A DNA stretch of 64,000 nucleotides, taken from NCBI RefSeq assembly GCF_004123295.1, contig NZ_SDMK01000004.1, positions 248,001 through 312,000 on the forward strand. The letters run 5' to 3'. The notes under the pieces were generated by a model that had not been told where the DNA came from, did not search any database, and worked only from the letters and a program-made list of their open reading frames with translations. Position 1 is the stretch's first letter; each line of letters starts with the position of its first letter. The DNA is from Silvibacterium dinghuense (GTDB taxonomy: Bacteria > Acidobacteriota > Terriglobia > Terriglobales > Acidobacteriaceae). This document shows positions 1-64,000 of this stretch, one piece after another. The position numbers and the translations under genes were made by a program.

Positions 1-64
1 CGAGCGCTATACCCGCGGCGGCCATGACCGGCACGCCCATGCGCGCATCAGACACGCCAGCTAG
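1..64 (+). CDS. Possible 3' end of a gene cut by the window edge
   Basis: An open frame enters from the left edge and stops at TAG 62-64. Only about 20 residues are visible, rich in Arg and His, and no family is recognisable. The reason to suspect a gene end is context: the CTAG that begins the repeat at 61 has the same position as the CTAG stop codons of the genes ending at 18344 and 19794, where the same repeat starts. A minus-strand gene starting near 40 or 55 and running off the edge (hydrophobic start MGVPVMAAAGIAL) is an equally open alternative. Confidence 0.2.
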   Translation, partial: ERYTRGGHDRHAHARIRHAS

Positions 65-1021
65 GGCGTATCCACCTATAGAGGCATCAGAAATAAAAAA
101 CTTACCCCCGCATTGTCATCCCGACCGGAGCGCAGCGAAGTGGAGGGACCTGCGGTTCTCTCTCTACACAGGCACGAAAAAGGATGCCCCATCCAAGCTC
201 CGCTTGGGTGGGAAGCATGACGCCTTGCGAACGGGACAGGAAGTATGCTGCTTTACTTTCTTGAGCGGCAGGCTTCGTCCCTGCAAGCTTTTCTCAGTTG
301 CTTAATCTTCAGACGAAGCGTTTTATCCCTGGCCGGTCCGGTTAGATTCAAAGGCGGTTTCTTGCACTCCAGAAGCTGTTTTTCTATGTGCTCGATTTCC
401 TGCCTGCTGCCGTCGATAGGATAGTGACTTACGAACAGATTCTTATACATCCACTGCGTGAGCTTGATCTCCTCATGGTCAGGGAATCGATAGTTCGTGC
501 AGGCGTGGCGATCTGTTTGCGGCCCTCTCGGTATCGCATGTAAGGAGAGCTCTTCCTGCAATAGCGCTCCAAGGGTTCTGCGCGGAGACGAGGTCCCGCT
601 GTGCTCAGCGGTGAAATGATTGCGCCGGCCAGCGGCATCCGCAGTCATGCCTATGTAAAGGAGACCTTGTTCGGTTGGTATAGAGATACTTCCTTGTCCT
701 GCCTGCACGGTCAGTACATCTCGCGTCACAAGGAAGACCGCATAGATGCCCGGTGGAACTTCGTTTAGCTGAACTGGATCGAGGCGTTTCAAAGCAAGCG
801 CTTCATATATTTCTTCATATTGCATCGCGGATTCTCCGGGACTAGTTTGGCGTCCTCGGTAGTGCAATGCTTTTCTTCTTTCGTGCGAAGACCTGGCCAT
901 AGAAAGCTCGTTCCTCCCACCCTTTTGTGCCTGTGTAGAGAGAACCGCAGGTCCCTCCACTCCGCTGTGCTCCGGTCGGGATGACAGGTCTCTGCTTGAG
1001 CTATAGGTGGATACACCCTGG
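61..1021. mobile_element. TIR-bounded element carrying a GIY-YIG gene
   Basis: The ends at 61-81 and 1001-1021 are inverted repeats matching at 19 of 21 positions; the inner 14 bases (GTATCCACCTATAG at 68-81, its complement at 1001-1014) are perfect. Inside them lie inverted copies of module A extended by a shared tail (114-176 and 927-986), and between those the GIY-YIG coding part (253-825). The left end also carries a module D hairpin near 187-216. The right end lies inside the minus-strand reading frame of the MarR-acetyltransferase gene. I see no transposase. Calling the unit mobile is inference from structure. Confidence 0.6.
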
Positions 1022-1953
1022 GGCAGGTTCTGCGCGCGGTCAAGCTCCAGCGTCCAGACCTGTCCAACCAGGTCTTTTCCAAAAGAGTGGTGACGGTTTT
1101 CTTCCGAGAGCGTGAAGCCTGCCGCCACATAAATCTTCCGCGCCGAACTCAGCACGTCGTTGGTCCAAAGCACGAGCCTTCGATATCCCAGCTCACGCGC
1201 CCGTTCCACGCACATGCGCACCAGGCGCGATCCCACGCCCAGGCCTCTGGCCACCGGATCGACATAAAGCAGCCTCAGCTTCGCGACCTCGTCCTGCTCC
1301 GTCTTCATGAGGAACACCGAGCCGACCACTTCTCCGTTCAGCTCTGCCACCCAGGCATCTTCACGCGAAGCATCGAAGTTCGCGGCAAAATCGCCAAGAA
1401 TCCGGCTGACCAGCCCCTCGTAGGTCCAGTCCCATCCATACTCCTGCTCATAGAGAACCGCCTGCCGATGCGTGATCCAGCCCAGGTCCCCGACGCGCAG
1501 CCCGCGAAACTGCACGTCCGCCGCTGCTGCCGGCTTCCCCTCCAGCACATTCCGGACCTCCCGCATGCCCTCTGCCAGGCGCTTCCGGCGCTCCACCGTG
1601 AGCGGAGCAAGCAGCGTTTCGATCTGCGATTCCGTTCCGTCGTTCAACTGCCTGAAGGCTTTCTTTCCCGCGGCCGTAAGCGACAGCAGCTTGTGCCTGC
1701 CATGCTCCGGACTGATCCGGAACTTCAGCAATCCCGCCTCCCGGAAGCGCGCGACAATGCGGCTCACATGCGCCTTGTCCATGCCAAGATTGCGCAGGAT
1801 ATCGGCCGCCGTCCGTTCTCCGGGCTGCGCCAGCTCATAAAGAACCCGGGCCTCCGCAAGCGAAAAGCGGCTCTGCGGCAGATGCTCCGCCAATAACCCG
1901 ATCTCCCGGGTGTAAAACCGGTTGAAACTCCGCACCTGATCGACAAGCAACAT
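253..1953 (-). CDS. MarR regulator-GNAT acetyltransferase, fused in frame to a GIY-YIG nuclease domain
   Basis: One uninterrupted 566-residue frame. Residues 1-140 are a MarR winged helix; residues 150-305 are a GNAT acetyltransferase with the acetyl-CoA loop RGLGVGSRL at 236-244. MarR-GNAT fusions of about 310 residues are a known family. Here no stop follows: residues about 311-345 are a translated repeat, and from Met377 (start codon ending at 825) a second protein of 190 residues follows with GIY-YIG hallmarks (PPGIYAVFLV, then LLYIGMT). Probably two ancestral genes, the upstream one having lost its stop to the inserted repeat; Met377 may still be used alone. The start at 1953 is chosen because a dyad operator lies just upstream and the domain begins there. 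The MarR part should regulate its own promoter; the acetyltransferase substrate is unknown. Confidence 0.8.
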   Translation of the reverse strand: MLLVDQVRSFNRFYTREIGLLAEHLPQSRFSLAEARVLYELAQPGERTAADILRNLGMDKAHVSRIVARFREAGLLKFRISPEHGRHKLLSLTAAGKKAFRQLNDGTESQIETLLAPLTVERRKRLAEGMREVRNVLEGKPAAAADVQFRGLRVGDLGWITHRQAVLYEQEYGWDWTYEGLVSRILGDFAANFDASREDAWVAELNGEVVGSVFLMKTEQDEVAKLRLLYVDPVARGLGVGSRLVRMCVERARELGYRRLVLWTNDVLSSARKIYVAAGFTLSEENRHHSFGKDLVGQVWTLELDRAQNLPQGVSTYSSSRDLSSRPEHSGVEGPAVLSTQAQKGGRNELSMARSSHERRKALHYRGRQTSPGESAMQYEEIYEALALKRLDPVQLNEVPPGIYAVFLVTRDVLTVQAGQGSISIPTEQGLLYIGMTADAAGRRNHFTAEHSGTSSPRRTLGALLQEELSLHAIPRGPQTDRHACTNYRFPDHEEIKLTQWMYKNLFVSHYPIDGSRQEIEHIEKQLLECKKPPLNLTGPARDKTLRLKIKQLRKACRDEACRSRK

Positions 1954-1970
1954 GGGCACCTCTCCCTTCA

Positions 1971-1989
1971 ATGTTGTCACAGACAACAT
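1971..1989. promoter_or_regulatory. MarR-type operator
   Basis: A perfect inverted repeat, ATGTTGTC - ACA - GACAACAT, centred 27 bp upstream of the MarR-GNAT start. Size and place fit a MarR dimer site for autorepression. The dyad is seen; the binding is inferred. Confidence 0.65.
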
Positions 1990-2083
1990 ATAAAAGAAAG
2001 TACCACCGCGCAAATAGACGCACCTGAATTTCATCCACCCGGGCTCCAGAGAAGATTCCATCGAACAAACCCAGCCCATCGAT

Positions 2084-2268
2084 TGTCATCCCGGCCGGAG
2101 CGAGCCAAAGGCGAGCGAAGTGGTGGAACCTGCGGTTTTGCATAGCCCCGCAACACTCCATCTCGCGACCAAAGGGAGCGGAGGCCGAAGGCAAAAGCGC
2201 CCTGCGCGCAGCAGCCGAAGGCGAAAAGTCTGGACGGCCAGTCCCGCCCTGCGCGAAGCAGGACAAGG
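2084..2268 (+). repeat. Module A followed by module H
   Basis: A copy of module A (about 2086-2140, with a lengthened middle) is followed by CGCAACACTCCA and by module H (about 2166-2260) with two CTGCGCG blocks and one GGACGGCCAGTCC. It fills the gap between the divergent MarR-GNAT and lipoprotein genes. Confidence 0.75.
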
Positions 2269-2316
2269 ATTTCGATAGACTATCCAGGTCGATACGACCC
2301 CGAGGAAAACAAGACC

Positions 2317-2490
2317 ATGAAGAAACTGAAGGCAACACTGACACTGGCCGTCATGGCCGGCTCGCTGATGCTGCCGCTGGCAGGATGTCGCCGCCATCAT
2401 CACGGCCCGCCGCCGCCCGGCGCGGCGCCGCATCCCGATCGGGTGGACCATCCGGATCGTCCACCCGATCATCCCGGCCCAGGCAGATAG
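2317..2490 (+). CDS. Small His/Pro-rich lipoprotein
   Basis: A 57-residue frame: Lys-rich start (MKKLKATL), hydrophobic segment, lipobox LAGC with the lipidated Cys at 24, then RRHHHGPPPPG and a Pro/His/Asp-rich tail. GAGG at 2303-2306 is spaced about 10 bases from ATG, and a clean terminator follows. The family is not recognised. Export and lipidation follow from the lipobox. The His cluster may bind metal, which is inference only. Confidence 0.6.
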   Translation: MKKLKATLTLAVMAGSLMLPLAGCRRHHHGPPPPGAAPHPDRVDHPDRPPDHPGPGR

Positions 2491-2514
2491 AGCATGGTTC
2501 GGCCTCGACAAGAA

Positions 2515-2541
2515 AAACGGGACGCCTGAGGCGTCCCGTTT
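2515..2541. terminator. Hairpin terminator between convergent genes
   Basis: A perfect 12-bp stem (AAACGGGACGCC, loop TGA, then its complement), A-rich before and T-rich after, so it can stop both the lipoprotein gene and, from the other side, the rplI transcript. Confidence 0.85.
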
Positions 2542-2564
2542 CTGCTTGCTACGCAGCGCAGCCG

Positions 2565-3023
2565 TTACTGGGCTGCGGCTTCCTCGCCCTTGACGGTAAC
2601 GGGGATGTGCGCGGTGACTTCGCGGTGCAGCTTGACCGGCACGTGGAACTCGCCCACCTGCTTGAGGGGCTCCTCGAGCTGGACCTTGCGGCGGTCGATG
2701 TTGAAGCCCTTGGCTTCGAGCTCGTGCGCGATGTCGGCCGAGGTGACCGAACCGAACAGGTGCTCGTTTTCGCCGACCTTGCGCTCGAAGACCAGGGTGA
2801 GGCTGTTCAGCTGCGCGACCAGGGCTTCGGCCTCGGCCTTTTCCTTGGCCGACTTGCGAACGGCCGATGCCTTCATCTGCTCGATGACGGCCTTGTTGGC
2901 AGAAGTGGCTTCCATCGCCAGCTTCTTCGGCAGCAGGTAGTTGCGGCCGTAGCCGTCAGCAACCTTCACCACGTCGCCGCGGTGGCCGAGGTTGACTACG
3001 TCTTCCTTCAGAATGACTTCCAT
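2565..3023 (-). CDS. rplI: 50S ribosomal protein bL9
   Basis: 152 residues, the usual L9 length. The N-terminal rRNA-binding domain begins MEVILKEDVVNLGHRGDVV and includes GYGRNYLLP (24-32); a long helix links it to the C-terminal domain. The start at 3023 is the one matching the family. Last gene of the minus-strand rpsF-rpsR-rplI group, 75 bp after rpsR, with a terminator beyond it. Confidence 0.98.
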   Translation of the reverse strand: MEVILKEDVVNLGHRGDVVKVADGYGRNYLLPKKLAMEATSANKAVIEQMKASAVRKSAKEKAEAEALVAQLNSLTLVFERKVGENEHLFGSVTSADIAHELEAKGFNIDRRKVQLEEPLKQVGEFHVPVKLHREVTAHIPVTVKGEEAAAQ

Positions 3024-3098
3024 TGCGATCTCCTGAGGCAGGGCGCGGCTTGAAGCCGGCGCCCCTGCCAATGACTTATCTCGATAACCGAACCGGAA

Positions 3099-3434
3099 CT
3101 AGTAGCGCGCGGCGAAAGGCAGCAGGGCGATGTTGCGGGCCTGCTTGATCGCACGCGTGAGACGGCGCTGGTGCGTGGTGCACACGCCGGTCAGGCGGCG
3201 GGGCACGATCTTACCGCGCTCGGCCACGAAGCCCTGCAGCAGGCGGACGTCGCGATACGGGATCGCGTCGATCTTCTCGGTGCAGAACTTGCAGACCTTC
3301 TTGCGGCGGAAAAACTTGCGGCCGCCGGGGCCGCCAGGGCCACCGGCTCCGCGGGGACCGCCGGTGCGAGGTGAGGGAGCGCCCGAAGTCGGTGCAGAAG
3401 CTTCCGGGGCGCGGGACGTAATTTCGTCAGCCAT
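3099..3434 (-). CDS. rpsR: 30S ribosomal protein bS18
   Basis: 111 residues. The S18 core is clear from about residue 40 ([11 protein letters not shown], then [11 protein letters not shown] and [11 protein letters not shown]). S18 pairs with S6 on the 30S platform. About 38 residues of Gly/Pro-rich, probably disordered sequence precede the core, so it is longer than the usual 75-90 residues. It lies between rpsF and rplI; no ssb gene separates rpsF and rpsR as it does in many bacteria. Confidence 0.97.
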
Positions 3435-3495
3435 GATGTTCTATCCTTCTCCGCGGCGATGGGAGGCCGCGATGGTAAACGTTGGGTCTTGCTGT

Positions 3496-3512
3496 GCCGT
3501 TCGAAGAACGGC
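3496..3512. other. Short hairpin in the rpsF-rpsR gap
   Basis: GCCGTTC-GAA-GAACGGC, a perfect 7-bp inverted repeat in the 146-bp gap between rpsF and rpsR. No T-run follows. Its role is unknown; it could affect processing or S6:S18 feedback, but I do not recognise the S6:S18 leader motif. Confidence 0.4.
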
Positions 3513-3539
3513 GATTCTCGATAGGGCCCGGACTACGGC

Positions 3540-3580
3540 CCAGGCTACGTCGCCCAGGCTATGTCGCCCAGGCCTATGTC
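3540..3580. repeat. 14-bp tandem repeat touching the rpsF stop codon
   Basis: Nearly three copies of CCAGGCTAYGTCGC end exactly where the rpsF stop codon begins (3581 on the plus strand). Confidence 0.8.
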
Positions 3581-4009
3581 TTAGACAGCCGCCGGAGCTT
3601 CGGTCGCAGGCGCAGCCGTCTCCACAGGAGCAGGAGCAGCCGCCGCTTCAGCCGCAGGCTGCGCGCTCAGCTTCTTGCGCGAGGCGCGGATGGCCTTGAT
3701 CTTGTTGAGGCGCTTCTCTTCCTCGTCCATGCGCACGGTGATGAACTTGATCACCTGCTCGGTCACGCGCAGACGGCGCTCGAGCTCGGCAATCAGCTTG
3801 CCGTCGGCATCGAGGGTCAGAAGGAGGTAGTTGCCTTCGTTGAACTTGCGCACCGTGTAGGCCAGCTTGCGGCGGCCCATCTTCTCGGTCGAACGCAGGT
3901 TGCCCCCACCATTGACGATCGTCTGCTCAAAGCCGGCGATCAGCTTGTCCACATCCGCGTCCTCGACGTCGGGGCGGACGATAAACATCACTTCATAGAA
4001 ACGATCCAT
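3581..4009 (-). CDS. rpsF: 30S ribosomal protein bS6
   Basis: 142 residues. Family start MDRFYEVMFIVRPD; GRRKLAYTVRKFNEGNYLLL is the typical central strand-helix region. The last 35 or so residues are Ala/Pro-rich and go beyond the folded domain, as in many S6 proteins. Start chosen at 4009 because upstream residues are not S6-like. First ribosomal gene of the rpsF-rpsR-rplI group, 117 bp downstream of pth. Confidence 0.97.
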   Translation of the reverse strand: MDRFYEVMFIVRPDVEDADVDKLIAGFEQTIVNGGGNLRSTEKMGRRKLAYTVRKFNEGNYLLLTLDADGKLIAELERRLRVTEQVIKFITVRMDEEEKRLNKIKAIRASRKKLSAQPAAEAAAAPAPVETAAPATEAPAAV

Positions 4010-4126
4010 ACTTTGCTTCTCTCTTCCCTGGCTTCCGCCGCGCCTTGCGCTGCCGTCGCCGGAGTAATTTTTTCCGCCGGCTCTCTCTGCCGGGCCGGTC
4101 TGCACTCTTCCGCAGACCCTCTCTAC

Positions 4127-4753
4127 CTACGCCGCGGGAGGGTTGTCCCGGCGGTTGAACTCGTTCATCGCGGCCTTGATTCCGCTGGCCGCAAACGTCT
4201 CGACGGCCTGCTCTGCCTTGTCCAGCACTTCTGCCAGCGTGGCCAGGTCCGCCTTGCGCAGCGGCGAGAGCAGGTAATCCTTGCCTCGCCGGTATGCGCT
4301 TTCGGGGCTTGCATCCGGACCGACTCCGATCCGGATCCTCGCCCAATCTTCCGTCCGGAGCGATGCGTTGATCGACTTCGCCCCGTTGTGCCCTGCCGCC
4401 GAGCCGCCGTCCCGGATGCGCATCGCGCCCAGGGGCAAAGCCAGCTCGTCGTAGAGCACGATCAGATCCTCACTGCGGCCGGCGCGCGGATCGACGCCGA
4501 ACTCCTCCGCCAGCGCTGCCACCGAGAGTCCGCTCAAATTCATGAACGTCTCCGGCTTCGCCAGGATCGTCTCCCGGCCGGCGATGCGTACCTTCGCCGT
4601 CAGTGCCTTGCCTCTGCGGTTGGCCACCGTCGCACCATGAGACTCGGCAATGCGATCGATGGCCAGGAACCCTGCGTTATGCGGCGTGAACTGGTATTCG
4701 ATACCCGGATTCCCGAGCCCCACCACCAGCAGCACGCCCTTGCCGTCCGCCAT
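4127..4753 (-). CDS. pth: Peptidyl-tRNA hydrolase
   Basis: 208 residues. It recycles peptidyl-tRNAs dropped by stalled ribosomes. Signature GLGNPG at 12-17 with Asn15, catalytic His25 in FTPHNAGF, KPETFMNLSG, and the Asp of LYDELALPLG are all present, so it should be active. It starts six bases after rplY ends, so the two are surely co-transcribed; rplY-pth adjacency is widely conserved. Confidence 0.97.
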   Translation of the reverse strand: MADGKGVLLVVGLGNPGIEYQFTPHNAGFLAIDRIAESHGATVANRRGKALTAKVRIAGRETILAKPETFMNLSGLSVAALAEEFGVDPRAGRSEDLIVLYDELALPLGAMRIRDGGSAAGHNGAKSINASLRTEDWARIRIGVGPDASPESAYRRGKDYLLSPLRKADLATLAEVLDKAEQAVETFAASGIKAAMNEFNRRDNPPAA

Positions 4754-4759
4754 TGACTG

Positions 4760-5419
4760 CTACTTCTTGGCCGGAGCCGCAGCAGCCGCGTCGGTCTTGC
4801 CCTTCTTCGCCACTTCGGGCTCGGTCGGGGTACCCTCGGCCGGAGCCGCTTCTTCCTTGACCGAGACGATGTGCGCCACAGTCGCGTCCTCGTCGGTGAT
4901 GAACTTCAGCTTGTCGCCGTGCGGCAGCTCGTTCACGCGCAGCACGTGGCCGATCTCGAGGTTGGTGACGTCCACATCGATGTGGCTGGGGATATCGCCC
5001 GGCAGGCACTCGACTTCGACTTCACGCAGAACCTGGTCGAGGATGCCGCCCTGGGTCTTCACACCGGCCGGGGTGCCGACCAGCTGCACCGGAACCTGCA
5101 CGCGCATCGGCTTGTCGAGCGCAATCCGCTTCAGGTCGATGTGCAGCAGCGTGCCCTTGATCGGCTCATACTGCCAGTCGACAATCATCGCCTTGGTCTT
5201 GTTCGCGCCGCTGATCTCCAGGTCGAAGATCGAGTTGTGGCCGGCTTCCGACCAGAGAATCTTCTGGATGTGCTTGGGATCGACTTCGACCGCAACCGCC
5301 GGCTCCGAGGCGCCATACACAACGGCGGGAATCTTGCCCTTCACACGCACGCGGCGTGCGGCATTCTTATTGAACTTGCCCTCACGGGGCACTGCTACGA
5401 CGATTTCCTGGCTGATCAT
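4760..5419 (-). CDS. rplY: 50S ribosomal protein bL25, CTC form
   Basis: 219 residues: the 5S-rRNA-binding L25 domain (about 1-95, with IPAVVYG) plus the C-terminal TL5/CTC beta domain (about 100-190), then a low-complexity Ala/Lys tail. The start at 5419 has family sequence (MISQEIVVAVPRE) with purine-rich AGGAAGAG just upstream. It lies between prs and pth, the standard order. CTC-type L25 proteins are linked to stress tolerance in some bacteria; nothing here shows that directly. Confidence 0.96.
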   Translation of the reverse strand: MISQEIVVAVPREGKFNKNAARRVRVKGKIPAVVYGASEPAVAVEVDPKHIQKILWSEAGHNSIFDLEISGANKTKAMIVDWQYEPIKGTLLHIDLKRIALDKPMRVQVPVQLVGTPAGVKTQGGILDQVLREVEVECLPGDIPSHIDVDVTNLEIGHVLRVNELPHGDKLKFITDEDATVAHIVSVKEEAAPAEGTPTEPEVAKKGKTDAAAAAPAKK

Positions 5420-5620
5420 GATCTCTTCCTTTCGGGCACGGTGCTCGCGCTCTTCCGCGGTTGGCCGCTCCCTTTGTGGCCTGCCAGCCTCTTCCGAGGC
5501 TGACAGGCAGATGATGTTTGAGAACCGCTTCAAGCCTCCAGGCCTGAATTCGCTGCTCTCGACGACTTCCAAACTCTGCGGGCCGTTCCTGAGCCCTGAA
5601 AACTGAGACCTGATAACTCG

Positions 5621-6655
5621 CTAATTGAACAGCGAGCTGACGCTGGTCTCCATGTGGATGCTCTCGATCGTCGCCGCCAGAAGACCGGCCACCGAGCGGA
5701 CCTTGATCTTGCCCATCTTCCTGGCCTCTTCCGTCAGCGGAATCGAGTCCGTCACCACCAGCTCCACCAGCTTCGACTTCGCGATGCGCTCGATGGCCGG
5801 ACCCGAAAGCACGGCATGCGAAGCGCAGGCATACACCTGGGTTGCGCCCTTGGCCAGCAGCGCGTCTACCGTCTTCACCAGCGTCCCCGCCGTGTCCACG
5901 ATGTCGTCGAGGATCAGGCAGCTCCGCCCTTCCACATCGCCGATCACGTGCATCACTTCGGTCACGTTGATGTCCGTGCGCCGCTTGTCCACAATGGCCA
6001 GCGGTGCACCAATCTTCGTCGCGAAGAACCGCGCCCGCTCCACGCCGCCCGCATCGGGCGAAACCACGGTGAGATTGGGCAGGTTCAGCTCCCGGAAATA
6101 CCCCACCATCACCGGGCTGGCGAACATGTGATCCACGGGGATATTGAAGAACCCCTGGATCTGCGCCGCGTGCAGGTCCATAAACAGCGCGCGGTTGGCG
6201 CCGGCGGTCGTCAACAGATCGGCCACCAGCTTCGACGAGATGGCCACGCGCGGACGGTCCTTGCGGTCCTGCCGGGCATAGCCGTAATACGGAACCACCA
6301 CGGTGATGCGCCCCGCCGAGGCACGCTTCAACGCGTCGATCATGATCAGCAGCTCCACCAGGTGCTGATCCACCGGATTGCAGGTCGGCTGCACCACGAA
6401 AACATCCGCGCCGCGGACGTTTTCCAGCAGCTGGAAGTAGACTTCGCCGTCGGCAAAGCGCTGCATCTTGGTTTCGCCCAGCGCCACGCCGATGTGCTTG
6501 CAGATCTCCGTCGCCAGTTCCCGGTTCGCCGAACCGGAGAAGATCTTGAAGCGCTTGTCTTCGCTGTAGCTCTTGCCGCGCTTCTTCTCGACGGGCTTTT
6601 TCTCGCCCTCGGGCTGCTGTACCGCTTCTGCTTCCAATACCGTTTCGTTCTTCAC
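5621..6655 (-). CDS. prs: Ribose-phosphate pyrophosphokinase
   Basis: 344 residues. It makes PRPP from ribose 5-phosphate and ATP for nucleotide, His and Trp synthesis. Visible motifs: KIFSGSANRELA, YGYARQDRKDRPR for ATP, MDLHAAQIQGFF, and the PRPP loop DDIVDTAGTL. The core starts near residue 33, so there is a charged N-terminal extension. I prefer GTG at 6655 because GGGAG lies six bases upstream; the ATG at 6694 has no good ribosome site. It follows tRNA-Gln and precedes rplY. Confidence 0.95.
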   Translation of the reverse strand: MKNETVLEAEAVQQPEGEKKPVEKKRGKSYSEDKRFKIFSGSANRELATEICKHIGVALGETKMQRFADGEVYFQLLENVRGADVFVVQPTCNPVDQHLVELLIMIDALKRASAGRITVVVPYYGYARQDRKDRPRVAISSKLVADLLTTAGANRALFMDLHAAQIQGFFNIPVDHMFASPVMVGYFRELNLPNLTVVSPDAGGVERARFFATKIGAPLAIVDKRRTDINVTEVMHVIGDVEGRSCLILDDIVDTAGTLVKTVDALLAKGATQVYACASHAVLSGPAIERIAKSKLVELVVTDSIPLTEEARKMGKIKVRSVAGLLAATIESIHMETSVSSLFN

Positions 6656-6761
6656 AAGATTCTCCCGGGCTGGTTGGCCCTGGTGGTCCTGCATGGTGGT
6701 TGCTGGCGATCGTGCTGCCAGGGCTGCTGCCTCCCGGCGGGTAACACCGAAAGGGGGAAGC

Positions 6762-6835
6762 TGGCTGGGCGACTAGGATTCGAACCTAGACAAAGTGCTC
6801 CAAAGGCACTTGACCTACCATTAGTCGATCGCCCA
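6762..6835 (-). tRNA. tRNA-Gln (anticodon TTG)
   Basis: 74 bases with encoded CCA. Acceptor stem TGGGCGA pairs with TCGCCCA; the anticodon stem AGTGC/GCACT holds loop CTTTGGA with anticodon TTG; the T arm has GGTTCGAATCC. It sits between ispE and prs on their strand and is likely co-transcribed, an arrangement known from other bacteria. Confidence 0.97.
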
Positions 6836-6852
6836 ATAAAGTTGTCCGTTCC

Positions 6853-6889
6853 CAGTTGTCAGTCCTCAGTGACTGAGGACTGACAACTG
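6853..6889. repeat. 37-bp near-perfect palindrome
   Basis: Arms of 18 bp (6853-6870 and 6872-6889) are perfectly complementary around one unpaired base. It lies seven bases beyond the ispE stop codon and 18 bases before the tRNA-Gln 5' end. It is built from the heptad-like words TCAGTCC/TCAGT. No T-run, so it is more likely an RNA-processing or mRNA-end hairpin than a classical terminator. Confidence 0.7.
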
Positions 6890-6895
6890 AGAACT

Positions 6896-7984
6896 CTACT
6901 CCACTCTCATCCCACCCCAGTAGCGGTCCCGCGGCAGGGTCTTCGTCCGCAGGGATCGTATGCCCTGCTCTTCCAGCCGCGTTCCCGCTGCCTCGGCCGC
7001 CTCCGCCGTCCGGTACAGCCCGAAAAGGGCCGATCCCGAACCGGAGAGACAGGCATAGATCGCCGCATGCCCCGGTTTACCGGAGTCCGCTAACACACGC
7101 TTGATTTGTCCGAGCTGGGGATATCGCGGAAAGACAACTTCTTCGAAGTCGTTTTCAATCCCGGTTCGGACAAGCGCGAGAAGCGGGTTCGATGCCTCTA
7201 CAGATCCTGCAGAAACCTTCGATCTCTCGGCCAGGCCCCCCGCATTGCGGAAGACACCGGAGGAGTGCGGCTCGCTCATGGCAGCAGCGAGAGCCTTACT
7301 CAACTCACTAAGTCTATCGGAGGGCGGAGCCCCAGTCAATGGAGATGCGGCCAACGCGGAAGCCCGCTCCGCATACAGCCGGTCCCAGTCCCGAAACGCC
7401 TCCGGCGTCGAAACCCCGATCTCCGGCAGCGCCACCACGCAGTGCACCGGCTCGAAATCCGGCAGCGGATAGACCTCCTCGCCCCGGCTTACCCCCAGCA
7501 CCGCCCCGCCAACAAGAAACAGCGGCACATCGGAGCCCACCGCCGCGGCAATCTCCAGCCGCGCCGCACCGGAATGTACCGCCCCGGCCCGCGTCGCCCA
7601 CGCCTCCGGCACCAGCCCAAGCTCTTCCAGCTCGATCTCCAGCGCCAGCGCCGCTGCCGCCGCGTTCGCCGACCCCGCGCCCATGCCGCCCTGCACCGGC
7701 AGCCGCTTGTCGATGTGGATCGCGACCTCCGCCGTCACTCCCATCGCCTCCAGCGTCCGCTCCACGGCCTTCCAGGCCGTATTCCGCCCATCGCAGGGCA
7801 CCCGCGCATCGTCACAGGAGAGCGAAATCGCCGTCGCATCCGCGCGGCGCACCGCGACGGACACCAGGTCATGCGCCTCCAACGTCTGATAGCAGGTCGT
7901 CAGGCCATGAAAGCCGTCCGGACGCGTCGGCCCGATCGCCAAGCCAAGATTGATCTTCGAATACGAGCGCAGAACCGTGGACAT
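6896..7984 (-). CDS. ispE: 4-diphosphocytidyl-2-C-methyl-D-erythritol kinase
   Basis: 362 residues; GHMP kinase of the MEP isoprenoid pathway. SYSKINLGL at 7-15 carries the conserved Lys10; the ATP-binding loop PVQGGMGAGSANAAA is at 96-110; Asp152 follows in GSDVPLFL. The family is usually about 290 residues; the excess is a low-complexity, probably loop-like insertion around 215-275. The end GSGSALFGLY is the third GHMP motif. Head of the minus-strand block. Confidence 0.95.
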   Translation of the reverse strand: MSTVLRSYSKINLGLAIGPTRPDGFHGLTTCYQTLEAHDLVSVAVRRADATAISLSCDDARVPCDGRNTAWKAVERTLEAMGVTAEVAIHIDKRLPVQGGMGAGSANAAAAALALEIELEELGLVPEAWATRAGAVHSGAARLEIAAAVGSDVPLFLVGGAVLGVSRGEEVYPLPDFEPVHCVVALPEIGVSTPEAFRDWDRLYAERASALAASPLTGAPPSDRLSELSKALAAAMSEPHSSGVFRNAGGLAERSKVSAGSVEASNPLLALVRTGIENDFEEVVFPRYPQLGQIKRVLADSGKPGHAAIYACLSGSGSALFGLYRTAEAAEAAGTRLEEQGIRSLRTKTLPRDRYWGGMRVE

Positions 7985-8017
7985 AACTGATTCAGCATAG
8001 CGGGTAAGAACCCCGAA

Positions 8018-8073
8018 GGGCTCAGGGCTCAGGGCTCAGGGCTCAGGGCTCAGGGCTCAGGGCTCAGGGCTCA
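8018..8073. repeat. Heptad array GGGCTCA x8
   Basis: Eight perfect tandem copies of GGGCTCA, 34 bp upstream of ispE. The same array stands right after stop codons at 27324, 36635 and 52809, and is followed by the same ATAGATCGTAAAA leader into a B' or C hairpin. Confidence 0.95.
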
Positions 8074-8078
8074 GATAG

Positions 8079-8271
8079 ATCGTAAAACCCGGGTGCCCCA
8101 TATCTCGTTCTGTTCGAGATGTGGGTTCGCAGGATGCCGGCATTACGAAGGTCCGCTCCCTCCCGCCCAAGCAAGCTTGGACGGGGCACCCCTTTTCGTC
8201 CCCACCGTGAAGAACCCCAAATCGCGACCAAAGGGAGCGCCACGCGAAGCGAAAGGCCTGGACGGCCAGTC
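8079..8271 (+). repeat. Module chain B'-D-H
   Basis: B' hairpin (about 8096-8130), D (about 8156-8205) and H (8224-8271). H ends GGACGGCCAGTCC, whose last base overlaps the stop codon of the minus-strand membrane protein gene. Confidence 0.8.
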
Positions 8272-9228
8272 CTAGTGCTCGTCGGGGATAGTCTGTGTTC
8301 CGGCGGCGCGCACCGCGGAGTGGTAGTTGAAGACCAGCAGGGTGAGGATGGCGAAGGCCATCGCCGAAAGCGCGATGAGCGCGCCCCAGGGCTGCGGCTC
8401 GGTGAGCGCGAAGCGAATGACAATGATCGAGGCGACGAACGCCGCGTTGCGGAAGACCATCTCATAACGCGCCGAAACCACCAGCGAGAGAATCAGCACC
8501 ACCACGTCGGTAAAGATCATCACCGTGAACAGGTCGTTGTAGAAAATGCCGGCTGACTCGAAGGAGACCGCACCACCCAGGGTCGCCACATGCCACACGT
8601 CCAGCAGGAAGCGCGTCAGGTGATAACAGGCCAGCACCAGCAGCAGCAGCGTCAGGCCCAGAGAAACAACCTTCTTCTGGGCAATGAACTCCTCCCGTCC
8701 CCGCAGCAGCTTGGCCGTCCTGGGCATGGGCACCTGCCGTTGCGCCAGGTGCTGAAAGACGGCCGTCAGCAGGAACATCAGCAGCCCTGACCCCATGTCG
8801 AGGACCAGCGGCAGCGCGGCATGCGGGTCCTGCTTCACCCACTCCGGACGGTCGGCCATCGCGAAGTCCTTGAAGACCTCGCGGATGAAGACCAGCGAAA
8901 CAATCTCGAACTGGTTGGCGATGGAGCGCGTCGTCGAAGCCGGCAGCGCCGCGATCAACGTCATCACCTCGTAGAAGAGGATGAAGTTGAAGGGCGTCGC
9001 GATGGCCGCCAGGTAGTGCGTGCCTGCCATCTCCATCAGCAGGTGCGCATGCGGCAGGCAGCGCGCCGCCAGAATCAGCCCGAGGTGGAGAAAGAATCCC
9101 ACCAGACTGGCCCATACGACAACATGCTTCAGCCGCACTCGGCCGGCGTCGGAAAACGTCTCATCGTGCAGCCGCAACAGGCGCAGCCACAACCCGGAGG
9201 TGCCCGGCGGTGTCTCCTGTTCCGGCAT
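8272..9228 (-). CDS. Integral membrane protein of unknown function
   Basis: 318 residues with about seven hydrophobic segments spread along the length (for example VVWASLVGFFLHLGLILA, VVSLGLTLLLLVLACYHL, LFTVMIFTDVVVLILSLVV). No catalytic motif is evident and I do not recognise the family. ATG at 9228 is preferred: AAGGGGGTGA, close to a perfect ribosome site, lies about 12 bases upstream; a GTG at 9243 would overlap that site. Confidence 0.75.
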   Translation of the reverse strand: MPEQETPPGTSGLWLRLLRLHDETFSDAGRVRLKHVVVWASLVGFFLHLGLILAARCLPHAHLLMEMAGTHYLAAIATPFNFILFYEVMTLIAALPASTTRSIANQFEIVSLVFIREVFKDFAMADRPEWVKQDPHAALPLVLDMGSGLLMFLLTAVFQHLAQRQVPMPRTAKLLRGREEFIAQKKVVSLGLTLLLLVLACYHLTRFLLDVWHVATLGGAVSFESAGIFYNDLFTVMIFTDVVVLILSLVVSARYEMVFRNAAFVASIIVIRFALTEPQPWGALIALSAMAFAILTLLVFNYHSAVRAAGTQTIPDEH

Positions 9229-9319
9229 CGGCGAAGCGGTCACCCCCTTTAGAGCCTGTTATGAACTTTCCCATGGGCGAAAGCTGCCCGATGATAGCGC
9301 GCTTCCACGCTCATGTCCG

Positions 9320-9857
9320 GGGAAAACCCGGAAGCCGGGTGTCCCATGTCCCGATTCCGAGACATGAGAATCCCGGATAAGGGAGAGAGGAAGAACACCC
9401 GCGTGACCCACCCATGACCGTTTTTCGTCATGGGTGGGTCTCACACCAATCTCGAAGCACGCCCGGACCGGAAAGCCGGAAGCGAAAAGCTAGGGCGTAT
9501 CCCCCATAGAGCTGTTCTGAAACTAAAGAACGTACCCATATCGTTGTCATCCCGACCGGAGCCTCCTTCTTACTTTGTCATTCCGACCGGAGCGAAGCGA
9601 AGTGGAGGAAGCTGCGGTTTTGCTTCACCCCGCAACACGCCAGCTCGCGACCAAAAGGAGCGGAGGCCGAAGGCAGAATGCCGCGCGGTTAGCGCCGCGA
9701 CCAACGGGAGCGGAGGCGCGAAGCGCAAAAGGCCTGGACGGCCAGTCCCGCCCTGCGCGCAGCAGAACCGCAGGTTTCTCCACTCCGCAGGACGATAGAA
9801 CTGTCCTGCTCCGGTCGAAAGGACAATTTGTGAAATGGCTATGAGAATACGTTCTAG
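9320..9857. repeat. Hairpins B and C, then a long TIR-ended repeat composite
   Basis: A degenerate B hairpin (about 9338-9371) and a C hairpin (about 9400-9445) precede an element from CTAG at 9490 (CTAGGGCGTATCCCCCATAG) to a decayed inverted end at 9839-9857. Inside are two module A starts in tandem (9546, 9578), module H with two GAGCGGAGGC blocks, and an inverted module A (about 9768-9825). It fills the 650-bp gap before ggt. Confidence 0.75.
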
Positions 9858-9893
9858 GAGCTGGCAGCTGGAGGCTATATCCTTCCCCTCAAG

Positions 9894-11672
9894 ATGAAGC
9901 GACCCCACGCTGCCCTGCTCTCCACGCTCCTCGCCTTCGCTCTCGGAGCCTGCGCGCACGCGCAGGACGCCGCACCCGACGACAGCCGCAATCACCCTGC
10001 CGTCTCGGCCGAACAGCTGGCCACCGAAAAGCCGGTGCGGACGAAGCACGCCATGGTGGTCAGCATCCACCACGCGGCGACCGACGCAGGCGTGGAAATC
10101 CTCCGCGAAGGCGGCAACGCCGTCGACGCGGCCGTGGCCACCGAGTTCGCTCTCGCCGTCGTCCATCCGGCAGCGGGAAACATCGGCGGCGGCGGCTTCA
10201 TGCTCATCCATCTCGCCGACGGCAAGAACACCTTCCTCGACTACCGCGAGCGCGCTCCGCAGGCCGCCAGCGAGAACATGTATCTCGACAAGCAGGGGAA
10301 CGTCATTCCGGACGCCAGCATCACCGGCTACAAGGCCATCGGCGTGCCCGGCTCGGTCGCCGGCATGGTCTACGCCGAAAAGAAGTACGGCAAGCTCACC
10401 CTCGAGCAGGTGATGGCCCCGGCCATCCGCCTCGCCACCGACGGCTTCGTCCTCTCCACCGAAGAGGCCGGCGAGTACCACGACAAGACCCTCTCCGCAT
10501 TCCCCGAGTCGAAGCGTATCTTCCAGCGCAACGGCAACTACTACCAGCCCGGCGAATTCTTCCGCCAGCCCGACCTCGCGAAGACCCTGCGCACCATCGC
10601 CAAAGATCCCGACGACTTCTACCACGGCGCCATCGCAAAGAAGCTGGCCGAAGACATCCAGAAGGGCGGCGGCCTCATCACCACTGAAGACCTGGCCCGC
10701 TACACCGTGAAGGAGCGCGAGCCAGTCACCGGAACCTATCACGACCTTACCGTCGTCAGCGCCCCGCCGCCATCCTCAGGAGGCATCGTCCTCATCGAGG
10801 CGCTCAACATCCTCGAGGGCTACAACCTCACCCGCTGGAAAGACCGCACCCCCGAGGAGATGCATCTTCTCGTCGAAGCCTACCGCCGCGCTTACATGGA
10901 CCGCAGCGACTACCTCGGCGACCCGGACTACGTGAAGATCCCGCTCGAGCAGCTCGCCAGCAAGGACTACGCCGCCGCCTGGCGCAAGAGTATCGTCGAA
11001 GACACGGCCACGCCGTCAAAGGACCTGAAGCGCCCCGCGGGCTTCCTGCCGCCGCCGCCCACCATGTCCGACATCCGCCACGAGTCGACGCAGACCACGC
11101 ACTTCTCCGTCATGGATGCCGACGGCGACGCCGTCTCGGTGACCACCACGCTCAACAACGGCTTCGGCTCCGCCGTCACCGCCGAGGGCCTCGGCTTCCT
11201 GCTCAACGACGAGATGGATGACTTCGCCTCCAAGCAGGGCGTGCCCAACATGTACGGCCTCATTCAGGGCCCGGCCAACGCGATCGAACCCGGAAAGCGC
11301 CCGCTCTCCGCCATGACCCCGACCATCGTGCTCGATAAGGGCGGTAAAGTGCGTCTGGTCTTAGGCTCGCCCGGCGGCGGACGCATCATCACCACGGTCG
11401 CCAACATCCTGCTGAGCACCGTCGACGAAGGCCTCAACATCCAGCAGGCCGTCGACGCCCCGCGCTTCCATCACCAGTACCTGCCCGACGTGCTCTACCT
11501 CGAGCCCGGCTTCTCCGACACGACCATCGAAGGCCTCCGCGCCATGGGATACCAGCTCAAGATCAGCAGCCACTGGAGCGACGGCGAATGCATCGCCGTA
11601 GACCCCGAAACCGGAGAGCTGGAAGGCGGCCATGACAACCGCCACACCTTCGGCAAGGCCGCAGGATACTGA
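9894..11672 (+). CDS. ggt: Gamma-glutamyltransferase, exported
   Basis: 592 residues. An N-terminal nucleophile hydrolase that cleaves the gamma-glutamyl bond of glutathione and related compounds outside the cytoplasm. Signal sequence 1-24; LGAC at 17-20 looks like a lipobox, so it may be lipid-anchored. The precursor should self-cleave before Thr401 in TTHFSV, making large and small chains; RPLSAMTPTIV and LGSPGGGR in the small chain are the usual substrate and oxyanion motifs. Length is normal. It stands alone, with repeats on both sides. Confidence 0.95.
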   Translation: MKRPHAALLSTLLAFALGACAHAQDAAPDDSRNHPAVSAEQLATEKPVRTKHAMVVSIHHAATDAGVEILREGGNAVDAAVATEFALAVVHPAAGNIGGGGFMLIHLADGKNTFLDYRERAPQAASENMYLDKQGNVIPDASITGYKAIGVPGSVAGMVYAEKKYGKLTLEQVMAPAIRLATDGFVLSTEEAGEYHDKTLSAFPESKRIFQRNGNYYQPGEFFRQPDLAKTLRTIAKDPDDFYHGAIAKKLAEDIQKGGGLITTEDLARYTVKEREPVTGTYHDLTVVSAPPPSSGGIVLIEALNILEGYNLTRWKDRTPEEMHLLVEAYRRAYMDRSDYLGDPDYVKIPLEQLASKDYAAAWRKSIVEDTATPSKDLKRPAGFLPPPPTMSDIRHESTQTTHFSVMDADGDAVSVTTTLNNGFGSAVTAEGLGFLLNDEMDDFASKQGVPNMYGLIQGPANAIEPGKRPLSAMTPTIVLDKGGKVRLVLGSPGGGRIITTVANILLSTVDEGLNIQQAVDAPRFHHQYLPDVLYLEPGFSDTTIEGLRAMGYQLKISSHWSDGECIAVDPETGELEGGHDNRHTFGKAAGY

Positions 11673-11691
11673 GAGCAGCTCTTCGCTTCCA

Positions 11692-12059
11692 GCTCAGGGC
11701 TCAGGTAGAAGCGTAAAACCAGGAGCCCCACCCATGACAGGCAGTGGGTCATGGGTGGGGCTCCGAAGGACCGATGTTTCCAAAGCCCACTTCTTCCATT
11801 TGTCATCCCGAGCGAGCAAAGCGAGTCGAGGGACCTGCGATTCTCTTCCCCTCCCGCACAAAGCAAGCTCGCGACCAAAGGGAGCGGGACGCGAAGCGCA
11901 ATCGCCCGGACGGCCAGTCCTCGCGACCAAAGGGAGCGGAGACGCGAAGCGCAATCGCCCGTGACGGCCAGTCACCGCGACCAACGGGAGCAGAGGCCGA
12001 AGGCGATTCGCCCTGCGCGCAGCAGCGCCCTCCGAGCAGCAGCGCCCTGCACGCAGCAG
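11692..12059 (+). repeat. Module chain C-A-H-H-H
   Basis: A short piece of the GGGCTCA heptad, a C hairpin (11725-11763), module A in the variant with GAGCGAGC and GAGTCGAGGGACC (11802-11843), then three H blocks to 12059. The last GCAGCAGC runs into the stop codon of the uspA-like gene. Confidence 0.8.
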
Positions 12060-12494
12060 CTAGTGGACGCCGAGAATGCTGCAGTCCACTTCCTGGGCCA
12101 GCGAGTACACCACGCTCCACAGGCTCGACATGCGAAGCGAGTGCCTGTGCAGGCCGACGACGAGCAGATCGATCTCGTGCGTGGCGGTAAACTCCACCAC
12201 CGCCCGCACCGTATTGCCCGTCAGCACGTGAGCGGAGATCTCCACGCCCTCAGCCCTGCCTGTCTCGACCATCCGCTGCTTCCATGCCTCGTAAAACGCC
12301 GCCTTGTCCTGCTCCAGCGTATGGATCGCCGAGGGGTCGGAAGCCGCGCTGTACGCGGTATAAGCCGGCAGCGGTTCGGCAATCGCAACCACCATCAGCC
12401 GCGCCCCGGATAGCCGCGTAAACTCCACGGCACGGGCGAATGCGCGTGCCGACTCCGGCCGATCCTCGTATGCCACCGCAATGTTCCTGAACAT
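12060..12494 (-). CDS. Universal stress protein family (UspA-like)
   Basis: 144 residues with the Usp fold pattern: FRNIAVAYEDRPESARAFARAVEF at the start and EIDLLVVGLHR near the end, closing with VDCSILGVH. The ATP-binding pattern GxxG-N9-GS is not intact (GLHRHSLRMSSLWS), so it probably belongs to the non-nucleotide-binding branch. AGAGGAG lies just upstream of the ATG. Single gene. Confidence 0.85.
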   Translation of the reverse strand: MFRNIAVAYEDRPESARAFARAVEFTRLSGARLMVVAIAEPLPAYTAYSAASDPSAIHTLEQDKAAFYEAWKQRMVETGRAEGVEISAHVLTGNTVRAVVEFTATHEIDLLVVGLHRHSLRMSSLWSVVYSLAQEVDCSILGVH

Positions 12495-12843
12495 CCGGGT
12501 TTTCTCCTCTCACGATGCGGAGCTCGCGGACGCACGAGACACCTGCCTGCACCTCTAACCTGCTCCCCGCTCCCGCAACTTGCAAGAGAGAAGAGGTGAG
12601 CTAACCGTAAGCACAGAAAAAGCCCCGAACCGCGAGCATCGGGAGCGCATACCGCAGCCGAGAGCACGGAGAGATGCCTGCTTCCACGCGCATGCTTTTA
12701 GCGCAAAGCTTTTAGCAGAGAGAAACTCGGGTGCCCCACGTCTCGATTCTGAGACGTGGGTTCGCAGAATAAAAGATAGCGACCAACGGGAGCGCGTGCC
12801 GAAGGCGGATCGCCCTGCGCGCAGCAGGTACCATGGGGAGGAA
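12495..12843. other. Gap with a B hairpin and module H
   Basis: The first 200 bases show no gene or clear signal beyond the divergent promoter zone. A B hairpin lies at about 12730-12766 and module H at about 12780-12830, ending just before the ribosome site of the next gene. Confidence 0.6.
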
Positions 12844-13308
12844 ATGTTTCTTGCTCCGGGTACATCTGCTGTCGGTGCCATCATCGGCCTCTTCGCCGTG
12901 ATGCTGTGGCGCCTGCGTGAAGGCCGCCGGCCGGTCACGCAGAAGACCATCCTTATTCCGCCCATGGGCATGGCCACCGGATTCTGCATGTTTCTGGCTC
13001 CGGCCTGCCGCGTTCCCTGGCTCTGGGCGCTGGCTGCCTTCCTCATCGGCGCGGCGCTGCTCTCCCTGCCGCTGATCCACACCTCGAAGCTGGTGCGCGA
13101 GGGCGATACGATCCTGATGCAGCGCTCGAAGTTCTTCTTCGCCGTGGTGCTGGTGCTGGCCGCGGTCCGCTACTTCGCCCGCGACTACATCGGCCACATC
13201 ATTTCGCTCCAGCAGACGGCGGCGCTCTTCTTCGTCCTCGCCTTCGGCATGATCCTCACCTGGCGGGTGACGATGTTCCTCGAATACAGGAAGCTGGTTC
13301 AGGGATAA
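12844..13308 (+). CDS. CcdC-like membrane protein
   Basis: 154 residues, five hydrophobic segments, with RLREGRRPVTQKTILIPPMGM after the first, the conserved cytoplasmic stretch of the CcdC/DUF1453 family. CcdC is linked to cytochrome c maturation in Bacillus, but the function of the wider family is not settled. Start ATG 12844 is preceded directly by GGGGAGGAA. A longer frame exists upstream but consists of translated repeat. Confidence 0.7.
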   Translation: MFLAPGTSAVGAIIGLFAVMLWRLREGRRPVTQKTILIPPMGMATGFCMFLAPACRVPWLWALAAFLIGAALLSLPLIHTSKLVREGDTILMQRSKFFFAVVLVLAAVRYFARDYIGHIISLQQTAALFFVLAFGMILTWRVTMFLEYRKLVQG

Positions 13309-13329
13309 AGCGGTCAGTAAAGGAACAAA

Positions 13330-13640
13330 CGGGTGACCCATACAAGCCCAGGGGTTGGCTTGAATAGGGAAGCTCAGAACTCAGGCAGGAATATCGAGGA
13401 TGAGGGTGCCCCGTCCAAGCTCCGCTTGGGCGGGAAGGCAAGAACCCCGGCGGTGGCCCACTTGAGCCGAGTTTGCTCGGGTGGGGAACAAAAAGATTCA
13501 CCACAGAGGACACAGGGGATTCCGTGCCACTGCAAGCATCCCGGTTTCGCGCCAAGACGCGAAGTTCCGCAAAGCACGCAAAGAAATCCGGGCTTGTGCT
13601 TCCCCACACAAGCCAACCCCTGGCTTGTATGGGCCACCCG
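13330..13640 (+). repeat. Module chain E-D-E-F-G-E
   Basis: E-type hairpins near 13333-13362, 13452-13486 and, reversed, 13605-13639; D at about 13404-13438; F at 13496-13516; G at about 13565-13590. It fills the gap between the convergent CcdC-like and transporter genes. Confidence 0.7.
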
Positions 13641-13663
13641 CCGAACTCTTCCCACTCGCCGCT

Positions 13664-14941
13664 TCACCCCTGAACCGAGCCAGCTCCCTTCGGCACCAGC
13701 AGCAGCCCCAGCAGCGTCAGCACCGCCGAGGTCGAGAGGTAATACCCCACATACGGCAGACCGTAGCTCTTCGCCAGCCATGTCGCGATGTACGGAGCCA
13801 GCGACGCCCCCAGAATCCCGGCCAGGCTGAAGGCCAGCGAGCTCCCCGTGTAGCGCGTTTCGGTCGGAAACAGCTCGGAGATCACCGTGCCCAGCGGCCC
13901 ATACGTAATCCCCATCAGCGCCAGTCCGAGAGCCAGCATCGCCGTCGCTCCGCTCACGCCCGCCGAGAACAGTGGCGCCAGCCCCAGGCCAAAGAGCGCA
14001 ATCAGAATCGTGACTCCGATCATCACCCGCATCCGGCCCTTCTCGGCCATCACCGCGGAGATGGGAATCGTCGCCGCGAAGAACAGCGTTCCGAACATCT
14101 GCATCAGCAGAAACCGCTCGCGCGGCATGTGCAGCGCCGTGGTGCCCCACGAAAGCGCAAAGACCGTCATCAGGTAGAACAGCACGAACGTGGCCAGGCT
14201 GATGAGCACGCCTGCCACCAGCGCCCGGAGCTGCCGCCGGAAGACCGTCGCCATGGGGAAGCCGACTGTATGCGATTGCTTGGCTAACTCCTGGAACGCA
14301 GGCGTCTCGGTAATCGTCAGCCGGACATAGAGCCCCAGCACCACCAGCGTCGCACTCAGCAGGAAAGGCAGCCGCCATCCCCAGACCAGAAACTGCGCGT
14401 TGGTGAGCTGATGCGAGAGCAGGTAGAACATGCCGCCCGAGAGCAGGAAGCCGAGCGGCGCGCCCAGCTGCGGGAACATGCCATAGATGGCGCGCTTGCC
14501 CGGAGGCGCATTCTCCACCGCAAGCAGCACCGCGCCGCCCCACTCGCCGCCCAGTCCCACACCCTGCCCGAAGCGGCAGAGCGAGAGCAGCAGCGGAGCC
14601 AGCACGCCGATCTTCTGATATCCGGGCAGCGTTCCGATCAGGAAGGTCGAGAGGCCCATCGTCATCAGCGCCAGCACCAGCGTGGTCTTGCGCCCCAGCC
14701 GGTCGCCGAAGTGGCCGAAGAGCGCCGACCCGATCGGCCGCGCTACAAACGCGATCCCGAAGGTCGCCAGCGAAGCCAGCACCGCCGAGCTCGCATCGCC
14801 CGGCTTGAAGAACAGCTTCGGAAAGACCAGAACCGCCGCTGTCGCATAGATGTAGAAATCGAAAAACTCGATCGTCGTGCCAATAAGGCTCGCGAACAGA
14901 ACCTGAGCAGGGCTATTTTTGCGTGCTGGCATTCTCGTCAT
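13664..14941 (-). CDS. MFS transporter, metabolite:H+ symporter (MHS) type
   Basis: 425 residues, 12 hydrophobic segments. Hallmarks: GTTIEFFDFYIYATAA in the first segment, GHFGDRLGRK in loop 2-3, GVGLGGEWGGAVLL, GWRLPFLLSA and ITETPAF after the sixth segment, all typical of the ShiA/KgtP/ProP group of proton-coupled carriers for organic acids or osmolytes. The substrate cannot be told. Start 14941 is taken for family fit; Met at 14932 is an alternative. No operon partner. Confidence 0.9.
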   Translation of the reverse strand: MTRMPARKNSPAQVLFASLIGTTIEFFDFYIYATAAVLVFPKLFFKPGDASSAVLASLATFGIAFVARPIGSALFGHFGDRLGRKTTLVLALMTMGLSTFLIGTLPGYQKIGVLAPLLLSLCRFGQGVGLGGEWGGAVLLAVENAPPGKRAIYGMFPQLGAPLGFLLSGGMFYLLSHQLTNAQFLVWGWRLPFLLSATLVVLGLYVRLTITETPAFQELAKQSHTVGFPMATVFRRQLRALVAGVLISLATFVLFYLMTVFALSWGTTALHMPRERFLLMQMFGTLFFAATIPISAVMAEKGRMRVMIGVTILIALFGLGLAPLFSAGVSGATAMLALGLALMGITYGPLGTVISELFPTETRYTGSSLAFSLAGILGASLAPYIATWLAKSYGLPYVGYYLSTSAVLTLLGLLLVPKGAGSVQG

Positions 14942-14984
14942 TGTAACGAGCAACGCACGCAAGGAATTTTCAGAAGAGAGAACC

Positions 14985-15420
14985 CGGGTGCCCCACCCAT
15001 GACAGCTTTTCGTCATGGGTGGGTCTCACACCAATCTAAAAGTAAGCCCGGAGAGAGAGAAAAGAAGGGTGCCCCACATCTCGTTCCGTTCGAGATGTGG
15101 GCTCGCAGGATGCAAGAAGCATTCACCACAGAGGACACAGAGAGCACAGAGGGTTCCGAACTCTGGCCAGCATCCCTCGTTCAGCGCCAAGCCGCCAAGA
15201 CGCAAAGCACGCAAAGAATTCTCAGAAGAGAAAATCAAGGGTGCCCCATGTCTCGCTTCTGAGACATGGGTTCCCAAAAGCATTCCCAGAACAAAGGATC
15301 GCGACCAAAGGGAGCGGGGCGCGAAGCGCAATCGCCTGGACGGCCAGTCCCGCGACCAACGGGAGCGGAGGCCGAAGGCAAAACGCAGCGCGGGTAGCGC
15401 CGGGACGGCCAGCCCTCGAG
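14985..15420 (+). repeat. Module chain C-B'-F-G-B-H
   Basis: C hairpin (14990-15026), B' (15068-15107), F (15120-15151), G (about 15195-15228), B (15238-15272), then module H twice (15299-15413). After it about 115 bases of unique sequence lead to the GH39 gene. Confidence 0.85.
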
Positions 15421-15535
15421 TTGGCTTTAAATGGATCACCGGCTGCTCCAGGCGGACGAAGGATGCTGGAACCTGTTTTACTGGGATACGTCAGCCCTTC
15501 GATTGCCGTTCCGGCATCGCCTTTGAGGAGACGTT

Positions 15536-17260
15536 ATGCGGTTTGCCCGTCACGTGTGGGCGTTGGCCTTCGCTCTGTTGTCGCTCTCGGCCCCCACGGC
15601 CCCGGGACAGGCCACAATCCCGGCGCCGATCCCGCCCTCGAGCGGCACGCCGGTACACATCGCAGTCGATCTCGCCCAGCCCGTAGGCCCGTACAAGCCC
15701 ATCTACAGCTGGTTCGGCTACGACGAGAGCAACTACACCACCATGCCCAACGGCCGGAAGCTGCTCGGCGAGCTGCATGATCTGAGCCCGGTGCCGGTAT
15801 ACATCCGGGCACATCATCTGCTCACCTCCGGAAACGGCGTGCCCGAGCTCAAGTGGAGCTCGACCAACGTCTACCGCGAAGACGCAGGCGGCAGGCCCAT
15901 CTACGATTTCACCCTCCTCGACGGCATCTTCGACGCATACAAGGCAGCGGGCGTGCGGCCGATGGTCGAACTCGGCTTCATGCCCAGGGATCTCGCGGCG
16001 AACCTGCCCGATCGCACGCAATACCAGGTCCACTATCCGCAGAGCACCATCTCCGGAGCCTCCAACAATCCTCCCAGGGACTACAACAAGTGGCGCGAGC
16101 TGGTGCGCGTCGTCGTCGCGCACCTGGTAGAACGCTACGGGCGGGACACCGTGCGGCAGTGGTACTTCGAAGTCTGGAATGAGCCCGACATCGACTACTG
16201 GCACGCCTCGCCAGAAGACTATTGGAAGCTCTACGACTACGCCGTCGCAGGCGTGCGCGCCGCGCTTCCCGAAGCCAGAGTCGGAGGACCGGCAAGCACC
16301 AGTCCGCGCAGCGACAAAGCCAACGCCTTCCTCAGGAACTTCCTCACCCATGTCGCGACCGGCAGAAGCGCGGCCACCGGCAGCTCCATCCCGCTGGACT
16401 TCATCTCCTTCCACGTCAAAGGCCAGCCGCAGATCGTCGATGGACAGGTCCGCATGGGCCTCGACAAGGAGCTGAAAGACGTGGACCGCGGATTCGCGAC
16501 CGTGGCCTCCTTCGCCAGGTTCCACAACCTGCCCATCATCCTCAGCGAGGCCGATCCGGAAGGCTGCGCCGCCTGCTCGAGCAAAGTGAATCCCGCCAAC
16601 GACTACAGGAACGGCACGCTCTACCCGGCCTACACCGCAGCCGCCTACAAGGCGCTCTTTGCGCTGCAGGACAAGTACCGCGTCAACCTCATCGCCATGC
16701 TGAGCTGGTCCTTCGAGTTTGAGAACAGGGACTATTTCGAAGGCTTTCGCTCGCTCTCGACCAACGGAATCGACGAGCCGATCCTCAACCTCTTCCGCAT
16801 GGTCGCGCTGATGAAAGATCAGCGGGTGAGCGTGCACAGCGACGGCGCCATTCCGCTGGACGAACTCATGGCCAGCGGAGCCGGTGCTGCATCCGACATC
16901 GATGCCTTTGCCACCAGGGCAGCGAACGAAGCCGCCATTCTGCTCTGGAACTACCGCGACGCGGAAGCCCAGGACACATCCGCGCCCGTCACGCTGACGG
17001 TTACAGACCTGCCGCCCGCGGCAAAGCGCGTGCTGGTGAAGCAATACCGCATCGACACCAGCCACAGCAACGCCTACACCACATGGAAGAAGATGGGATC
17101 GCCGCAACACCCCACCTCGGAGCAGTACGCGCAGCTGCTCGACCGCGCCGGGCTGGAGCTGCTCGGCTCACCCACATGGCAGGATGTCCACGATGGGCAA
17201 ATCGAAATAAAAACAGAACTCCCGGGAGAGTCCATCGCACTGGTGCAGGTCCGCTGGTAG
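15536..17260 (+). CDS. Secreted glycoside hydrolase, GH39-like (beta-xylosidase type)
   Basis: 574 residues with a signal peptide (cleavage near AAPGQA, residue 25). A TIM barrel follows: RAHHLLT at 91-97, VWNEPDID with the presumed acid/base Glu216, and ILSEADPEG with the presumed nucleophile Glu338, spacing as in GH39. A beta domain closes the chain. GH39 includes xylosidases and iduronidases; exported and alone here, it most likely trims plant xylose-containing glycans. Substrate is inference. A divergent sugar operon is not present. Confidence 0.85.
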   Translation: MRFARHVWALAFALLSLSAPTAPGQATIPAPIPPSSGTPVHIAVDLAQPVGPYKPIYSWFGYDESNYTTMPNGRKLLGELHDLSPVPVYIRAHHLLTSGNGVPELKWSSTNVYREDAGGRPIYDFTLLDGIFDAYKAAGVRPMVELGFMPRDLAANLPDRTQYQVHYPQSTISGASNNPPRDYNKWRELVRVVVAHLVERYGRDTVRQWYFEVWNEPDIDYWHASPEDYWKLYDYAVAGVRAALPEARVGGPASTSPRSDKANAFLRNFLTHVATGRSAATGSSIPLDFISFHVKGQPQIVDGQVRMGLDKELKDVDRGFATVASFARFHNLPIILSEADPEGCAACSSKVNPANDYRNGTLYPAYTAAAYKALFALQDKYRVNLIAMLSWSFEFENRDYFEGFRSLSTNGIDEPILNLFRMVALMKDQRVSVHSDGAIPLDELMASGAGAASDIDAFATRAANEAAILLWNYRDAEAQDTSAPVTLTVTDLPPAAKRVLVKQYRIDTSHSNAYTTWKKMGSPQHPTSEQYAQLLDRAGLELLGSPTWQDVHDGQIEIKTELPGESIALVQVRW

Positions 17261-17288
17261 CGCGAAGCAGCAAACTGCCCGATCCATA

Positions 17289-17924
17289 TCATCGGCGGCG
17301 TCGAGCGTTGGAAATCAGAGCCCGGACATGCGCGGCCTGCGCCTGCCGGATCGATGCCGGCGAAAGGCCTCCCGCCATCATGTCCTCGACAAGATCGATA
17401 TGGATCGCCGCCAGCAAAACGTGCGCGGCATAGCCTGCATCGTCCTCCGTGATCGCCCTTGCCGCACGCTCGATAAAGTGCTGCAGCAGACCGTGCATCC
17501 ATCTGTAATGCTCCGATTGAAGCAGGCCCGGACCGAACTCGAGCGCGCGGATGAGATGACGGTTTTTCAACTTGAACAGGAGCAGCGCGTCGAGGAACGC
17601 CACCGCCCGCTCCTGCGGCAATGCTCCCGGCCCAAGCGGCGGATCGCCTTTTTCCACGCCGCTCCGGAGCGCTGCCAGCTTTCGCGCCCACAGCTCCCTG
17701 AGAAGCCCCTCGCGGTTGCCGAAGGCGCGGAACAGCGTTCCCTTCCCCGTGCCGGCTTTGGCTGCAATGGCATCCATCGTTACGGCTTGCGGAGAATCGG
17801 CATCGGCGAAGAGCGCGGCGGCCGCATCGAGCACCCGCTCCGTGGAGATCGCCGGTCGCCCACGCCGCACTTTTATATTTTCGGACTCACAGTCCGATAT
17901 GCTAGGCTTCTTTTTAGGACTCAC
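17289..17924 (-). CDS. TetR-family regulator
   Basis: 211 residues from a GTG at 17924. Helix-turn-helix at about 22-70 (ISTERVLDAAAALFAD, MDAIAAKAGTGKGTLFRAFGNREGLL); the C-terminal part is a ligand domain with HxxIDLVEDMM. The start is uncertain: GTG 17924 falls inside an operator, and GTG 17870 (RRGRPAIS start) would give a 193-residue protein that fits the family better. Divergent from an NTF2-like gene across 27 bp, which it probably represses. Confidence 0.9.
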   Translation of the reverse strand: MSPKKKPSISDCESENIKVRRGRPAISTERVLDAAAALFADADSPQAVTMDAIAAKAGTGKGTLFRAFGNREGLLRELWARKLAALRSGVEKGDPPLGPGALPQERAVAFLDALLLFKLKNRHLIRALEFGPGLLQSEHYRWMHGLLQHFIERAARAITEDDAGYAAHVLLAAIHIDLVEDMMAGGLSPASIRQAQAAHVRALISNARRRR

Positions 17925-17930
17925 AGTCCG
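17882..17930. promoter_or_regulatory. Double TetR operator
   Basis: Two copies of the dyad GGACT-CAC-AGTCC, at 17882-17896 and 17916-17930, centres 34 bp apart, between the divergent TetR and NTF2-like genes. Identical cores, unique here, strongly suggest the sites of this TetR protein. Confidence 0.75.
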
Positions 17931-17951
17931 TAATTCTATTCGAGGTTCGTC

Positions 17952-18344
17952 ATGTCAGCTACTTCTTCGCTGCCCGGATGGCTCGCCCGCGCCATCGGTG
18001 CGCTGCAGGATGGGAATATCGGCGGCTGGATGGAAATCTACACGCCCGACGCTATCCACGAGTTTCCGTTCGCTCCCACAAACGCGCTACGCCGCCTTGA
18101 AGGACGGGACGACATCGCGGCCTATATGAGCCAGATTCCGGCCCGCATCCGCTTCGGCTCGCTCAGCGATATCCGTGTGCGCGAAGCCGGCGACGAGCTC
18201 ATCGTCGAAGCCACTGGCCATCACCGGCGCGTCGCGGACGACACGCCAAGAGAAATCAGCTATGTCTGGTTCATAACCTTGCGCGACGGCCGAGTGGCGC
18301 ACTTCCGCGACTACATGAATCCGTTGCAGCTCTCGACGCTCTAG
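17952..18344 (+). CDS. NTF2-like (SnoaL-type) protein
   Basis: 130 residues. The cone fold is suggested by the helical start (WLARAIGALQDGNIGGWMEIYTPDAIHEFPFAP), a central RLEGRDDIAAYM and C-terminal strands ending VAHFRDYMNP. Members are small-molecule isomerases, hydrolases or binders; this one cannot be assigned. Transcribed away from the TetR gene, it is probably the main target. GAGG precedes ATG by seven bases. The stop TAG lies in the CTAG that opens the next repeat. Confidence 0.8.
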   Translation: MSATSSLPGWLARAIGALQDGNIGGWMEIYTPDAIHEFPFAPTNALRRLEGRDDIAAYMSQIPARIRFGSLSDIRVREAGDELIVEATGHHRRVADDTPREISYVWFITLRDGRVAHFRDYMNPLQLSTL

Positions 18345-18630
18345 GTTGTATCCCCATAGAGATGGTCTGAAAAGAAAGAACGTACCCTTATCGTTGTCAT
18401 CCCGACCGGAGCGAACCGGGGTCCCCGGCGCGCCCGATGTTGGTGCGCTGGGGTGGGGAAGCGCAGTGGAGGGACCTGCGGTTTTGTTTAGCCCCGCAAC
18501 ACTCCAGCTCGCGACCAACGGGAGCGGAAGCCGAAGGCGAAACGCCCTGCGCGGAGCAGCCGCAGGACGATACAACTGTCCTGCTCCGGTCGAAATGACA
18601 GGTCCCTGCTTGAGCTATATGGGGATACGA
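18341..18630. mobile_element. MITE-like element with terminal inverted repeats
   Basis: It begins CTAGGTTGTATCCCCATAG at 18341 and ends with the complement of GTATCCCCATATAG at 18615-18628. Inside: the AAAGAACGTACCCTTATCG stretch, module A with a long middle (18395-18485), module H (18509-18560) and an inverted partial module A (18575-18606). No coding capacity. The opening CTAG contains the stop codon of the NTF2-like gene. Confidence 0.7.
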
Positions 18631-18711
18631 TCTGAGCCCTCTTCCATCGACGAGCAGAATCGCTGCCGCGAAGCACCTCAACGGCGACGCAAACAAAGCT
18701 AAGATTTCTAC

Positions 18712-19794
18712 ATGGGACAGAGGTTTTACGAAAGCCCTCTCCATCGCTCTCTTCGCTTTGCGGCACGCGCCGGGGCCACGCTGCCCGTGTTCATGGCTCC
18801 GATGTCCGGCGCGTCGCCGGTTTCGCTCGCCTCCGCGATCGCCAATGCGGGAGGCATGGGCGCATGCGGCGCGCTCCTGATGTCTCCCCAGGCGATCTCT
18901 TCCTGGGCAGACGAATTCCGGCAGCACAGCAGCGGTCCGTTCCAGATCAATCTCTGGGTGCCCGATCCGCCTCCGGTCCGCGATGCCGCAGCGGAAGAAC
19001 GTCAGCGCGCCTTTCTCGGCTCCTGGGGACCGGAAATTCCCGCGGACGCAGGCGATACGCCGTTGCAGGACTTCGAAGCACAGTGTCTTGCCCTGCTACA
19101 GGCAAAGCCTCGCGTCATCTCGTCGATCATGGGTCTCTTCCCGCCCTCCTTTGTCGACGAGATGAAGGCGCAGGGCATCCTCTGGTTTGCAACGGCGACC
19201 ACCGCGGCAGAAGCACGCGCAGCCGAAGCAGCAGGCGCGGACGTGATCGTTGCCCAGGGCGCGGAAGCCGGGGGCCATCGTGGCGCATTCCATGCCGCAA
19301 ACGCGGAAGCAGAAGCCGTAGGCCTCTTCGCATTACTGCCGCAGGTCTGCGACGCGGTGTCTCTTCCAGTCATTGCGACAGGAGGCATCTCGGATGGCCG
19401 GGGCATCGCAGCAGCTCTGGTCCTGGGCGCAAGCGCCGTCCAGATCGGCACAGGTTTTCTGCGCACACCCGAAGCCGGGATTCATCCCACCTATGCGGAC
19501 AGGCTGGAGAAGACAGAAGCGCATGACACGCGCCTCACCCGGGCCTTCTCAGGGCGTACCGGCAGAGCCGTCCGCACCCGCTATGTCGAAGAAGCGGCAG
19601 CCAGAGGACCAGCGCCGGCTCCATACCCCGTGCAGCGGGCTCTCACGCGCAGCATGCGGGACGAAGCCGCCGCCCAGAATGATCCGGAGCGTATGCAGAT
19701 GTGGGCCGGTCAGGCTACCTCTCTCGCCAGGCCGTTGCCCGCCGCCACTCTCCTGCAAACCTGGTGGGAAGACGCATTGACCTATCTCCGCTAG
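18712..19794 (+). CDS. Nitronate monooxygenase-like flavoprotein
   Basis: 360 residues, FMN TIM barrel of the 2-nitropropane dioxygenase family: PVFMAPMSGASPVSLASAIANAGGMG near the start, AQGAEAGGHRG at about 180-190 with the His seen in nitronate oxidases, LPVIATGGISDGRGIAAALVLGASAVQIGTGFL for phosphate binding. Class I nitronate monooxygenases oxidise toxic alkyl nitronates. The family also has enoyl reductases, so the substrate is not certain. Stop TAG lies in the CTAG of the following repeat. Confidence 0.85.
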   Translation: MGQRFYESPLHRSLRFAARAGATLPVFMAPMSGASPVSLASAIANAGGMGACGALLMSPQAISSWADEFRQHSSGPFQINLWVPDPPPVRDAAAEERQRAFLGSWGPEIPADAGDTPLQDFEAQCLALLQAKPRVISSIMGLFPPSFVDEMKAQGILWFATATTAAEARAAEAAGADVIVAQGAEAGGHRGAFHAANAEAEAVGLFALLPQVCDAVSLPVIATGGISDGRGIAAALVLGASAVQIGTGFLRTPEAGIHPTYADRLEKTEAHDTRLTRAFSGRTGRAVRTRYVEEAAARGPAPAPYPVQRALTRSMRDEAAAQNDPERMQMWAGQATSLARPLPAATLLQTWWEDALTYLR

Positions 19795-19925
19795 GACGTA
19801 TCCACATAGAGCCACGAGAAAGGGTTGTCATTTCGACCGGAGCAAACCGGGGCCCCCGCCGTTGGCACGATGGGATGGTGAAGCGCAGTGGAGGAACCTG
19901 CGGTTTTGTTTGCTCTCTCATCGAG
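19791..19925 (+). repeat. Left part of a MITE-like element
   Basis: Starts CTAGGACGTATCCACATAG at the NMO stop codon and includes module A with the long middle (19827-19908). No right inverted end is visible, so it is truncated. Confidence 0.65.
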
Positions 19926-19995
19926 ACTTCTTCCAAATTTTTCCCGTCTGTCGAGGTATAGGCAACGCGTCGTACAGGGAGCACCGGGAGCCGTC

Positions 19996-20430
19996 ATGAA
20001 GAAAGCAGCCAGAGCAATCATCCTCGCCATGTGCAGCATCGTGCTGCTCGGAAAGGCGCTCAGTGCCGCAGCGCAAAGCGCGCAGCAGCCTCCCTCCGCA
20101 AGCCAGGAACTTCAAGCCATTCACTCCCCGCAATCTATCGATCAGGAGCTCGCGCGGCTCACAAAGGATCTCGAGCTCACCCCTGAGCAGCAGAAGCAGG
20201 TCCGGGTTCTTCTTGAGGAGCATCACGACAGGATTCAAGCCCTGCTCGACAAGAATCCAGCCTCATCCCGCGAAAGCCTCGGCCCACAGATTCACGCGAT
20301 CAGCGATGAGACCCATCACCAGATTCACGCCCTGCTGAACGACCATCAGAGAGAGCTGGAAAGCCAGATGCAACAACGGGAAAACAACGGAGAAGAAGCC
20401 CGAAGGCCTGCCCCACCGAATGCGCACTGA
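19996..20430 (+). CDS. Exported Spy/CpxP-like helical protein
   Basis: 144 residues. Signal peptide to about residue 27 (ALSAAAQS). The mature part is helical and charged with LTPEQQKQVRVLLEEHHDRIQALL, a match to the LTxxQ pattern of periplasmic Spy/CpxP proteins, then HQIHALLNDHQRELESQMQQ. Such proteins bind unfolded proteins or metals. GGGAG is six bases before ATG. A second protein of this type is at 55293-55757. Confidence 0.7.
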   Translation: MKKAARAIILAMCSIVLLGKALSAAAQSAQQPPSASQELQAIHSPQSIDQELARLTKDLELTPEQQKQVRVLLEEHHDRIQALLDKNPASSRESLGPQIHAISDETHHQIHALLNDHQRELESQMQQRENNGEEARRPAPPNAH

Positions 20431-20464
20431 GCCATTGCGTTGCTCGATGGAGGCATAACCGGCT

Positions 20465-22111
20465 CTAGGGAATATCGGCAAAGAGATTCGGATCGCGGCC
20501 TATCCGGGGAAAGCTCTCCACCGCAGACAGCACATCCATCGCATCCATGCTGCTCAGGTCGATGAGGCGCACGCAATTGCGGCCGTCGGCCTTCGCGCGA
20601 TACAGCGCCGCATCCGCCCAGCGAAGCAGCGTTCCAAACTCGATGCGATGTCCCTGCACCGCGGCGACGCCGACGCTGACCGTAGCCTTTTCGAGAGCGC
20701 CATCGTGCTTCGCATCGCGAAACAGGGACGCCTCGAAATCCAGGTCCGCGATCTTCTTCCTGAAGCTCTCGGCGGCATCCTGAGCCTGCGCCGCGGTCAC
20801 TCCCGGCAGCATCGCAGCAAACTCGTCTCCTCCCAGCCGCGAGCAGCAGGCCCCTTCGATCCGGCCGATCACATCCTGCAGCACTTCCGCCACCCGGCAA
20901 AGCACAGCATCGCCGGAGTGATGTCCGAACCGATCGTTAATCCCTTTGAACGAGTCCGTATCGATCAGCATCACGACGACCGCCGGAGGCTCGGGAGCAG
21001 CCAGGCAGCTCAGAACCTGCCGCTCGAACCAGCGCCGGTTGCCGATGCCGGTCAAAGGATCGGTGATGGCCAGAGTCTCCATCTGCCGCGCCTGCACCTG
21101 CAGCCGCTGCTGCTCGCGCAGCAGCAGGGAATAGAACACGTGCGTTCGCACCGCATAACAGGTGACGATCAGAACCAGGAAGAACACATACCAGACAAGA
21201 TGCCGCTGCAGGACAAACAGGGCCACAGCCGCGGTCCCGATGGCGAGAATCGAAGCCTGCATATTGCCGATGAAGGCCCATTCCAGGGGGCTTGCCCCGG
21301 TCTGTGGTCCGGTTTGGGGCCTGGGCGGCTTGCGCAGGGCGAACTCGCAAAGCAGGATCTCGGGCAGCGGCCCCAGCAGGTCCGTGGGCAGCAGGTAGGG
21401 CTTGGGCAGCAGCGTGTAGTCCACGATGTCGATGAGAAACCGGATGACAACGCCGGCCCAGAGATAGATCGTGACCGCCCGGAAGAATCCGCGCAGCGCC
21501 TCCGAGGTGTTGGAGACAGCGGCGGCCTGCGCAATGCAGGCGAACAGGAAGAAGAGGAGGAAGTTCAGCGCCTGGCGAAGCTCACCGTGCCCGAAACTCT
21601 GCCCGCTCTGCTCCGCCGGAAACAGAGTCGCGACGCAGAGGACGAGCAGCGTCGCATCCAGCGCCCGCACCCGCCAGTCCTCTTCCCAGCGAAAGAAGGA
21701 AACCGCCAGCAGGATGAGCCCCAGCCTGAGACTGAAGTTGGCAGAGCGGATCCCCTCGTGGATCTGCTGAGAAAACAGTCCCGTCTTCGGATAGACCGAA
21801 TGAAAATGACCGAGAGTCAGGTACCCGTAAAAGAAGGAGGCGAGAAACACCACTGCGCTCAGCAGCCGCCATTGCCGTTCCGCGCCGGGATTGCGTCGCG
21901 CCGCGACCAGGCAGCAGACCCCTGCCAGCAACCCTATGACCAACTGGCAGGGGTACATGAAGTAGTAGTCGGGATACGGCTTGACGAGCGGCGACAGCAG
22001 CGGCGCGAGCGCGAGCAGCAACAGGACCGTGCGCCGCAGCCCCCATTCCGGCAGCCGCCAGCGATGCATCATCCCCCGGGGTACAGGATCCTCTCTCACC
22101 TTACACTCCAC
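20465..22111 (-). CDS. Membrane diguanylate cyclase (GGDEF)
   Basis: 548 residues. The first 330 contain about eight hydrophobic segments with no recognised sensor domain; then a short helix (LLREQQRLQVQARQMETLA) and the GGDEF domain from ITDPLTGIGNRR. The active motif GGDEF is intact at 427-431, so it should make cyclic di-GMP from GTP; I see no RxxD inhibitory site at the usual distance before it (GACCSRLGGDEF). GTG at 22111 has AGGA seven bases upstream; ATG 22072 is an alternative. Confidence 0.93.
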   Translation of the reverse strand: MECKVREDPVPRGMMHRWRLPEWGLRRTVLLLLALAPLLSPLVKPYPDYYFMYPCQLVIGLLAGVCCLVAARRNPGAERQWRLLSAVVFLASFFYGYLTLGHFHSVYPKTGLFSQQIHEGIRSANFSLRLGLILLAVSFFRWEEDWRVRALDATLLVLCVATLFPAEQSGQSFGHGELRQALNFLLFFLFACIAQAAAVSNTSEALRGFFRAVTIYLWAGVVIRFLIDIVDYTLLPKPYLLPTDLLGPLPEILLCEFALRKPPRPQTGPQTGASPLEWAFIGNMQASILAIGTAAVALFVLQRHLVWYVFFLVLIVTCYAVRTHVFYSLLLREQQRLQVQARQMETLAITDPLTGIGNRRWFERQVLSCLAAPEPPAVVVMLIDTDSFKGINDRFGHHSGDAVLCRVAEVLQDVIGRIEGACCSRLGGDEFAAMLPGVTAAQAQDAAESFRKKIADLDFEASLFRDAKHDGALEKATVSVGVAAVQGHRIEFGTLLRWADAALYRAKADGRNCVRLIDLSSMDAMDVLSAVESFPRIGRDPNLFADIP

Positions 22112-22262
22112 ATCGCGTCCTGCATGAGGGGCAGGATCGATGGTCTGCTTTCATACTCCCGAGACGACGCATCTGCCCAGCCAGGCCATGCATGCGCTAC
22201 CAGCTCTCAGTGTAGAGACGGAGCGTCACCCCCTCAATCCCCCAAAGAGGCAGGTTGGCCTC

Positions 22263-22465
22263 GCAGCACCATCCCAGTCCCGCAACCAAAGGAAGCGGAG
22301 GTCGCAGGCGAAAGGCCCGGACGGACAGTCCCGCGACCAACGGGAGCAGAGGCCAAAGGTAAAAGGCCCTGCGCGAAGCAGTGAGAAAGTACGAATCTCC
22401 TAGAAATCCCAAAGCCTGTCATCCCGAGCGAGCAACGCGAGTCGAGGGACCTGCGGCTCCGCTGA
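22263..22465 (+). repeat. Module H twice and module A
   Basis: H blocks (about 22279-22380, GCAACCAAAGGAAGCGGAGG and a second copy) followed by module A in its GAGCGAGC variant (22417-22462). They separate the cyclase gene from the BlaI operator. Confidence 0.75.
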
Positions 22466-22532
22466 GTCAGCCGCCTCAGACCTTCCATCCATAGCTTCCC
22501 TGAAAAAATAAATCCACAGATTGCCTGTTCGC

Positions 22533-22566
22533 CTACACAAGTAGTAGGATTCGCATACACAAGTAG
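22533..22566 (+). promoter_or_regulatory. Tandem BlaI-type boxes
   Basis: CTACACAAGTAG at 22533-22544 and ATACACAAGTAG at 22555-22566, start to start 22 bp, two helical turns. The half-sites CTAC/GTAG resemble BlaI/MecI operators (TACA..TGTA). The second box touches the ribosome site AGGAGG of the regulator gene, so binding would block expression of the operon. Confidence 0.7.
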
Positions 22567-22576
22567 GAGGAACGGC

Positions 22577-22963
22577 GTGAGCGGCACAGTGAAGCTATCC
22601 AAGCTGGAATACCAACTGATGGATATCCTCTGGAACTGCGGGGCAAGCTCTGTGCGCGACATCCAGCAGGCTCTCCCCGCGAAACGCCGCCCGGCTTATA
22701 CCACCGTCCAGACCACCGTCTTCCGCATGGAGGCGAAGGGCATCGTCGGCCGCGCAGGCCAGTCCGGCAACGCTTATCTCTTCCGGCCCCTCATCACCCG
22801 CGAGAACGCGCAGCATGCCCTGATCGAAGACCTGCTTTCCATCTTTGGAGGCCGCTCAGAACCTGTCATGGCCCATCTCGTCAACTCCGGCCGTCTCTCG
22901 CTCAAAGATGTGAGAGAGGCAGAAGCCGCTTTGAAAGCCAGAAGATCAGGAAAACATTCGTGA
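22577..22963 (+). CDS. BlaI/MecI-family repressor
   Basis: 128 residues: winged helix LSKLEYQLMDILWNCGASSVRDIQQALPAKRRPAYTTVQTTVFRMEAKGIVGR (first 60), then the dimer tail with LIEDLLSIFGG and AHLV. Start GTG 22577 with AGGAGGAAC upstream. Such repressors are cut by a partner M56 membrane protease; that gene follows with a GTGA overlap. Target operators lie in its own promoter. Confidence 0.93.
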   Translation: MSGTVKLSKLEYQLMDILWNCGASSVRDIQQALPAKRRPAYTTVQTTVFRMEAKGIVGRAGQSGNAYLFRPLITRENAQHALIEDLLSIFGGRSEPVMAHLVNSGRLSLKDVREAEAALKARRSGKHS

Positions 22964-24696
22964 TCAACGGCGAGAGCATTCCGGTCGGCCTCGAGCAGGG
23001 CACCCTGAATCACCTGTGGCAATCGACTGTTGTCGTCCTCCTCGTGTGGATTTTGACCGCCACCTTCAGGAGCAACCGCGCGAGCCTGCGCTACGCGCTC
23101 TGGATGACGGCTTCTGCAAAATTTCTTCTGCCGTTCTCCTTGTTGATCGCCATCGGCCATGCGATCCGCCCGATCTCGACGGCTACTGCGCCAGGTACTC
23201 CCGTGAGCAGCGCGCTATGGCACTCCGTACAGCCCTACACCCTGCCCACAGTGACAGATACAGCCGCATCCCTGGTGACCACGCATGCGCACAGGACCAC
23301 AGAACATCTCTGGCGCTTCGCGTTCTCTTTGTGGATAGCCGGAGCGCTCGTGATGCTCCTCTCCTGGCTTCGCAACTGGCTCAGCCTGCGCGCCATTGCG
23401 CGCCGCGCCCGGCCGATTGGAGAAGTCGCCGGCGTCCCACTGCTGCAATGCGAAGGCTCTATCGAGCCCGGAGTTTTCGGCGCCATCCGCCCGCGCATTC
23501 TCATTCCGAAAGACCTTCTCGAGCGCATCTCCATGCAGGAACTCGAAGCGATTTATGCGCATGAGCTGTGCCATGTCCGCCGCCGCGACAATCTCTCCGC
23601 AGCACTGCACGCCATCGTGCATATCCTCTTCTGGTTTCACCCCGCAGTATGGCTCATTCGAGCAAGACTCATCGACGAGCGAGAGCGCGCCTGCGATGAG
23701 CACGTCGTTACAGAAGGCAGCGACGCCGAAATCTACGCGATGAGCATCCTGAACGTGTGCAGGTTCTATGTCGAAGCCCCTGCGCAGGCCATGGCCGGCG
23801 TCAGTGGCGGCAGCCTCAAACACCGCATCGAGCGCATCCTGGATGGCCTCTCGCATCGCGAGCTCACCCGCGCGCGCAAGCTGACCCTCGCCGCCGCGGT
23901 AGTCTGCGTTATCGGCCTGCCTCTCACCGCCGGCCTCATGAATATCCACTCCGTGCATGCTCAGACAGAGCAGGAACCCTCTTTACCCGGTGCCGGCGAT
24001 CATGCGAAAGCCTTCGACGTGGCCACCGTCCGCCCCTCTCATCTCACCAGTGGATGCGCCAGCATGCTGCCGCCTGGCAGCACGCATTACAGTGTCACGT
24101 GCATGGACCTGCGCGTGCTCATCGCCATGGCCTACGGCGTCAACAGCCACCGCGTCGATGGCCCGTCGAAGGAACTCGACCGCTATTACGACATCAACGC
24201 CAGCACCGGCAATCATCCGTGGCAGCAGACGGATATCGCCCCCATGCTCCAAACCCTGCTTGCCGAGCGGTTCCACCTGAAGGTTCACATCATCGAGCGG
24301 CCTGTCGACGGCTTTGCCATGGTCGTCGCCAAAGGAGGCCCCAGGCTGAAGCAGACCTCAGCGGCCAATGTGAATGAAGCTCAAGCCATCCATGCCGGCC
24401 AGGGAGCACCCAACTTCATCGCGCGAGGCATGGTCCAGGGGACCGCGGCAAGCCTGCGCCAGATCGCCTCGCTACTCAGCTTCCCTGCCGGCGCCCCTGT
24501 CGTCGACCATACCGGCCTGCAGGGTTTCTACGATGTCTCACTGCACTTCGCCCCGGATGACGACAAGGACTCCGACCAGCCCGGCTTTTTCTCCGCCGTC
24601 GAAGAGCAGCTCGGACTGAAGCTCCAGCCGGCCAAGGTACCGGCCACGTTCCTCGTCGTCGATCACGTGGACGCCAATCCCTCGCTGGACCAGTAG
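22960..24696 (+). CDS. M56 (BlaR1-type) membrane metalloprotease with TIGR03435 C-terminal domain
   Basis: 578 residues. Residues 1-320: membrane segments (VVVLLVWILTATF, ASAKFLLPFSLLIAIGHAI, FAFSLWIAGALVMLLSWL) and an M56 domain with zinc motif HELCH (His201, Glu202, His205) and DERERACDE. After a last membrane segment (LTLAAAVVCVIGLPLTAGLM) comes, from about residue 352, a TIGR03435-type domain (FDVATVRPS, LAERFHLKVH, VVDHTGLQGFYDVSLHF), expanded in Acidobacteria and of unknown function. It replaces the penicillin-binding sensor of BlaR1, so the signal is not expected to be a beta-lactam. It presumably inactivates the upstream BlaI-like repressor. Confidence 0.9.
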   Translation: MINGESIPVGLEQGTLNHLWQSTVVVLLVWILTATFRSNRASLRYALWMTASAKFLLPFSLLIAIGHAIRPISTATAPGTPVSSALWHSVQPYTLPTVTDTAASLVTTHAHRTTEHLWRFAFSLWIAGALVMLLSWLRNWLSLRAIARRARPIGEVAGVPLLQCEGSIEPGVFGAIRPRILIPKDLLERISMQELEAIYAHELCHVRRRDNLSAALHAIVHILFWFHPAVWLIRARLIDERERACDEHVVTEGSDAEIYAMSILNVCRFYVEAPAQAMAGVSGGSLKHRIERILDGLSHRELTRARKLTLAAAVVCVIGLPLTAGLMNIHSVHAQTEQEPSLPGAGDHAKAFDVATVRPSHLTSGCASMLPPGSTHYSVTCMDLRVLIAMAYGVNSHRVDGPSKELDRYYDINASTGNHPWQQTDIAPMLQTLLAERFHLKVHIIERPVDGFAMVVAKGGPRLKQTSAANVNEAQAIHAGQGAPNFIARGMVQGTAASLRQIASLLSFPAGAPVVDHTGLQGFYDVSLHFAPDDDKDSDQPGFFSAVEEQLGLKLQPAKVPATFLVVDHVDANPSLDQ

Positions 24697-24734
24697 ACCG
24701 CCGGGAACCCCACATCTCGACTCTGACACACGCA

Positions 24735-24850
24735 TTCGCAGATCAAAGGATCGCGACCAAAGGGAGCGGAGGCCGAAGGCGAACCGCCCTGCGCGAAGCA
24801 GCCGAAGGCGGATCGCCCTGCGCGAAGCAGCCGGGACGGCCAGTCCCCCC
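24735..24850 (+). repeat. Module H, duplicated end
   Basis: After a degenerate B' remnant (24712-24740) module H (24751-24846) carries two CTGCGCGAAGCAG blocks and a final GGACGGCCAGTCC. Confidence 0.7.
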
Positions 24851-24902
24851 TTGCGCTCTGCCGGATGAGAGAATAACCTCAGAGGTTTTGCAGGTCTCAT
24901 CC

Positions 24903-25721
24903 ATGCTGAAAGTCATCTCGACGCACGTCTTTCTCCGCAATCGCCTCCATCCCGGGCTCCTTGAATCGCTGCAGAAATCCGGTGCCCAGGGAGTCGAGCT
25001 CTTCGCCGCACGCCAGCACTTCGATTACAGCGACCGCCATGCCGTCCGCGATCTGGGAAACTGGTTCCGCTCGAACCCGCTTGAGGCGTTCTCCATGCAC
25101 GCCCCGCTCTTCCCCGACTATGAGATGGGCCGCGCCGGCGCGCCCGCCGTCAACGTCCTGCATCCCGACAAGGCACGCCGCATCGACGCCATGGACGAGA
25201 TCAAGCGCGCCCTCGAAGTCGCCGAACAGATCCCGTTCCGGTATCTGATCCTGCACCTCGGCGAGCGCGAGGACCGCTGGAGCCCGCGCACCCTCGAGTT
25301 CTCGCTGACCGCGCTCGAGCACCTGCGCGCCTTCGCCAACCCGCTCGGCGTCAAGCTCCTCGTCGAGAATCTGCAGGGCGACGTCACACGCCCCGAGAAC
25401 ATCCTCGAGATCCTGAACACCGGCCACTTCGAGGACATCGGCGTCTGCCTCGACACCGGCCACGCGCATCTCGGCGAAGGCTTCACCGCAACCTTCGAAG
25501 CGCTCAAGCCGCGCATCCGCTCGTCGCACATCCATGACAACCACGGGCAGAAGGACGAGCACCTCTGGCCCGGCGACGGCACCCTCAACTGGGACGACGT
25601 CTACACCGGCCTGAAGGCCGCGCCGCAGTCGCCCGCCGGCGTCCTCGAAATTCACTACGCCTTCGAAGACACCCCGGAAACCATTGCGCAGAAGGCCGCG
25701 AAGGCCTTCGAAAAGTTTTAG
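24903..25721 (+). CDS. Sugar phosphate isomerase/epimerase family (xylose-isomerase-like TIM barrel)
   Basis: 272 residues, AP_endonuc_2 fold. Strand ends carry the metal ligands: GVELFAAR, HLGERE, LLVENLQG, VCLDTGHAH, SHIHDNHGQKDEHLWPGDG, and a closing VLEIHYAF. Complete and likely metal dependent. Members include sugar epimerases, hydroxypyruvate isomerases and endonuclease IV; the HIHDN-GxxDxHLxPGxG pattern points to the sugar group. Start 24903 (MLKVISTHVF) has AGG upstream; the TTG at 24888 is less likely. Confidence 0.85.
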   Translation: MLKVISTHVFLRNRLHPGLLESLQKSGAQGVELFAARQHFDYSDRHAVRDLGNWFRSNPLEAFSMHAPLFPDYEMGRAGAPAVNVLHPDKARRIDAMDEIKRALEVAEQIPFRYLILHLGEREDRWSPRTLEFSLTALEHLRAFANPLGVKLLVENLQGDVTRPENILEILNTGHFEDIGVCLDTGHAHLGEGFTATFEALKPRIRSSHIHDNHGQKDEHLWPGDGTLNWDDVYTGLKAAPQSPAGVLEIHYAFEDTPETIAQKAAKAFEKF

Positions 25722-25727
25722 AGAAGC

Positions 25728-25976
25728 AAGCAGTCAGTCACAAAACCGGCCAGCAGTCAGCAGGAACTTACACAGGAACGAACCCAGGGTGCCCCACGTC
25801 TCGATTCTGAGACGTGGGAAAGCAAGACCCCGGCCGGGTGCCCCATCCAAGCTCCGCTTGGGTGGGAAGGCGCCAACCTTAAACGTTACGTTGTCATTCC
25901 GACCGGAGCGAAGCGAAGTGGAGGAACCTGCAGTTTTCCTCCGGCACCGGCAACAAATCAGACTTAGGAAATCCGC
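25728..25976 (+). repeat. B and D hairpins and module A
   Basis: Heptad-like CAGTCAG words (25728-25770), a B hairpin (25793-25820), D (25836-25871), then module A (25891-25938) 39 bases before asnS. Confidence 0.75.
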
Positions 25977-27317
25977 ATGACCGAACCAACGAACATCGCC
26001 CCGCTCACCACCATCGCCAAAATCGGCGACTACGACGGCCAGACCGTCACCCTGCGAGGCTGGCTCTACAACCTGCGCGAGAGCGGCAAGCTGCTCTTCC
26101 CCATCTTCCGCGACGGCTCGGGGACCATCCAGGGCATCGTGCCCAAGGCCGCCGTCACGCCCGAAGTCTTCGACGCCATCAAGGGCCTCACCCAGGAGTC
26201 GTCGGTCATCGTCACCGGCAAGGTCCGCGCCGACAAGCGCGCCCCGGGCGGCTATGAGCTCGATGTCGAGAATGTCGAAGTCATCCAGCGCGTGCCCGAA
26301 GACGCGCCCTTCCCCATCTCGCTCAAGGAGCACGGCACCGACTTCCTGATGGAGAACCGGCACCTCTGGATTCGCACCCCGCGCCAGGCCGCCATCCTGC
26401 GCATCCGCGCCGAGATCATCAAGGCCGCGCGCGACTTCTTCGACGATCGCGGCTTCACGCTGACCGATCCGCCCATCCTTACGCCAGCCGCCTGCGAAGG
26501 CACCAGCACGCTCTTCCCCGTCGAATATTTCGGCGACGAAGCCTACCTCACGCAGTCCGGCCAGCTCTACATCGAGAGCACGGCGCTCGCGCTCGGCAAG
26601 GTCTACTCCTTCGGCCCAACCTTCCGCGCCGAGAAGTCGAAGACCCGCCGCCATCTCACCGAGTTCTGGATGGTCGAGCCGGAAGTGGCCTACTGCGACC
26701 TGGCGCAGCTCATGGAGCTGGCCGAGCAGTTCCTCAGCTTCATCGTCGACCGCGTCCTCTCGCGCCGCATGGCTGACCTCAAGGTCATCCAGCGCGATGT
26801 CGCGAAGCTTGAGACGATCAAGGCCCCGTTCCCGCGCCTCAGCTACGACGAAGCCGTGGCCATGCTCAACGACGCGCACGCCAAGGGCCTGCTCGAGCAC
26901 CCCTTCGAGTACGGCAACGATTTCGGTTCGCCCGACGAGACCTACATCTCCTCGCAATTCGATCGCCCGGTGATGGTGCATCGCTACCCTGCCGCGGTCA
27001 AGGCCTTCTACATGGAGCCCGATCCCGAAAACGCGAAGTACGCGCTCTGCGTGGACGTGCTCGCACCCGAGGGCTACGGCGAGATCATCGGCGGATCGCA
27101 GCGCATCGCTTCGTACGAGCTGCTCAAGCAGCGCATCGAGGAGCACAACCTCCCGCTCGAATCCTTCCAGTGGTATCTCGACCTGCGCCGCTACGGCTCG
27201 GTGCCGCACAGCGGCTTCGGCATGGGCATCGAGCGCGCGGTGGCCTGGATCTGCGGCCTCGACCACGTGCGTGAGACGATTCCGTTTGCACGTACGTTGA
27301 ACCGCATCTACCCGTAG
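25977..27317 (+). CDS. asnS: Asparaginyl-tRNA synthetase
   Basis: 446 residues, class IIb. N-terminal anticodon-binding OB domain ([32 protein letters not shown]), catalytic motif 2 around [24 protein letters not shown], and motif 3 [15 protein letters not shown]. The [14 protein letters not shown] stretch favours AsnRS over AspRS, so Asn-tRNA is made directly. Single gene; GGAAATCCGC precedes ATG. A six-fold GGGCTCA array follows seven bases after the stop. Confidence 0.95.
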
Positions 27318-27323
27318 TTCGCA

Positions 27324-27560
27324 GGGCTCAGGGCTCAGGGCTCAGGGCTCAGGGCTCAGGGCTCAGATAAAAGCGTAAGACGGGTGCCCCACATCTCGTT
27401 CCGTTCGAGATGTGGGTTCGCAGAATGCCGGCATCACGAAGGTCCATCCCCTCCCGCACGGCTTCGGCCGTGCCCTTTTTCTTTTCCAAAACAAATAATC
27501 TGTCATTCCGACCGAAGTGGAGGAACCTGCGGTTCTCTCAATAAGGGAGGGTCCCAAACC
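27324..27560 (+). repeat. Heptad array x6, then B', and module A
   Basis: GGGCTCA six times (27324-27365) starts six bases after the asnS stop codon, then the ATAAAAGCGTAAG leader and B' (27385-27421), then module A in a shortened form (27501-27536) and part of H (27559-27580). Confidence 0.85.
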
Positions 27561-27656
27561 CGCAACCCATGGGAGCGCAATTGCCAGGACTCCCGCTCTC
27601 GTGGTCTGCTGACAGGTCGGCCCTGACGCGCATATCGGGCCGCAGGAAGCGATCTC

Positions 27657-28634
27657 ATGTCCCGCACCGGCCCGTATATCCCCGAATCTGCCAGCTTGCA
27701 CGGCGGCATCCAGTCCCACCCCACGCGCCCCATCCACATCCTCGGAGTTCCACTCGATCTCGGCGCCTCACGCCGCGGCGTCGACATGGGACCATCCGCA
27801 TTGCGCGTCGCTGGCCTCGAGGCGCGCCTCGAAGCCCTCGGCCACCAGGTCACCGACGCCGGCGACGTGCACGTCCCCATCGCCGAGACCCGCCATCTCG
27901 GTGAGACCAACGCCCGCTACCTCGCCGAGATTACCGAAACCTGCACCTCGCTCGCCGCCATGGTCGAGCGAGCGCTCGAAGACGGCGCCACACCGCTGGT
28001 CCTCGGCGGCGATCACTCCGTCGCCGCGGGCACCGTCGCCGGTGTCTCCGCCTTCTATCGCCGCCGCCAGCAGAAGATCGGCCTCATCTGGATCGACGCC
28101 CACTCCGACATCAACACGCCCGCTACCTCGCCCTCGGGCAACGTGCACGGCATGCCGGTGGCAGCGCTGCTCGGCCTCGGTCCCGATGCGCTCGCAAACA
28201 TCGCGAATTTCTCGCCCAAGATCGACCCCGAGAACACCGTCCTCGTCGGCGTGCGCGATATCGATCAGACCGAGAAGGAGAACATCCGCCGCGCCGGCAT
28301 CTCCGAGGTCTACACCATGCGCGACATCGACGAGCGCGGTATGCGCGCCGTGATGGAAGAAGCGCTGCGCGCCGCCGGACGCGGCACCGCCGGCTATCAC
28401 GTCTCGCTCGACATGGACTGGGTCGACCCCGAAGACGCCCCCGGAGTCGGCACCCCGGTCCGCGGAGGAGCCACCTACCGCGAAGCCCACTTAGCCATGG
28501 AGATACTCGCCGACCACGGCCGCCTCCTCAGCTTCGAGTTAGTGGAAGTAAACCCGGTGTTAGACGAACGCAACCGCACCGCCGACTTAGCCGTCGAGCT
28601 GATATCATCCGCGTTCGGAAAGAAGATTCTGTAA
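27657..28634 (+). CDS. rocF: Arginase
   Basis: 325 residues, ureohydrolase fold. The two-manganese site is complete: GGDHS (His120), DAHSDINT (Asp147, His149, Asp151) and SLDMDWVDP (Asp252, Asp254). PLDLGASRRGVDMGPSALR at the start and SFELVEVNPVLDERNRTA at the end are arginase rather than agmatinase features. It would split arginine into ornithine and urea. No urease or ornithine-using gene lies next to it. Confidence 0.92.
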   Translation: MSRTGPYIPESASLHGGIQSHPTRPIHILGVPLDLGASRRGVDMGPSALRVAGLEARLEALGHQVTDAGDVHVPIAETRHLGETNARYLAEITETCTSLAAMVERALEDGATPLVLGGDHSVAAGTVAGVSAFYRRRQQKIGLIWIDAHSDINTPATSPSGNVHGMPVAALLGLGPDALANIANFSPKIDPENTVLVGVRDIDQTEKENIRRAGISEVYTMRDIDERGMRAVMEEALRAAGRGTAGYHVSLDMDWVDPEDAPGVGTPVRGGATYREAHLAMEILADHGRLLSFELVEVNPVLDERNRTADLAVELISSAFGKKIL

Positions 28635-28663
28635 CTCAAACATCTTTCAACTTAGAAAAACTC

Positions 28664-28720
28664 TGTCATCCCGACCGAAGCAAACGAAGTGAGCGAAGTG
28701 GAGGGACCTGCGGTTTTCTC
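28664..28720 (+). repeat. Module A at the GIY-YIG stop codon
   Basis: Forward copy of module A with the GAAGTGAGC middle. Its last base is the first plus-strand base of the GIY-YIG stop codon. An inverted copy lies on the other side of that gene (29077-29132). Confidence 0.9.
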
Positions 28721-29016
28721 TAGTTTCTCCAGGCTTCGCTCAAATCCACCCAGCAAGGATTCATCTTCCGAATAAGCGCCAGCTTCTTTTCTCTTCGCCA
28801 ACGCTTAATCTGCTTCTCGCGCCCTATGGCATTGCGTACATCGCCAAAGCTCTCGAACCAAACGAGCCTCGTGCAGTGATATTCAGAGCTGAAGCCTTCG
28901 AGCAATCCATGCTGATGCTCATAAGTTCTTCTTTCGAGATTATTGGTAATTCCGCAATAGAGGACATGCGTCCGGCTCGCCATGAGGTAGACAAAGTAAT
29001 GCCGGTCCGATGCCAT
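28720..29016 (-). CDS. GIY-YIG nuclease family protein, single domain
   Basis: 98 residues: HYFVYLMASRTHVLYCGITN gives the GIY-YIG core (here FVY and YCG), followed by NNLERRTYEH with the catalytic-type Arg, then GFSSEYHCTRLVWFESFGDVRNAIGREKQIKRWRREKKLALI and a Trp-rich end. This is the UvrC-N-like small family (YhbQ/UPF0213 group), nucleases of unsettled role. The conserved Arg and the Glu in IGREKQIK are present. Start 29016 is the family start; a longer frame upstream is translated repeat. Inverted module A copies stand on both sides, as around the GIY-YIG domain at 253-825. Confidence 0.85.
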   Translation of the reverse strand: MASDRHYFVYLMASRTHVLYCGITNNLERRTYEHQHGLLEGFSSEYHCTRLVWFESFGDVRNAIGREKQIKRWRREKKLALIRKMNPCWVDLSEAWRN

Positions 29017-29076
29017 GCGCTCTTTTATCGGAGCGCATGCTGAAATGCCAGTTACGGCAGTGATGTAGACAAATGC

Positions 29077-29222
29077 GAAACCACAGGTCCCTCCACTGCG
29101 CTCGCCTTCGGCTTGCTTCGGTCGGGATGACAGAGTTACGGACAGAAACGAAATCAAAACCGAAAATGATCTGTCATCCCGACCGCAGCGAAGCGCAGTG
29201 GAGGGACCTGCGGTTTTCTTCT
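29077..29222. repeat. Module A, inverted then direct
   Basis: An inverted copy (29077-29132) and, 40 bases on, a direct copy (29172-29219). The first forms the right bracket of the GIY-YIG gene; the second belongs to the ddl upstream region. Confidence 0.9.
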
Positions 29223-29291
29223 CACCAGCACCACCCAGGAACCCACTCCATCACCTCCACCAACACCCACGCAAACTACACTAAACACGGA

Positions 29292-30521
29292 ATGAAAAAA
29301 CTCCGCGTAGGCGTTCTCTTCGGTGGCCGCAGCGGCGAGCACGAGGTCTCGCTGCTCTCCGCCGCCTCGGTCCTCAAGGCCATCAACCGCAAAAAGTATG
29401 AAGTCGTGCCCATCGGCATCACCAAGGCAGGCCGCTGGGTCACCGCCTCCGACGCCGAGCGTCTCCTCAACGGCAGCACTGCAGAACCCGCAAAGCAGCT
29501 CCCGGCCTCGAATTTAAGGGCCGGCGATCCCGAATCGACCACCGCCGCAGCCGTGCTCGCACGCGTCGAGTCGGTCATCGTGCCGCCCGTGCCCTCGCAG
29601 GGCAAATCCAGCACGCTGATCCCGTTCGAAACGGAAGCGAAGCCGCTCGAACTCCAGGCCACAGCGGCTCAGGGCTCCGTGCTCAATCTCGACGTGATCC
29701 TGCCCGTCCTGCACGGCACCTTTGGCGAGGACGGCACCATCCAGGGCCTCTTCGAGCTGGCCGACATCGCCTACGTCGGGTCTGGCGTTTTAGGTTCCGC
29801 CGCCGGCATGGACAAGGACGTGATGAAGAAGCTCTTCGCCGCCGCAAAGCTGCCCATGGTCAGGCACGTCAGCTTCCTGCGCGCCGACTGGGAGTCGAAG
29901 CCGAAGAAGGTCATCGCCCAGGTCGAGGCCGCGCTCAAGTATCCGCTCTTCGTCAAGCCCGCGAACCTCGGCTCGTCGGTCGGCATCAGCAAAGTGCATG
30001 ACCGCACCGAGCTTGCCCCCGCCATCGATCTCGCCGCCAGCTTCGACCGCAAGATCGTCATCGAGCAGGGCGTCGGCGGTAAGCGCGGCAAAGCCCGCGA
30101 GCTCGAAGTCGCCGTCCTCGGCAACGACACCCCCGAGGCCTCGGTCGTCGGCGAGATCGTGCCCGGCAAGGAGTTCTACGACTACGAGGCCAAGTACCTC
30201 GCCGAAGGCTCCTACCCCGTCATCCCAGCCAAGATCACCAAGACACAATCGAGGCAGATCCGCGAGATGGCCATCGCCGCCTTCCGCGCCTGCGACTGCT
30301 CCGGCCTCGCCCGCGTCGACTTCCTCATGGACCCCGTGACCTCGAAGAGCCCGAAGATCTACCTCAACGAGATCAACACGCTCCCCGGCTTCACCAGCAT
30401 CAGCATGTACCCCAAGCTGTGGGATGCCTCCGGCCTGAAGTATCCCGACCTGATCGACCGCCTGATCGCGTTAGCCCTCGAGCGCCGCGCCGAAAAGCAA
30501 CGCACGCAGTACAGCCGGTGA
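29292..30521 (+). CDS. ddl: D-alanine--D-alanine ligase
   Basis: 409 residues, ATP-grasp ligase that makes D-Ala-D-Ala for peptidoglycan in the cytoplasm. VLFGGRSGEHEVSLLSAASV at the start, LPVLHGTFGEDGTIQGLFEL, PLFVKPANLGSSVGISKV, YDYEAKY and ARVDFLMDP...YLNEINTLPGFTSISMYPKLW are all canonical. About 50 residues longer than Escherichia coli DdlB because of an insertion (about 50-115) seen in other long Ddl proteins. ATG 29292 is chosen; residues upstream are repeat-derived. Confidence 0.95.
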   Translation: MKKLRVGVLFGGRSGEHEVSLLSAASVLKAINRKKYEVVPIGITKAGRWVTASDAERLLNGSTAEPAKQLPASNLRAGDPESTTAAAVLARVESVIVPPVPSQGKSSTLIPFETEAKPLELQATAAQGSVLNLDVILPVLHGTFGEDGTIQGLFELADIAYVGSGVLGSAAGMDKDVMKKLFAAAKLPMVRHVSFLRADWESKPKKVIAQVEAALKYPLFVKPANLGSSVGISKVHDRTELAPAIDLAASFDRKIVIEQGVGGKRGKARELEVAVLGNDTPEASVVGEIVPGKEFYDYEAKYLAEGSYPVIPAKITKTQSRQIREMAIAAFRACDCSGLARVDFLMDPVTSKSPKIYLNEINTLPGFTSISMYPKLWDASGLKYPDLIDRLIALALERRAEKQRTQYSR

Positions 30522-30549
30522 TACAGCTTTTAGCTTCTAGCGAAGAACC

Positions 30550-30747
30550 CCGCGTACCCCACCCATGACCCGCACTTGGTCATGGGTGGGTCTCCGAAGA
30601 ATCGTCTTCTAAAAAACCGACTGTCATCCCGACCGAAGCGAGCAACGCGAGCGAAGTGGAGGGACCTGCGGTTTCCTCCACAAGCAAGAATCCCAGCTCG
30701 CGACCAATGAAAGCGGAGGCCGAAGGCGGATCGCCCTGCGCGCAGCA
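30550..30747 (+). repeat. Module chain C-A-H
   Basis: C hairpin (30557-30594), module A (30622-30676), module H (30698-30747), which ends CGCGCAGCAC directly before the SDR stop codon. Confidence 0.85.
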
Positions 30748-30748
30748 C

Positions 30749-31666
30749 CTAGAGCAGCAGAGCCCGCGTCTCCGCCATCACGCGGGCCCGGAACTTCGCG
30801 TCCCGCACCTGCGCGGAAGCCGTCATCGGCTGCCCCTCGTCGTCGTAGTACACGCCGGTCGCGTCCGCCTCGTTCCGCAGCGCCTTCGCAATCACCCGTC
30901 CCGCCAGCTTCGGTGTGCTCCAATACTTGATATACGGCGCCATCAGCGAGAGCAATGGCAGCATCACCCTCCGCACCACAACATTCGCCTCGCGCCCCAG
31001 GCGCGTACCCGGACTGAAGCCCGGCTCTACCGCATTCACCCGCAGCCGCGGATTCTCCCGCGCAAACGCGAAGGCCGCCGCCAGGTTGCACTGCTTCGAC
31101 GTGGCATACGCATCCGAGCCCGGCCTCGCCGATCCCCCCGGCTCCCACTCGCCCCGCGCGCTCGCCTCGGCCGAAATATACCGGCCGCCGCGAAAGCCGG
31201 ACTTGTACGCAGGCACACGCGCGATGTCTTCTACGCCCGAGGCCACAAACACCACGTTCGCCCCATCCGGCAGGTGCGGCAGCAAGGCCTCGGTCAGCAC
31301 AAATGGACCAAGATGGTTCGTCGCATACGACATATCCCAGCCGCGTGAGTTCTTCGTCGCGCGCAGCTGGTAGATGCCGGCATTGTTCACCAGCCCGGCC
31401 AGCGGCAACCCCAACCCCGCAATCTCCGCCGCCGCATGCCGGACGCTCGCCATCTCCGACAGATCGCACACCACCGTCACAGCCTGCCCGCCTCTGCGCG
31501 CAATCGCCCGCTTCGTCTCCTCCAGCCTGCCGCGGTCGCGCCCTGCCAGCACAACCGTGCCGAACTTCGCCACCTCGAAGGCCGCCGCGCGTCCAATGCC
31601 CGAAGTCGGCCCGGTGATGACGTATGCTCCACGTCCCGACAGCTCCACGCTCGCATTTCGCTCCAT
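30749..31666 (-). CDS. Short-chain dehydrogenase/reductase
   Basis: 305 residues, classical Rossmann fold: TGPTSGIGRAAA (cofactor loop), LAGRDRGRLEE (Arg favours NADP), LVNNAGIYQL, and the catalytic Ser/Tyr/Lys set (VFVASGVED, then SDAYATSKQCN). It resembles the retinol-dehydrogenase-like branch. Substrate unknown. Downstream of a TetR gene on the same strand, with a perfect palindrome in its promoter; GGAGAAAGAG precedes ATG. Confidence 0.9.
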   Translation of the reverse strand: MERNASVELSGRGAYVITGPTSGIGRAAAFEVAKFGTVVLAGRDRGRLEETKRAIARRGGQAVTVVCDLSEMASVRHAAAEIAGLGLPLAGLVNNAGIYQLRATKNSRGWDMSYATNHLGPFVLTEALLPHLPDGANVVFVASGVEDIARVPAYKSGFRGGRYISAEASARGEWEPGGSARPGSDAYATSKQCNLAAAFAFARENPRLRVNAVEPGFSPGTRLGREANVVVRRVMLPLLSLMAPYIKYWSTPKLAGRVIAKALRNEADATGVYYDDEGQPMTASAQVRDAKFRARVMAETRALLL

Positions 31667-31680
31667 CTCTTTCTCCTTTT

Positions 31681-31700
31681 ATGACTGACTAGTCAGTCAT
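31681..31700. promoter_or_regulatory. 20-bp perfect palindrome, TetR operator
   Basis: The core TGACTGACTAGTCAGTCA, extended one pair on each side, is fully self-complementary. It lies 14 bp upstream of the SDR start, between the SDR and TetR genes. A related dyad lies upstream of the TetR gene, so both are likely bound by that TetR. Confidence 0.8.
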
Positions 31701-31716
31701 TTCCTGCTCCAAAAAA

Positions 31717-32283
31717 TCACGCAATCGCCCGCCACATGGCCTCGAATCCTGATTTGCAGTGCTTCTTCGCGTTCTCCGTATCCTGTGTCATGAAATCCAT
31801 CGTCGCCTCGGCCATCGCATTCATCAGCGCGGCCACAAACGCCCTCGGAGCCTTCTTCATCGCGCCCTGGGCGCGGCTCCGCTCCAACAGATCGGCAATG
31901 CCGGCCATCACCCTGTGTCCGGCCTCGCGAGTCTCCGGCGTGATCTCGTCGGATACCGCAAGCTGCGCCAGCGCCCGTCGCTTCTCCGGAAATTCGACCG
32001 CCCAGTACATCCACTTCTGCCAGACATGGAAAAACTGCTCCTGCAGCTCCGCGCCGGCAGGCAGATCATGCATCGCGCCCTCCGCCATCTCGGTCTTTAT
32101 CGCGAGATACAGCGCATTGAACAGCACGGCCTTGGTTTCGAAGTAGGTAAAGAGCGAACCGTTCGCAACCCCGGCCTCCTTCGCAATACCAGCCGTCGGT
32201 GCGCCCAGCCCCTGCGCGACGATCACACGCGTCGCCGCCGCAAGAATGGCGCTCCGCTTGTCTTCGCTCCTCGGCCTCGGCAT
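31717..32283 (-). CDS. TetR-family regulator
   Basis: 188 residues. Helix-turn-helix at about 10-55 (RSAILAAATRVIVAQGLGAPTAGIAKEAGVANGSLFTYFETKAVLF), then a ligand and dimer domain. It is 50 bp upstream of the SDR gene, same strand; the palindromes at 31681-31700 and 32311-32330 suggest it represses both itself and the SDR. Inducer unknown. Confidence 0.93.
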   Translation of the reverse strand: MPRPRSEDKRSAILAAATRVIVAQGLGAPTAGIAKEAGVANGSLFTYFETKAVLFNALYLAIKTEMAEGAMHDLPAGAELQEQFFHVWQKWMYWAVEFPEKRRALAQLAVSDEITPETREAGHRVMAGIADLLERSRAQGAMKKAPRAFVAALMNAMAEATMDFMTQDTENAKKHCKSGFEAMWRAIA

Positions 32284-32310
32284 GAATCCATCCTATGGAT
32301 AAGCGTCCAG

Positions 32311-32330
32311 ACAGTCAATTATATGACTGT
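32311..32330. promoter_or_regulatory. Second TetR operator
   Basis: ACAGTCA-ATTATA-TGACTGT, 27 bp upstream of the TetR start. The half-site GACTGT/ACAGTC is shared in part with the palindrome at 31681-31700. Another small dyad, ATCCAT-CCT-ATGGAT, is at 32286-32300. Confidence 0.65.
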
Positions 32331-32422
32331 AAGGAACCTGCGGGTCGCATGCGGTGTCAGAATAGAGAGAAGGTGTGCGCACTCATCCACACACCAAGGA
32401 AGCCCTTGCTGAAAGGAACACG

Positions 32423-32875
32423 ATGACTCTGCTCGACGCCCCTGCCTATAATGCCCGGAAGGCACGGCTGATCCGCAATATTTCCATCACCACCTTCATT
32501 GTCATCGTCGTGCTTGGCGTGAGCGGCTTCCTGCTACGCCACTGGCCGGCCGAGCACCGGCTCAACACCTTCTTCGCCGCCGTCGAGTCGCAGGATATGA
32601 AGAAGGCCTACGGCATCTGGAACCACGACCCCGACTGGGAGCAGCACCCGCAGCAGTACAAGGACTACAGCTTCGCCACCTTCTCCAAGGACTGGGGTCC
32701 GGCCAGCGATTACGGCATCATCCGCTCGCACACCATCCTGATGACCGCCTCGGTCGGCAACGGCACCGTGATGGGCGTGGACATCAACGGAGGCAAGACC
32801 CCGATCTTCCTCCGCGTCGACAACAAGACCAAGACGGTAGGATTCTCCCCGGTAGAGCTCTACACCGGCCCGTAA
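32423..32875 (+). CDS. Single-span membrane protein of unknown function
   Basis: 150 residues: short cytoplasmic start, one membrane segment (ISITTFIVIVVLGVSGFLL), then an exported domain with HRLNTFFAAVESQDMKKAYGIWNHDPDW, resembling the helix-first NTF2-like/DUF4878 pattern. Family not firmly recognised. AAAGGAACACG precedes ATG. Single gene with its own strong terminator. Confidence 0.75.
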   Translation: MTLLDAPAYNARKARLIRNISITTFIVIVVLGVSGFLLRHWPAEHRLNTFFAAVESQDMKKAYGIWNHDPDWEQHPQQYKDYSFATFSKDWGPASDYGIIRSHTILMTASVGNGTVMGVDINGGKTPIFLRVDNKTKTVGFSPVELYTGP

Positions 32876-32954
32876 AGACGGCTTCCAGCCTCTGCAGAAT
32901 CTTGCCTTTCTTTTCCCGGAGAGGGATCGCAGGGCGAGAATTCTAAAAAACAAG

Positions 32955-32993
32955 AAAGCAGCGCTCTCTCCATCGAGAGAGCGCTGCTTTTCT
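32955..32993 (+). terminator. Strong intrinsic terminator
   Basis: A perfect 16-bp stem (32955-32970 with 32975-32990) around the loop CATC, followed by TTCTTTG. It ends the membrane protein transcript. Confidence 0.92.
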
Positions 32994-33009
32994 TTGTTCT
33001 TTGAAACGA

Positions 33010-33170
33010 TTGTCATCCCGACCGAAGCGAGCCAACAGCGAGCGAAGCGGAGGAACCTGCGGTTCTCTTTACCAGCGAGGATTCTGTGGCGGGCACACAT
33101 GTCAGACTCGCGACCAAAGGGAGCCGAAGCCAAGGCGAAAGACCTGGGCAATGAGTCCACGCAAGCGTCG
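33010..33170 (+). repeat. Module A and H-like tail
   Basis: Module A (33010-33066) followed by a divergent module H (33109-33150) in which the usual end is replaced by unrelated sequence. Confidence 0.7.
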
Positions 33171-33221
33171 CCCTGTCTCAACACTCAAATGGATTCCGGA
33201 AGACAACCTCGGATGCAGTGC

Positions 33222-33830
33222 CTAAACACCGGAACGTTTTTCCACTTGCGCAGTCTCTGGCAAGCCGGGCAGTTTTACTCCAAAATACTTCTCAACCTCC
33301 GCCTGATTTTGCTGGATATACACGCCCTGCCACGCGCGCATCACTTTCGCATCCGGCCCCACGACAATCGTCTCCGGCGTTCCCAGTACGTGGAGCTGGT
33401 CCATCTCGTCTTTGGACTTCAGCAGATACACCGGGAAAGGCTCTCGCTTATCGCTCACATACCGCGCAAGATTCTGCGACGCAATCGATACGCCGACAAA
33501 GCGGTACCTGTCACCTTCCGCCGAATAAAGCGCCTTCATGTTCTCCTCATTCCGCTTGCACCAGCCGCACTGCGGCGAGAGAACATACAGCACTGTGGGC
33601 CGCTTGTCATCGGCGAACTCCAGAGTTACCGGCTTGCCCGTCGCGTCTTCCATCGCAATGGAAGAGGGAAGAGAGGCTCCAGCCTCGAGAGGCACGATCG
33701 GCTTCGGATGCGGCTTCAGTCCGCCATTTCTGGCCAGGTAAACGTTCAGTCCGAGCGACAGTGCCAGCACGGTTGTCAAAGCTGCTGTTCCAACATTCCT
33801 TCCAATGATTTCCTTCAGTGGCGACGACAT
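33222..33830 (-). CDS. Membrane-anchored thioredoxin-like protein (redoxin)
   Basis: 202 residues. One N-terminal membrane anchor (AALTTVLALSLGLNVYLA), then an exported thioredoxin fold: redox motif CGWC at 88-91 in LSPQCGWC, FVGVSIAS, and the cis-Pro region LGTPETIVVG. Resembles TlpA/AhpC-TSA family thiol proteins. It lies downstream of a gene for a secreted Cys-rich peptide on the same strand, a likely substrate or partner by inference. Confidence 0.88.
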   Translation of the reverse strand: MSSPLKEIIGRNVGTAALTTVLALSLGLNVYLARNGGLKPHPKPIVPLEAGASLPSSIAMEDATGKPVTLEFADDKRPTVLYVLSPQCGWCKRNEENMKALYSAEGDRYRFVGVSIASQNLARYVSDKREPFPVYLLKSKDEMDQLHVLGTPETIVVGPDAKVMRAWQGVYIQQNQAEVEKYFGVKLPGLPETAQVEKRSGV

Positions 33831-33998
33831 AATCCGATTTCTCCCATTCAGGCTGTGCGCTTGATTGCAGGAACTTCCGAAGCGATTGCATAGGCAACCG
33901 CTTCAGAGAATGTGTTTAGGGTCTGTCATCGAATTGTTATTCCAGCAATCCTTACTGGAAGAGCTGCTGTATATTCGACGGTTCGAACGTGCGCACCG

Positions 33999-34286
33999 CT
34001 AGTCGGAGCACTTCACGCAGGAGCCTGCCTCACAGGTGCCCATGCTGTTTTCTCCAGTGCCGCAGAACGTGAAGGAACCGGTATCTCCCTCAGCGACGCT
34101 CCCACCGGCGCCATTGCTGCACAGCACAGGCTCAGGTGGTGCATCTGGAACCGGGGCATAAATCCCACCATCCGGACAACTGGTGATGGCATGGGCCTTG
34201 GCCGGGGTCATACACAGATACCCGCAAAGCGCTAAGACCGGAAGAACAGCGGCTGTCGCTACAGAAAACCTTTGCTTAAGATTCAC
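33999..34286 (-). CDS. Secreted cysteine-rich small protein
   Basis: 95 residues. N-terminal signal (KQRFSVATAAVLPVLALCGYL, cut probably near AKAHA at 33). The mature 60 residues have six Cys (37, 56, 75, 85, 90, 93), many Gly and acidic residues, and no other obvious motif. Start GTG 34286 is fixed by AAGGAG seven bases upstream. I do not recognise the family. 168 bp upstream of the thioredoxin-like gene, perhaps one transcript. Even Cys number and export suggest disulfides. Confidence 0.72.
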   Translation of the reverse strand: MNLKQRFSVATAAVLPVLALCGYLCMTPAKAHAITSCPDGGIYAPVPDAPPEPVLCSNGAGGSVAEGDTGSFTFCGTGENSMGTCEAGSCVKCSD

Positions 34287-34588
34287 AGCTATCTCCTTCG
34301 TAGATGAGGGAACGAGAAAGGCCGCGTCTTGATCGGTGGCCTTTGCTCTCCATGGATAAAGATCGTTTCGATCCGGAGGAAAAGACGGCAGAAAAGCATT
34401 GGCCCGGAGGGTTCTACATCCGTGGGGAAGAACTGCTGCACAACGGTATATTCAGCGGCAAAGAATACGTCAAGGTATTTTTCTTCATACCTCAATCGTG
34501 CATACAAAGTGCGGATTCCGCAGTTCCCAGCTTTGCGGTGCCGGATTCGGCGCCAGAGTCTCAAAGAGAAAACCATCGCAAACAAGAA
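34287..34588. other. Gap without a convincing gene
   Basis: Between the Cys-rich peptide gene and the fabD terminator. Short frames exist on both strands but have unnatural composition and no ribosome site. It should contain the promoter of the Cys-rich peptide gene. No repeat module is present, unusual for this window. Confidence 0.5.
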
Positions 34589-34615
34589 ACGGCGGCCAAA
34601 AGGCCGCCGTCCGTT
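34589..34615 (-). terminator. Intrinsic terminator of fabD
   Basis: ACGGCGGCC-AAAA-GGCCGCCGT, followed on the minus strand by TTTCTTGTTT, 20 bases after the fabD stop. Confidence 0.85.
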
Positions 34616-34634
34616 TTGAGCTAAAAGCTGGAAA

Positions 34635-35597
34635 CTAGGAGTTAAGCGCAGCAATCGCTTTCTCGAGCGACGCTTCATCGCTCACCGGCAGGCAGCTCTG
34701 CCCGCGATCGATCTGCCGCAGCAGCCCGGTGAGCACCTTGCCGGGGCCCACCTCGAGGAAGTGCACCGGCTTCTGGCCCGCAGACATCGATTCGATCAGC
34801 AGCCGCGAGCACTCCACCCAGCGCACCGATCCGGTCACCTGCCGCACCAGCGCATCGCGCAGCGCGTCGCCCCTGGTCACCAGAGCCGCATCGATATTCA
34901 CCGCGACCGGAACCGCAGCGTCAGCAAAAGAGATCGCGCTGAGCACCCCGGCCAGGCGATCCTGCGCCGGCTGCATCAGCGCGCAATGGAAGGGAGCGCT
35001 GACCGCCAGCGGCACAGCCTTCTTCGCGCCGCGCTCCTTCGCCAGCTCCCCGGCCCGCGCCACCGCGGCCGCGCCACCCGAGATCACCGTCTGCTCCGGC
35101 GAGTTGAAGTTCGCCGGCGAAACCACGCCCCCGGTTTCCGCTGCCGCATCCGCGCACGCCTGCGCCACGTCTTCCGGCGTCATGCCCAGGATCGCCGCCA
35201 TCGCGCCTTCGCCTGCCGGCACCGCCTCCTGCATGAACTGGCCGCGGCTGCGCAGCGCGCGCACCGCATCGGCCAGCGGCAGCACCCCGGCCACCACGTT
35301 CGCCGAGTACTCACCCAGCGAGTGCCCGGCCACGAAGCTCGGCGTCACGCCCTTTTCAGCCAGCACCCGCGCCACCGCGACCGACACCGTGAAGATGGCC
35401 GGCTGCGTGAATTCCGTCAGCTTCAGCTGCTCTTCCGGGCCGTCAAAGCAGAGCTTTGACAAGGAATATCCCAACGCCTCATCGGCCTCGTCGAAAGTGG
35501 CCTTGGCCACAGCAAACTTCTCATAAAGATCGCGGCCCATGCCGACCGCCTGCGATCCCTGTCCGGGAAAAAGAAAGGCAAGATTCTGCGTGCTCAT
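34635..35597 (-). CDS. fabD: Malonyl-CoA:ACP transacylase
   Basis: 320 residues. Loads malonate on acyl carrier protein for fatty acid synthesis. FPGQGSQAVGMG at the start, nucleophile Ser93 in GHSLGEYSA, His204 in SAPFHCALM, and a closing EVGPGKVLTGL are canonical. The gene is alone here, not in a fab cluster, with a terminator behind it. Confidence 0.96.
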   Translation of the reverse strand: MSTQNLAFLFPGQGSQAVGMGRDLYEKFAVAKATFDEADEALGYSLSKLCFDGPEEQLKLTEFTQPAIFTVSVAVARVLAEKGVTPSFVAGHSLGEYSANVVAGVLPLADAVRALRSRGQFMQEAVPAGEGAMAAILGMTPEDVAQACADAAAETGGVVSPANFNSPEQTVISGGAAAVARAGELAKERGAKKAVPLAVSAPFHCALMQPAQDRLAGVLSAISFADAAVPVAVNIDAALVTRGDALRDALVRQVTGSVRWVECSRLLIESMSAGQKPVHFLEVGPGKVLTGLLRQIDRGQSCLPVSDEASLEKAIAALNS

Positions 35598-35639
35598 CGC
35601 CTCTTATTTCAAACGAAACCCGATCTGCCGTCCAGAGAC

Positions 35640-36100
35640 AGCTCCCAGGCCGGGTGGGTCTCACACCAATCTAAAAGTAAGCCCGGAGAGAGAAAGACGG
35701 GTGGCCCATGCAAGCCCGAAGTTGGCTTGCGTGGGGAAGAATAAGAGCCATTCACCACAGAGGACACAGAGAGCACAGAGGACTTCGTACCACCGCACGC
35801 ATCCCATTCCGCACAAAGACTTTTCAGAAGAACAACCCGGGTGCCCCACGTCTCGCTTCTGAGACGTGGGTTTGCAGGAGAAACGCGTCACGAAGGTTCG
35901 TACCGTCCCACCCAAGCAGAGCTTGGATGGGGCACCCGTTTCCAATCCCCCCACAGATCCCAAATCGCGACCAAAGGGAGCGGAGGCCGAAGGCGAGAAG
36001 CCGCGCGGTTAGCGCCGACCAAAGGGAGCACCACGCGAAGCGATTCGCCGGACGCGCAGTCCCCTGCGCGCAGCAGCGCGAAGCAGCGGCCAGTCCATGG
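35640..36100 (+). repeat. Module chain E-F-G-B-D-H
   Basis: After a C tail (35654-35690): E (35699-35742), F (35753-35783), G (35812-35832), B (35840-35876), D (35907-35943), H twice (35964-36080). It fills the 545-bp gap between fabD and the cytochrome gene; about 40 unique bases remain before the latter. Confidence 0.9.
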
Positions 36101-36142
36101 CACAATGGAGGCGCAGCGCCGACACTCATTCGAGGTACTCTG

Positions 36143-36631
36143 ATGCCACGCCCGCTCACTGCCACTCTCCTTGCCGCCACGCTTTCTCTGGCCTCGCTGG
36201 CGCTCGCCGCACCTCACGCCACCCCCACCCAGGACGCGCCACCCCCGCCGCAGCATCACGACATGAACATGCAGCCCAAGAACCTCCAGGTGCTCCCCAA
36301 GGACATCTCCGCACCCGATCTCATGGCGCGCATGCATGAATATTCACAGTCGCTCGGCGTGCACTGCGGCTTCTGTCATGCGCAGGATGCCGCGACGCAC
36401 CGGCCCGACTTCGCCTCCGACGCCAAGCCCGAAAAAGCCACCGCGCGCACCATGATCGCCATGACCATGGAGCTCAACGAGAAATACATGTCTCAGATCA
36501 AGGACCCCGACGCGACCCCGGAAGACAAGAAGGTGACCTGCGCCACCTGCCATCGCGGCAACTCCATGCCCGTGCCCTTCACGCCTCCGGCCGAAGGCGC
36601 CGAACACCACGACATGCCCAAGCCGCAGTAA
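36143..36631 (+). CDS. Exported dihaem-type cytochrome c
   Basis: 162 residues. Signal peptide to about residue 23. Two haem c motifs: CGFCH at 75-79 and CATCH at 133-137. VLPKDISAPDLMARMHEYSQSLGVHCGFCHA resembles small cytochromes related to the photosynthetic reaction centre cytochrome subunit that are common in Acidobacteria. A periplasmic electron carrier role is inferred. Start 36143 is the only one giving a signal peptide. A three-fold GGGCTCA array begins three bases after its stop. Confidence 0.88.
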   Translation: MPRPLTATLLAATLSLASLALAAPHATPTQDAPPPPQHHDMNMQPKNLQVLPKDISAPDLMARMHEYSQSLGVHCGFCHAQDAATHRPDFASDAKPEKATARTMIAMTMELNEKYMSQIKDPDATPEDKKVTCATCHRGNSMPVPFTPPAEGAEHHDMPKPQ

Positions 36632-36634
36632 GCA

Positions 36635-36820
36635 GGGCTCAGGGCTCAGGGCTCAGGGAAAAGCATAAAGCCGGGTGCCCCACCCATGACCGTTTTCGTC
36701 ATGGGTGGGTCTCTCGCAAATCTCATGCGCGACCAGAGGGAGCGGAGGCCGAAGGCGGATCGCTCGGCGCGTAGCCGGGTGGGTCTCACACCGATCTCAA
36801 AGTAAGAAGCGGCGGGTATC
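36635..36820 (+). repeat. Heptad array x3, C hairpin, H
   Basis: GGGCTCA three times (36635-36655), AAAAGCATAAAG leader, C (36678-36712), part of H (36727-36760) and a C tail (36776-36810). Confidence 0.8.
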
Positions 36821-36860
36821 ATACACAGGCCAACAACAGGCCTGTGGACCACCGCCGGCT

Positions 36861-36890
36861 ATACCCTACCCCCTACACCCTATCCCCTAA
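36861..36890. repeat. CCCCTA-rich heptads at the panC end
   Basis: TACCCTACCCCCTACACCC followed by TATCCCCTA. The panC stop codon and its last residues are inside this repeat; the same sequence is found at the lysR end (53305-53336). Confidence 0.8.
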
Positions 36891-37724
36891 AACCACGTTG
36901 TCGATCAGCCGCGTCGAGCCGATCCACGCGGCCACCGCCACCAGCGTTTCGCCCTCCGTGCGCGCCACATCCTCAAGCGTCAGCGGATGCACCAGCTTCA
37001 GATAATCGAGCTTCGCCGCCGGCTCCGCTTCGATCACGCGCAGGCCCGCCGCGCGCAGAGCGGCCGCATCGCGCTCACCCGCGGCCTGCAATGCCGCGAT
37101 CGCATCGAGCGCCCGCTTCAGCACCAGCGCCTGCTTCCGCTCCTCGACCGAGAGATACCGGTTCCGCGAGCTCATCGCCAGCCCATCGGCCTCGCGCACC
37201 GTCGCACACGCCACCAGCTCCAGCGGAAAGTGCAGCTCGCGCACCATGCGCCGCAGCACAGCCACCTGCGCCGCATCCTTCTGCCCGAAGTAGGCGCGCG
37301 TGGGCTGCACAATGTGAAACAACTTCGCCACCACCGTGGCCACGCCGCGAAAATGCCCCGGCCGCGACGCGCCATCCAGCCGGTCGCTGAGTCCTTCCAC
37401 CTCGACGAAGGTCGCTGCGCCCTGGGGATACATCTCCTCCACCTGCGGCGCAAAGACCAGGTCCACGCCTTCCGCTTCGAGCAGCGCGCAATCCGCCTCA
37501 AAGGTGCGCGGATACTTCGCGAAATCTTCGTTTGGCCCAAACTGCGTCGGGTTTACGAAAATGCTCACGATCACCGAACCGCAGCCTTCCTTTGCCGCGC
37601 GCACCAGCGAAAGATGCCCCTCGTGCAGCGCGCCCATGGTTGGCACAAACCCCACCGCGCCCAGTCCCGCACGCAGCGCTACCAGCGCCGCGCGCACTTC
37701 TGCGACCGTTCGTACTACCTGCAT
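36873..37724 (-). CDS. panC: Pantothenate synthetase
   Basis: 283 residues. Joins pantoate and beta-alanine with ATP. FVPTMGALHEGHLSLV (HxGH-type site, His34 and His37), FVNPTQFGPNEDFAKYPRT, YFGQKDAAQ and MSSRNRYLS are all present. 18 bp downstream of panB, surely one operon; TTAAGGAAAAAT precedes ATG. The last residues (VVLGDRV) and the stop codon are encoded by a repeat that also ends the LysR gene. Confidence 0.96.
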   Translation of the reverse strand: MQVVRTVAEVRAALVALRAGLGAVGFVPTMGALHEGHLSLVRAAKEGCGSVIVSIFVNPTQFGPNEDFAKYPRTFEADCALLEAEGVDLVFAPQVEEMYPQGAATFVEVEGLSDRLDGASRPGHFRGVATVVAKLFHIVQPTRAYFGQKDAAQVAVLRRMVRELHFPLELVACATVREADGLAMSSRNRYLSVEERKQALVLKRALDAIAALQAAGERDAAALRAAGLRVIEAEPAAKLDYLKLVHPLTLEDVARTEGETLVAVAAWIGSTRLIDNVVLGDRV

Positions 37725-37742
37725 GTATTTTTCCTTAACAAG

Positions 37743-38672
37743 TTAGGCTTCGCGCAGAATCGCTTCCGGATCGTCCGCCGTCCCGTCTCCGCCGCCATCG
37801 AGGTCGAGCGCCGCCGCCACCTGTTTTGTCAGGTGGTAGCTCTCTTCCTCGCTGGGAAATGCGCCGGACTCCACGTCCCGCACATAGCTCTCGATGGCGC
37901 CGCGAAACAGCGCCGCGCCGTCCGCATATTGCCGCACAAACTTCGCCGGCCGCGAGAAGCTCAGGTTCACCAGGTCGTGGAATACGAGAATCTGCCCATC
38001 GCAACCCGGCCCCGCGCCAATTCCGATCGTCGGAATGCGTAACTGTGACGTGATCTTTTCCGCGACCTCGCGCGGCACGCCTTCGAGCACCATCACCGCA
38101 GCGCCCGCGGCCTCGAGCATCCGCGCATCGCGCATCATCACCTCGGCCGCGGCGGCTGTCTTGCCCTGCACCTTGTAGCCGCCCATGCGGTGCACCGCCT
38201 GCGGCGTGAGCCCCATGTGGCAGACCACCGGAATCTCCGCGTCCGTCAGCCGTTCGACGAGTTCACAGCGCGTCGCCCCGCCCTCGATCTTCACCGCTGC
38301 CGCGCCGCCTTCCTTCACGAAACGCACCGCGTTGGCGACTGACTCGGCCACACTCACGTGGTAGGAACCGAAGGGCATATCCGCTACCACCAGCGACCGC
38401 TGCACGGCGCGCCGCACCGCGCGGGTGTGATGCAGCATCTCGTCCACGGTTACGGCCAGGGTGTTGTCGTGCCCCATCACCACCATCGCCAGCGAGTCGC
38501 CCACGAGGATCATGTCCACGCCCGCCTCGTCCACCAGCCGCGCCGTGGCGTAGTCGTAAGCCGTCAGCGCCGTGATCGGCACATGCGCGCGTTTCTTCTC
38601 TTCAAGAAACGGAAATGTGATTTTGGAAGCAGGCGCGCCGGAGCCGGCGCTACAGAACTGTGTCAGACTCAT
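37743..38672 (-). CDS. panB: 3-methyl-2-oxobutanoate hydroxymethyltransferase
   Basis: 309 residues. First step of pantothenate synthesis: ketoisovalerate plus methylene-tetrahydrofolate to ketopantoate. TAYDYATARLVDEAGVDMILVGDSLAMVVMGHDNT, DMPFGSYH, KIEGG, CHMGLTPQ and IGIGAGPGCDGQILV are the family blocks with metal-binding Asp and Glu. Followed by panC. panD and panE are not in the window. Confidence 0.96.
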   Translation of the reverse strand: MSLTQFCSAGSGAPASKITFPFLEEKKRAHVPITALTAYDYATARLVDEAGVDMILVGDSLAMVVMGHDNTLAVTVDEMLHHTRAVRRAVQRSLVVADMPFGSYHVSVAESVANAVRFVKEGGAAAVKIEGGATRCELVERLTDAEIPVVCHMGLTPQAVHRMGGYKVQGKTAAAAEVMMRDARMLEAAGAAVMVLEGVPREVAEKITSQLRIPTIGIGAGPGCDGQILVFHDLVNLSFSRPAKFVRQYADGAALFRGAIESYVRDVESGAFPSEEESYHLTKQVAAALDLDGGGDGTADDPEAILREA

Positions 38673-38761
38673 GACTTCTCCAGTGCAGCTCCCCGCTCAC
38701 GGGGGATGCCACCCGAACACAATTCCAAACGATACGCCCCGACCGGCCGCTCAGGCAACTG

Positions 38762-39106
38762 CTGCTAGCTGCTGCGCGCAGGGCGGATCGCCTTCGGCCT
38801 CCGCTCCCTTTGGTCGCGATTCGGGTTTTGTCTGAAATGGAGAAGAACCCGGGTGCCCCACGTCTCGCTTCTGAGACGTGGGTTCGCAGGATAAACGCGT
38901 CACGAAGGTTCATACCGTCCCACCCAAGCGGAGCCTGGATGGGGCACCCGTTTCCGAACCACCCCACAGATCCCAAATCGCGACCAAAGGGAGCGGAGGC
39001 CGAAGGCGATTCGCCCTGCGCGAAGCAGCCGAAGGCGAGAAGCCGCGCGGTTAGCGCCGACTAACGGGAGCGGAGGCGCGAAGCAAAACGCCTGGACAGC
39101 CAGTCC
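38762..39106. repeat. Module chain H(inverted)-B-D-H
   Basis: Inverted H (38763-38819), B (38850-38887), D (38918-38954), H twice (38978-39106), ending CAGCCAGTCCC against the preA stop codon. Confidence 0.85.
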
Positions 39107-40519
39107 CTATTGCTCCATCATTGGGACGGCGCACCCGGCTTTGCCTGAGGTGCGCTCTTCCCACGTCTCCGGCGCGCGCTCCGTGGGTACCTCGACCATG
39201 GTGATGCACGCCTCCACCGGGCACACCAGCGAGCACAGGTTGCAGCCCACGCACTCGCTCTCATCCACGCGAGGAACCCGCTCGAGCGGCGTCCTGCCCT
39301 GCGCCACGCCCATCGCCGCGGCATCGAGCCTGGCAATCGGCGTCACTGCAATCGACGCCTTCGACGCAGCCTCCAGCGCGGACGGCAGCGTATGCAGCTC
39401 GACCGGCCCATCCACCGCGCCGCTCACGCGATCACGATGAATGCACTGGTGCGCGCCATCCCAGCAGGCAATCATGCAGAGATCGCAGCCGATGCACTTC
39501 GATTCATTGATATGTGCAACGATTTTGTAGTTCAGATTCAGGTGCTTCCACTCCGTCACGCGCGGCACCGTGAGCCCGCGAAAATCCTCGATCGAAGCGA
39601 AACCCTTCTCACGCATCCATCCGGCGAGGCCGTCGATCATGTCTTCCACGATGCGATAGCCGTAGTGCATCGCCGCCGTGCACACCTGCACCGTACCCGA
39701 GCCCAGCAGGAGGAACTCCGCCGCATCGCGCCACGTGGCGATGCCGCCGATGCCCGAGATCGGGAGATCGATATCCGACGCGATCTGCTGCACCATGTTC
39801 AGCGCAATCGGCTTCACCGCCGGACCGCAGTAGCCGCCATGCGATGACTTTCCATCCACATCCGGCCGCGCCGTCAACGTGTCGAGATCGACGCTCGTAA
39901 TCGAATTGATCGTGTTGATCGCCGAGATCGCATCCGCGCCGCCCTGCTTGGCTGCGCGCGCCATCACGCGAATGTCGGTGATATTCGGCGTGAGCTTCAC
40001 GATCACCGGCGTGCGCGCTTTCTCCTTCGCCCACGCGGTGATCATCTCCGTGTACTCCGGCACCTGCCCCACCGCCGAGCCCATGCCGCGCTCGCTCATG
40101 CCGTGCGGGCAACCGAAGTTCAGCTCGAGCCCGTCGGCGCCCGCGTCCTCCGCGCGCGCCACGATGTCGTGCCACGCCTCGCGCCTCGACTCCACCATCA
40201 GCGACGCAATCACCGCGTGCTTCGGATAGCGCCGCTTCACCTCGGCCATCTCGCGCAGGTTCACCTCGATCGGCCGGTCGCTGATGAGCTCGATATTGTT
40301 GAGCCCCATCATCCGCTGCCCCTGCCAATCGATGGAGGAGTAGCGCGAGCACGTGTTCTGCACCGGCTCGCCGATGGTCTTCCACACCGCGCCGCCCCAG
40401 CCTGCGTCGAAGGCCCGCATGATCTGCTCGCCGGTGTTGGTCGGCGGCGCCGAGGCCAGCCAGAACGGGTTCGGCGAAACCACCCCTGCAAAATTCACCT
40501 GAAGATTCGGCTCACGCAT
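39107..40519 (-). CDS. preA: NAD-dependent dihydropyrimidine dehydrogenase subunit PreA
   Basis: 470 residues. FMN barrel of the dihydroorotate dehydrogenase type (VVSPNPFWLASAPPTNTGEQIMRAF, LELNFGCPHGMSERGMGSAVGQ, IVKLTPNITDI, ISGIGGIATWRDAAEFLLLGSGTVQV), then two 4Fe-4S clusters (CIGCDLCMIAC and CVGCNLCSLVCPVEAC). With PreT it reduces uracil or thymine to the dihydro form. Overlaps preT by eight bases, so translation is coupled. Confidence 0.95.
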   Translation of the reverse strand: MREPNLQVNFAGVVSPNPFWLASAPPTNTGEQIMRAFDAGWGGAVWKTIGEPVQNTCSRYSSIDWQGQRMMGLNNIELISDRPIEVNLREMAEVKRRYPKHAVIASLMVESRREAWHDIVARAEDAGADGLELNFGCPHGMSERGMGSAVGQVPEYTEMITAWAKEKARTPVIVKLTPNITDIRVMARAAKQGGADAISAINTINSITSVDLDTLTARPDVDGKSSHGGYCGPAVKPIALNMVQQIASDIDLPISGIGGIATWRDAAEFLLLGSGTVQVCTAAMHYGYRIVEDMIDGLAGWMREKGFASIEDFRGLTVPRVTEWKHLNLNYKIVAHINESKCIGCDLCMIACWDGAHQCIHRDRVSGAVDGPVELHTLPSALEAASKASIAVTPIARLDAAAMGVAQGRTPLERVPRVDESECVGCNLCSLVCPVEACITMVEVPTERAPETWEERTSGKAGCAVPMMEQ

Positions 40520-41837
40520 AACGCGCCTCCAGCACGGCCGTCATCGCCTGCGCCGCGCGCTTGCCGTCGGCCACGGCATCCACCACCTCGCGCCCACCGT
40601 TCACGCAGTCACCTCCGGCAAAATACTTGAGATGTGAAGTTTCTCCCGTTGCCTGCTCGATGACCACACGTCCGCCGTCGAGCACGAGCCCCGGCAGCGC
40701 CCCAAGCAGCTTCAGCAGCGGCGACTGCCCGATCGCCGGAACGATCAGGTCGCACGCCAGGTCGAACTCCGATCCCGCCACCGGCCGCAACTGCTCGTCC
40801 ACTTGCGTGCATTGGATGTACTCCACCAACGCATCCTCCGCAACCACGCGCACCGGCGCCGTCTGCCACAGGAAGCGCACACCTTCCTGCTTCGCATGCT
40901 CATATTCGAAGGCAAAGGCCGACATGCTCTCCGGTCCGCGCCGGTAAAGGATCGAAACCTCCTCCGCGCCCAGCCGCCGCGCCGCAATCGCCGCGTCCAT
41001 CGCCGTGTTGCCCGCGCCGATCACCACCACCCGGCCGCCCACCCGCGTCACCTTCGCCGTCTTGTAATCGGCAATGAAGCGCAGCGCATCGACCACCGCC
41101 GGATGATCGCCGCCCGGAATCGCCAGCGCATGCGCCGCGCCCAGTCCCACACCCAGAAAGATCAGGTCGTATTCCGCTTCGAGCGCTTCGAGCGCTGCCG
41201 CATCCACGTCCACTCCGGGACGGAACTCCACACCCAGCGCCGCAATCAGCGCGATCTCCTCAAGGCTCGCCTTCGCCGACAGCTTGTATTCCGCCACGCC
41301 GTAGCTATTCAGCCCGCCCGGCAGCGGATTCCGATCCAACACCGTGACAGAAAAGCCCTGCTGCGCCAGCTCCGCCGCACAGGCCAGCGACGCCGGCCCC
41401 GCGCCGATGCAGGCCACACGTCCAGGACGCACGTCATGCTTCTTCGCCAGCTGCCCGCCGCGCGCATGGAAGCGGTCCATCGCATGGCGTTGCAGGCGCG
41501 CAATCTCGATCGGCTTCTCATGCACGCCATGCATCACGCAGGCGCCTTCGCACAGCACCTCGACCGGGCACACCCGCGCGCAGCTCGCGCCCAGCACATT
41601 CGCATCCAGAATCGTCCGCGCCGAGCCGTCGAGATTTCCCGTGGCAATCTTCTTGATGAACCGCGGCACATCGATGTGCGTCGGACACGCCGCCGTACAC
41701 GGCGCATCGAAGCAGTTCAGGCAGCGATTGGCCTCGACCACCGCCGCCTGCGGCGCAAGCGGCGGATGCAGTTCGCCGAAGCGCTCGCGTATCGCCGCAT
41801 ACCGCTCGCCCTCGAGCATGCCGGCCGCGCCGCTCAC
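40512..41837 (-). CDS. preT: Dihydropyrimidine dehydrogenase subunit PreT
   Basis: 441 residues. GltD-like flavoprotein: N-terminal Fe-S region (CLNCFDAPCTAACPTHID, CARVCPVEVLCEGACV), FAD loop CIGAGPASLACAAELA, NAD loop VVIGAGNTAMDAAIAARRLGA, and YFAGGDCVNGGREVVDAVADGKRAA. It passes electrons from NADH to PreA. Divergent from an amidohydrolase gene over 215 bp. GTG 41837 follows GGGAG; ATG 41819 is an alternative. Confidence 0.95.
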   Translation of the reverse strand: MSGAAGMLEGERYAAIRERFGELHPPLAPQAAVVEANRCLNCFDAPCTAACPTHIDVPRFIKKIATGNLDGSARTILDANVLGASCARVCPVEVLCEGACVMHGVHEKPIEIARLQRHAMDRFHARGGQLAKKHDVRPGRVACIGAGPASLACAAELAQQGFSVTVLDRNPLPGGLNSYGVAEYKLSAKASLEEIALIAALGVEFRPGVDVDAAALEALEAEYDLIFLGVGLGAAHALAIPGGDHPAVVDALRFIADYKTAKVTRVGGRVVVIGAGNTAMDAAIAARRLGAEEVSILYRRGPESMSAFAFEYEHAKQEGVRFLWQTAPVRVVAEDALVEYIQCTQVDEQLRPVAGSEFDLACDLIVPAIGQSPLLKLLGALPGLVLDGGRVVIEQATGETSHLKYFAGGDCVNGGREVVDAVADGKRAAQAMTAVLEARYA

Positions 41838-42052
41838 CCCGTTACTCCCGCGTGCGCGCGGTTCGCCCGCGCATCCCTATCCGCGCCCCGACAACATCCG
41901 CATCCGCCTGCAACCGCCATGGCGTACTCCAGAGAAGAGTTCACCCCTCCGGCCGGCAAGGCCACCGGCGACCCTCGATTCCAGAGTGGTGGAAGCCCCC
42001 AGTGTACGCGAATTCCATTGCCGTGCCAGAGCTTTCACGCTATCAAGGGTGC

Positions 42053-43531
42053 ATGCCCTCACGCTGCCCGCTCCTCTGCCGTGTCTTCGCACTGCTGGTT
42101 CTCGCCCTGTCTCTGCCTGCGCTGCACGCCGCCTCCGCGGGCGAAGAGCCGGCGCTGCTGCTGGTGACCCACGCCCGCTTTTTCACCATGGCGCCCGGCC
42201 AGCAGCAAAGCTTCCTCGGCTACATGCTTGTCTCCCGTGACGGCACCATCGCCGCCCTCGCCGCCGGCGATCCACCCGCCGCCGTGCATGCCGCATCCAC
42301 CTTCGACGCACACGGCCACTGGATCATGCCCGGCTTCATCTCCGCGCACAGCCATCTCTGGCAGGCCGCCTATCGCGGCCTGGCCGCCAACAAAACCCTT
42401 CCCGGCTGGATTGCCGACCTCTACGGCGCACGTGCCACCAAAGCTGCGCCGGAGGACTACTACTGGTTCGCGCTCGACGGCGCGCTCGATCATCTTCAAC
42501 ACGGCATCACCGCCGCCTATGACTTCGCCTACGGCGGCACCTCCTGGGACAACCCCGCCATGAAGCCCGGCGCCATCGACTTCGACACCGAGCAGTACCG
42601 CGCCGAACTCGCCTCCGGTATTCGCTTCGTCCATGGCTACCAGGTCGAGAAGGTCCCGCCCGGCACCCCGGCCGAGACGACCCTCGCCGTCGCCCGCCCA
42701 CGCCTGCGCGCCTTCCTCGACTACACGGCCGCGCATCCCTCGCCGCGCGCGCTCTCCACCATGCTCAACGGCTCGACCGCCTTCAACGAAACCCCGCAGC
42801 AGGCGGTCATGGAGGCCGCGCTCATGCGCGAGTTCCATCTCGGCAACCAGAGCCACTACCTTGAACCGCCGGACACCATCGCCGCCGAACAGGCCAAGTT
42901 CCCCTGGTTCGTGGATGGCGGGCTCATGCAGTCCACGCTCATCTTCGGCCACTTCATCCACACCACCGACGCCATCCTCGAGCAGACCGCGAAGGCCGGC
43001 GCCGGCATGAGCTGGAACCCGCTCTCCAACGGCCGCCTCGCCTCGGGCACCGCCGACATTCCGAAGTACCTCAAGTACGGCATCCGCGTCGGCATGGGTG
43101 TCGACGGAGAAGCCAGCGCCGACCTCGCCGACCCCTTCGAGAACCTGCGCACCGGCCTCTATGCCATCCGCGACAAGTACCAGAGCGCCACCGCCATGAG
43201 CCCCTACCAGGTGCTCTCCCTGCACACCATGGGCTCGGCCGACGTCCTCGGCGTGAAGAGCAGACTGGGCAGCCTCGAGCCGGGCAAATACGCCGACTTC
43301 CTGGTCATCGATCCAACCGATTTCGGCCCGGTCTTCGATCCCTACGCCTCGCTGGTGCTCATCGGCAGCCAGCGCGAGCTCGAGCGCGTCTACGTCGGCG
43401 GCCAGCTCATGGTCGACCACGGACACCTGCTCCACGCCGACGCCGACGAGGTGGAGCGCCAGGTCGATCACCGCGTGCAGTCCGAGGTCAAGACAGAGGT
43501 TCCGGCAATCGAGCCTGCAGGCGTGAAGTGA
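42053..43531 (+). CDS. Exported amidohydrolase (cytosine deaminase/SsnA-like)
   Basis: 492 residues with a signal peptide (cleavage near LHAASA, about residue 28). Amidohydrolase barrel: GFISAHSHLW (HxH metal pair), FHLGNQSHYLEPP, IFGHFIHTTDAILEQTAKAG, and GVDGEASADLADPFENLRTGL with the late Asp; the end LEPGKYADFLVIDP is typical of the deaminase/chlorohydrolase branch. Divergent from preT-preA, so it may act on a related N-heterocycle, but export places it outside the cytoplasm. AAGGGTGC precedes ATG. Confidence 0.85.
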   Translation: MPSRCPLLCRVFALLVLALSLPALHAASAGEEPALLLVTHARFFTMAPGQQQSFLGYMLVSRDGTIAALAAGDPPAAVHAASTFDAHGHWIMPGFISAHSHLWQAAYRGLAANKTLPGWIADLYGARATKAAPEDYYWFALDGALDHLQHGITAAYDFAYGGTSWDNPAMKPGAIDFDTEQYRAELASGIRFVHGYQVEKVPPGTPAETTLAVARPRLRAFLDYTAAHPSPRALSTMLNGSTAFNETPQQAVMEAALMREFHLGNQSHYLEPPDTIAAEQAKFPWFVDGGLMQSTLIFGHFIHTTDAILEQTAKAGAGMSWNPLSNGRLASGTADIPKYLKYGIRVGMGVDGEASADLADPFENLRTGLYAIRDKYQSATAMSPYQVLSLHTMGSADVLGVKSRLGSLEPGKYADFLVIDPTDFGPVFDPYASLVLIGSQRELERVYVGGQLMVDHGHLLHADADEVERQVDHRVQSEVKTEVPAIEPAGVK

Positions 43532-43607
43532 GAGATCGTTTCGTCCGTCCCAGGTCTTCGTTTTGTCTCGGCCCACAAGAGCGAAGCCTGGGGCATCCCG
43601 CAATCGC

Positions 43608-43983
43608 TTGTCATCCCGAGCGCAGCGGAGGGACCTGCGGTTTCTGCTGCCCATCAAAAAAACTCGGGTGGCCCATACAAGCCGGGTGTTGGCTTGTGTG
43701 GGGCGGCACAAAGACCATTCACCACAGAGGACACAGAGAGCACAGAGGACTTCGTACCACCGCACGCATCTCATTCCGCGCAAAGACCTTTCAGAAGAAC
43801 GGCCCGGGTGCCCCACGTCTCGCTTCTGAGACGTGGGTTCGCAGGAGGAAGGCGTCACGAAGGTTCGTACCGTCCCACCCAAGCGGAGCTTGGATGGGGC
43901 ACCCCTTTCCGATCCACCCCACAGATTCCAAATCGCGACCAACGGGAGCGGAGGCCCAAGGCGATCCGCCCTGCGCGAAGCAG
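43608..43983 (+). repeat. Module chain A-E-F-G-B-D-H
   Basis: A short A (43612-43645), E (43668-43711), F (43717-43748), G (43779-43801), B (43805-43843), D (43871-43909), H (43935-43983). H ends GCGAAGCAG at the stop codon of the deaminase gene. The clearest full example of the chain. Confidence 0.93.
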
Positions 43984-44463
43984 CTAATACTCGATCTTTT
44001 CTGTCGACGCGATCCACGCCGCGAAGCTCTCCCATGCCTCAGCCGCCAGCAACTGCTGCGAAGGCATCTTCCTCTGCCCGCGGTCCAGCCGGAACTGCTC
44101 ATACAGATACGCATCGTCGAAGCCCGCCCGTGCGGCGGCCTGGCTGTCGTTGCCATAGAAGACCGCATCGAGCCGGGCCCAGTAGCTCGCCGCCAGGCAC
44201 ATCGGGCAGGGCTCGCAGCTGGTGTACATCTCGCAGCCCTCGAGCGAAAACACCCCCAGCCGCGCGCAGGCATCGCGCATGGCCACCACTTCTCCGTGCG
44301 CCGTCGGATCGTTGGTCGCCGTCACGCTGTTCGCGCCCTCGCCCACAATCGCGCCGTCTTTCACAATCACCGCGGCAAAGGGACCGCCCGCATTCGCCTG
44401 CACATTGCGCGTCGCCAGCTCGATGGCACGCCGCATAAACTCCGGATTCGGGCTCCTGGCCAC
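43984..44463 (-). CDS. Nucleoside/guanine deaminase-like protein
   Basis: 159 residues, cytidine-deaminase fold. Zinc and catalytic residues are complete: TAHGEVVAM (His56, Glu58) and CEPCPMC (Cys86, Cys89). GGPFAAVIVKDGAIVGEG and the C-terminal YGNDSQAAARAGFDDAYLYEQF fit guanine deaminase GuaD better than tRNA adenosine deaminase TadA. GTG 44463 has GAGGAG upstream; upstream in-frame sequence is repeat. It ends next to the preTA/amidohydrolase group, suggesting a nucleobase breakdown neighbourhood. Confidence 0.88.
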   Translation of the reverse strand: MARSPNPEFMRRAIELATRNVQANAGGPFAAVIVKDGAIVGEGANSVTATNDPTAHGEVVAMRDACARLGVFSLEGCEMYTSCEPCPMCLAASYWARLDAVFYGNDSQAAARAGFDDAYLYEQFRLDRGQRKMPSQQLLAAEAWESFAAWIASTEKIEY

Positions 44464-44473
44464 CGTATCTCTC

Positions 44474-44610
44474 CTCAGGGTGTATCCCCCATATAGCTTA
44501 AGCAGAGACCTGTCTTTTCGACCGGCGCAGGACTGTTTTCCAGTCCTGCGCAGTGGAGAAACCTGCGGTTTCCTGCCCGGACAGGCGCAAACCAGTGGAT
44601 ACGGCCCCAT
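44474..44610. repeat. Short MITE-like element
   Basis: Opens GTATCCCCCATATAGC at 44482 and has GCAGAGACCTGTC, an inner hairpin AGGACTG/CAGTCCT (44526-44549), the A end GTGGAGAAACCTGCGG (44552-44568) and a decayed right end CCAGTGGATACGG. It fills much of the 286-bp gap between the deaminase and TPR genes. Confidence 0.6.
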
Positions 44611-44749
44611 GCGGCCCAAGGCGCCATCCCCCGCTTTTGACCCCCGGAATCCGCCGCTGCTACACTGGAGGCCTGCGCGCGGAGTCGGCCTGTGCCCCCT
44701 GTGGCCCCCGCCGGCCTCCCGCATTCAGCAGTCTCCGATAGGACCAAGA

Positions 44750-45460
44750 GTGGATACACAGACACGTCACGCCTTGAAACAGGACGGCTTCGCCGAAGCC
44801 ACTGCCTCCAGCCTCGATTGGCTCCAGACCAACCGTAGCTCCGTCATCAAACTGACCGTCCTGGTCGTCGTGATCGCCGTCGTCGCCACCGTCGCCGCGA
44901 TTGTCTACAACACCCGCTCCGCCAAGGCCGACGACCTCTTCGGCCAGGCCATGGACATCTACAACACCCCGCTCCAGGCGCCCGGCCAGCCCGCGGTTCC
45001 CAACCAGACCAACTACAAGACCGCGGCCGACCGCGCCAAGGCCGCCAATCCGCTCTTCGTCCAGGTTGCCGACCAGTACAACCTGCTCGGAACCGGCAAG
45101 AACGCCGCCTATTTCGCCGGCCTTACCTACATGGATCTGAACCAGACCGCCTCGGCCGAGAAGGAACTGCAGCAGGCTGGCGGCGCGCATGACAGCGGCA
45201 TCGCCTCGCTGGCCAAGATGGCCCTCGCCGGCCTCTACCGCCAGACCGGCCGCGACAGCCAGGCCGTCGATCTCTATAACGAGGTCATCCAGCACCCCAC
45301 CGCCGCCGTCTCCGCCTCGGCCGCCAAGCTCGAGCTGGCCGGATACTACGAATCCTCCAACCCAGCCCTGGCCAAGAAGCTCTACGCCGAGATCAAGGAC
45401 CAGGACAAGGGCACCGCAGCCGCACAGATCGCCACCCAGAAGCTGGCCGGCGGCAAGTAG
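44750..45460 (+). CDS. Membrane-anchored TPR-like protein
   Basis: 236 residues. Cytoplasmic start, one membrane segment at about 33-53 (VIKLTVLVVVIAVVATVAAIVY), then helical repeats (AAYFAGLTYMDLNQTASAEKELQQA, ASLAKMALAGLYRQTGRDSQAVDLYNEVI, KLELAGYYESSNPALAKKLYAEI). The layout matches YfgM-like TPR proteins, which assist the Sec translocon in Escherichia coli; that role here is inference. GTG 44750 has AGGA seven bases upstream. A terminator follows. Confidence 0.8.
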   Translation: MDTQTRHALKQDGFAEATASSLDWLQTNRSSVIKLTVLVVVIAVVATVAAIVYNTRSAKADDLFGQAMDIYNTPLQAPGQPAVPNQTNYKTAADRAKAANPLFVQVADQYNLLGTGKNAAYFAGLTYMDLNQTASAEKELQQAGGAHDSGIASLAKMALAGLYRQTGRDSQAVDLYNEVIQHPTAAVSASAAKLELAGYYESSNPALAKKLYAEIKDQDKGTAAAQIATQKLAGGK

Positions 45461-45482
45461 CCTTTTCGTTTCTCCGCTCTAA

Positions 45483-45521
45483 CAGGAGAGCCCGCGCCAA
45501 GGCGCGGGCTCTCCTGCGTTT
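45483..45521 (+). terminator. Intrinsic terminator
   Basis: Stem CAGGAGAGCCCGCGCC (45483-45498), spacer AA, perfect complement (45501-45516), then CGTTT. It ends the TPR gene. Confidence 0.88.
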
Positions 45522-45536
45522 GCAGCAGACATGTGA

Positions 45537-45679
45537 CTAGGCCGTATCCCCATAGAGCGAGAGTAAAAGGCTGTCATCCCGACCGGAGCGAGCCAAAGGC
45601 GAGCGAAGCGGAGGGATGACAACGATAAGGGGACGTTCTTTCTTTTCAGGCCATCTCTCTCTATGGGGATACAACCTAG
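45537..45679. mobile_element. 143-bp MITE-like element with 21-bp TIRs
   Basis: Ends at 45537-45557 and 45659-45679 are inverted repeats, differing at one position; both begin with CTAG outward and include GTATCCCCATAGAG. Inside, module A (about 45573-45625) is followed by the inverted form of the stretch CTGAAAAGAAAGAACG. No coding capacity. The most intact short element of this family in the window. Confidence 0.8.
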
Positions 45680-45688
45680 AACCCCTGC

Positions 45689-47752
45689 TTACTGCTTCTG
45701 CTGATTCGCCGTGAGCAGGTGCAGGATATCGATTCCGAAACCGAATCGATATCGGTCCCGGTTGGGCTCAGCGGTGGGGATATTGACTACATTCGGGCTT
45801 AGATACGTTATGCTCGACGACGCTGGCACCGGAACCAATATGAGCTGCTGACAAGGAGTGTTGTTCTGCGTACAGCTTGTCATAGGGCCATTGAGCTCCG
45901 AATCGAGCGCTCCAAATGCGTAGAGGGCATCAAACTTCGGTATGGGCAAAGGGAATGGAATCACCCCGCCCATGTGCAATACGAGACCGTGCATTTTGCC
46001 CCCGGTCACATATTCATTCTGACCGAAGGCAACGTCTAGCGTACCCGGATACCGTAATTTGCTGTGCTCAAAATCCTCACCATAAAGCTTGAGTCGCAGA
46101 CCAGCCTCGTAATGGCGGTAAAACCTTGTCCGGTCATCGGGAATAAAGGCGACGTAACACGGCCAAACAGCTTTGGTTGTGTCATAAGCGCAGTTGGAAC
46201 CGGTCGGGAAGGAACTCGGATATTGGTTTTGAATCTGGGTTGTCGCATAGTACACCGGCGGACTCGCCTGGGAAGCGGAAAGCGGAGAGTTGAAGCCTCC
46301 GGAGAATAAAAGGGACAGAGTGGTGTAGGTATATCGAGGGTAGTACGGATACGGGGCCTTCCCTGAATCAAATGTGCCGATGCGCAGGTCTCCGCCAAAA
46401 AGCTTGACCGAGACATTCCCGACTCCCTCCCAGGACTGAACAATCTTGTCGGGCGTCGCGTTCACAGCAGAGGCATAATAGCCCGCGCTGGAAAAGGCCG
46501 AGGCGGAAAGAGTACCCGGTTGAGCCATACCGGAGATTCTCAAACTCCCGCCAATAAAAACGTGCGCGTCGCGAATGTTCTGCATCGCATTTGCCCCAAG
46601 CCTCGCAGTAAGGGGTTCATCCAGGCTCGAATTCGCAAGGAACTTGGCTCCCGGCGAGGTCGAACTGGCCCCCTCCACGTCTACGCCAACCGCCGTCAGC
46701 AACAGCGGCGGCATCTGGCGGATGCAGTTAAGAGCTCCGTTTGCCTCATCCGGCGGCAGAACGGACAGGTCGAGCTTGGCCTGTTCGGTATCGTAGCCGT
46801 ATGGCAGAGCCAGATTGAGCGTCACACTCTGCGCTCCGGCGGGAATCCGGTAGATCGTAAACGTTCCAGTAGCCTGCGCCGGATCGTTATCCACCGGTTT
46901 CAGGGTGATGGCAGAAATCTGCGGCGCTGGGGTGCTCTCACCTTTACTGGCCGTCCCTGTCGCAGTCGTATTCTTGGTTCCCCCCGTGCCGGTCGTACCC
47001 GCCGTCTTCTCGTCGCTGCTCCAGCTGGCCGAGATTGCCGCATCGGTCAAATCGGCCTGTCCCATGGAACCCTTGGCGCGCTTCATCTTGAAGCTAAAAA
47101 CCACATCGCTGCAGGCGACCAGCTTTTTCGTATCCGGCGGTTGTATCTCGATATCGACTTGGGTGATTGCATTCTTATCGCCAGCATCGGAAGGGTTCTC
47201 CGCCGGGGAACTGCTGGAGGTGACAGTGCCGTTCGTCCCACCTTTATCCTTATCGCCAGCCTGACTGCCGCCCGCAACGCCTGTATCCCCTCCTTCCCCC
47301 GCATTGGGCCCACTGCCGGCCTGGGCTGGAGTGGGAGCTGCGGCCGGCGGCGTGACCGAGGCCACCTGCGTTACCGGCTCTGTTTGCGTTACTGGCGCCG
47401 GGACTGCTTGTACAGTCGCTGCCGTGACCGTGGTTTGCCCGCGAGCCGGCCGACCGTTGTGTCGCGTCGCCGTGGCCTGAGGCACCACTTTCTCAGCCTG
47501 AGCTTTCTGCGGATGCGAAGGATTACACGCCTGGTACGTGCTCGACAGCTGCTGCTTCTCATACTGCAGCGCCATCCCGGCTGCCTGCGTAGCCGTAAAT
47601 CCGAGGTTCTGCTGCGCCGCGTCGAAGGCACTCACCTTCTCCGCAAGCGCGGCCAGATCCTGATCGGAACAGGTTGGAGTTGACTGGCCGAACGCCGCCA
47701 GGGAGGACAGAAGCAAGGCAGACATCACTGAAACGTCTCTGAATCGTGGCAC
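45689..47752 (-). CDS. Large exported protein of unknown function
   Basis: 687 residues. Signal peptide (VMSALLLSSLAAFGQS). Residues about 25-80 look helical; 85-180 are a low-complexity Thr/Ala/Gly/Pro linker; then strand-rich domains (VDIEIQPPDTKKLVACSDVVFSFKMKRAKGSMGQADL and onward) with a C-terminal part whose alternating strands (YRHYEAGLRLKLYGEDF, KMHGLVLHMGGVIPFPLPIPKF, YRFGFGIDILHLL) suggest an outer-membrane barrel or surface domain. Family not recognised. GTG 47752 with AGAGGTG upstream. Lower GC than its neighbours in places. Confidence 0.8.
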   Translation of the reverse strand: MPRFRDVSVMSALLLSSLAAFGQSTPTCSDQDLAALAEKVSAFDAAQQNLGFTATQAAGMALQYEKQQLSSTYQACNPSHPQKAQAEKVVPQATATRHNGRPARGQTTVTAATVQAVPAPVTQTEPVTQVASVTPPAAAPTPAQAGSGPNAGEGGDTGVAGGSQAGDKDKGGTNGTVTSSSSPAENPSDAGDKNAITQVDIEIQPPDTKKLVACSDVVFSFKMKRAKGSMGQADLTDAAISASWSSDEKTAGTTGTGGTKNTTATGTASKGESTPAPQISAITLKPVDNDPAQATGTFTIYRIPAGAQSVTLNLALPYGYDTEQAKLDLSVLPPDEANGALNCIRQMPPLLLTAVGVDVEGASSTSPGAKFLANSSLDEPLTARLGANAMQNIRDAHVFIGGSLRISGMAQPGTLSASAFSSAGYYASAVNATPDKIVQSWEGVGNVSVKLFGGDLRIGTFDSGKAPYPYYPRYTYTTLSLLFSGGFNSPLSASQASPPVYYATTQIQNQYPSSFPTGSNCAYDTTKAVWPCYVAFIPDDRTRFYRHYEAGLRLKLYGEDFEHSKLRYPGTLDVAFGQNEYVTGGKMHGLVLHMGGVIPFPLPIPKFDALYAFGALDSELNGPMTSCTQNNTPCQQLILVPVPASSSITYLSPNVVNIPTAEPNRDRYRFGFGIDILHLLTANQQKQ

Positions 47753-48022
47753 ATGCTCACCTCTTGCTGAATTTGGGAGCCCGGTACGACCTGACCTCAG
47801 CGAACGACCTATCTATCCGTCTCATGGGATTTCCGCGAGAATCCCCTCTCCCTCGTGTCACAGAAAACGGAAGGGAATCAGTACGAAAGTACTGTTGCCT
47901 TTTGCCGCTTCCCATGCATGCGAGGGAGCCAGCGTCCGCCCGGAGAAACCACTCCCCCGAAACCGCCATGGATTTCCCGAGCGCAAAGCAGGTATGCTCC
48001 GTCTTTCGAGCATGGAGTTGGC

Positions 48023-48604
48023 ATGAGCACGGTTACCGGACACCTGGCCGGCTGGATGGCTCCGTCTCGAACGACGGTTGAACCTTTGGATTCCAGCGAA
48101 ACAATCACCGCCCTTGTGGCCGAGTATTCGACCACCCTGTACCGCGTCGCCTATTCGGTCGTGCGCAATGCCGCCGAAGCCGAGGACGCCGTCCAGGAAG
48201 CCTTCCTGCGCGTACTCCGCCATCGCGAAAAGCTGTCCGAGATCCGCGATCTCCGCGTGTGGCTGGTCCGCATCATCTGGAACATCGTCCTCGACCGCAA
48301 ACGCCGCGCCAAAACCCGTCCGGAGAACGACGACATCGCCGACTACGCCCGCGTGCTCCCCACAGGCGACCGCCGCGCCGACGATGACCTGATCTCCTCC
48401 CAGGAGCACAACCGCATCCTGGCCCTGATCGACCAGCTGCCCGGCAAGGAACGCCAGGCGCTGCTGCTCTCTGCCGTCGAAGAGCTGGCGACCAACGAAA
48501 TCGCCACCATTCTCGGCACCACCGAGTCCTCCGTGCGCTCGCGCATCTTCCGCGCCCGCCGCGAGCTCGGTCATTTGCTCGCAAAGGAGGGAATCGCGCG
48601 ATGA
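48023..48604 (+). CDS. ECF sigma factor (RpoE-like)
   Basis: 193 residues. Region 2 (TTLYRVAYSVVRNAAEAEDAVQEAFLRVLRHREKL) and region 4 (LIDQLPGKERQALLLSAVEELATNEIATILGTTESSVRSRIFRARRELGHLL) are complete and separated by a short linker. GGAG six bases before ATG 48023. Its stop overlaps the start of the next gene (ATGA), so the two form an operon; the partner likely controls it. Confidence 0.94.
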   Translation: MSTVTGHLAGWMAPSRTTVEPLDSSETITALVAEYSTTLYRVAYSVVRNAAEAEDAVQEAFLRVLRHREKLSEIRDLRVWLVRIIWNIVLDRKRRAKTRPENDDIADYARVLPTGDRRADDDLISSQEHNRILALIDQLPGKERQALLLSAVEELATNEIATILGTTESSVRSRIFRARRELGHLLAKEGIAR

Positions 48605-49086
48605 ACCCCAATGTCCCGCACCGCCCTGATCTCGATTCCGCAGGCCTCGACCCTGTCATGCAGGCCCGCATCGACGCCGCGCTCACGCGGCTCGGCTCGG
48701 CAACGCCCCGCCAGGGCTTCGAATCCCGCATCGCGGCCCATCTGGCCACGGCGACGGAGCCGGCCCGCACCTCATGGTTTTCGCTGCGCCGCACCGTCCT
48801 GTTCTCCGGAGCCGGAGCCTGCGCCGCGCTGGTCATCATCGCCGGCTCGGTCACCCACTCGCGGCACCTGCTGCCGGTCGCGCCGGAGGGCACCGTTGCC
48901 GCCCGCCCCGCAGCCTCCACCGGCATGCAGACGGTCGACAAGTCCATCGAAGCGCCCAGGCCGGTAGCCGCGCCGCTGCATGGCCGCGCCCGCGCCATCC
49001 ACAAGGCCGCAGCCGATACCGCCGCGCAGCCGGGAGCCATCGCCGTGCCCCGCTCGCCGCTGCCCGCCGCCCAGAAGGCGCAGTAG
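48601..49086 (+). CDS. Probable sigma-factor partner, single-span membrane protein
   Basis: 161 residues: a cytoplasmic part of about 60 residues (MQARIDAALTRLGSATPRQGFESRIAAHLA), one membrane segment (TVLFSGAGACAALVIIAGSV) and an Ala/Pro-rich outer part. Position after an ECF sigma gene with ATGA overlap and the one-span layout suggest an anti-sigma role. No zinc anti-sigma motif (HxxxCxxC) is present, so assignment rests on context only. Confidence 0.75.
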   Translation: MNPNVPHRPDLDSAGLDPVMQARIDAALTRLGSATPRQGFESRIAAHLATATEPARTSWFSLRRTVLFSGAGACAALVIIAGSVTHSRHLLPVAPEGTVAARPAASTGMQTVDKSIEAPRPVAAPLHGRARAIHKAAADTAAQPGAIAVPRSPLPAAQKAQ

Positions 49087-49138
49087 CCTTCACGATTTCC
49101 AGCGCCGCTGCCCCGGCGCTCACAAGTGGGTAATGGAA

Positions 49139-49173
49139 AAGGCCGGGATGGGAGTCCCCGGCCTTCTTTTTTT
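49139..49173 (+). terminator. Intrinsic terminator
   Basis: AAGGCCGGG (49139-49147), loop, CCCGGCCTT (49157-49165), then CTTTTTTT. It ends the sigma factor operon. Confidence 0.93.
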
Positions 49174-49177
49174 GGAC

Positions 49178-49590
49178 TAGCCGCTGCTGCGCGCAGGGCG
49201 GATCGCCTTCGGCCCCCCGCTCCCTTTGGTCGCGATCTGGCCGGGTGACCCATGCAAGCCTCAAGCTGGCTTATGTAGGGAACAAACCGGGTCTCCGAAG
49301 AATCTCAAAGCAGGCTGCGACCGGGAATTCCGTACCCCTGCCAACACCCCGGTTCGCGCCAGGAACGCCAAGTTCCGCAAAGCCCGCAAAGACTTTTCAG
49401 AAGAACGACCCGGGTGCCCCATGTCTCGCTTCTGAGACATGGGTTCGCAGGATGAACGCGTCACGAAGGTTCACGCCGTCCCCCCAAGCCGAGCTTGGAT
49501 GGGGCACCCATTTCCGTCTCTATTCCGAATATCCCAAATCGCGACCAACGGGAGCGGGTGCCGAAGGCGAAAGGCCTGGACGGCCAGTCC
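49178..49590. repeat. Module chain H(inverted)-E-G-B-D-H
   Basis: Inverted H (49181-49237), E (49243-49275), G (49377-49402), B (49410-49448), D (49479-49513), H (49541-49590). Three bases separate the final GGCCAGTCC from the stop codon of the PF04020-like gene. Confidence 0.88.
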
Positions 49591-49593
49591 TCC

Positions 49594-49932
49594 TTAGTCG
49601 GCGATCGCTTCGAAGAGCATGTGGAGCAGCGCCAGCACGATGGCTCCGATAAACGCTGCGCCGAAGCTGGCTACGTGGAAGCCCGGCACCAGTCCGCTGG
49701 CCAGCTCCAGGATGATCGCGTTAATCACCAGGAAGAACAGCCCCAGCGTCAGGATGCCGAGCGGCAGCGTGATCAGCTTGAGCAGCGTTCCCAGCGTGGC
49801 ATTGAGCAGGCCGATCACCAGCGCCGCAATCAGCGCCGAGGCCAGGTTGTGCACCAGAAAGCCTGGCACCAGCCAGGCCACAATCAGCAGCGCCACCGCT
49901 TGGAGCAGCCAGCGCAGAAGCAGACGGACCAT
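49594..49932 (-). CDS. PF04020-family four-span membrane protein (phage holin family by name)
   Basis: 112 residues, four membrane segments. WLLQAVALLIVAWLVPGFLVHNLASALIAALVIGLLNATLGTLLKLITLPLGILTLGLFFLVINAIIL is a strong match to this small chromosomal family. Despite the family name there is no phage gene nearby; function is unknown. Confidence 0.9.
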   Translation of the reverse strand: MVRLLLRWLLQAVALLIVAWLVPGFLVHNLASALIAALVIGLLNATLGTLLKLITLPLGILTLGLFFLVINAIILELASGLVPGFHVASFGAAFIGAIVLALLHMLFEAIAD

Positions 49933-50319
49933 AGTTCGTAAACCCTTTCGTCAGAGGAGAGCTTCTCCCCTGGAATAGCCCACAGGGACAGCCCCGGAAA
50001 AACAACGATCCGGGACTTCGCCTGCTCAGATGCACGGAAGCGGTCGGCCGTCGCTTCCCTCCTGCCCTGCGATCTCCTCTGAAACACTCCTCTTGAACAT
50101 TTCTCTGGACCAGATCGAGATGCAGCGGTCAGGTTCCTTTGCCAGCATCGTAATGCAAGACCACGCATGGAGTATCACAATCTCCGTCCGTGGCCGAACA
50201 CCGCTGTTCAAGCGCGGACGCTGCAAGTGCATGCGGAGCTTTCGGCTCACGGCATATGGCCATGCCCATCGCGGCAATGCGCAATGGCCCCCGGCGTGCT
50301 CAGAAGCAAATCGGAATCC
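49933..50319. other. Gap without recognised features
   Basis: 387 bases between divergent genes. No module of the repeat families, no clear terminator and no frame with good composition; it should hold both promoters. The inverted words GGAGAGCTTCTCC (49957-49969) and GGGACAGCCCC are short and probably accidental. Confidence 0.45.
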
Positions 50320-51915
50320 ATGCTCGCGCGCAGAACAGCCTCGATCATCCGGCGCCTCGCTGTAGCCGCCATCCCGGCATCCGCACTCCTGGTCCCGCTG
50401 CCGGGATCGGCAGCCGGCGCACAATCCTCGTGGGCGCATATCGGCGCAAAGGGCAGGCTGATCTACCAGACGACAGCGCGCGGAGACCGCATTCCGGATT
50501 TTTCTTCCGCCGGATATCGCGGCGGCGGCATGGCGCTGCCGTTCGTAAAAACGCGGGTGAAGGTTTCGCCCACAGGGAGCGCCGACGATACGTCCACCAT
50601 CCAGGAGGCTCTGGACAAGGTAGCGCGGCTGCCTCTGGATGCGCATGGCGAGCGCGGAGCAGTCGAGCTCGCGCCGGGGCATTTTTATCTCCTGGGCACG
50701 CTGCATATGCATGCCTCCGGTGTCGTCCTGCGCGGCACGGCTGCGATCGGGAGCACTGCGTCGGTTCTCGAGATGACGGGCGCGCCCCATCTCGCCATCT
50801 CCATCCAGGGCGAGTTTCAACAACGCACGCTGGGACAACCGACGTGGCTCACAGACAGATATGTGCCTGCGGGCGCGGCAACCATCCACGTTGCCGATGC
50901 TTCGGCCATCCATGCAGGCGACTGGCTTGAGATCGTCAAGCCGGTGACGCCCGCATGGGTGCACTTCATGGGCATGGATCATATGCAGCGGGAGGGAAAG
51001 CCGGAAACGTGGGTGAAGAACGACATTCGCGTTCTGCGCCGTGTCGCCGCGGTGAAAGGCAACACCATACGCCTGCAGGTGCCGCTCACCGATTCCTTCG
51101 ATGCCCGCTTCTACGCCTCCCGTCAGGCCTCGGTCACACGCGTGGAGGTAGCCGGACGCATCGCCGGCGTTGGCGTAGAAAGCCTGCAGATCCTGGCTCC
51201 CGATCGCCGCATCGCATACCGCGTCGATGCGGAGTTCGATGGCATCGGCATGGACAACGTAGTGGACTCCTGGCTGCGTTATGTCGCCTTCGTCGACACA
51301 ACCAACTCCGTGCGCATCGATACGCGCGCCGAACGGCTGACCATCCTCGGCGTCGATGTACAGCAGGACTCCACCGTAACCAGCCATGCGCAGCCATTCG
51401 ACTTTCGCGTAAGCGGCTCGCAGATCCTGCTCGACCGCTGCACCGGCAGAGGAGACCGCGTGACCTACGTCGGCACGCAATCCCGCTCCGAGGGGCCTGT
51501 CGTTGTTCTGCATTGCCGATTTTCCGGTAGCGGAAAGATCGAGGGGCATCAACGATGGTCCACCGGCTTCCTGGTCGACAACTGCGAGGTGCCGGATGGC
51601 GATATGAATTTGAGAAACCGCGGCGATATGGGCAGCGGCCAGGGCTGGACACTGGGCTGGTCCGTGCTCTGGAACAGCACGGCCGGCAGCATTACGGTTC
51701 AGAATCCTCCTGGCGCGTTGAACTGGTCGATCGGCGATACGGGCCAGCAGGAGGACGCGCCGATGCCCGTATTCGATGCATCGCCAGGCCCGATGCTGCC
51801 GCGAGGCATCATCGAATCCTCCGGCCATCCGGTCGAACCCGCCAGTCTTTATCTCGAGCAGTTGCGAGAGCGATCAGGCCCTCAGGCCGTCGCCGCTCTC
51901 GGCTATCACGAATGA
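50320..51915 (+). CDS. Exported right-handed beta-helix protein, pectate-lyase-3-like
   Basis: 531 residues. Signal segment (RLAVAAIPASALLVPLPGSAAGAQS). The stretch VSPTGSADDTSTIQEALDKVARLP...GAVELAPGHFYLLGTLHMHASGVVLRG is the usual opening of pectate-lyase-3-like parallel beta-helices; later repeats (GVGVESLQIL, NSVRIDTRAERLTILGVDVQQDSTVT, FDFRVSGSQILLDRCTGRGDRV) fit rungs of the helix. Likely a polysaccharide lyase or hydrolase; substrate unknown. ATG 50320 is chosen for the signal peptide with GGAA upstream. Confidence 0.8.
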   Translation: MLARRTASIIRRLAVAAIPASALLVPLPGSAAGAQSSWAHIGAKGRLIYQTTARGDRIPDFSSAGYRGGGMALPFVKTRVKVSPTGSADDTSTIQEALDKVARLPLDAHGERGAVELAPGHFYLLGTLHMHASGVVLRGTAAIGSTASVLEMTGAPHLAISIQGEFQQRTLGQPTWLTDRYVPAGAATIHVADASAIHAGDWLEIVKPVTPAWVHFMGMDHMQREGKPETWVKNDIRVLRRVAAVKGNTIRLQVPLTDSFDARFYASRQASVTRVEVAGRIAGVGVESLQILAPDRRIAYRVDAEFDGIGMDNVVDSWLRYVAFVDTTNSVRIDTRAERLTILGVDVQQDSTVTSHAQPFDFRVSGSQILLDRCTGRGDRVTYVGTQSRSEGPVVVLHCRFSGSGKIEGHQRWSTGFLVDNCEVPDGDMNLRNRGDMGSGQGWTLGWSVLWNSTAGSITVQNPPGALNWSIGDTGQQEDAPMPVFDASPGPMLPRGIIESSGHPVEPASLYLEQLRERSGPQAVAALGYHE

Positions 51916-51972
51916 CGCCCCGGCGCAGGCACAGGGCTGCTCCCCTCTTGCGCATCGACTTACACTGTCGCT

Positions 51973-52809
51973 ATGGCCATTCCGCAGTCTCGCGTCTTCG
52001 CTCTCCAGCTCTGCGCCCTTGCCTTTGCTGCCGCGGCGCGCGGGCAGCAGCCCGCGCCCCTGCCCGACGTCCCCACGTTGATGAGCCAGGTCGAAGCACG
52101 CCAGCGCCAGATGGATGAGACGCGCGAAAACTACACCTATCGCGAGATCACCATCACCCGCACCCTCAACAAGGACGGCTCGATCAAGAAGACCGAGACC
52201 GAGGAGAACGAGGTCTTCTACGTCCACGCCCACCGCATCGACCGCCTCGTGCGCAAGGACGGCAAGGATCTCTCACCGGGCGAAGCCAAGAAGGAGCAGG
52301 ACCGCGTCATGAAGGACGTCGAGAAGGCCGAGAACACGCCGCCCGGCCAGCCCATCAACGGCGACAACATCTCCGTCACCCGCCTGCTCGAGATCATGCA
52401 GGTCTCCAACCCGCGCCGCGAGCTGCTCGACAACCGTCCGACCATCCGCTTCGACTTCACCGGCAACCCGCACGCCAAAACCCACGGCCGCGCCGAAGAT
52501 GCCTCAAAGAAGCTCGCCGGAACCCTCTGGGTTGACGAGCAGGATCGCCAGGTCCGCCGCCTCGAAGCCCACTTCGACGACAACTTCCACATGGGCTTCG
52601 GCCTCTTTTCCATCGGCAAGGGCAGCAGCTTCGTCTTCGACCAGAAGCTGGTCAATCCCGGGGCAAAGGAGCAGGGCCTGTGGCTGCCCACCGACGGCCA
52701 GGCGCACCTCGTCGCTCACGCCATCGGCTTCCTCGGCTACCGCGCCGACGTCTCCTTCTCCGACGATCACTATCAACGATTCCACGCCGAAGCCCAGCAG
52801 GTGAAGTAG
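51973..52809 (+). CDS. Exported protein of unknown function
   Basis: 278 residues. Signal peptide to about residue 24 (AAAARGQ). A charged helix (LMSQVEARQRQMDETRENYTYREITI) leads into a strand-rich domain (RPTIRFDFTGNPH, LAGTLWVDEQDRQVRRLEAHFDDNFHMGFGLFSIGKGSSFVFDQKLVN, EQGLWLPTDGQAHLVAHAIGFLGYRADVSFSDDHYQRF) reminiscent of LolA-like outer-membrane folds. No firm family. 57 bp after the beta-helix gene. A GGGCTCA array begins on its stop codon. Confidence 0.75.
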   Translation: MAIPQSRVFALQLCALAFAAAARGQQPAPLPDVPTLMSQVEARQRQMDETRENYTYREITITRTLNKDGSIKKTETEENEVFYVHAHRIDRLVRKDGKDLSPGEAKKEQDRVMKDVEKAENTPPGQPINGDNISVTRLLEIMQVSNPRRELLDNRPTIRFDFTGNPHAKTHGRAEDASKKLAGTLWVDEQDRQVRRLEAHFDDNFHMGFGLFSIGKGSSFVFDQKLVNPGAKEQGLWLPTDGQAHLVAHAIGFLGYRADVSFSDDHYQRFHAEAQQVK

Positions 52810-53312
52810 GGCTCAGGGCTCAGGGCTCAGGGCTCAGGGCTCAGGGCTCAGGGCTCAGATAGATCGTAAAATCCGGGTGCCCATCCATGACAGTTGTTCG
52901 TCATGGGTGGGTCTCCGAAGAACCCATGTTTCCCAAACCTATTTCTTCCATTTGTCATCCGGAGCGAGCAAAGCGAGTCGAGGGACCTGCGGTTCTCTTC
53001 CCATTCCGCACAAATCCGGGTGCCCCACATCTCGTTCTGTTCGAGATGTGGGTTCGCAGAATGCCGGCATCACGAAGGTCCGCTCCCTCCCGCCCAAGCA
53101 AGCTTGGACGGGGCACCCCTTTTCGTCCCCACCGTAAAGAACCCCAAGTCGCGACCAAAGGGAGCGCCACGCGAAGCGATTCGCCCGGACGGCCAGTCCT
53201 CGCGACCAAAGGGAGCGCCACGCGAAGCAAAAGGCCGCGCGGGTAGCGCCGCGACCAAAGGGAGCGGAGGCGCGAAGCGCAATCGCCCGGACGGCCAGTC
53301 CCGCAACTACAC
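52809..53312 (+). repeat. Heptad array x7 then C-A-B'-D-H-H-H
   Basis: GGGCTCA seven times (52809-52857), its first G being the last base of a stop codon; ATAGATCGTAAAA leader; C (52880-52913); A (52953-52994); B' (53020-53057); D (53086-53123); three H blocks (53150-53302). Confidence 0.9.
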
Positions 53313-53336
53313 CCTACCCCCTACCCCCTATCCCCT
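53305..53336. repeat. CCCCTA-rich heptads at the lysR end
   Basis: CTACACCCTACCCCC followed by TACCCCCTATCCCC. The LysR stop codon (53314-53316) and last residues lie in it. The same words end panC. Confidence 0.8.
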
Positions 53337-54231
53337 TCTTAAAGATCTCCCGCGCCAGCGCGGCGAAGGCCAGCACGATCGGCCGCTTCTCCGTATCGCG
53401 ATAGGCCAGCTCCAGGCTTGTGCTGTGATGCTTCTCGCGCAGGCGCAGACACACCGTGTTCGCTACGCGCAGCCGCTCCACGCACGCCGGCGCGATCGTC
53501 ACGCCCAGCCCCGCGCCCACCAGGCTCAGGATCGTCAGCCACTGCGGCGCTTCCTGCACCACATTCGGCAGATAACCGTGCGCCTCGCAGAGAGCTACCG
53601 TGCGCCGCCACGCCACGTCGCCATACGAGCGCGAGAAGAGCACGAACGGCTCATCCCGCAGGCTGCGCGGCGAGATGGATTTCTGCTCTGCGAGCCGATG
53701 CCGCTTCGCCACCGCGGCCACAAACGGCTCCGTGAACACCGGCTCGATGTGCAGCTCCTCGACCGGCCCCGCATCGCGCAGAAAACCCACGTCCACCGTG
53801 CCGTTGCGCAATTCCTGCACCAGCCCCGAGGTCGAGAACTCACGCAGTTGCAGATCCACTTCCGGATAGAGCCTGCGATAGCGGCCCAGCATGCGCGGCA
53901 GCGCCGTCAGCATGCCCGATCCGATAAAGCCCACGCGCAGCACACCCGCCTCGCCGCGCCCGATGCGCAGCGCCGCCGTGCAGTCGTCGCCGATCTTGCG
54001 CAGCGTCTGGCGGCTGCGCTCCAGCAGCTCTTCACCCGCGGCCGTCAGCCGCACCTCGCGCGAGGTGCGCAGGAAGAGCGTGCAGCCCAGCATCTCCTCG
54101 AGGCGGCGAATCTGCTGCGAGAGCGGAGGCTGCGCGATGTGCAGACGCTGCGCGGCGCGGCCGAAGTGCAACTCCTCCGCCACGGCAACAAAATAGCGCA
54201 GATGGCGCAATTCAATCGAAGAAAGATCCAT
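53314..54231 (-). CDS. LysR-family regulator
   Basis: 305 residues. Helix-turn-helix in the first 60 (ELRHLRYFVAVAEELHFGRAAQRLHIAQPPLSQQIRRLEEMLGCTLFLR), then the two-lobed ligand domain (VLRVGFIGSGMLTALPRMLGRYRRLYPEVDLQL, VDVGFLRD, LVGAGLGVTIAP). The ATG 54231 region and the divergent acetyltransferase gene flank a dyad. The last residues (KKGIGGRG) come from a repeat that also ends panC. Target probably the GNAT gene. Confidence 0.93.
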   Translation of the reverse strand: MDLSSIELRHLRYFVAVAEELHFGRAAQRLHIAQPPLSQQIRRLEEMLGCTLFLRTSREVRLTAAGEELLERSRQTLRKIGDDCTAALRIGRGEAGVLRVGFIGSGMLTALPRMLGRYRRLYPEVDLQLREFSTSGLVQELRNGTVDVGFLRDAGPVEELHIEPVFTEPFVAAVAKRHRLAEQKSISPRSLRDEPFVLFSRSYGDVAWRRTVALCEAHGYLPNVVQEAPQWLTILSLVGAGLGVTIAPACVERLRVANTVCLRLREKHHSTSLELAYRDTEKRPIVLAFAALAREIFKKGIGGRG

Positions 54232-54258
54232 ATCGAAAACGTCTCAATCCTTCCCAAC

Positions 54259-54289
54259 AGGATATTGGACATGCGTACTCCATCATCCT
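54259..54289. promoter_or_regulatory. LysR-type dyad in a divergent promoter
   Basis: AGGATATTGGA and, nine bases on, TCCATCATCCT: arms of 11 bases matching at nine. It lies 28 bp from lysR and 12 bp from the GNAT start. The exact T-N11-A box is not isolated, so the site is tentative. Confidence 0.5.
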
Positions 54290-54300
54290 AGATTGAAACC

Positions 54301-54825
54301 ATGAAGACGGAATGCATGTACCCCGAATCGAATACCGCCTCGCACTCCGAACAGGCGGACCCATCGCTCGTCTTCCGCACCTTTCAGCCTGGTGACGAGC
54401 AGCCCTTCAAGCATCTCAACGAGGCCTGGATCAGCCGCCTCTTCGTCCTCGAAGACGCCGACCACAAGGTTCTCGACCATCCCCGCGAAGCCATTCTCGA
54501 GAGAGGCGGCGAGATCTGCGTCGCCGAACTCGACGGCGAAGTCGTCGGCTGCTGCGCGCTGATTCCCATCGGAGAAAACGAGTACGAGCTGGCCAAGATG
54601 ACCGTCAGCGAATCGGCGCGCGGACGCGGCCTGGGACGGAAGCTGCTCGCCTACACGATTGCGCAGGGACGCCGCATGGGCGCGCGCAGGCTCTATCTCG
54701 AATCGAGCCACCATGTCGCCGACGCCGTGCATCTCTACGAGCAGCTCGGCTTCCGCCACCTGCCGCCGCCGGCCGTCCCCTCGCCCTACGCCCGCGCGAA
54801 TATCTTCATGGAGCTGCTGTTTTAA
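54301..54825 (+). CDS. GNAT acetyltransferase
   Basis: 174 residues. FRTFQPGDEQPFKHLNEAWI at the start; motif A region ELAKMTVSESARGRGLGRKLLAYTIAQGRRMGARRLYLESS with the acetyl-CoA loop RGRGLG; then HLYEQLGFRHLPP. The substrate is unknown. Divergent from the LysR gene by 69 bp and likely under its control. Confidence 0.9.
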   Translation: MKTECMYPESNTASHSEQADPSLVFRTFQPGDEQPFKHLNEAWISRLFVLEDADHKVLDHPREAILERGGEICVAELDGEVVGCCALIPIGENEYELAKMTVSESARGRGLGRKLLAYTIAQGRRMGARRLYLESSHHVADAVHLYEQLGFRHLPPPAVPSPYARANIFMELLF

Positions 54826-54835
54826 AGAGATAGGC

Positions 54836-55290
54836 ATGGTCGCCCATGCAAGCCTGAAGCTGGCTTGTGTGGGGCGGGATGAACCTTCGTGACGCGCTCC
54901 TCCTGCGAACCCATGTCTCAGAAGCGAGACATGGGGCACCCGCTTTCCCGTTCTGGAATGCCTTTGCGGAACTTTGCGTGCTTTGCGTCCTGGCGCGAAC
55001 GGGATGCGTGCAGACGCACGACTCCCTCTGTGCTCTCTGTGTCCTCGGTGGTGAATCGCCTTTGTTCCGCTCCACTCAAGCCAACTTCAGGCTTGCATGG
55101 GCCACCCGTCTTTTCTCTCTCCTGGCTTCCTTCCAAGTTCTTCGGAGACCCACCCATGACGAAAAACGCTCATGGGTGGGCACCAGGCAAGATCGCGACC
55201 AGCGGTAGCGCCACGCGAAGCAAAAGGCCGCGCGGGTAGCGCCGACCAACGGGAGCGGAGGCCGAAGGCGATTCGCCCTGCGCGAAGCAG
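54836..55290. repeat. Module chain E-B-G-F-E-C (inverted) then H
   Basis: E (54840-54878); inverted B (54905-54939), G (54959-54990), F (55021-55060), E (55073-55112), C (55148-55182); then direct H twice (55195-55290). H ends CGCGAAGCAG two bases before the stop codon of the Spy-like gene. Confidence 0.88.
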
Positions 55291-55292
55291 GA

Positions 55293-55757
55293 TTACTGGG
55301 GCTGCGCGTCGCCCTGCGGCGGAGGCGGAGGGCCGCCGCCGTTGTGCATCCGCTGCATGCGCGCGGCTTCCTCGGCTTCATACTTCTGCTTCTGCTGGTC
55401 GTTCAGCGCGGCTTCGATCTTCGTCTTCGAGTCGTCGCGGATGGACTTCATCTTCGCCATCCGGTCTTCGCGCGAGAGCGACTGATCGCCGCGCACCGCT
55501 TCCATCTGCTGCTGCTGGGCCACAAGAATCGGCTTGATCTGCGCCTGCTGATCCGAGGTCAACTCCAGGCTCTTGGTCATGTGCTTCAGCTGCTCATCGG
55601 GGTTCATCATGCCGCGATGCATGCCGCCCGGTGGTGGTCCCCCGTCCTGCCCCGGTGCTGGACCATCCGGCGGCATATCCTGTGCATAAGCGGCGCCGCC
55701 GATACAGCCCAGTGCAAGCAGGCCGGCGAGTACGAGTTTCGGAAGTGGGTGACGCAT
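55293..55757 (-). CDS. Exported Spy/CpxP-like protein with LTxxQ motif
   Basis: 154 residues. Signal peptide (LPKLVLAGLLALGCIGGAAYAQ), a Gly/Pro/Met/His-rich stretch, then helices with LTSDQQAQIKPILVAQQQQMEAVRG, LSREDRMAKMKSIRDDSKTKIEAAL and LNDQQKQKYEAEEAARMQRM, and a Pro-rich tail. The helical array matches the Spy/CpxP (LTxxQ) family of periplasmic chaperones. GGAGGAAC precedes ATG 55757 by six bases. Compare 19996-20430. Confidence 0.8.
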   Translation of the reverse strand: MRHPLPKLVLAGLLALGCIGGAAYAQDMPPDGPAPGQDGGPPPGGMHRGMMNPDEQLKHMTKSLELTSDQQAQIKPILVAQQQQMEAVRGDQSLSREDRMAKMKSIRDDSKTKIEAALNDQQKQKYEAEEAARMQRMHNGGGPPPPPQGDAQPQ

Positions 55758-55885
55758 GGCGTGTTCCTCCAATGTTGCTCTGAACCCGGGCAGCCGGAAA
55801 TCCGTTGCCCGTGTCTTTTGAGTCAGACGGCAATCCCCGCACCCGGGACGCTGCCACCACGGAAATTCGCATTTCCAGCACAAAC

Positions 55886-56214
55886 CCATTCACCACAGAG
55901 GACACAGAGAGCACAGAGGGTTCCATACTCTGCCAAACATCCCTGTTCAGCGCAAAGACCGCAAAGACTCTTCAGAAGAACGACCCGGGTGCCCCACGTC
56001 TCGCTTCTGAGACGTGGGTTCGCAGGATAAACGCGTCACGAAGAGTTGTACCGTCCCACCCAAGCGGAGCTTGGATGGGGCACCCGTTTCCGATCCACCC
56101 CACAGATCCCAAAGCGCGACCAGCGGGAGCGGGAGGCCGAAGGCGATCCGCCCTGCGCGAAGCAGCCGAAGGCGAAAGGCCGCGCGGGTAGCGCCGCGCA
56201 GCAGCGGCCAGTCC
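55886..56214 (+). repeat. Module chain F-G-B-D-H
   Basis: F (55888-55920), G (55958-55980), B (55987-56024), D (56056-56092), H (56116-56214). H ends GGCCAGTCC directly at the following stop codon. Confidence 0.9.
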
Positions 56215-56847
56215 TCAGTGCCTGTCCCACTGCGGAGGCATGATCACCTGCGGCGACCGCAGCCCGCAGGTCAGCAGGTGCGGCTCCGTTTCGCCCGGCG
56301 CGGGCAGGTAAGCGTAAGCAAAGACAGCACGATACTCATGCTCGCCGGGATTGTTGCACTTCTCGCACGAGGGCCGGTAGGCCAGCGCCGGATTATCCTC
56401 CTCGCGCGCCACCCACTCCTGGCTGCCATGCGCCGGCACGGTCAGATACTTCGCATTCTCCGGAGCCTTCGCCGGCCGGTAGGCAAAGAGCGGCCCGCGC
56501 TCGTCGATCGCGTTCACCAGCGCGCCGCCCGACCCGCTCGAGGCGCGCCACAGCCAGCGGCTCCCGACCTTCGCATACCAGTGCGCGCTGGTCGGCGCCG
56601 GCTCGGCCAGCACAATCGGCTCCGCGGTGCCGTTCTCCAGATGAAACAGAAACCCCGTCCCCTCACCCGGCTTCGACGGCGCCAGATAGCTGGCGGTCAA
56701 AACGATCTGTTTCCCGCAGAGAGGAACCGTCAGCCCCGCATGGCGGCCTCCTCCGTCCGCAACCGGCGCGGCAGCAGCAAAGGAGATCGTCGCACCGCCC
56801 AGCAGGGCGGCCGCAGGCAGAAGAACACGCAGAAGTCGCAGGCTCAC
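56215..56847 (-). CDS. Exported protein of unknown function
   Basis: 210 residues. Signal peptide (VLLPAAALLGGATISFAAAA). The mature part has a strand pattern (GKQIVLTASYLAPSKPGEGTGFLFHLENGTAEPIVLAEPAPTSAHWYAKVGSRWLWRASSG) like an immunoglobulin-type or FlgD/BsuPI-like domain, and a pair CEKC at about 172-175. No family recognised. GTG 56847 start. Confidence 0.7.
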   Translation of the reverse strand: MSLRLLRVLLPAAALLGGATISFAAAAPVADGGGRHAGLTVPLCGKQIVLTASYLAPSKPGEGTGFLFHLENGTAEPIVLAEPAPTSAHWYAKVGSRWLWRASSGSGGALVNAIDERGPLFAYRPAKAPENAKYLTVPAHGSQEWVAREEDNPALAYRPSCEKCNNPGEHEYRAVFAYAYLPAPGETEPHLLTCGLRSPQVIMPPQWDRH

Positions 56848-56999
56848 GCTTCAGAGTAGATGATTCGAGCGCAAGTACCCGCAGAAAGACACGAAGGGGT
56901 ATGCCTTCCGATACTCGGCAACCGAATTCATCGGATATAGAGTGTAGTTGTCTGTTTTATTCGTATAAAAACCTATTCTTTTTCTTCTGGAGCGCCCCG

Positions 57000-57836
57000 A
57001 TGCACCGTTCTCTTACCCGTACCCTCACCCTGTTCGGCATCCTGGCCGCCGCAGCCTCCGCGCTGCACGCGCAGGATAGCTTCCTCGACCACTGGCAGGC
57101 GCGCGTCAACAGCACCCAGGCCGAGCAGCCGCACTGGGTCACGCCGCTGGTCACCGTCACCCCGCGCCTCGAGCAGGAGTTCCGCACCGACTTCGTGCGC
57201 CAGGTCACGCCCACCCATCTCGACACCTGGAACTATGGCAACGGCAAGGGCCTCGAACTCATTCCCACCCGCCACATCGAGCTCATCTTCAACGTTCCGC
57301 CCTACATCCAGCACAACAGCCCCAGCATCAAGACCAAGGACGGCTTCGGCGACGTCAGCTTCCTGCTCAAGTACCGCTTCCTGGCCTCGAACGAGGAGAA
57401 GCACAACTACATCCTCACCGCCTTCGTCGGCGGCTCCCTCCCCACCGGCAGCTACTCCAACGGGTCCACGGACGCCAGCGTCTCGCCCACCCTCGCCGCC
57501 GGCAAGGGCATCGGCAAATTCGATATCCAGTCCACCATCGGCACCACGCTGCCCGTCGCCAACGGCGAAAAGATCGGCCGCCCCGTGCTCTGGAACAACG
57601 CCCTGCAGTGGAAGGCCAACCCGCACTGGTGGCCCGAGGTCGAGTTCAACTCCACCTGGTATCACGCCGGGGACAACGACGGAAAAATGCAGAACTTCGT
57701 CACCCCCGGCATCGTCGGCCGCTTCCCGCTGCATCACCGCATCGGCCTGACCATGGGCGCGGGCATGCAGATCGCCACCTCGAGCTTCCACTCCTACGAC
57801 CACGGCCTCGTCTTCACCGCCAGAATGCCCTTCTAG
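57000..57836 (+). CDS. Probable outer-membrane beta-barrel protein
   Basis: 278 residues. Signal peptide (LTLFGILAAAASALHAQ). Repeated amphipathic strands with turns (LVTVTPRLEQEFRTDFV, HIELIFNVPPYIQ, GFGDVSFLLKYRFLASNEEKHNYILTAFVGGSLPTGS, LWNNALQWKANPHWWPEVEFNSTWYHAGD) and a final aromatic residue (ARMPF) fit a barrel inserted by BAM, similar to the MetA-pathway/transporter-like barrels. GGAG is eight bases upstream of ATG 57000. Module H starts on its stop codon. Confidence 0.78.
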   Translation: MHRSLTRTLTLFGILAAAASALHAQDSFLDHWQARVNSTQAEQPHWVTPLVTVTPRLEQEFRTDFVRQVTPTHLDTWNYGNGKGLELIPTRHIELIFNVPPYIQHNSPSIKTKDGFGDVSFLLKYRFLASNEEKHNYILTAFVGGSLPTGSYSNGSTDASVSPTLAAGKGIGKFDIQSTIGTTLPVANGEKIGRPVLWNNALQWKANPHWWPEVEFNSTWYHAGDNDGKMQNFVTPGIVGRFPLHHRIGLTMGAGMQIATSSFHSYDHGLVFTARMPF

Positions 57837-58200
57837 CTGCTCCGCGGTGACTGGCCGTCACGGCTTTTCGCCTTCGGCCCCCGCTCCCTTCGGCCGCGAT
57901 CTTTTGATCTGGGAACCCATGTCTCAGAATCGAGACATGGGGCACCCTTGATTTTCTCTTCAGAAGATTCTTTGCGTGCTTTGCGTCTTTGCGGTGAAAA
58001 CGAACAGGGGTGCCCCGTCCAAGCTTTGCCTGGGCGGGAGGTACGGAACCCTCTGTGCTCTCTGTGTCCTCTGTGGTGAATGACTTTTGTGCCGCCCCAC
58101 TCAAGCCAACAGAAGGCTTGAATGGGCCACCCGGCAAGCTCGCGACCAAAGGGAGCGGAGGCCGAAGGCGAAAAGCCGCGCGGGTAGCGCCCCGCAGCAG
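57837..58200. repeat. Module chain, inverted H-B-G-D-F-E, then direct H
   Basis: Inverted H (57837-57900) begins at the first base after the stop codon; inverted B (57912-57948), G (57958-57995), D (58010-58040), F (58046-58082), E (58096-58132), then direct H (58140-58200). Confidence 0.88.
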
Positions 58201-58275
58201 TTTTGTTTTGGGCGAAAGGCGGTTAGCCTTTAGCCTGAGCAGCAGCCAGAAGCCGAAGGAGCCCAGCGCAAGCGG

Positions 58276-60177
58276 ATGAGCCACCCCAGCCCCCACCCTC
58301 CCCAAAGGTCCTCGCGACCAGCCAGCAGCCGTTTCTACCCGGTCCTCCACCGGACGGCGGCGGTCGGCGCCCTTAGCCTTCTGATCCTCTCCGGATGCCA
58401 CTCCCAGCAGCAGGCACCCAGGGAGAAGCTCTCGCTCCGCCAGCTGCTCCACCGCAAGCGGGATAAGAAGTTCGCGACCAAGCCGGCCGAGGGCCAGCCG
58501 CTGCCGGCCACCCTCGACGCCGGCGCCATCGCCGCGCAGCTGCACACCATCGCCGACGCGGGCCGGCTCAGCAGCCTCCGCTACCCGGATTTTCGCGACT
58601 ACCAGCAGCACGTCGAACGCGCCTACGGCCTGACGAACTTCACGCCCATGTGGCTGGTCAACGGCGCACCCTCGCCGCAGGCCCTCGGCCTCATCGCGGC
58701 CATCGGCGATATCCAGAAGAAGGGCCTCGACCCCGAGGAGTACGACGCCTCGCGCTGGCCCGCGCGCCTCGCCGCACTCAAAGCCCATCCCACCCCGCAG
58801 GCCATCGCCGACTTCGATGCGGCGATGACCGTCAGCACCATGCGCCTCATCTCCGACCTGCACATCGGCCGCGTCGCTCCGGCGCACTTCAACTTCGGCA
58901 TCGACATCGAAGCCAAGAAGTACGATCTGCCCGAGCTGCTCACCACCAAGGTGATCCACGCGGCCAGCATCAAGGATGTGCTCGAAGGCGTCGAGCCCGA
59001 CTTCGACGGCTACCAGCGCACTGAAACCGCGCTCGTCCACTATGAGGACCTGGCCGCACAGGGCGACGGAGCCAAAGTCCCCGGCACAGCCAGGCCCCTT
59101 TCCGCCGGCGATGCATACACCGGCTCGGCTCAGCTCGCCGACCGCCTGCATCTGCTCGGCGATCTACCCGAATCAGCAACAGCCGTAAGCCCAACCGTCT
59201 ACGATGCCTCGCTTGTCGATGCCGTGAAGCACTTCCAGGCCCGCCACGGGATCGAGGCGTCCGGCAAGCTCGGCAAGGAGACCGTCGACGCCCTCAACGT
59301 GCCGCTCGCCGCCCGCGTCGTCCAGCTCGAAGACGCGCTCGAGCGCTGGCGCTGGCTCCCGCCCGACTTCGACGAGCCGCCGATCGTCGTTAACATCCCC
59401 GAGTTCGTCCTCCGCGCCTTCGGACCCAATGACGCGGATCACGCCCAGCAGGTGGCGCTGCAGATGAACGTCGTCGTCGGCAAGGCCGTACGCACGCAGA
59501 CGCCGGTCTTCGCCAAGAGCATGCGGTACATCGTCTTCCGGCCCTACTGGAACGTGCCTCCCAGCATCGTGCACAAGGAGATCATCCCCTCCATCCTGAA
59601 GAACCGGAATTACATCGACCAGAAGGGCTTCGAGATCACCGACAGCAAGGGCACCGTGGTCAGCAGCGGCGCGGTCAGCGACGCCACGCTGGCCGGCCTC
59701 AAGGCGGGCCGCCTGATGGTGCGCCAGAAGCCCGGTCCAAAAAACTCGCTCGGCCTCATCAAGTTCATCTTCCCCAACGAGGACAACGTCTACCTGCACT
59801 CCACGCCCGCACAGCAGCTCTTCGGCGAGACCCGCCGCGACTTCAGCCACGGCTGCGTGCGCGTCTCCCAGCCGGCCGAGCTGGCCGCCTACCTGCTGCG
59901 CAACCAGCTACAGCCCGGCCAGCAGCAGAACTGGACCCTCGATGCGGTCAAAGACGCCATGCAGTCCGGTCCGGACAACAAAACCGTGCTGCTCGCCAAA
60001 CCCATTCCGGTGCTGATCCTCTACGTCACCGCCGTCGTCGAAGACGACAACTCGGTCCACTTCTTCGCCGACATCTACGGCCACGACAAGGAGCTCAACG
60101 ACGTGCTCGCCAAAGGCACGCCCTACCCCTCCGAGAGCATCAAAACCGTGCACGCCACCACCACGGCCGCACCGTAA
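58276..60177 (+). CDS. L,D-transpeptidase, YcbB-like lipoprotein
   Basis: 633 residues. Lipobox LSGC near residue 41 after a basic start, so lipid-anchored; a scaffold domain; a peptidoglycan-binding domain (VYDASLVDAVKHFQARHGIEASGKLGKETVDALNV); and a YkuD catalytic domain with HGCVRVS (His525, Cys527). It should form 3-3 cross-links in peptidoglycan or attach proteins to it. The order and size match Escherichia coli YcbB (LdtD). The next gene, convergent, is an M15-like murein peptidase. Confidence 0.92.
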   Translation: MSHPSPHPPQRSSRPASSRFYPVLHRTAAVGALSLLILSGCHSQQQAPREKLSLRQLLHRKRDKKFATKPAEGQPLPATLDAGAIAAQLHTIADAGRLSSLRYPDFRDYQQHVERAYGLTNFTPMWLVNGAPSPQALGLIAAIGDIQKKGLDPEEYDASRWPARLAALKAHPTPQAIADFDAAMTVSTMRLISDLHIGRVAPAHFNFGIDIEAKKYDLPELLTTKVIHAASIKDVLEGVEPDFDGYQRTETALVHYEDLAAQGDGAKVPGTARPLSAGDAYTGSAQLADRLHLLGDLPESATAVSPTVYDASLVDAVKHFQARHGIEASGKLGKETVDALNVPLAARVVQLEDALERWRWLPPDFDEPPIVVNIPEFVLRAFGPNDADHAQQVALQMNVVVGKAVRTQTPVFAKSMRYIVFRPYWNVPPSIVHKEIIPSILKNRNYIDQKGFEITDSKGTVVSSGAVSDATLAGLKAGRLMVRQKPGPKNSLGLIKFIFPNEDNVYLHSTPAQQLFGETRRDFSHGCVRVSQPAELAAYLLRNQLQPGQQQNWTLDAVKDAMQSGPDNKTVLLAKPIPVLILYVTAVVEDDNSVHFFADIYGHDKELNDVLAKGTPYPSESIKTVHATTTAAP

Positions 60178-60214
60178 TTCCATGCACATGTGAAGTGATT
60201 TCGCGCATGGGGGT

Positions 60215-60601
60215 CTCACACATGTCCAAAAGAACAGAACGGTGGCCCATTCAAGCCCGAAGCTGGCTTGAGTGGGGCGGCACAAAAGCCATTCACCACA
60301 GAGGACACAGAGAGCACAGAGGGATTCGCACCACCGCCGGGTGCCCCACATCTCGATTCTGAGATGTGGGAGAGCAGGAGGAAGGCGTCGCGAAGATTTG
60401 TACCGTCCCACCCAAGCGGAGCTTGGATGGGGCACCCGTTTCCAATCCACCCCACAGATTCCAAATCGCGACCAACGGGAGCGGAGGCGCGAAGCGCAAT
60501 CGCCCGTGACGGGCAGTCACCGCGACCAAAGGGAGCGGAGGCCGAAGGCAATTCGCCCTGCGCGAAGCAGCCGAAGGCGAGTCACCCTGCGCGCAGCAGC
60601 T
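60215..60601 (+). repeat. Module chain E-F-B-D-H-H
   Basis: E (60241-60283), F (60292-60322), B' (60339-60370), D (60398-60440), H twice (60467-60600). The last GCAGCAGC stands one base before a stop codon. Confidence 0.9.
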
Positions 60602-61168
60602 TTATCGGTACTGCCAGTGGCGCACCGGTCCCACATCCACGTGCACGAAGTTCGAGACCGGATAGTAGCCCACGCCGCCGCGGGCCATGGACAGCGCTGC
60701 GTTGCGGACTTCCGTCGTAGGCACGCCGGGCACGCGGATATCGATGGCCTTGGCCTCCATGTGCTGGCTGTGCTCGGCCACGCCGCCGCCGTGCGTGCGG
60801 AGATAGTTGTTGCTCCACGGCGTGCGATAGCCGCAGACAATATCGATCTCGCCGTTCGGATCGTGCAGCTTCGCCAGCAGGTCGTGCAGCAGGTCGAACT
60901 CCTTCACGTCATAGTCCTTCACGTCGCCGGTGCGGTGATCGCGGAGAAAGTGATCGAGCTGCGCGACCGCAGCGGGCAGATACGCATTGCCGATGCGATA
61001 GACCACGTCCAGATGCTCACCGGTGTGCAGGTGATACAGGCGCAGGCGATAAACCTCACCCGCCGAAGCAGAGACAGAAACAGGACTCGGCGATACATCG
61101 GCCGGACGCGCCGGCAGCGCGACCAAAAGCACGGCCACTACGGCAAAAACGATGCGGCGAAAGCTCAT
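60602..61168 (-). CDS. DUF882/M15-like murein endopeptidase (MepK-like)
   Basis: 188 residues with a signal peptide. Zinc peptidase pattern of the LAS group: HSQHMEAKAIDI (His136, Asp143) and VHVDVG (His176); YRTPWSN precedes. MepK of Escherichia coli cuts cross-links made by L,D-transpeptidases, which fits the neighbouring gene. ATG 61168 with AGGGTG upstream is preferred over TTG 61171. Confidence 0.88.
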   Translation of the reverse strand: MSFRRIVFAVVAVLLVALPARPADVSPSPVSVSASAGEVYRLRLYHLHTGEHLDVVYRIGNAYLPAAVAQLDHFLRDHRTGDVKDYDVKEFDLLHDLLAKLHDPNGEIDIVCGYRTPWSNNYLRTHGGGVAEHSQHMEAKAIDIRVPGVPTTEVRNAALSMARGGVGYYPVSNFVHVDVGPVRHWQYR

Positions 61169-61358
61169 CAAAAGGGCACCCTGATCCAGAGATTGGAGCC
61201 GGTATCTCCTCGCGCAGCCTCATCCCGGTCGAACTCACGGAAGGGCAGACAGAACCCGGCTATGCGCACCGGATGAAATCACGAAACGGAACGCATTTCC
61301 ATTATATCGAGAACGGAAATCCGAATACCCCAATCGCCATTGAAATCCCCCAAACCCT

Positions 61359-61488
61359 GTCATCCCGACCGAAGCGAAGCCGGAAGGGCGAGCGCAGTGG
61401 AGGGACCTGCGGTTCCCTCTATAGCTCACCCATGCCCAATCGCGGCCCAAGAGAGCAGGGGGCAAAGGCGATTCGGCCTGCGCGCAGC
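61359..61488 (+). repeat. Module A and H
   Basis: Module A (61359-61418) and a divergent H (61438-61488), upstream of the terminator hairpin. Confidence 0.75.
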
Positions 61489-61489
61489 A

Positions 61490-61520
61490 AAAAGCCCGGC
61501 TTGCGCCGGGCTTTTCATTT
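61490..61520. terminator. Hairpin terminator
   Basis: AAAAGCCCGGC-TTGC-GCCGGGCTTTT, A-rich before and T-rich after. No gene ends immediately upstream on the plus strand; it may stop read-through in either direction between the divergently placed DUF882 and ilvE genes. Confidence 0.8.
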
Positions 61521-61556
61521 GTAACCATAACAGTGACGTTATGCCGAAACCGGCTG

Positions 61557-61674
61557 CCGGGTGCCCCACGTCTCGATGTTGAGACGTGGGTTCGCAGAAC
61601 AAAGGATCGCGACCCAAGGGAGCGCCACGCGAAGCGAAAGGCCTGGACGGCCAGTCCCGCCCTGAGCGCAGCAG
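61557..61674 (+). repeat. B hairpin and module H at the ilvE stop
   Basis: B (61564-61596) and H (61606-61674); GAGCGCAGCAG touches the ilvE stop codon. Confidence 0.88.
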
Positions 61675-62613
61675 TTAGGCCGTAACCGGCTGCTCCGTGC
61701 TTACATTCACCGGCGTGAGCCAGCCGTAGCGGTCCGGACGCAGGCCGTTCGCAATCCCGAAGAACTCCTCCGAGAGCTGCTTGGTGATCGGCCCGATGTT
61801 GCCATCGGCCACCTGAATGCGGTCCACCGAGCGGATCGGCGTCACTTCAGCCGCAGTGCCGGTAAAGAAGACCTCGTCGGCAAGATAGAGCAGCTCACGC
61901 GGCATGGCCTGCTCCACCACCGGAATACCGAAGTGGCGCGCCAGCGTCAGGATTGAGTCGCGCGTAATACCGGCCAGCACCGAGTTCGCCAGCGGCGTGG
62001 TGTACAGCACGCCGTTGCGCACGATGAACAGGTTCTCGCCCGAGCCTTCGGAGAGATAGCCGTTCACATCCAGCGCGATGCCTTCCATGTAGCCGTTCAC
62101 ATCGGCTTCCATGCGGATCAGCTGCGAGTTCATGTAATTGCCGCCGGCCTTGGCCAGCGAGGGCATGGTGTTCGGCGCCAGGCGGTTCCACGACGAGACG
62201 CAGACATCGGCAGCCTCGGCGTTCACATACTTGCCCCACGGGAAGTTCGCCATGTACACCTCGACCGGCGAGTGCTTCGGGTTCACACCGATCTCACCAT
62301 AGCCGCGGAAGGCGATGGGACGGATGTAGCACGGCGCAACACCGTTGGCCTCGATCAGGTCGACGACCGCGGTCGAAAGCTGGTCAAGCGAATACGGCAG
62401 CGGCATGCGGTATACCTTCGCCGAGTCGATCAGGCGCTGCATGTGCTCCGGCAGGCGGAAAACCGCTGCGCCCTGGGGCTGTCCATAGCAGCGGATGCCC
62501 TCGAATACCGACGAGCCATAGTGGACCACGTGGCTCATAACGTGGATGTTGGCTTTCTCCCAGGGGATGAGGTTGCCGTTGTGCCAGATCTTGCTGGTGG
62601 GCTGAATAGGCAT
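61675..62613 (-). CDS. ilvE: Branched-chain amino acid aminotransferase
   Basis: 312 residues, PLP fold type IV. Presumed catalytic Lys155 in SLAKAGGNYMNS; FEGIRCY, RPIAFRGYGEIG, GYLSEGSGENLFIV and FFTGTAAEVTPI are the family blocks. Last step of Leu, Ile and Val synthesis and first of their breakdown. AAGGAGC lies about ten bases before ATG. Alone, without ilv or leu genes. Confidence 0.96.
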   Translation of the reverse strand: MPIQPTSKIWHNGNLIPWEKANIHVMSHVVHYGSSVFEGIRCYGQPQGAAVFRLPEHMQRLIDSAKVYRMPLPYSLDQLSTAVVDLIEANGVAPCYIRPIAFRGYGEIGVNPKHSPVEVYMANFPWGKYVNAEAADVCVSSWNRLAPNTMPSLAKAGGNYMNSQLIRMEADVNGYMEGIALDVNGYLSEGSGENLFIVRNGVLYTTPLANSVLAGITRDSILTLARHFGIPVVEQAMPRELLYLADEVFFTGTAAEVTPIRSVDRIQVADGNIGPITKQLSEEFFGIANGLRPDRYGWLTPVNVSTEQPVTA

Positions 62614-62655
62614 GCGCGCTCGTGCTCCTTTTTCCTTAACAGGAAATTATATCCG

Positions 62656-63194
62656 CTGGGACTGGCCGCTGCTTCGCGCAGGGGACTGCGCGTCCGGCGA
62701 ATCGCTTCGCGTGGCGCTCCCTTTGGTCGCGGGACTGGCCGTCCGGGCGAATTGCCTTCGGCACCCGCTCCCGCTGGTCGCGATTCAGGTTCTACGCGGT
62801 GGAGACGGAAACGGGTGCCCCATCCAAGCTCCGCTTGGGTGGGACGGCGTGAACCTTCGTGACGCGTTCATCCTGCGAACCCATGTCTCAGAAGCGAGAC
62901 ATGGGGCACCCACTTTCCCGTTCTGGAATGCCTTTGCGAAACTTTGCGTTCTTTGCGTCCTGGCGCGAAAGGGATGCGCGCAGACGCACAAATCCCTCTG
63001 TGCTCTCTGTGTCCTCTGTGGTGAATCGCCTTTGTTGCCGCCCCACTCAAGCCAACAGAAGGCTTGCATGGGCCACCAGGCAAGATCGCGACCAGCGGGA
63101 GCGCCACGCGAAGCAAAAGGCCGCGCGGGTAGCGCCGACCAAAGGGAGCGGGGGCCGAAGGCGAAAGGCCTGGACGGCCAGTCCCGCGCAGCAG
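62656..63194. repeat. Module chain, inverted H-H, D, inverted B-G-F-E, then H
   Basis: Inverted H twice (62660-62785), D (62812-62848), inverted B (62876-62914), G (62934-62970), F (62990-63026), E (63041-63078), direct H twice (63087-63194). The end CGCGCAGCAG touches the next stop codon. It fills the whole 580-bp gap. Confidence 0.9.
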
Positions 63195-63722
63195 TTAAAG
63201 GCTGGCGGCCAGCAGGCCGGGGAGCTGCCGTGCGTTGCGGGGAAAGATGCCGTCGCCCGCGAGCCCGCTGGTATGCAGCGCCGCATCGGCCAGATAGCCC
63301 ACAAACTGCCTGGGATCGCGGCGTTTGATCGCCACCGCGGTAGCCACTGCCGACTCCACGGCCGTGGCCGACGGAACATCCAGCAGCACCACCGCATGCC
63401 GATGCTCCTGCCAGTGCTCAATCGATGCGGCAAAGCCCTGCACGCAATCCACAACCAGCCCCTGTGCGCCAAGATGCGCGCAGATCGGCTCCATCGTATG
63501 CAGGTTTTCGCCGGCCAGCAGAATCGCGCCCGAAATCGCGCCCCGAAGCGCAGGCGATTCTGAGGTTTCCAGCATTTCTTCCTCAGGTAGGGATTCGTTC
63601 GTCAAGAGAGGTCTTCCTGCTTTCCCGTGGCCTGCCTCCGCTGCAGCCTGTCCGGCAAGGCCGGAAACCCGAAACGCGGCGACAACGAGCAGCACCACGG
63701 AACAGAGAGTGGCAACTCGCAT
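63195..63722 (-). CDS. Exported protein with a receiver-like domain, function unknown
   Basis: 175 residues. N-terminal hydrophobic segment (LCSVVLLVVAAFRVSGLAG) like a signal or anchor. Residues about 64-160 alternate strand and helix (AILLAGEN, AQGLVVDCVQGFAASIEHW, HAVVLLDVPSATAVESAV, FVGYLADAAL) somewhat like a response-regulator receiver, but the phospho-acceptor context is not conserved. Could be unrelated. No family recognised. Confidence 0.6.
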   Translation of the reverse strand: MRVATLCSVVLLVVAAFRVSGLAGQAAAEAGHGKAGRPLLTNESLPEEEMLETSESPALRGAISGAILLAGENLHTMEPICAHLGAQGLVVDCVQGFAASIEHWQEHRHAVVLLDVPSATAVESAVATAVAIKRRDPRQFVGYLADAALHTSGLAGDGIFPRNARQLPGLLAASL

Positions 63723-63829
63723 GCCATCCTCTACGAATCCATTAATTCATTGATTTTAAATAGCTTAAATCAGAAGCAAAGCAGGCAACCTTTCTCCACA
63801 GGGAAAGCTTTTCACACCGCCCGGAAGTT

Positions 63830-63964
63830 TTGCTGCTTCGCGCAGGGGGACTGGCCGTCCAGGCCTTTCGCCTTCGGCCCCCGCTCCCGTTGGTCGCGAT
63901 TTTGCCTGGGCCACCGTCGGAAGGTTTGTACCTCCCACCCAAGCAGAGCTTGGATGGGGCACCC
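63830..63964 (-). repeat. Inverted H and D modules
   Basis: Inverted H (63833-63900) followed by D (63929-63964), then unique sequence to the window edge. No gene is seen from 63723 to 64000. Confidence 0.85.
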
Positions 63965-64000
63965 TATTTCCCCTTCACTGCATAATTCCCAATGTCTCCA

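Follow-up and report, generated by a model that had tools for sequence, protein, structure and literature searches.

A GIY-YIG nuclease gene between REP-like arms in a MITE-like element of Silvibacterium dinghuense

Introduction

Does a nuclease whose gene lies between inverted copies of a dispersed repeat act on that repeat, or is it there by accident? The question is raised by a unit at positions 61-1021 of the stretch of DNA analysed here, which we call the window; it is 64,000 nucleotides long and covers positions 248001-312000 of contig NZ_SDMK01000004.1 in the genome of Silvibacterium dinghuense, of the family Acidobacteriaceae (5.1 Mb, 9 contigs, 99.93% complete). An earlier note, made from the letters of the window, had described terminal inverted repeats (TIRs) at both ends of this unit, inner inverted copies of a second repeat, module A, and a GIY-YIG coding region between them, and had proposed that a GIY-YIG protein may be the autonomous partner that spreads these short repeats.

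Two kinds of known repeat bear on the question. Bacterial MITEs are short, non-coding and TIR-bounded, and have the potential to form long hairpins. REPs fall into GTAG and CGTC classes according to the available parts of a survey by Di Nocera, De Gregorio and Rocco (2013, PMC3733652), in which CGTC heads are often TGTC, stems begin with AT, the neisserial repeat dRS3 is CGTC-1, and the CGTC class is apparently without a dedicated transposase. The same parts of the survey report TIRYTs flanked by TIRs in Acidobacteria, and the word 'GIY' is absent from its main text (PMC3733652).

Results

Anatomy of the unit

The three parts described in the earlier note were all borne out. The TIRs match at 19 of 21 bases over 61-81 and 1001-1021, the inner 14 perfectly, and an inverted-repeat search recovered them as arms of 19 nt with 95% complementarity (63-81/1001-1019). 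The inner copies of module A at 114-168 and 932-986 are 55 nt long and 93% complementary, and the coding region between them is a GIY-YIG gene of the PF20815 family. This gene lies at the middle of the element, between the two REP-like arms, which flank it as an outward-facing pair at distances of 138 and 160 bp; the inverted repeat in its 400-bp flanks scores 53.5. By eye, the arms resemble those of three gene-less copies elsewhere in the genome (L017, L004 and L007), and the gene replaces the loop. In blastn comparisons, the interior of the unit beyond position 217 had no match to the other own-genome loci compared. The short repeat just before that point, of the GCCCCATCCAAGCTCCGCTTGGGTGGG type, has about a dozen more copies within the window.

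Table 1. Coordinates of the unit at 61-1021 and of related features in the window.
Feature	Position	Strand	Remarks
Left TIR	61..81	+	CTAGG..GTATCC..; element end, or CTAG/TA target at the tip
Left inner arm	114..179	+	module A (REP-like, TGTCATCCCGACCGGAGC...GGAGGGACCTGCGGTT) and tail
Third dispersed repeat	182..217	+	one copy between left arm and GIY-YIG gene; blastn, window and own-genome loci
GIY-YIG nuclease gene	253..825	-	190 aa, PF20815 GIY_YIG_2
Right inner arm	923..986	-	module A and tail; outward-facing, as left arm
Right TIR	1001..1021	-	
Non-coding element	18341..18635		same ends and inner arms as 61-1021
Single TIR-family end	19792..19811	+	adjoins module A copy
Module A copy	28664..28715	+	flanks second GIY-YIG gene
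Second GIY-YIG gene	28720..29016	-	98 aa, PF01541, type A; flanked by module A copies, inverted and facing outward
Module A copy	29079..29132	-	other side of second GIY-YIG gene
Non-coding element	45537..45679		same ends as 61-1021; one long hairpin fold, DNA z-score -5.05

The TIR family in the genome

The 14-bp core of the TIR occurs in 55 exact copies in the 5.1-Mb genome, compared with one for the reversed pattern, and the 20-bp form with up to three mismatches occurs in 139 copies, compared with seven. Across the 61 genomes searched, the core had a single match in each of two genomes other than the source, and none in eight congeners (two assemblies 99% complete, the others 72-90%). As a family of MITE-like elements, these repeats have so far been found in the source genome only.

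We examined 106 ends, comprising 100 of the 139 with up to three mismatches and six exact-core ends. Sixty of these ends form 30 convergent inverted pairs within 3 kb, where a rough estimate of the chance expectation is about 1.7 pairs. Twenty-nine of the 30 are short non-coding elements of 141-313 bp, many short TIR-bounded copies being what is expected of a MITE family, and the thirtieth is the 61-1021 unit, at 959 bp the only pair of gene size. The short elements share a common plan: a TIR, a unique stretch, an outward-facing module A arm, a loop, a second arm and a TIR. Two of them lie in the window; the earlier note had recognized that the same sequence closes both, and its end for the first, 18630, is here corrected to 18635. 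The other 46 ends were without a partner in the pair count, and 34 stretches around a part of them, of which one held no end, were searched at up to six mismatches; several yielded a short partner, but a long one that convinced was seen in none. Among the 106 ends examined, no autonomous parent with the same ends was seen.

A model in which the short copies are deletion remnants of the 61-1021 unit was rejected, as none of the own-genome loci compared contained a recognizable piece of the gene. Separately, a GGCTCAGGGCTC-like sequence was seen by eye beside one end in all four of a set of elements (L028, L032, L027 and L021), which suggests either that the unit is larger or that such sites are preferred for insertion.

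Element tips and insertion sites

CTA stands before 18 of 32 left ends and TAG after 17 of 32 right ends (one right end being counted in two rows), so that either the TIR begins with CTAG or CTAG sites are the target. These CTAG tips are palindromic, and the sole informative direct pair comes from one element with changed tips (L010), which is flanked on each side by a TG in the same orientation, the pattern that a target duplication would leave, in this one case. The genome had no match to PF13358 (DDE_3, IS630-type) at E 0.001, which speaks against an IS630 partner or an IS630-related MITE.

Joining the flanks of the 32 paired-element rows and comparing them with the own-genome DNA collected gave, among the matches listed, no empty site, and single flanks match other dispersed repeats. 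An orthologous empty site was sought through the GNAT gene next to the unit, which was recovered at E 1e-30 in only two of eight congeners, with 45-46% identity. In one of these (L051), visual inspection puts the stop of the GNAT gene some few codons short of the insertion point, with no clean empty site, and the element thus appears to have been placed at the 3' end of the GNAT gene.

The PF20815 nuclease

The only Pfam match of the 190-residue protein was PF20815 (67.5 bits, where 22.4 is the curated cut-off; E 1.6e-18), and an NCBIfam search gave no match. Tyr28, Tyr57, Gly59, Arg83, Glu148 and Asn160 are invariant across five aligned PF20815 sequences, and we take these residues to represent the GIY and YIG motifs, the catalytic tyrosine, arginine and glutamate, and a late asparagine. 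The protein did not match PF01541, and a profile comparison with that family aligned 31 columns at 65% probability, which places it outside the short PF01541 group to which nucleases of the Ssn kind would belong. PADLOC returned nothing for it, the best solved structure in a profile search had an E-value of 0.79, and a predicted structure had a mean pLDDT of 51.

A GGAGAA sequence lies shortly upstream of the ATG as a candidate ribosome site. The gene also forms part of a single open frame of 608 codons on the minus strand, from 2079 to 253, in which an upstream MarR/GNAT-type gene continues in frame through the element into the GIY-YIG gene, and read-through or a fusion of the two is therefore possible. 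A promoter scan of 1-1100 found none, and an Rfam search of 1-30000 found one tRNA.

At 51.5% GC, compared with 62.9% for the window, the gene has the low GC that an acquired gene might show. It is the only PF20815 copy in the genome (a second match, E 0.4, is noise) and was not found in the eight congeners searched. A relative with 44% identity occurs in one of 60 related genomes (G014, of the same family as the host), which was also the one relative found among genome contigs; viral contigs held no confirmed relative. More broadly, PF20815 was present in three of 396 genomes of the phylum, the source genome included, in nine of 72,556 plasmid records and in no phage record. On an Ancylobacter polymorphus plasmid (L082), the PF20815 gene has an N-6 DNA methylase gene on one side and a tyrosine recombinase gene on the other, a context that resembles a restriction system, and on another plasmid genes for a relaxase and MobC are close to it. 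Of the 11 PF20815 relatives elsewhere, five were examined, two of them close kin, and these had no REP motif within 1 kb; the best inverted repeats of their 400-bp flanks scored 9-11, far below the value for the gene studied here.

Module A and type-A PF01541 genes

Module A is dispersed in its own right and also occurs outside TIR elements, for example at 28664-29132. Its 16-bp end has 113 copies in the genome with at most one mismatch, and a control had none. Module A carries the CGTC/TGTC head followed by AT of CGTC-tagged REPs (TGTCATCCCGACC); the stem of 8-9 bp with a loop of 4-5 nt that marks this class was not intact in the four single copies folded, which did no better than shuffles.

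The second GIY-YIG gene of the window encodes a short protein of another family, PF01541, and we call genes of its group type A. All three type-A genes of the source genome lie between outward inverted module A copies and do so without a TIR; in the 3.2-kb locus around 28720-29016, a search with up to five mismatches found none. Is this arrangement general? We collected PF01541 matches from 61 genomes, fetched their surroundings and scored the proteins by phmmer against one source-genome protein. The line for type A was drawn at 50 bits after a gap between 59.6 and 23.0 bits had been seen, and it replaced a grouping by regular expression; short-frame matches at contig ends (G004:C11:153-374 and G005:C354:64-285) were left out, and only some of the UvrC-length matches were taken as controls. 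The REP probe was the 10-mer GTCATYBYGA.

First, an outward REP pair was present within 250 bp on both sides at 27 of 49 type-A loci (from 27 genomes, the three of the source included) and at 6 of 426 positions shifted by 600-1000 bp. Genomes with at least one such locus number 17 of the 27, being the source and 16 related genomes. Second, 44 of the 49 type-A loci had some copy of the 10-mer, compared with 106 of the 426 shifted positions. Third, among other PF01541 loci, ten of them with UvrC-length frames, neither an outward pair nor any copy was found (0/24 in each case, one further locus, L145, having too short a flank for the 250-bp count). Inward pairs occurred at 9 of 49 type-A loci and at 9 of 426 shifted controls. 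The outward pair was absent from 22 of the 49 loci; five loci were without the 10-mer altogether, and four of these (L072, L141, L146 and L148, the exception being L136) have inverted repeats that score at least 20, where control means are 9-15. In one genome (G035, locus L124) with eight PF01541 matches, two type-A genes stand in tandem 621 bp apart, as if a REP-nuclease unit had been duplicated.

The gene at 253-825 has the same outward pair as the type-A genes, so that four GIY-YIG genes from two protein families follow one plan in this genome. It occupies the slot used, here and in 16 related genomes, by REP-linked nucleases of another GIY-YIG family.

The number of REPs tells a different story from their position. 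At least one exact REP 17-mer was found in 25 of 27 genomes with a type-A gene and in 15 of 34 without one, a comparison uncorrected for kinship. Within the host's family, the median number of REPs was 8 both with and without a type-A gene (p 0.21, likewise uncorrected), which counts against simple spreading by the nuclease, and REP-rich genomes without a type-A gene occur (for example G006, with 32 copies). For the earlier idea that a GIY-YIG protein spreads the short repeats, the part that stands is the company kept, as GIY-YIG genes do accompany module A in the source genome and its relatives.

Discussion

We give about even chances to the following reading: the 61-1021 unit is a copy of a MITE-like family that acquired a GIY_YIG_2 gene between its REP arms, possibly with a repeat-linked role for the nuclease. 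Because there is one gene-bearing copy, the word 'recruited' rests on a single case, and the acquisition could have been a plain passenger event. Also counting against this reading are the five PF20815 relatives without flanking repeats, the equal REP numbers with and without a type-A gene, the 22 type-A loci that lack the outward pair and the nine that have an inward one, and the four module A copies that fold no better than shuffles. A role of the nuclease on module A is possible, as is one on the TIRs, for which there is least support. Translated either through its own ribosome site or as a read-through product of the upstream GNAT gene, the nuclease might recognize the flanking repeat when this is single-stranded during replication, repair or DNA uptake, and would cut it at a fixed position. 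Among the many copies, repair and recombination might then keep and copy the REP pairs together with the gene between them, in parallel to RAYT nucleases, which are thought to act likewise on GTAG REPs. The TIRs, on the other hand, would point to separate, transposase-driven movement by an enzyme that was not found in the search with PF13358 and may be lost or act in trans.

Several known systems resemble parts of this picture. Compared with CGTC-tagged REPs as the available parts of the survey present them, module A likewise consists of short dispersed units with a CGTC/TGTC head and AT, and inverted dimers predominate and are unevenly spread between species, as here; unlike them, module A is longer, its 8-9 bp stem was not intact in the four copies folded, and GIY-YIG genes sit between the repeats (PMC3733652). 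Like RAYTs with GTAG REPs and the TIRYT 'TIRtrons' of those parts of the survey, the unit has a nuclease gene flanked by an inverted dispersed repeat, but RAYTs and TIRYTs are HUH tyrosine transposases, and the flanked protein here is a GIY-YIG nuclease, so that the unit is not a REPtron (PMC3733652). In its confinement to one genome among those searched and in the CTAG at many tips, the family is MITE-like; it differs from MITEs in that its arms belong to an independent REP-like repeat, that one copy has a nuclease gene and that a search with PF13358 found no parent transposase.

Ssn GIY-YIG nucleases, described in about 2025, reportedly cut single-stranded copies of a dispersed neisserial repeat in a site-specific manner. 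They are reported to be small members of the GIY-YIG superfamily whose target is a repeat dispersed in the genome, and the type-A genes look alike; we take these genes to be probably of the Ssn kind, and the type-A/REP pairing probably overlaps the work on Ssn nucleases. The 253-825 protein differs from them in belonging to PF20815, in its 190 residues and in its place within a TIR element. By title, nothing among the literature matches listed concerned GIY-YIG proteins paired with bacterial REPs, nor did the available parts of three further articles (PMC5082802, PMC12306157 and PMC10745880).

Other explanations have to be weighed against ours. The one that survives best, and to which we give somewhat less than even chances, is that the TIR elements form an ordinary MITE family whose transposase, either a DDE enzyme with a TA or CTAG target or a tyrosine enzyme of the TIRYT kind, is lost or unlinked, and that the GIY-YIG gene is tied to module A alone. 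Such an explanation is compatible with our preferred reading. It would account for the CTA and TAG at the element tips and for the direct TG/TG of L010, and TIR-flanked TIRYTs are on record in Acidobacteria in the available parts of the survey (PMC3733652); the lack of any PF13358 match in the genome speaks against it, informative tips are few, and the flank comparisons yielded no empty site.

A second explanation, which we regard as doubtful, is that a MITE and module A landed beside, or captured, an unrelated horizontally acquired GIY_YIG_2 gene that is a plain passenger, for example an orphan restriction-type nuclease with no link to the repeats. Such a history is consistent with the rarity and scatter of PF20815 across the phylum and plasmids, with the methylase and integrase beside the Ancylobacter gene, with the five relatives that have no flanking repeats, and with the single low-GC copy in this genome. 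It would leave to coincidence that the gene agrees in both kind and place with three type-A GIY-YIG genes between the same repeat and that it stands at the middle of the element, between two REP arms.

A bolder extension of our reading seems improbable to us: that two distant GIY-YIG branches, short PF01541 proteins and the larger PF20815 protein, are independently resident enzymes of CGTC/TGTC-type REPs, the second being packed into a TIR element in this species, and that the repeats form a nuclease-driven family which would spread by single-strand cutting and repair copying, without a transposase.

Finally, the proposal of the earlier note, taken to mean that the GIY_YIG_2 protein autonomously mobilises the TIR elements and that copies without the gene are non-autonomous forms derived from it, is unlikely: the TIR core and the gene do occur together only in the source genome among nine genomes of the genus searched, 61-1021 is the one gene-sized pair, and neither a PF13358 match nor, in the 34 stretches searched, a convincing larger partner turned up, but the gene-bearing unit is single, the other 29 pairs are too short for a gene and no part of this gene was found in the short copies compared, five relatives are without the repeats, TIRs with a CTAG tip look transposase-type, and GIY-YIG enzymes are not known to join DNA ends.

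The strongest result, that type-A GIY-YIG genes and REP-like repeats go together in acidobacteria, lies beside the 61-1021 element rather than in it. The available parts of the 2013 survey left open which enzyme, if any, accompanies the CGTC-tagged class (PMC3733652), and type-A GIY-YIG proteins are a candidate enzyme class for these repeats, a pairing that may in part be covered by the Ssn work already. In the 61-1021 unit, another GIY-YIG family takes that slot within an element that looks mobile, and the unit provides a natural experiment on whether it is the nuclease or a transposase that moves the repeats.
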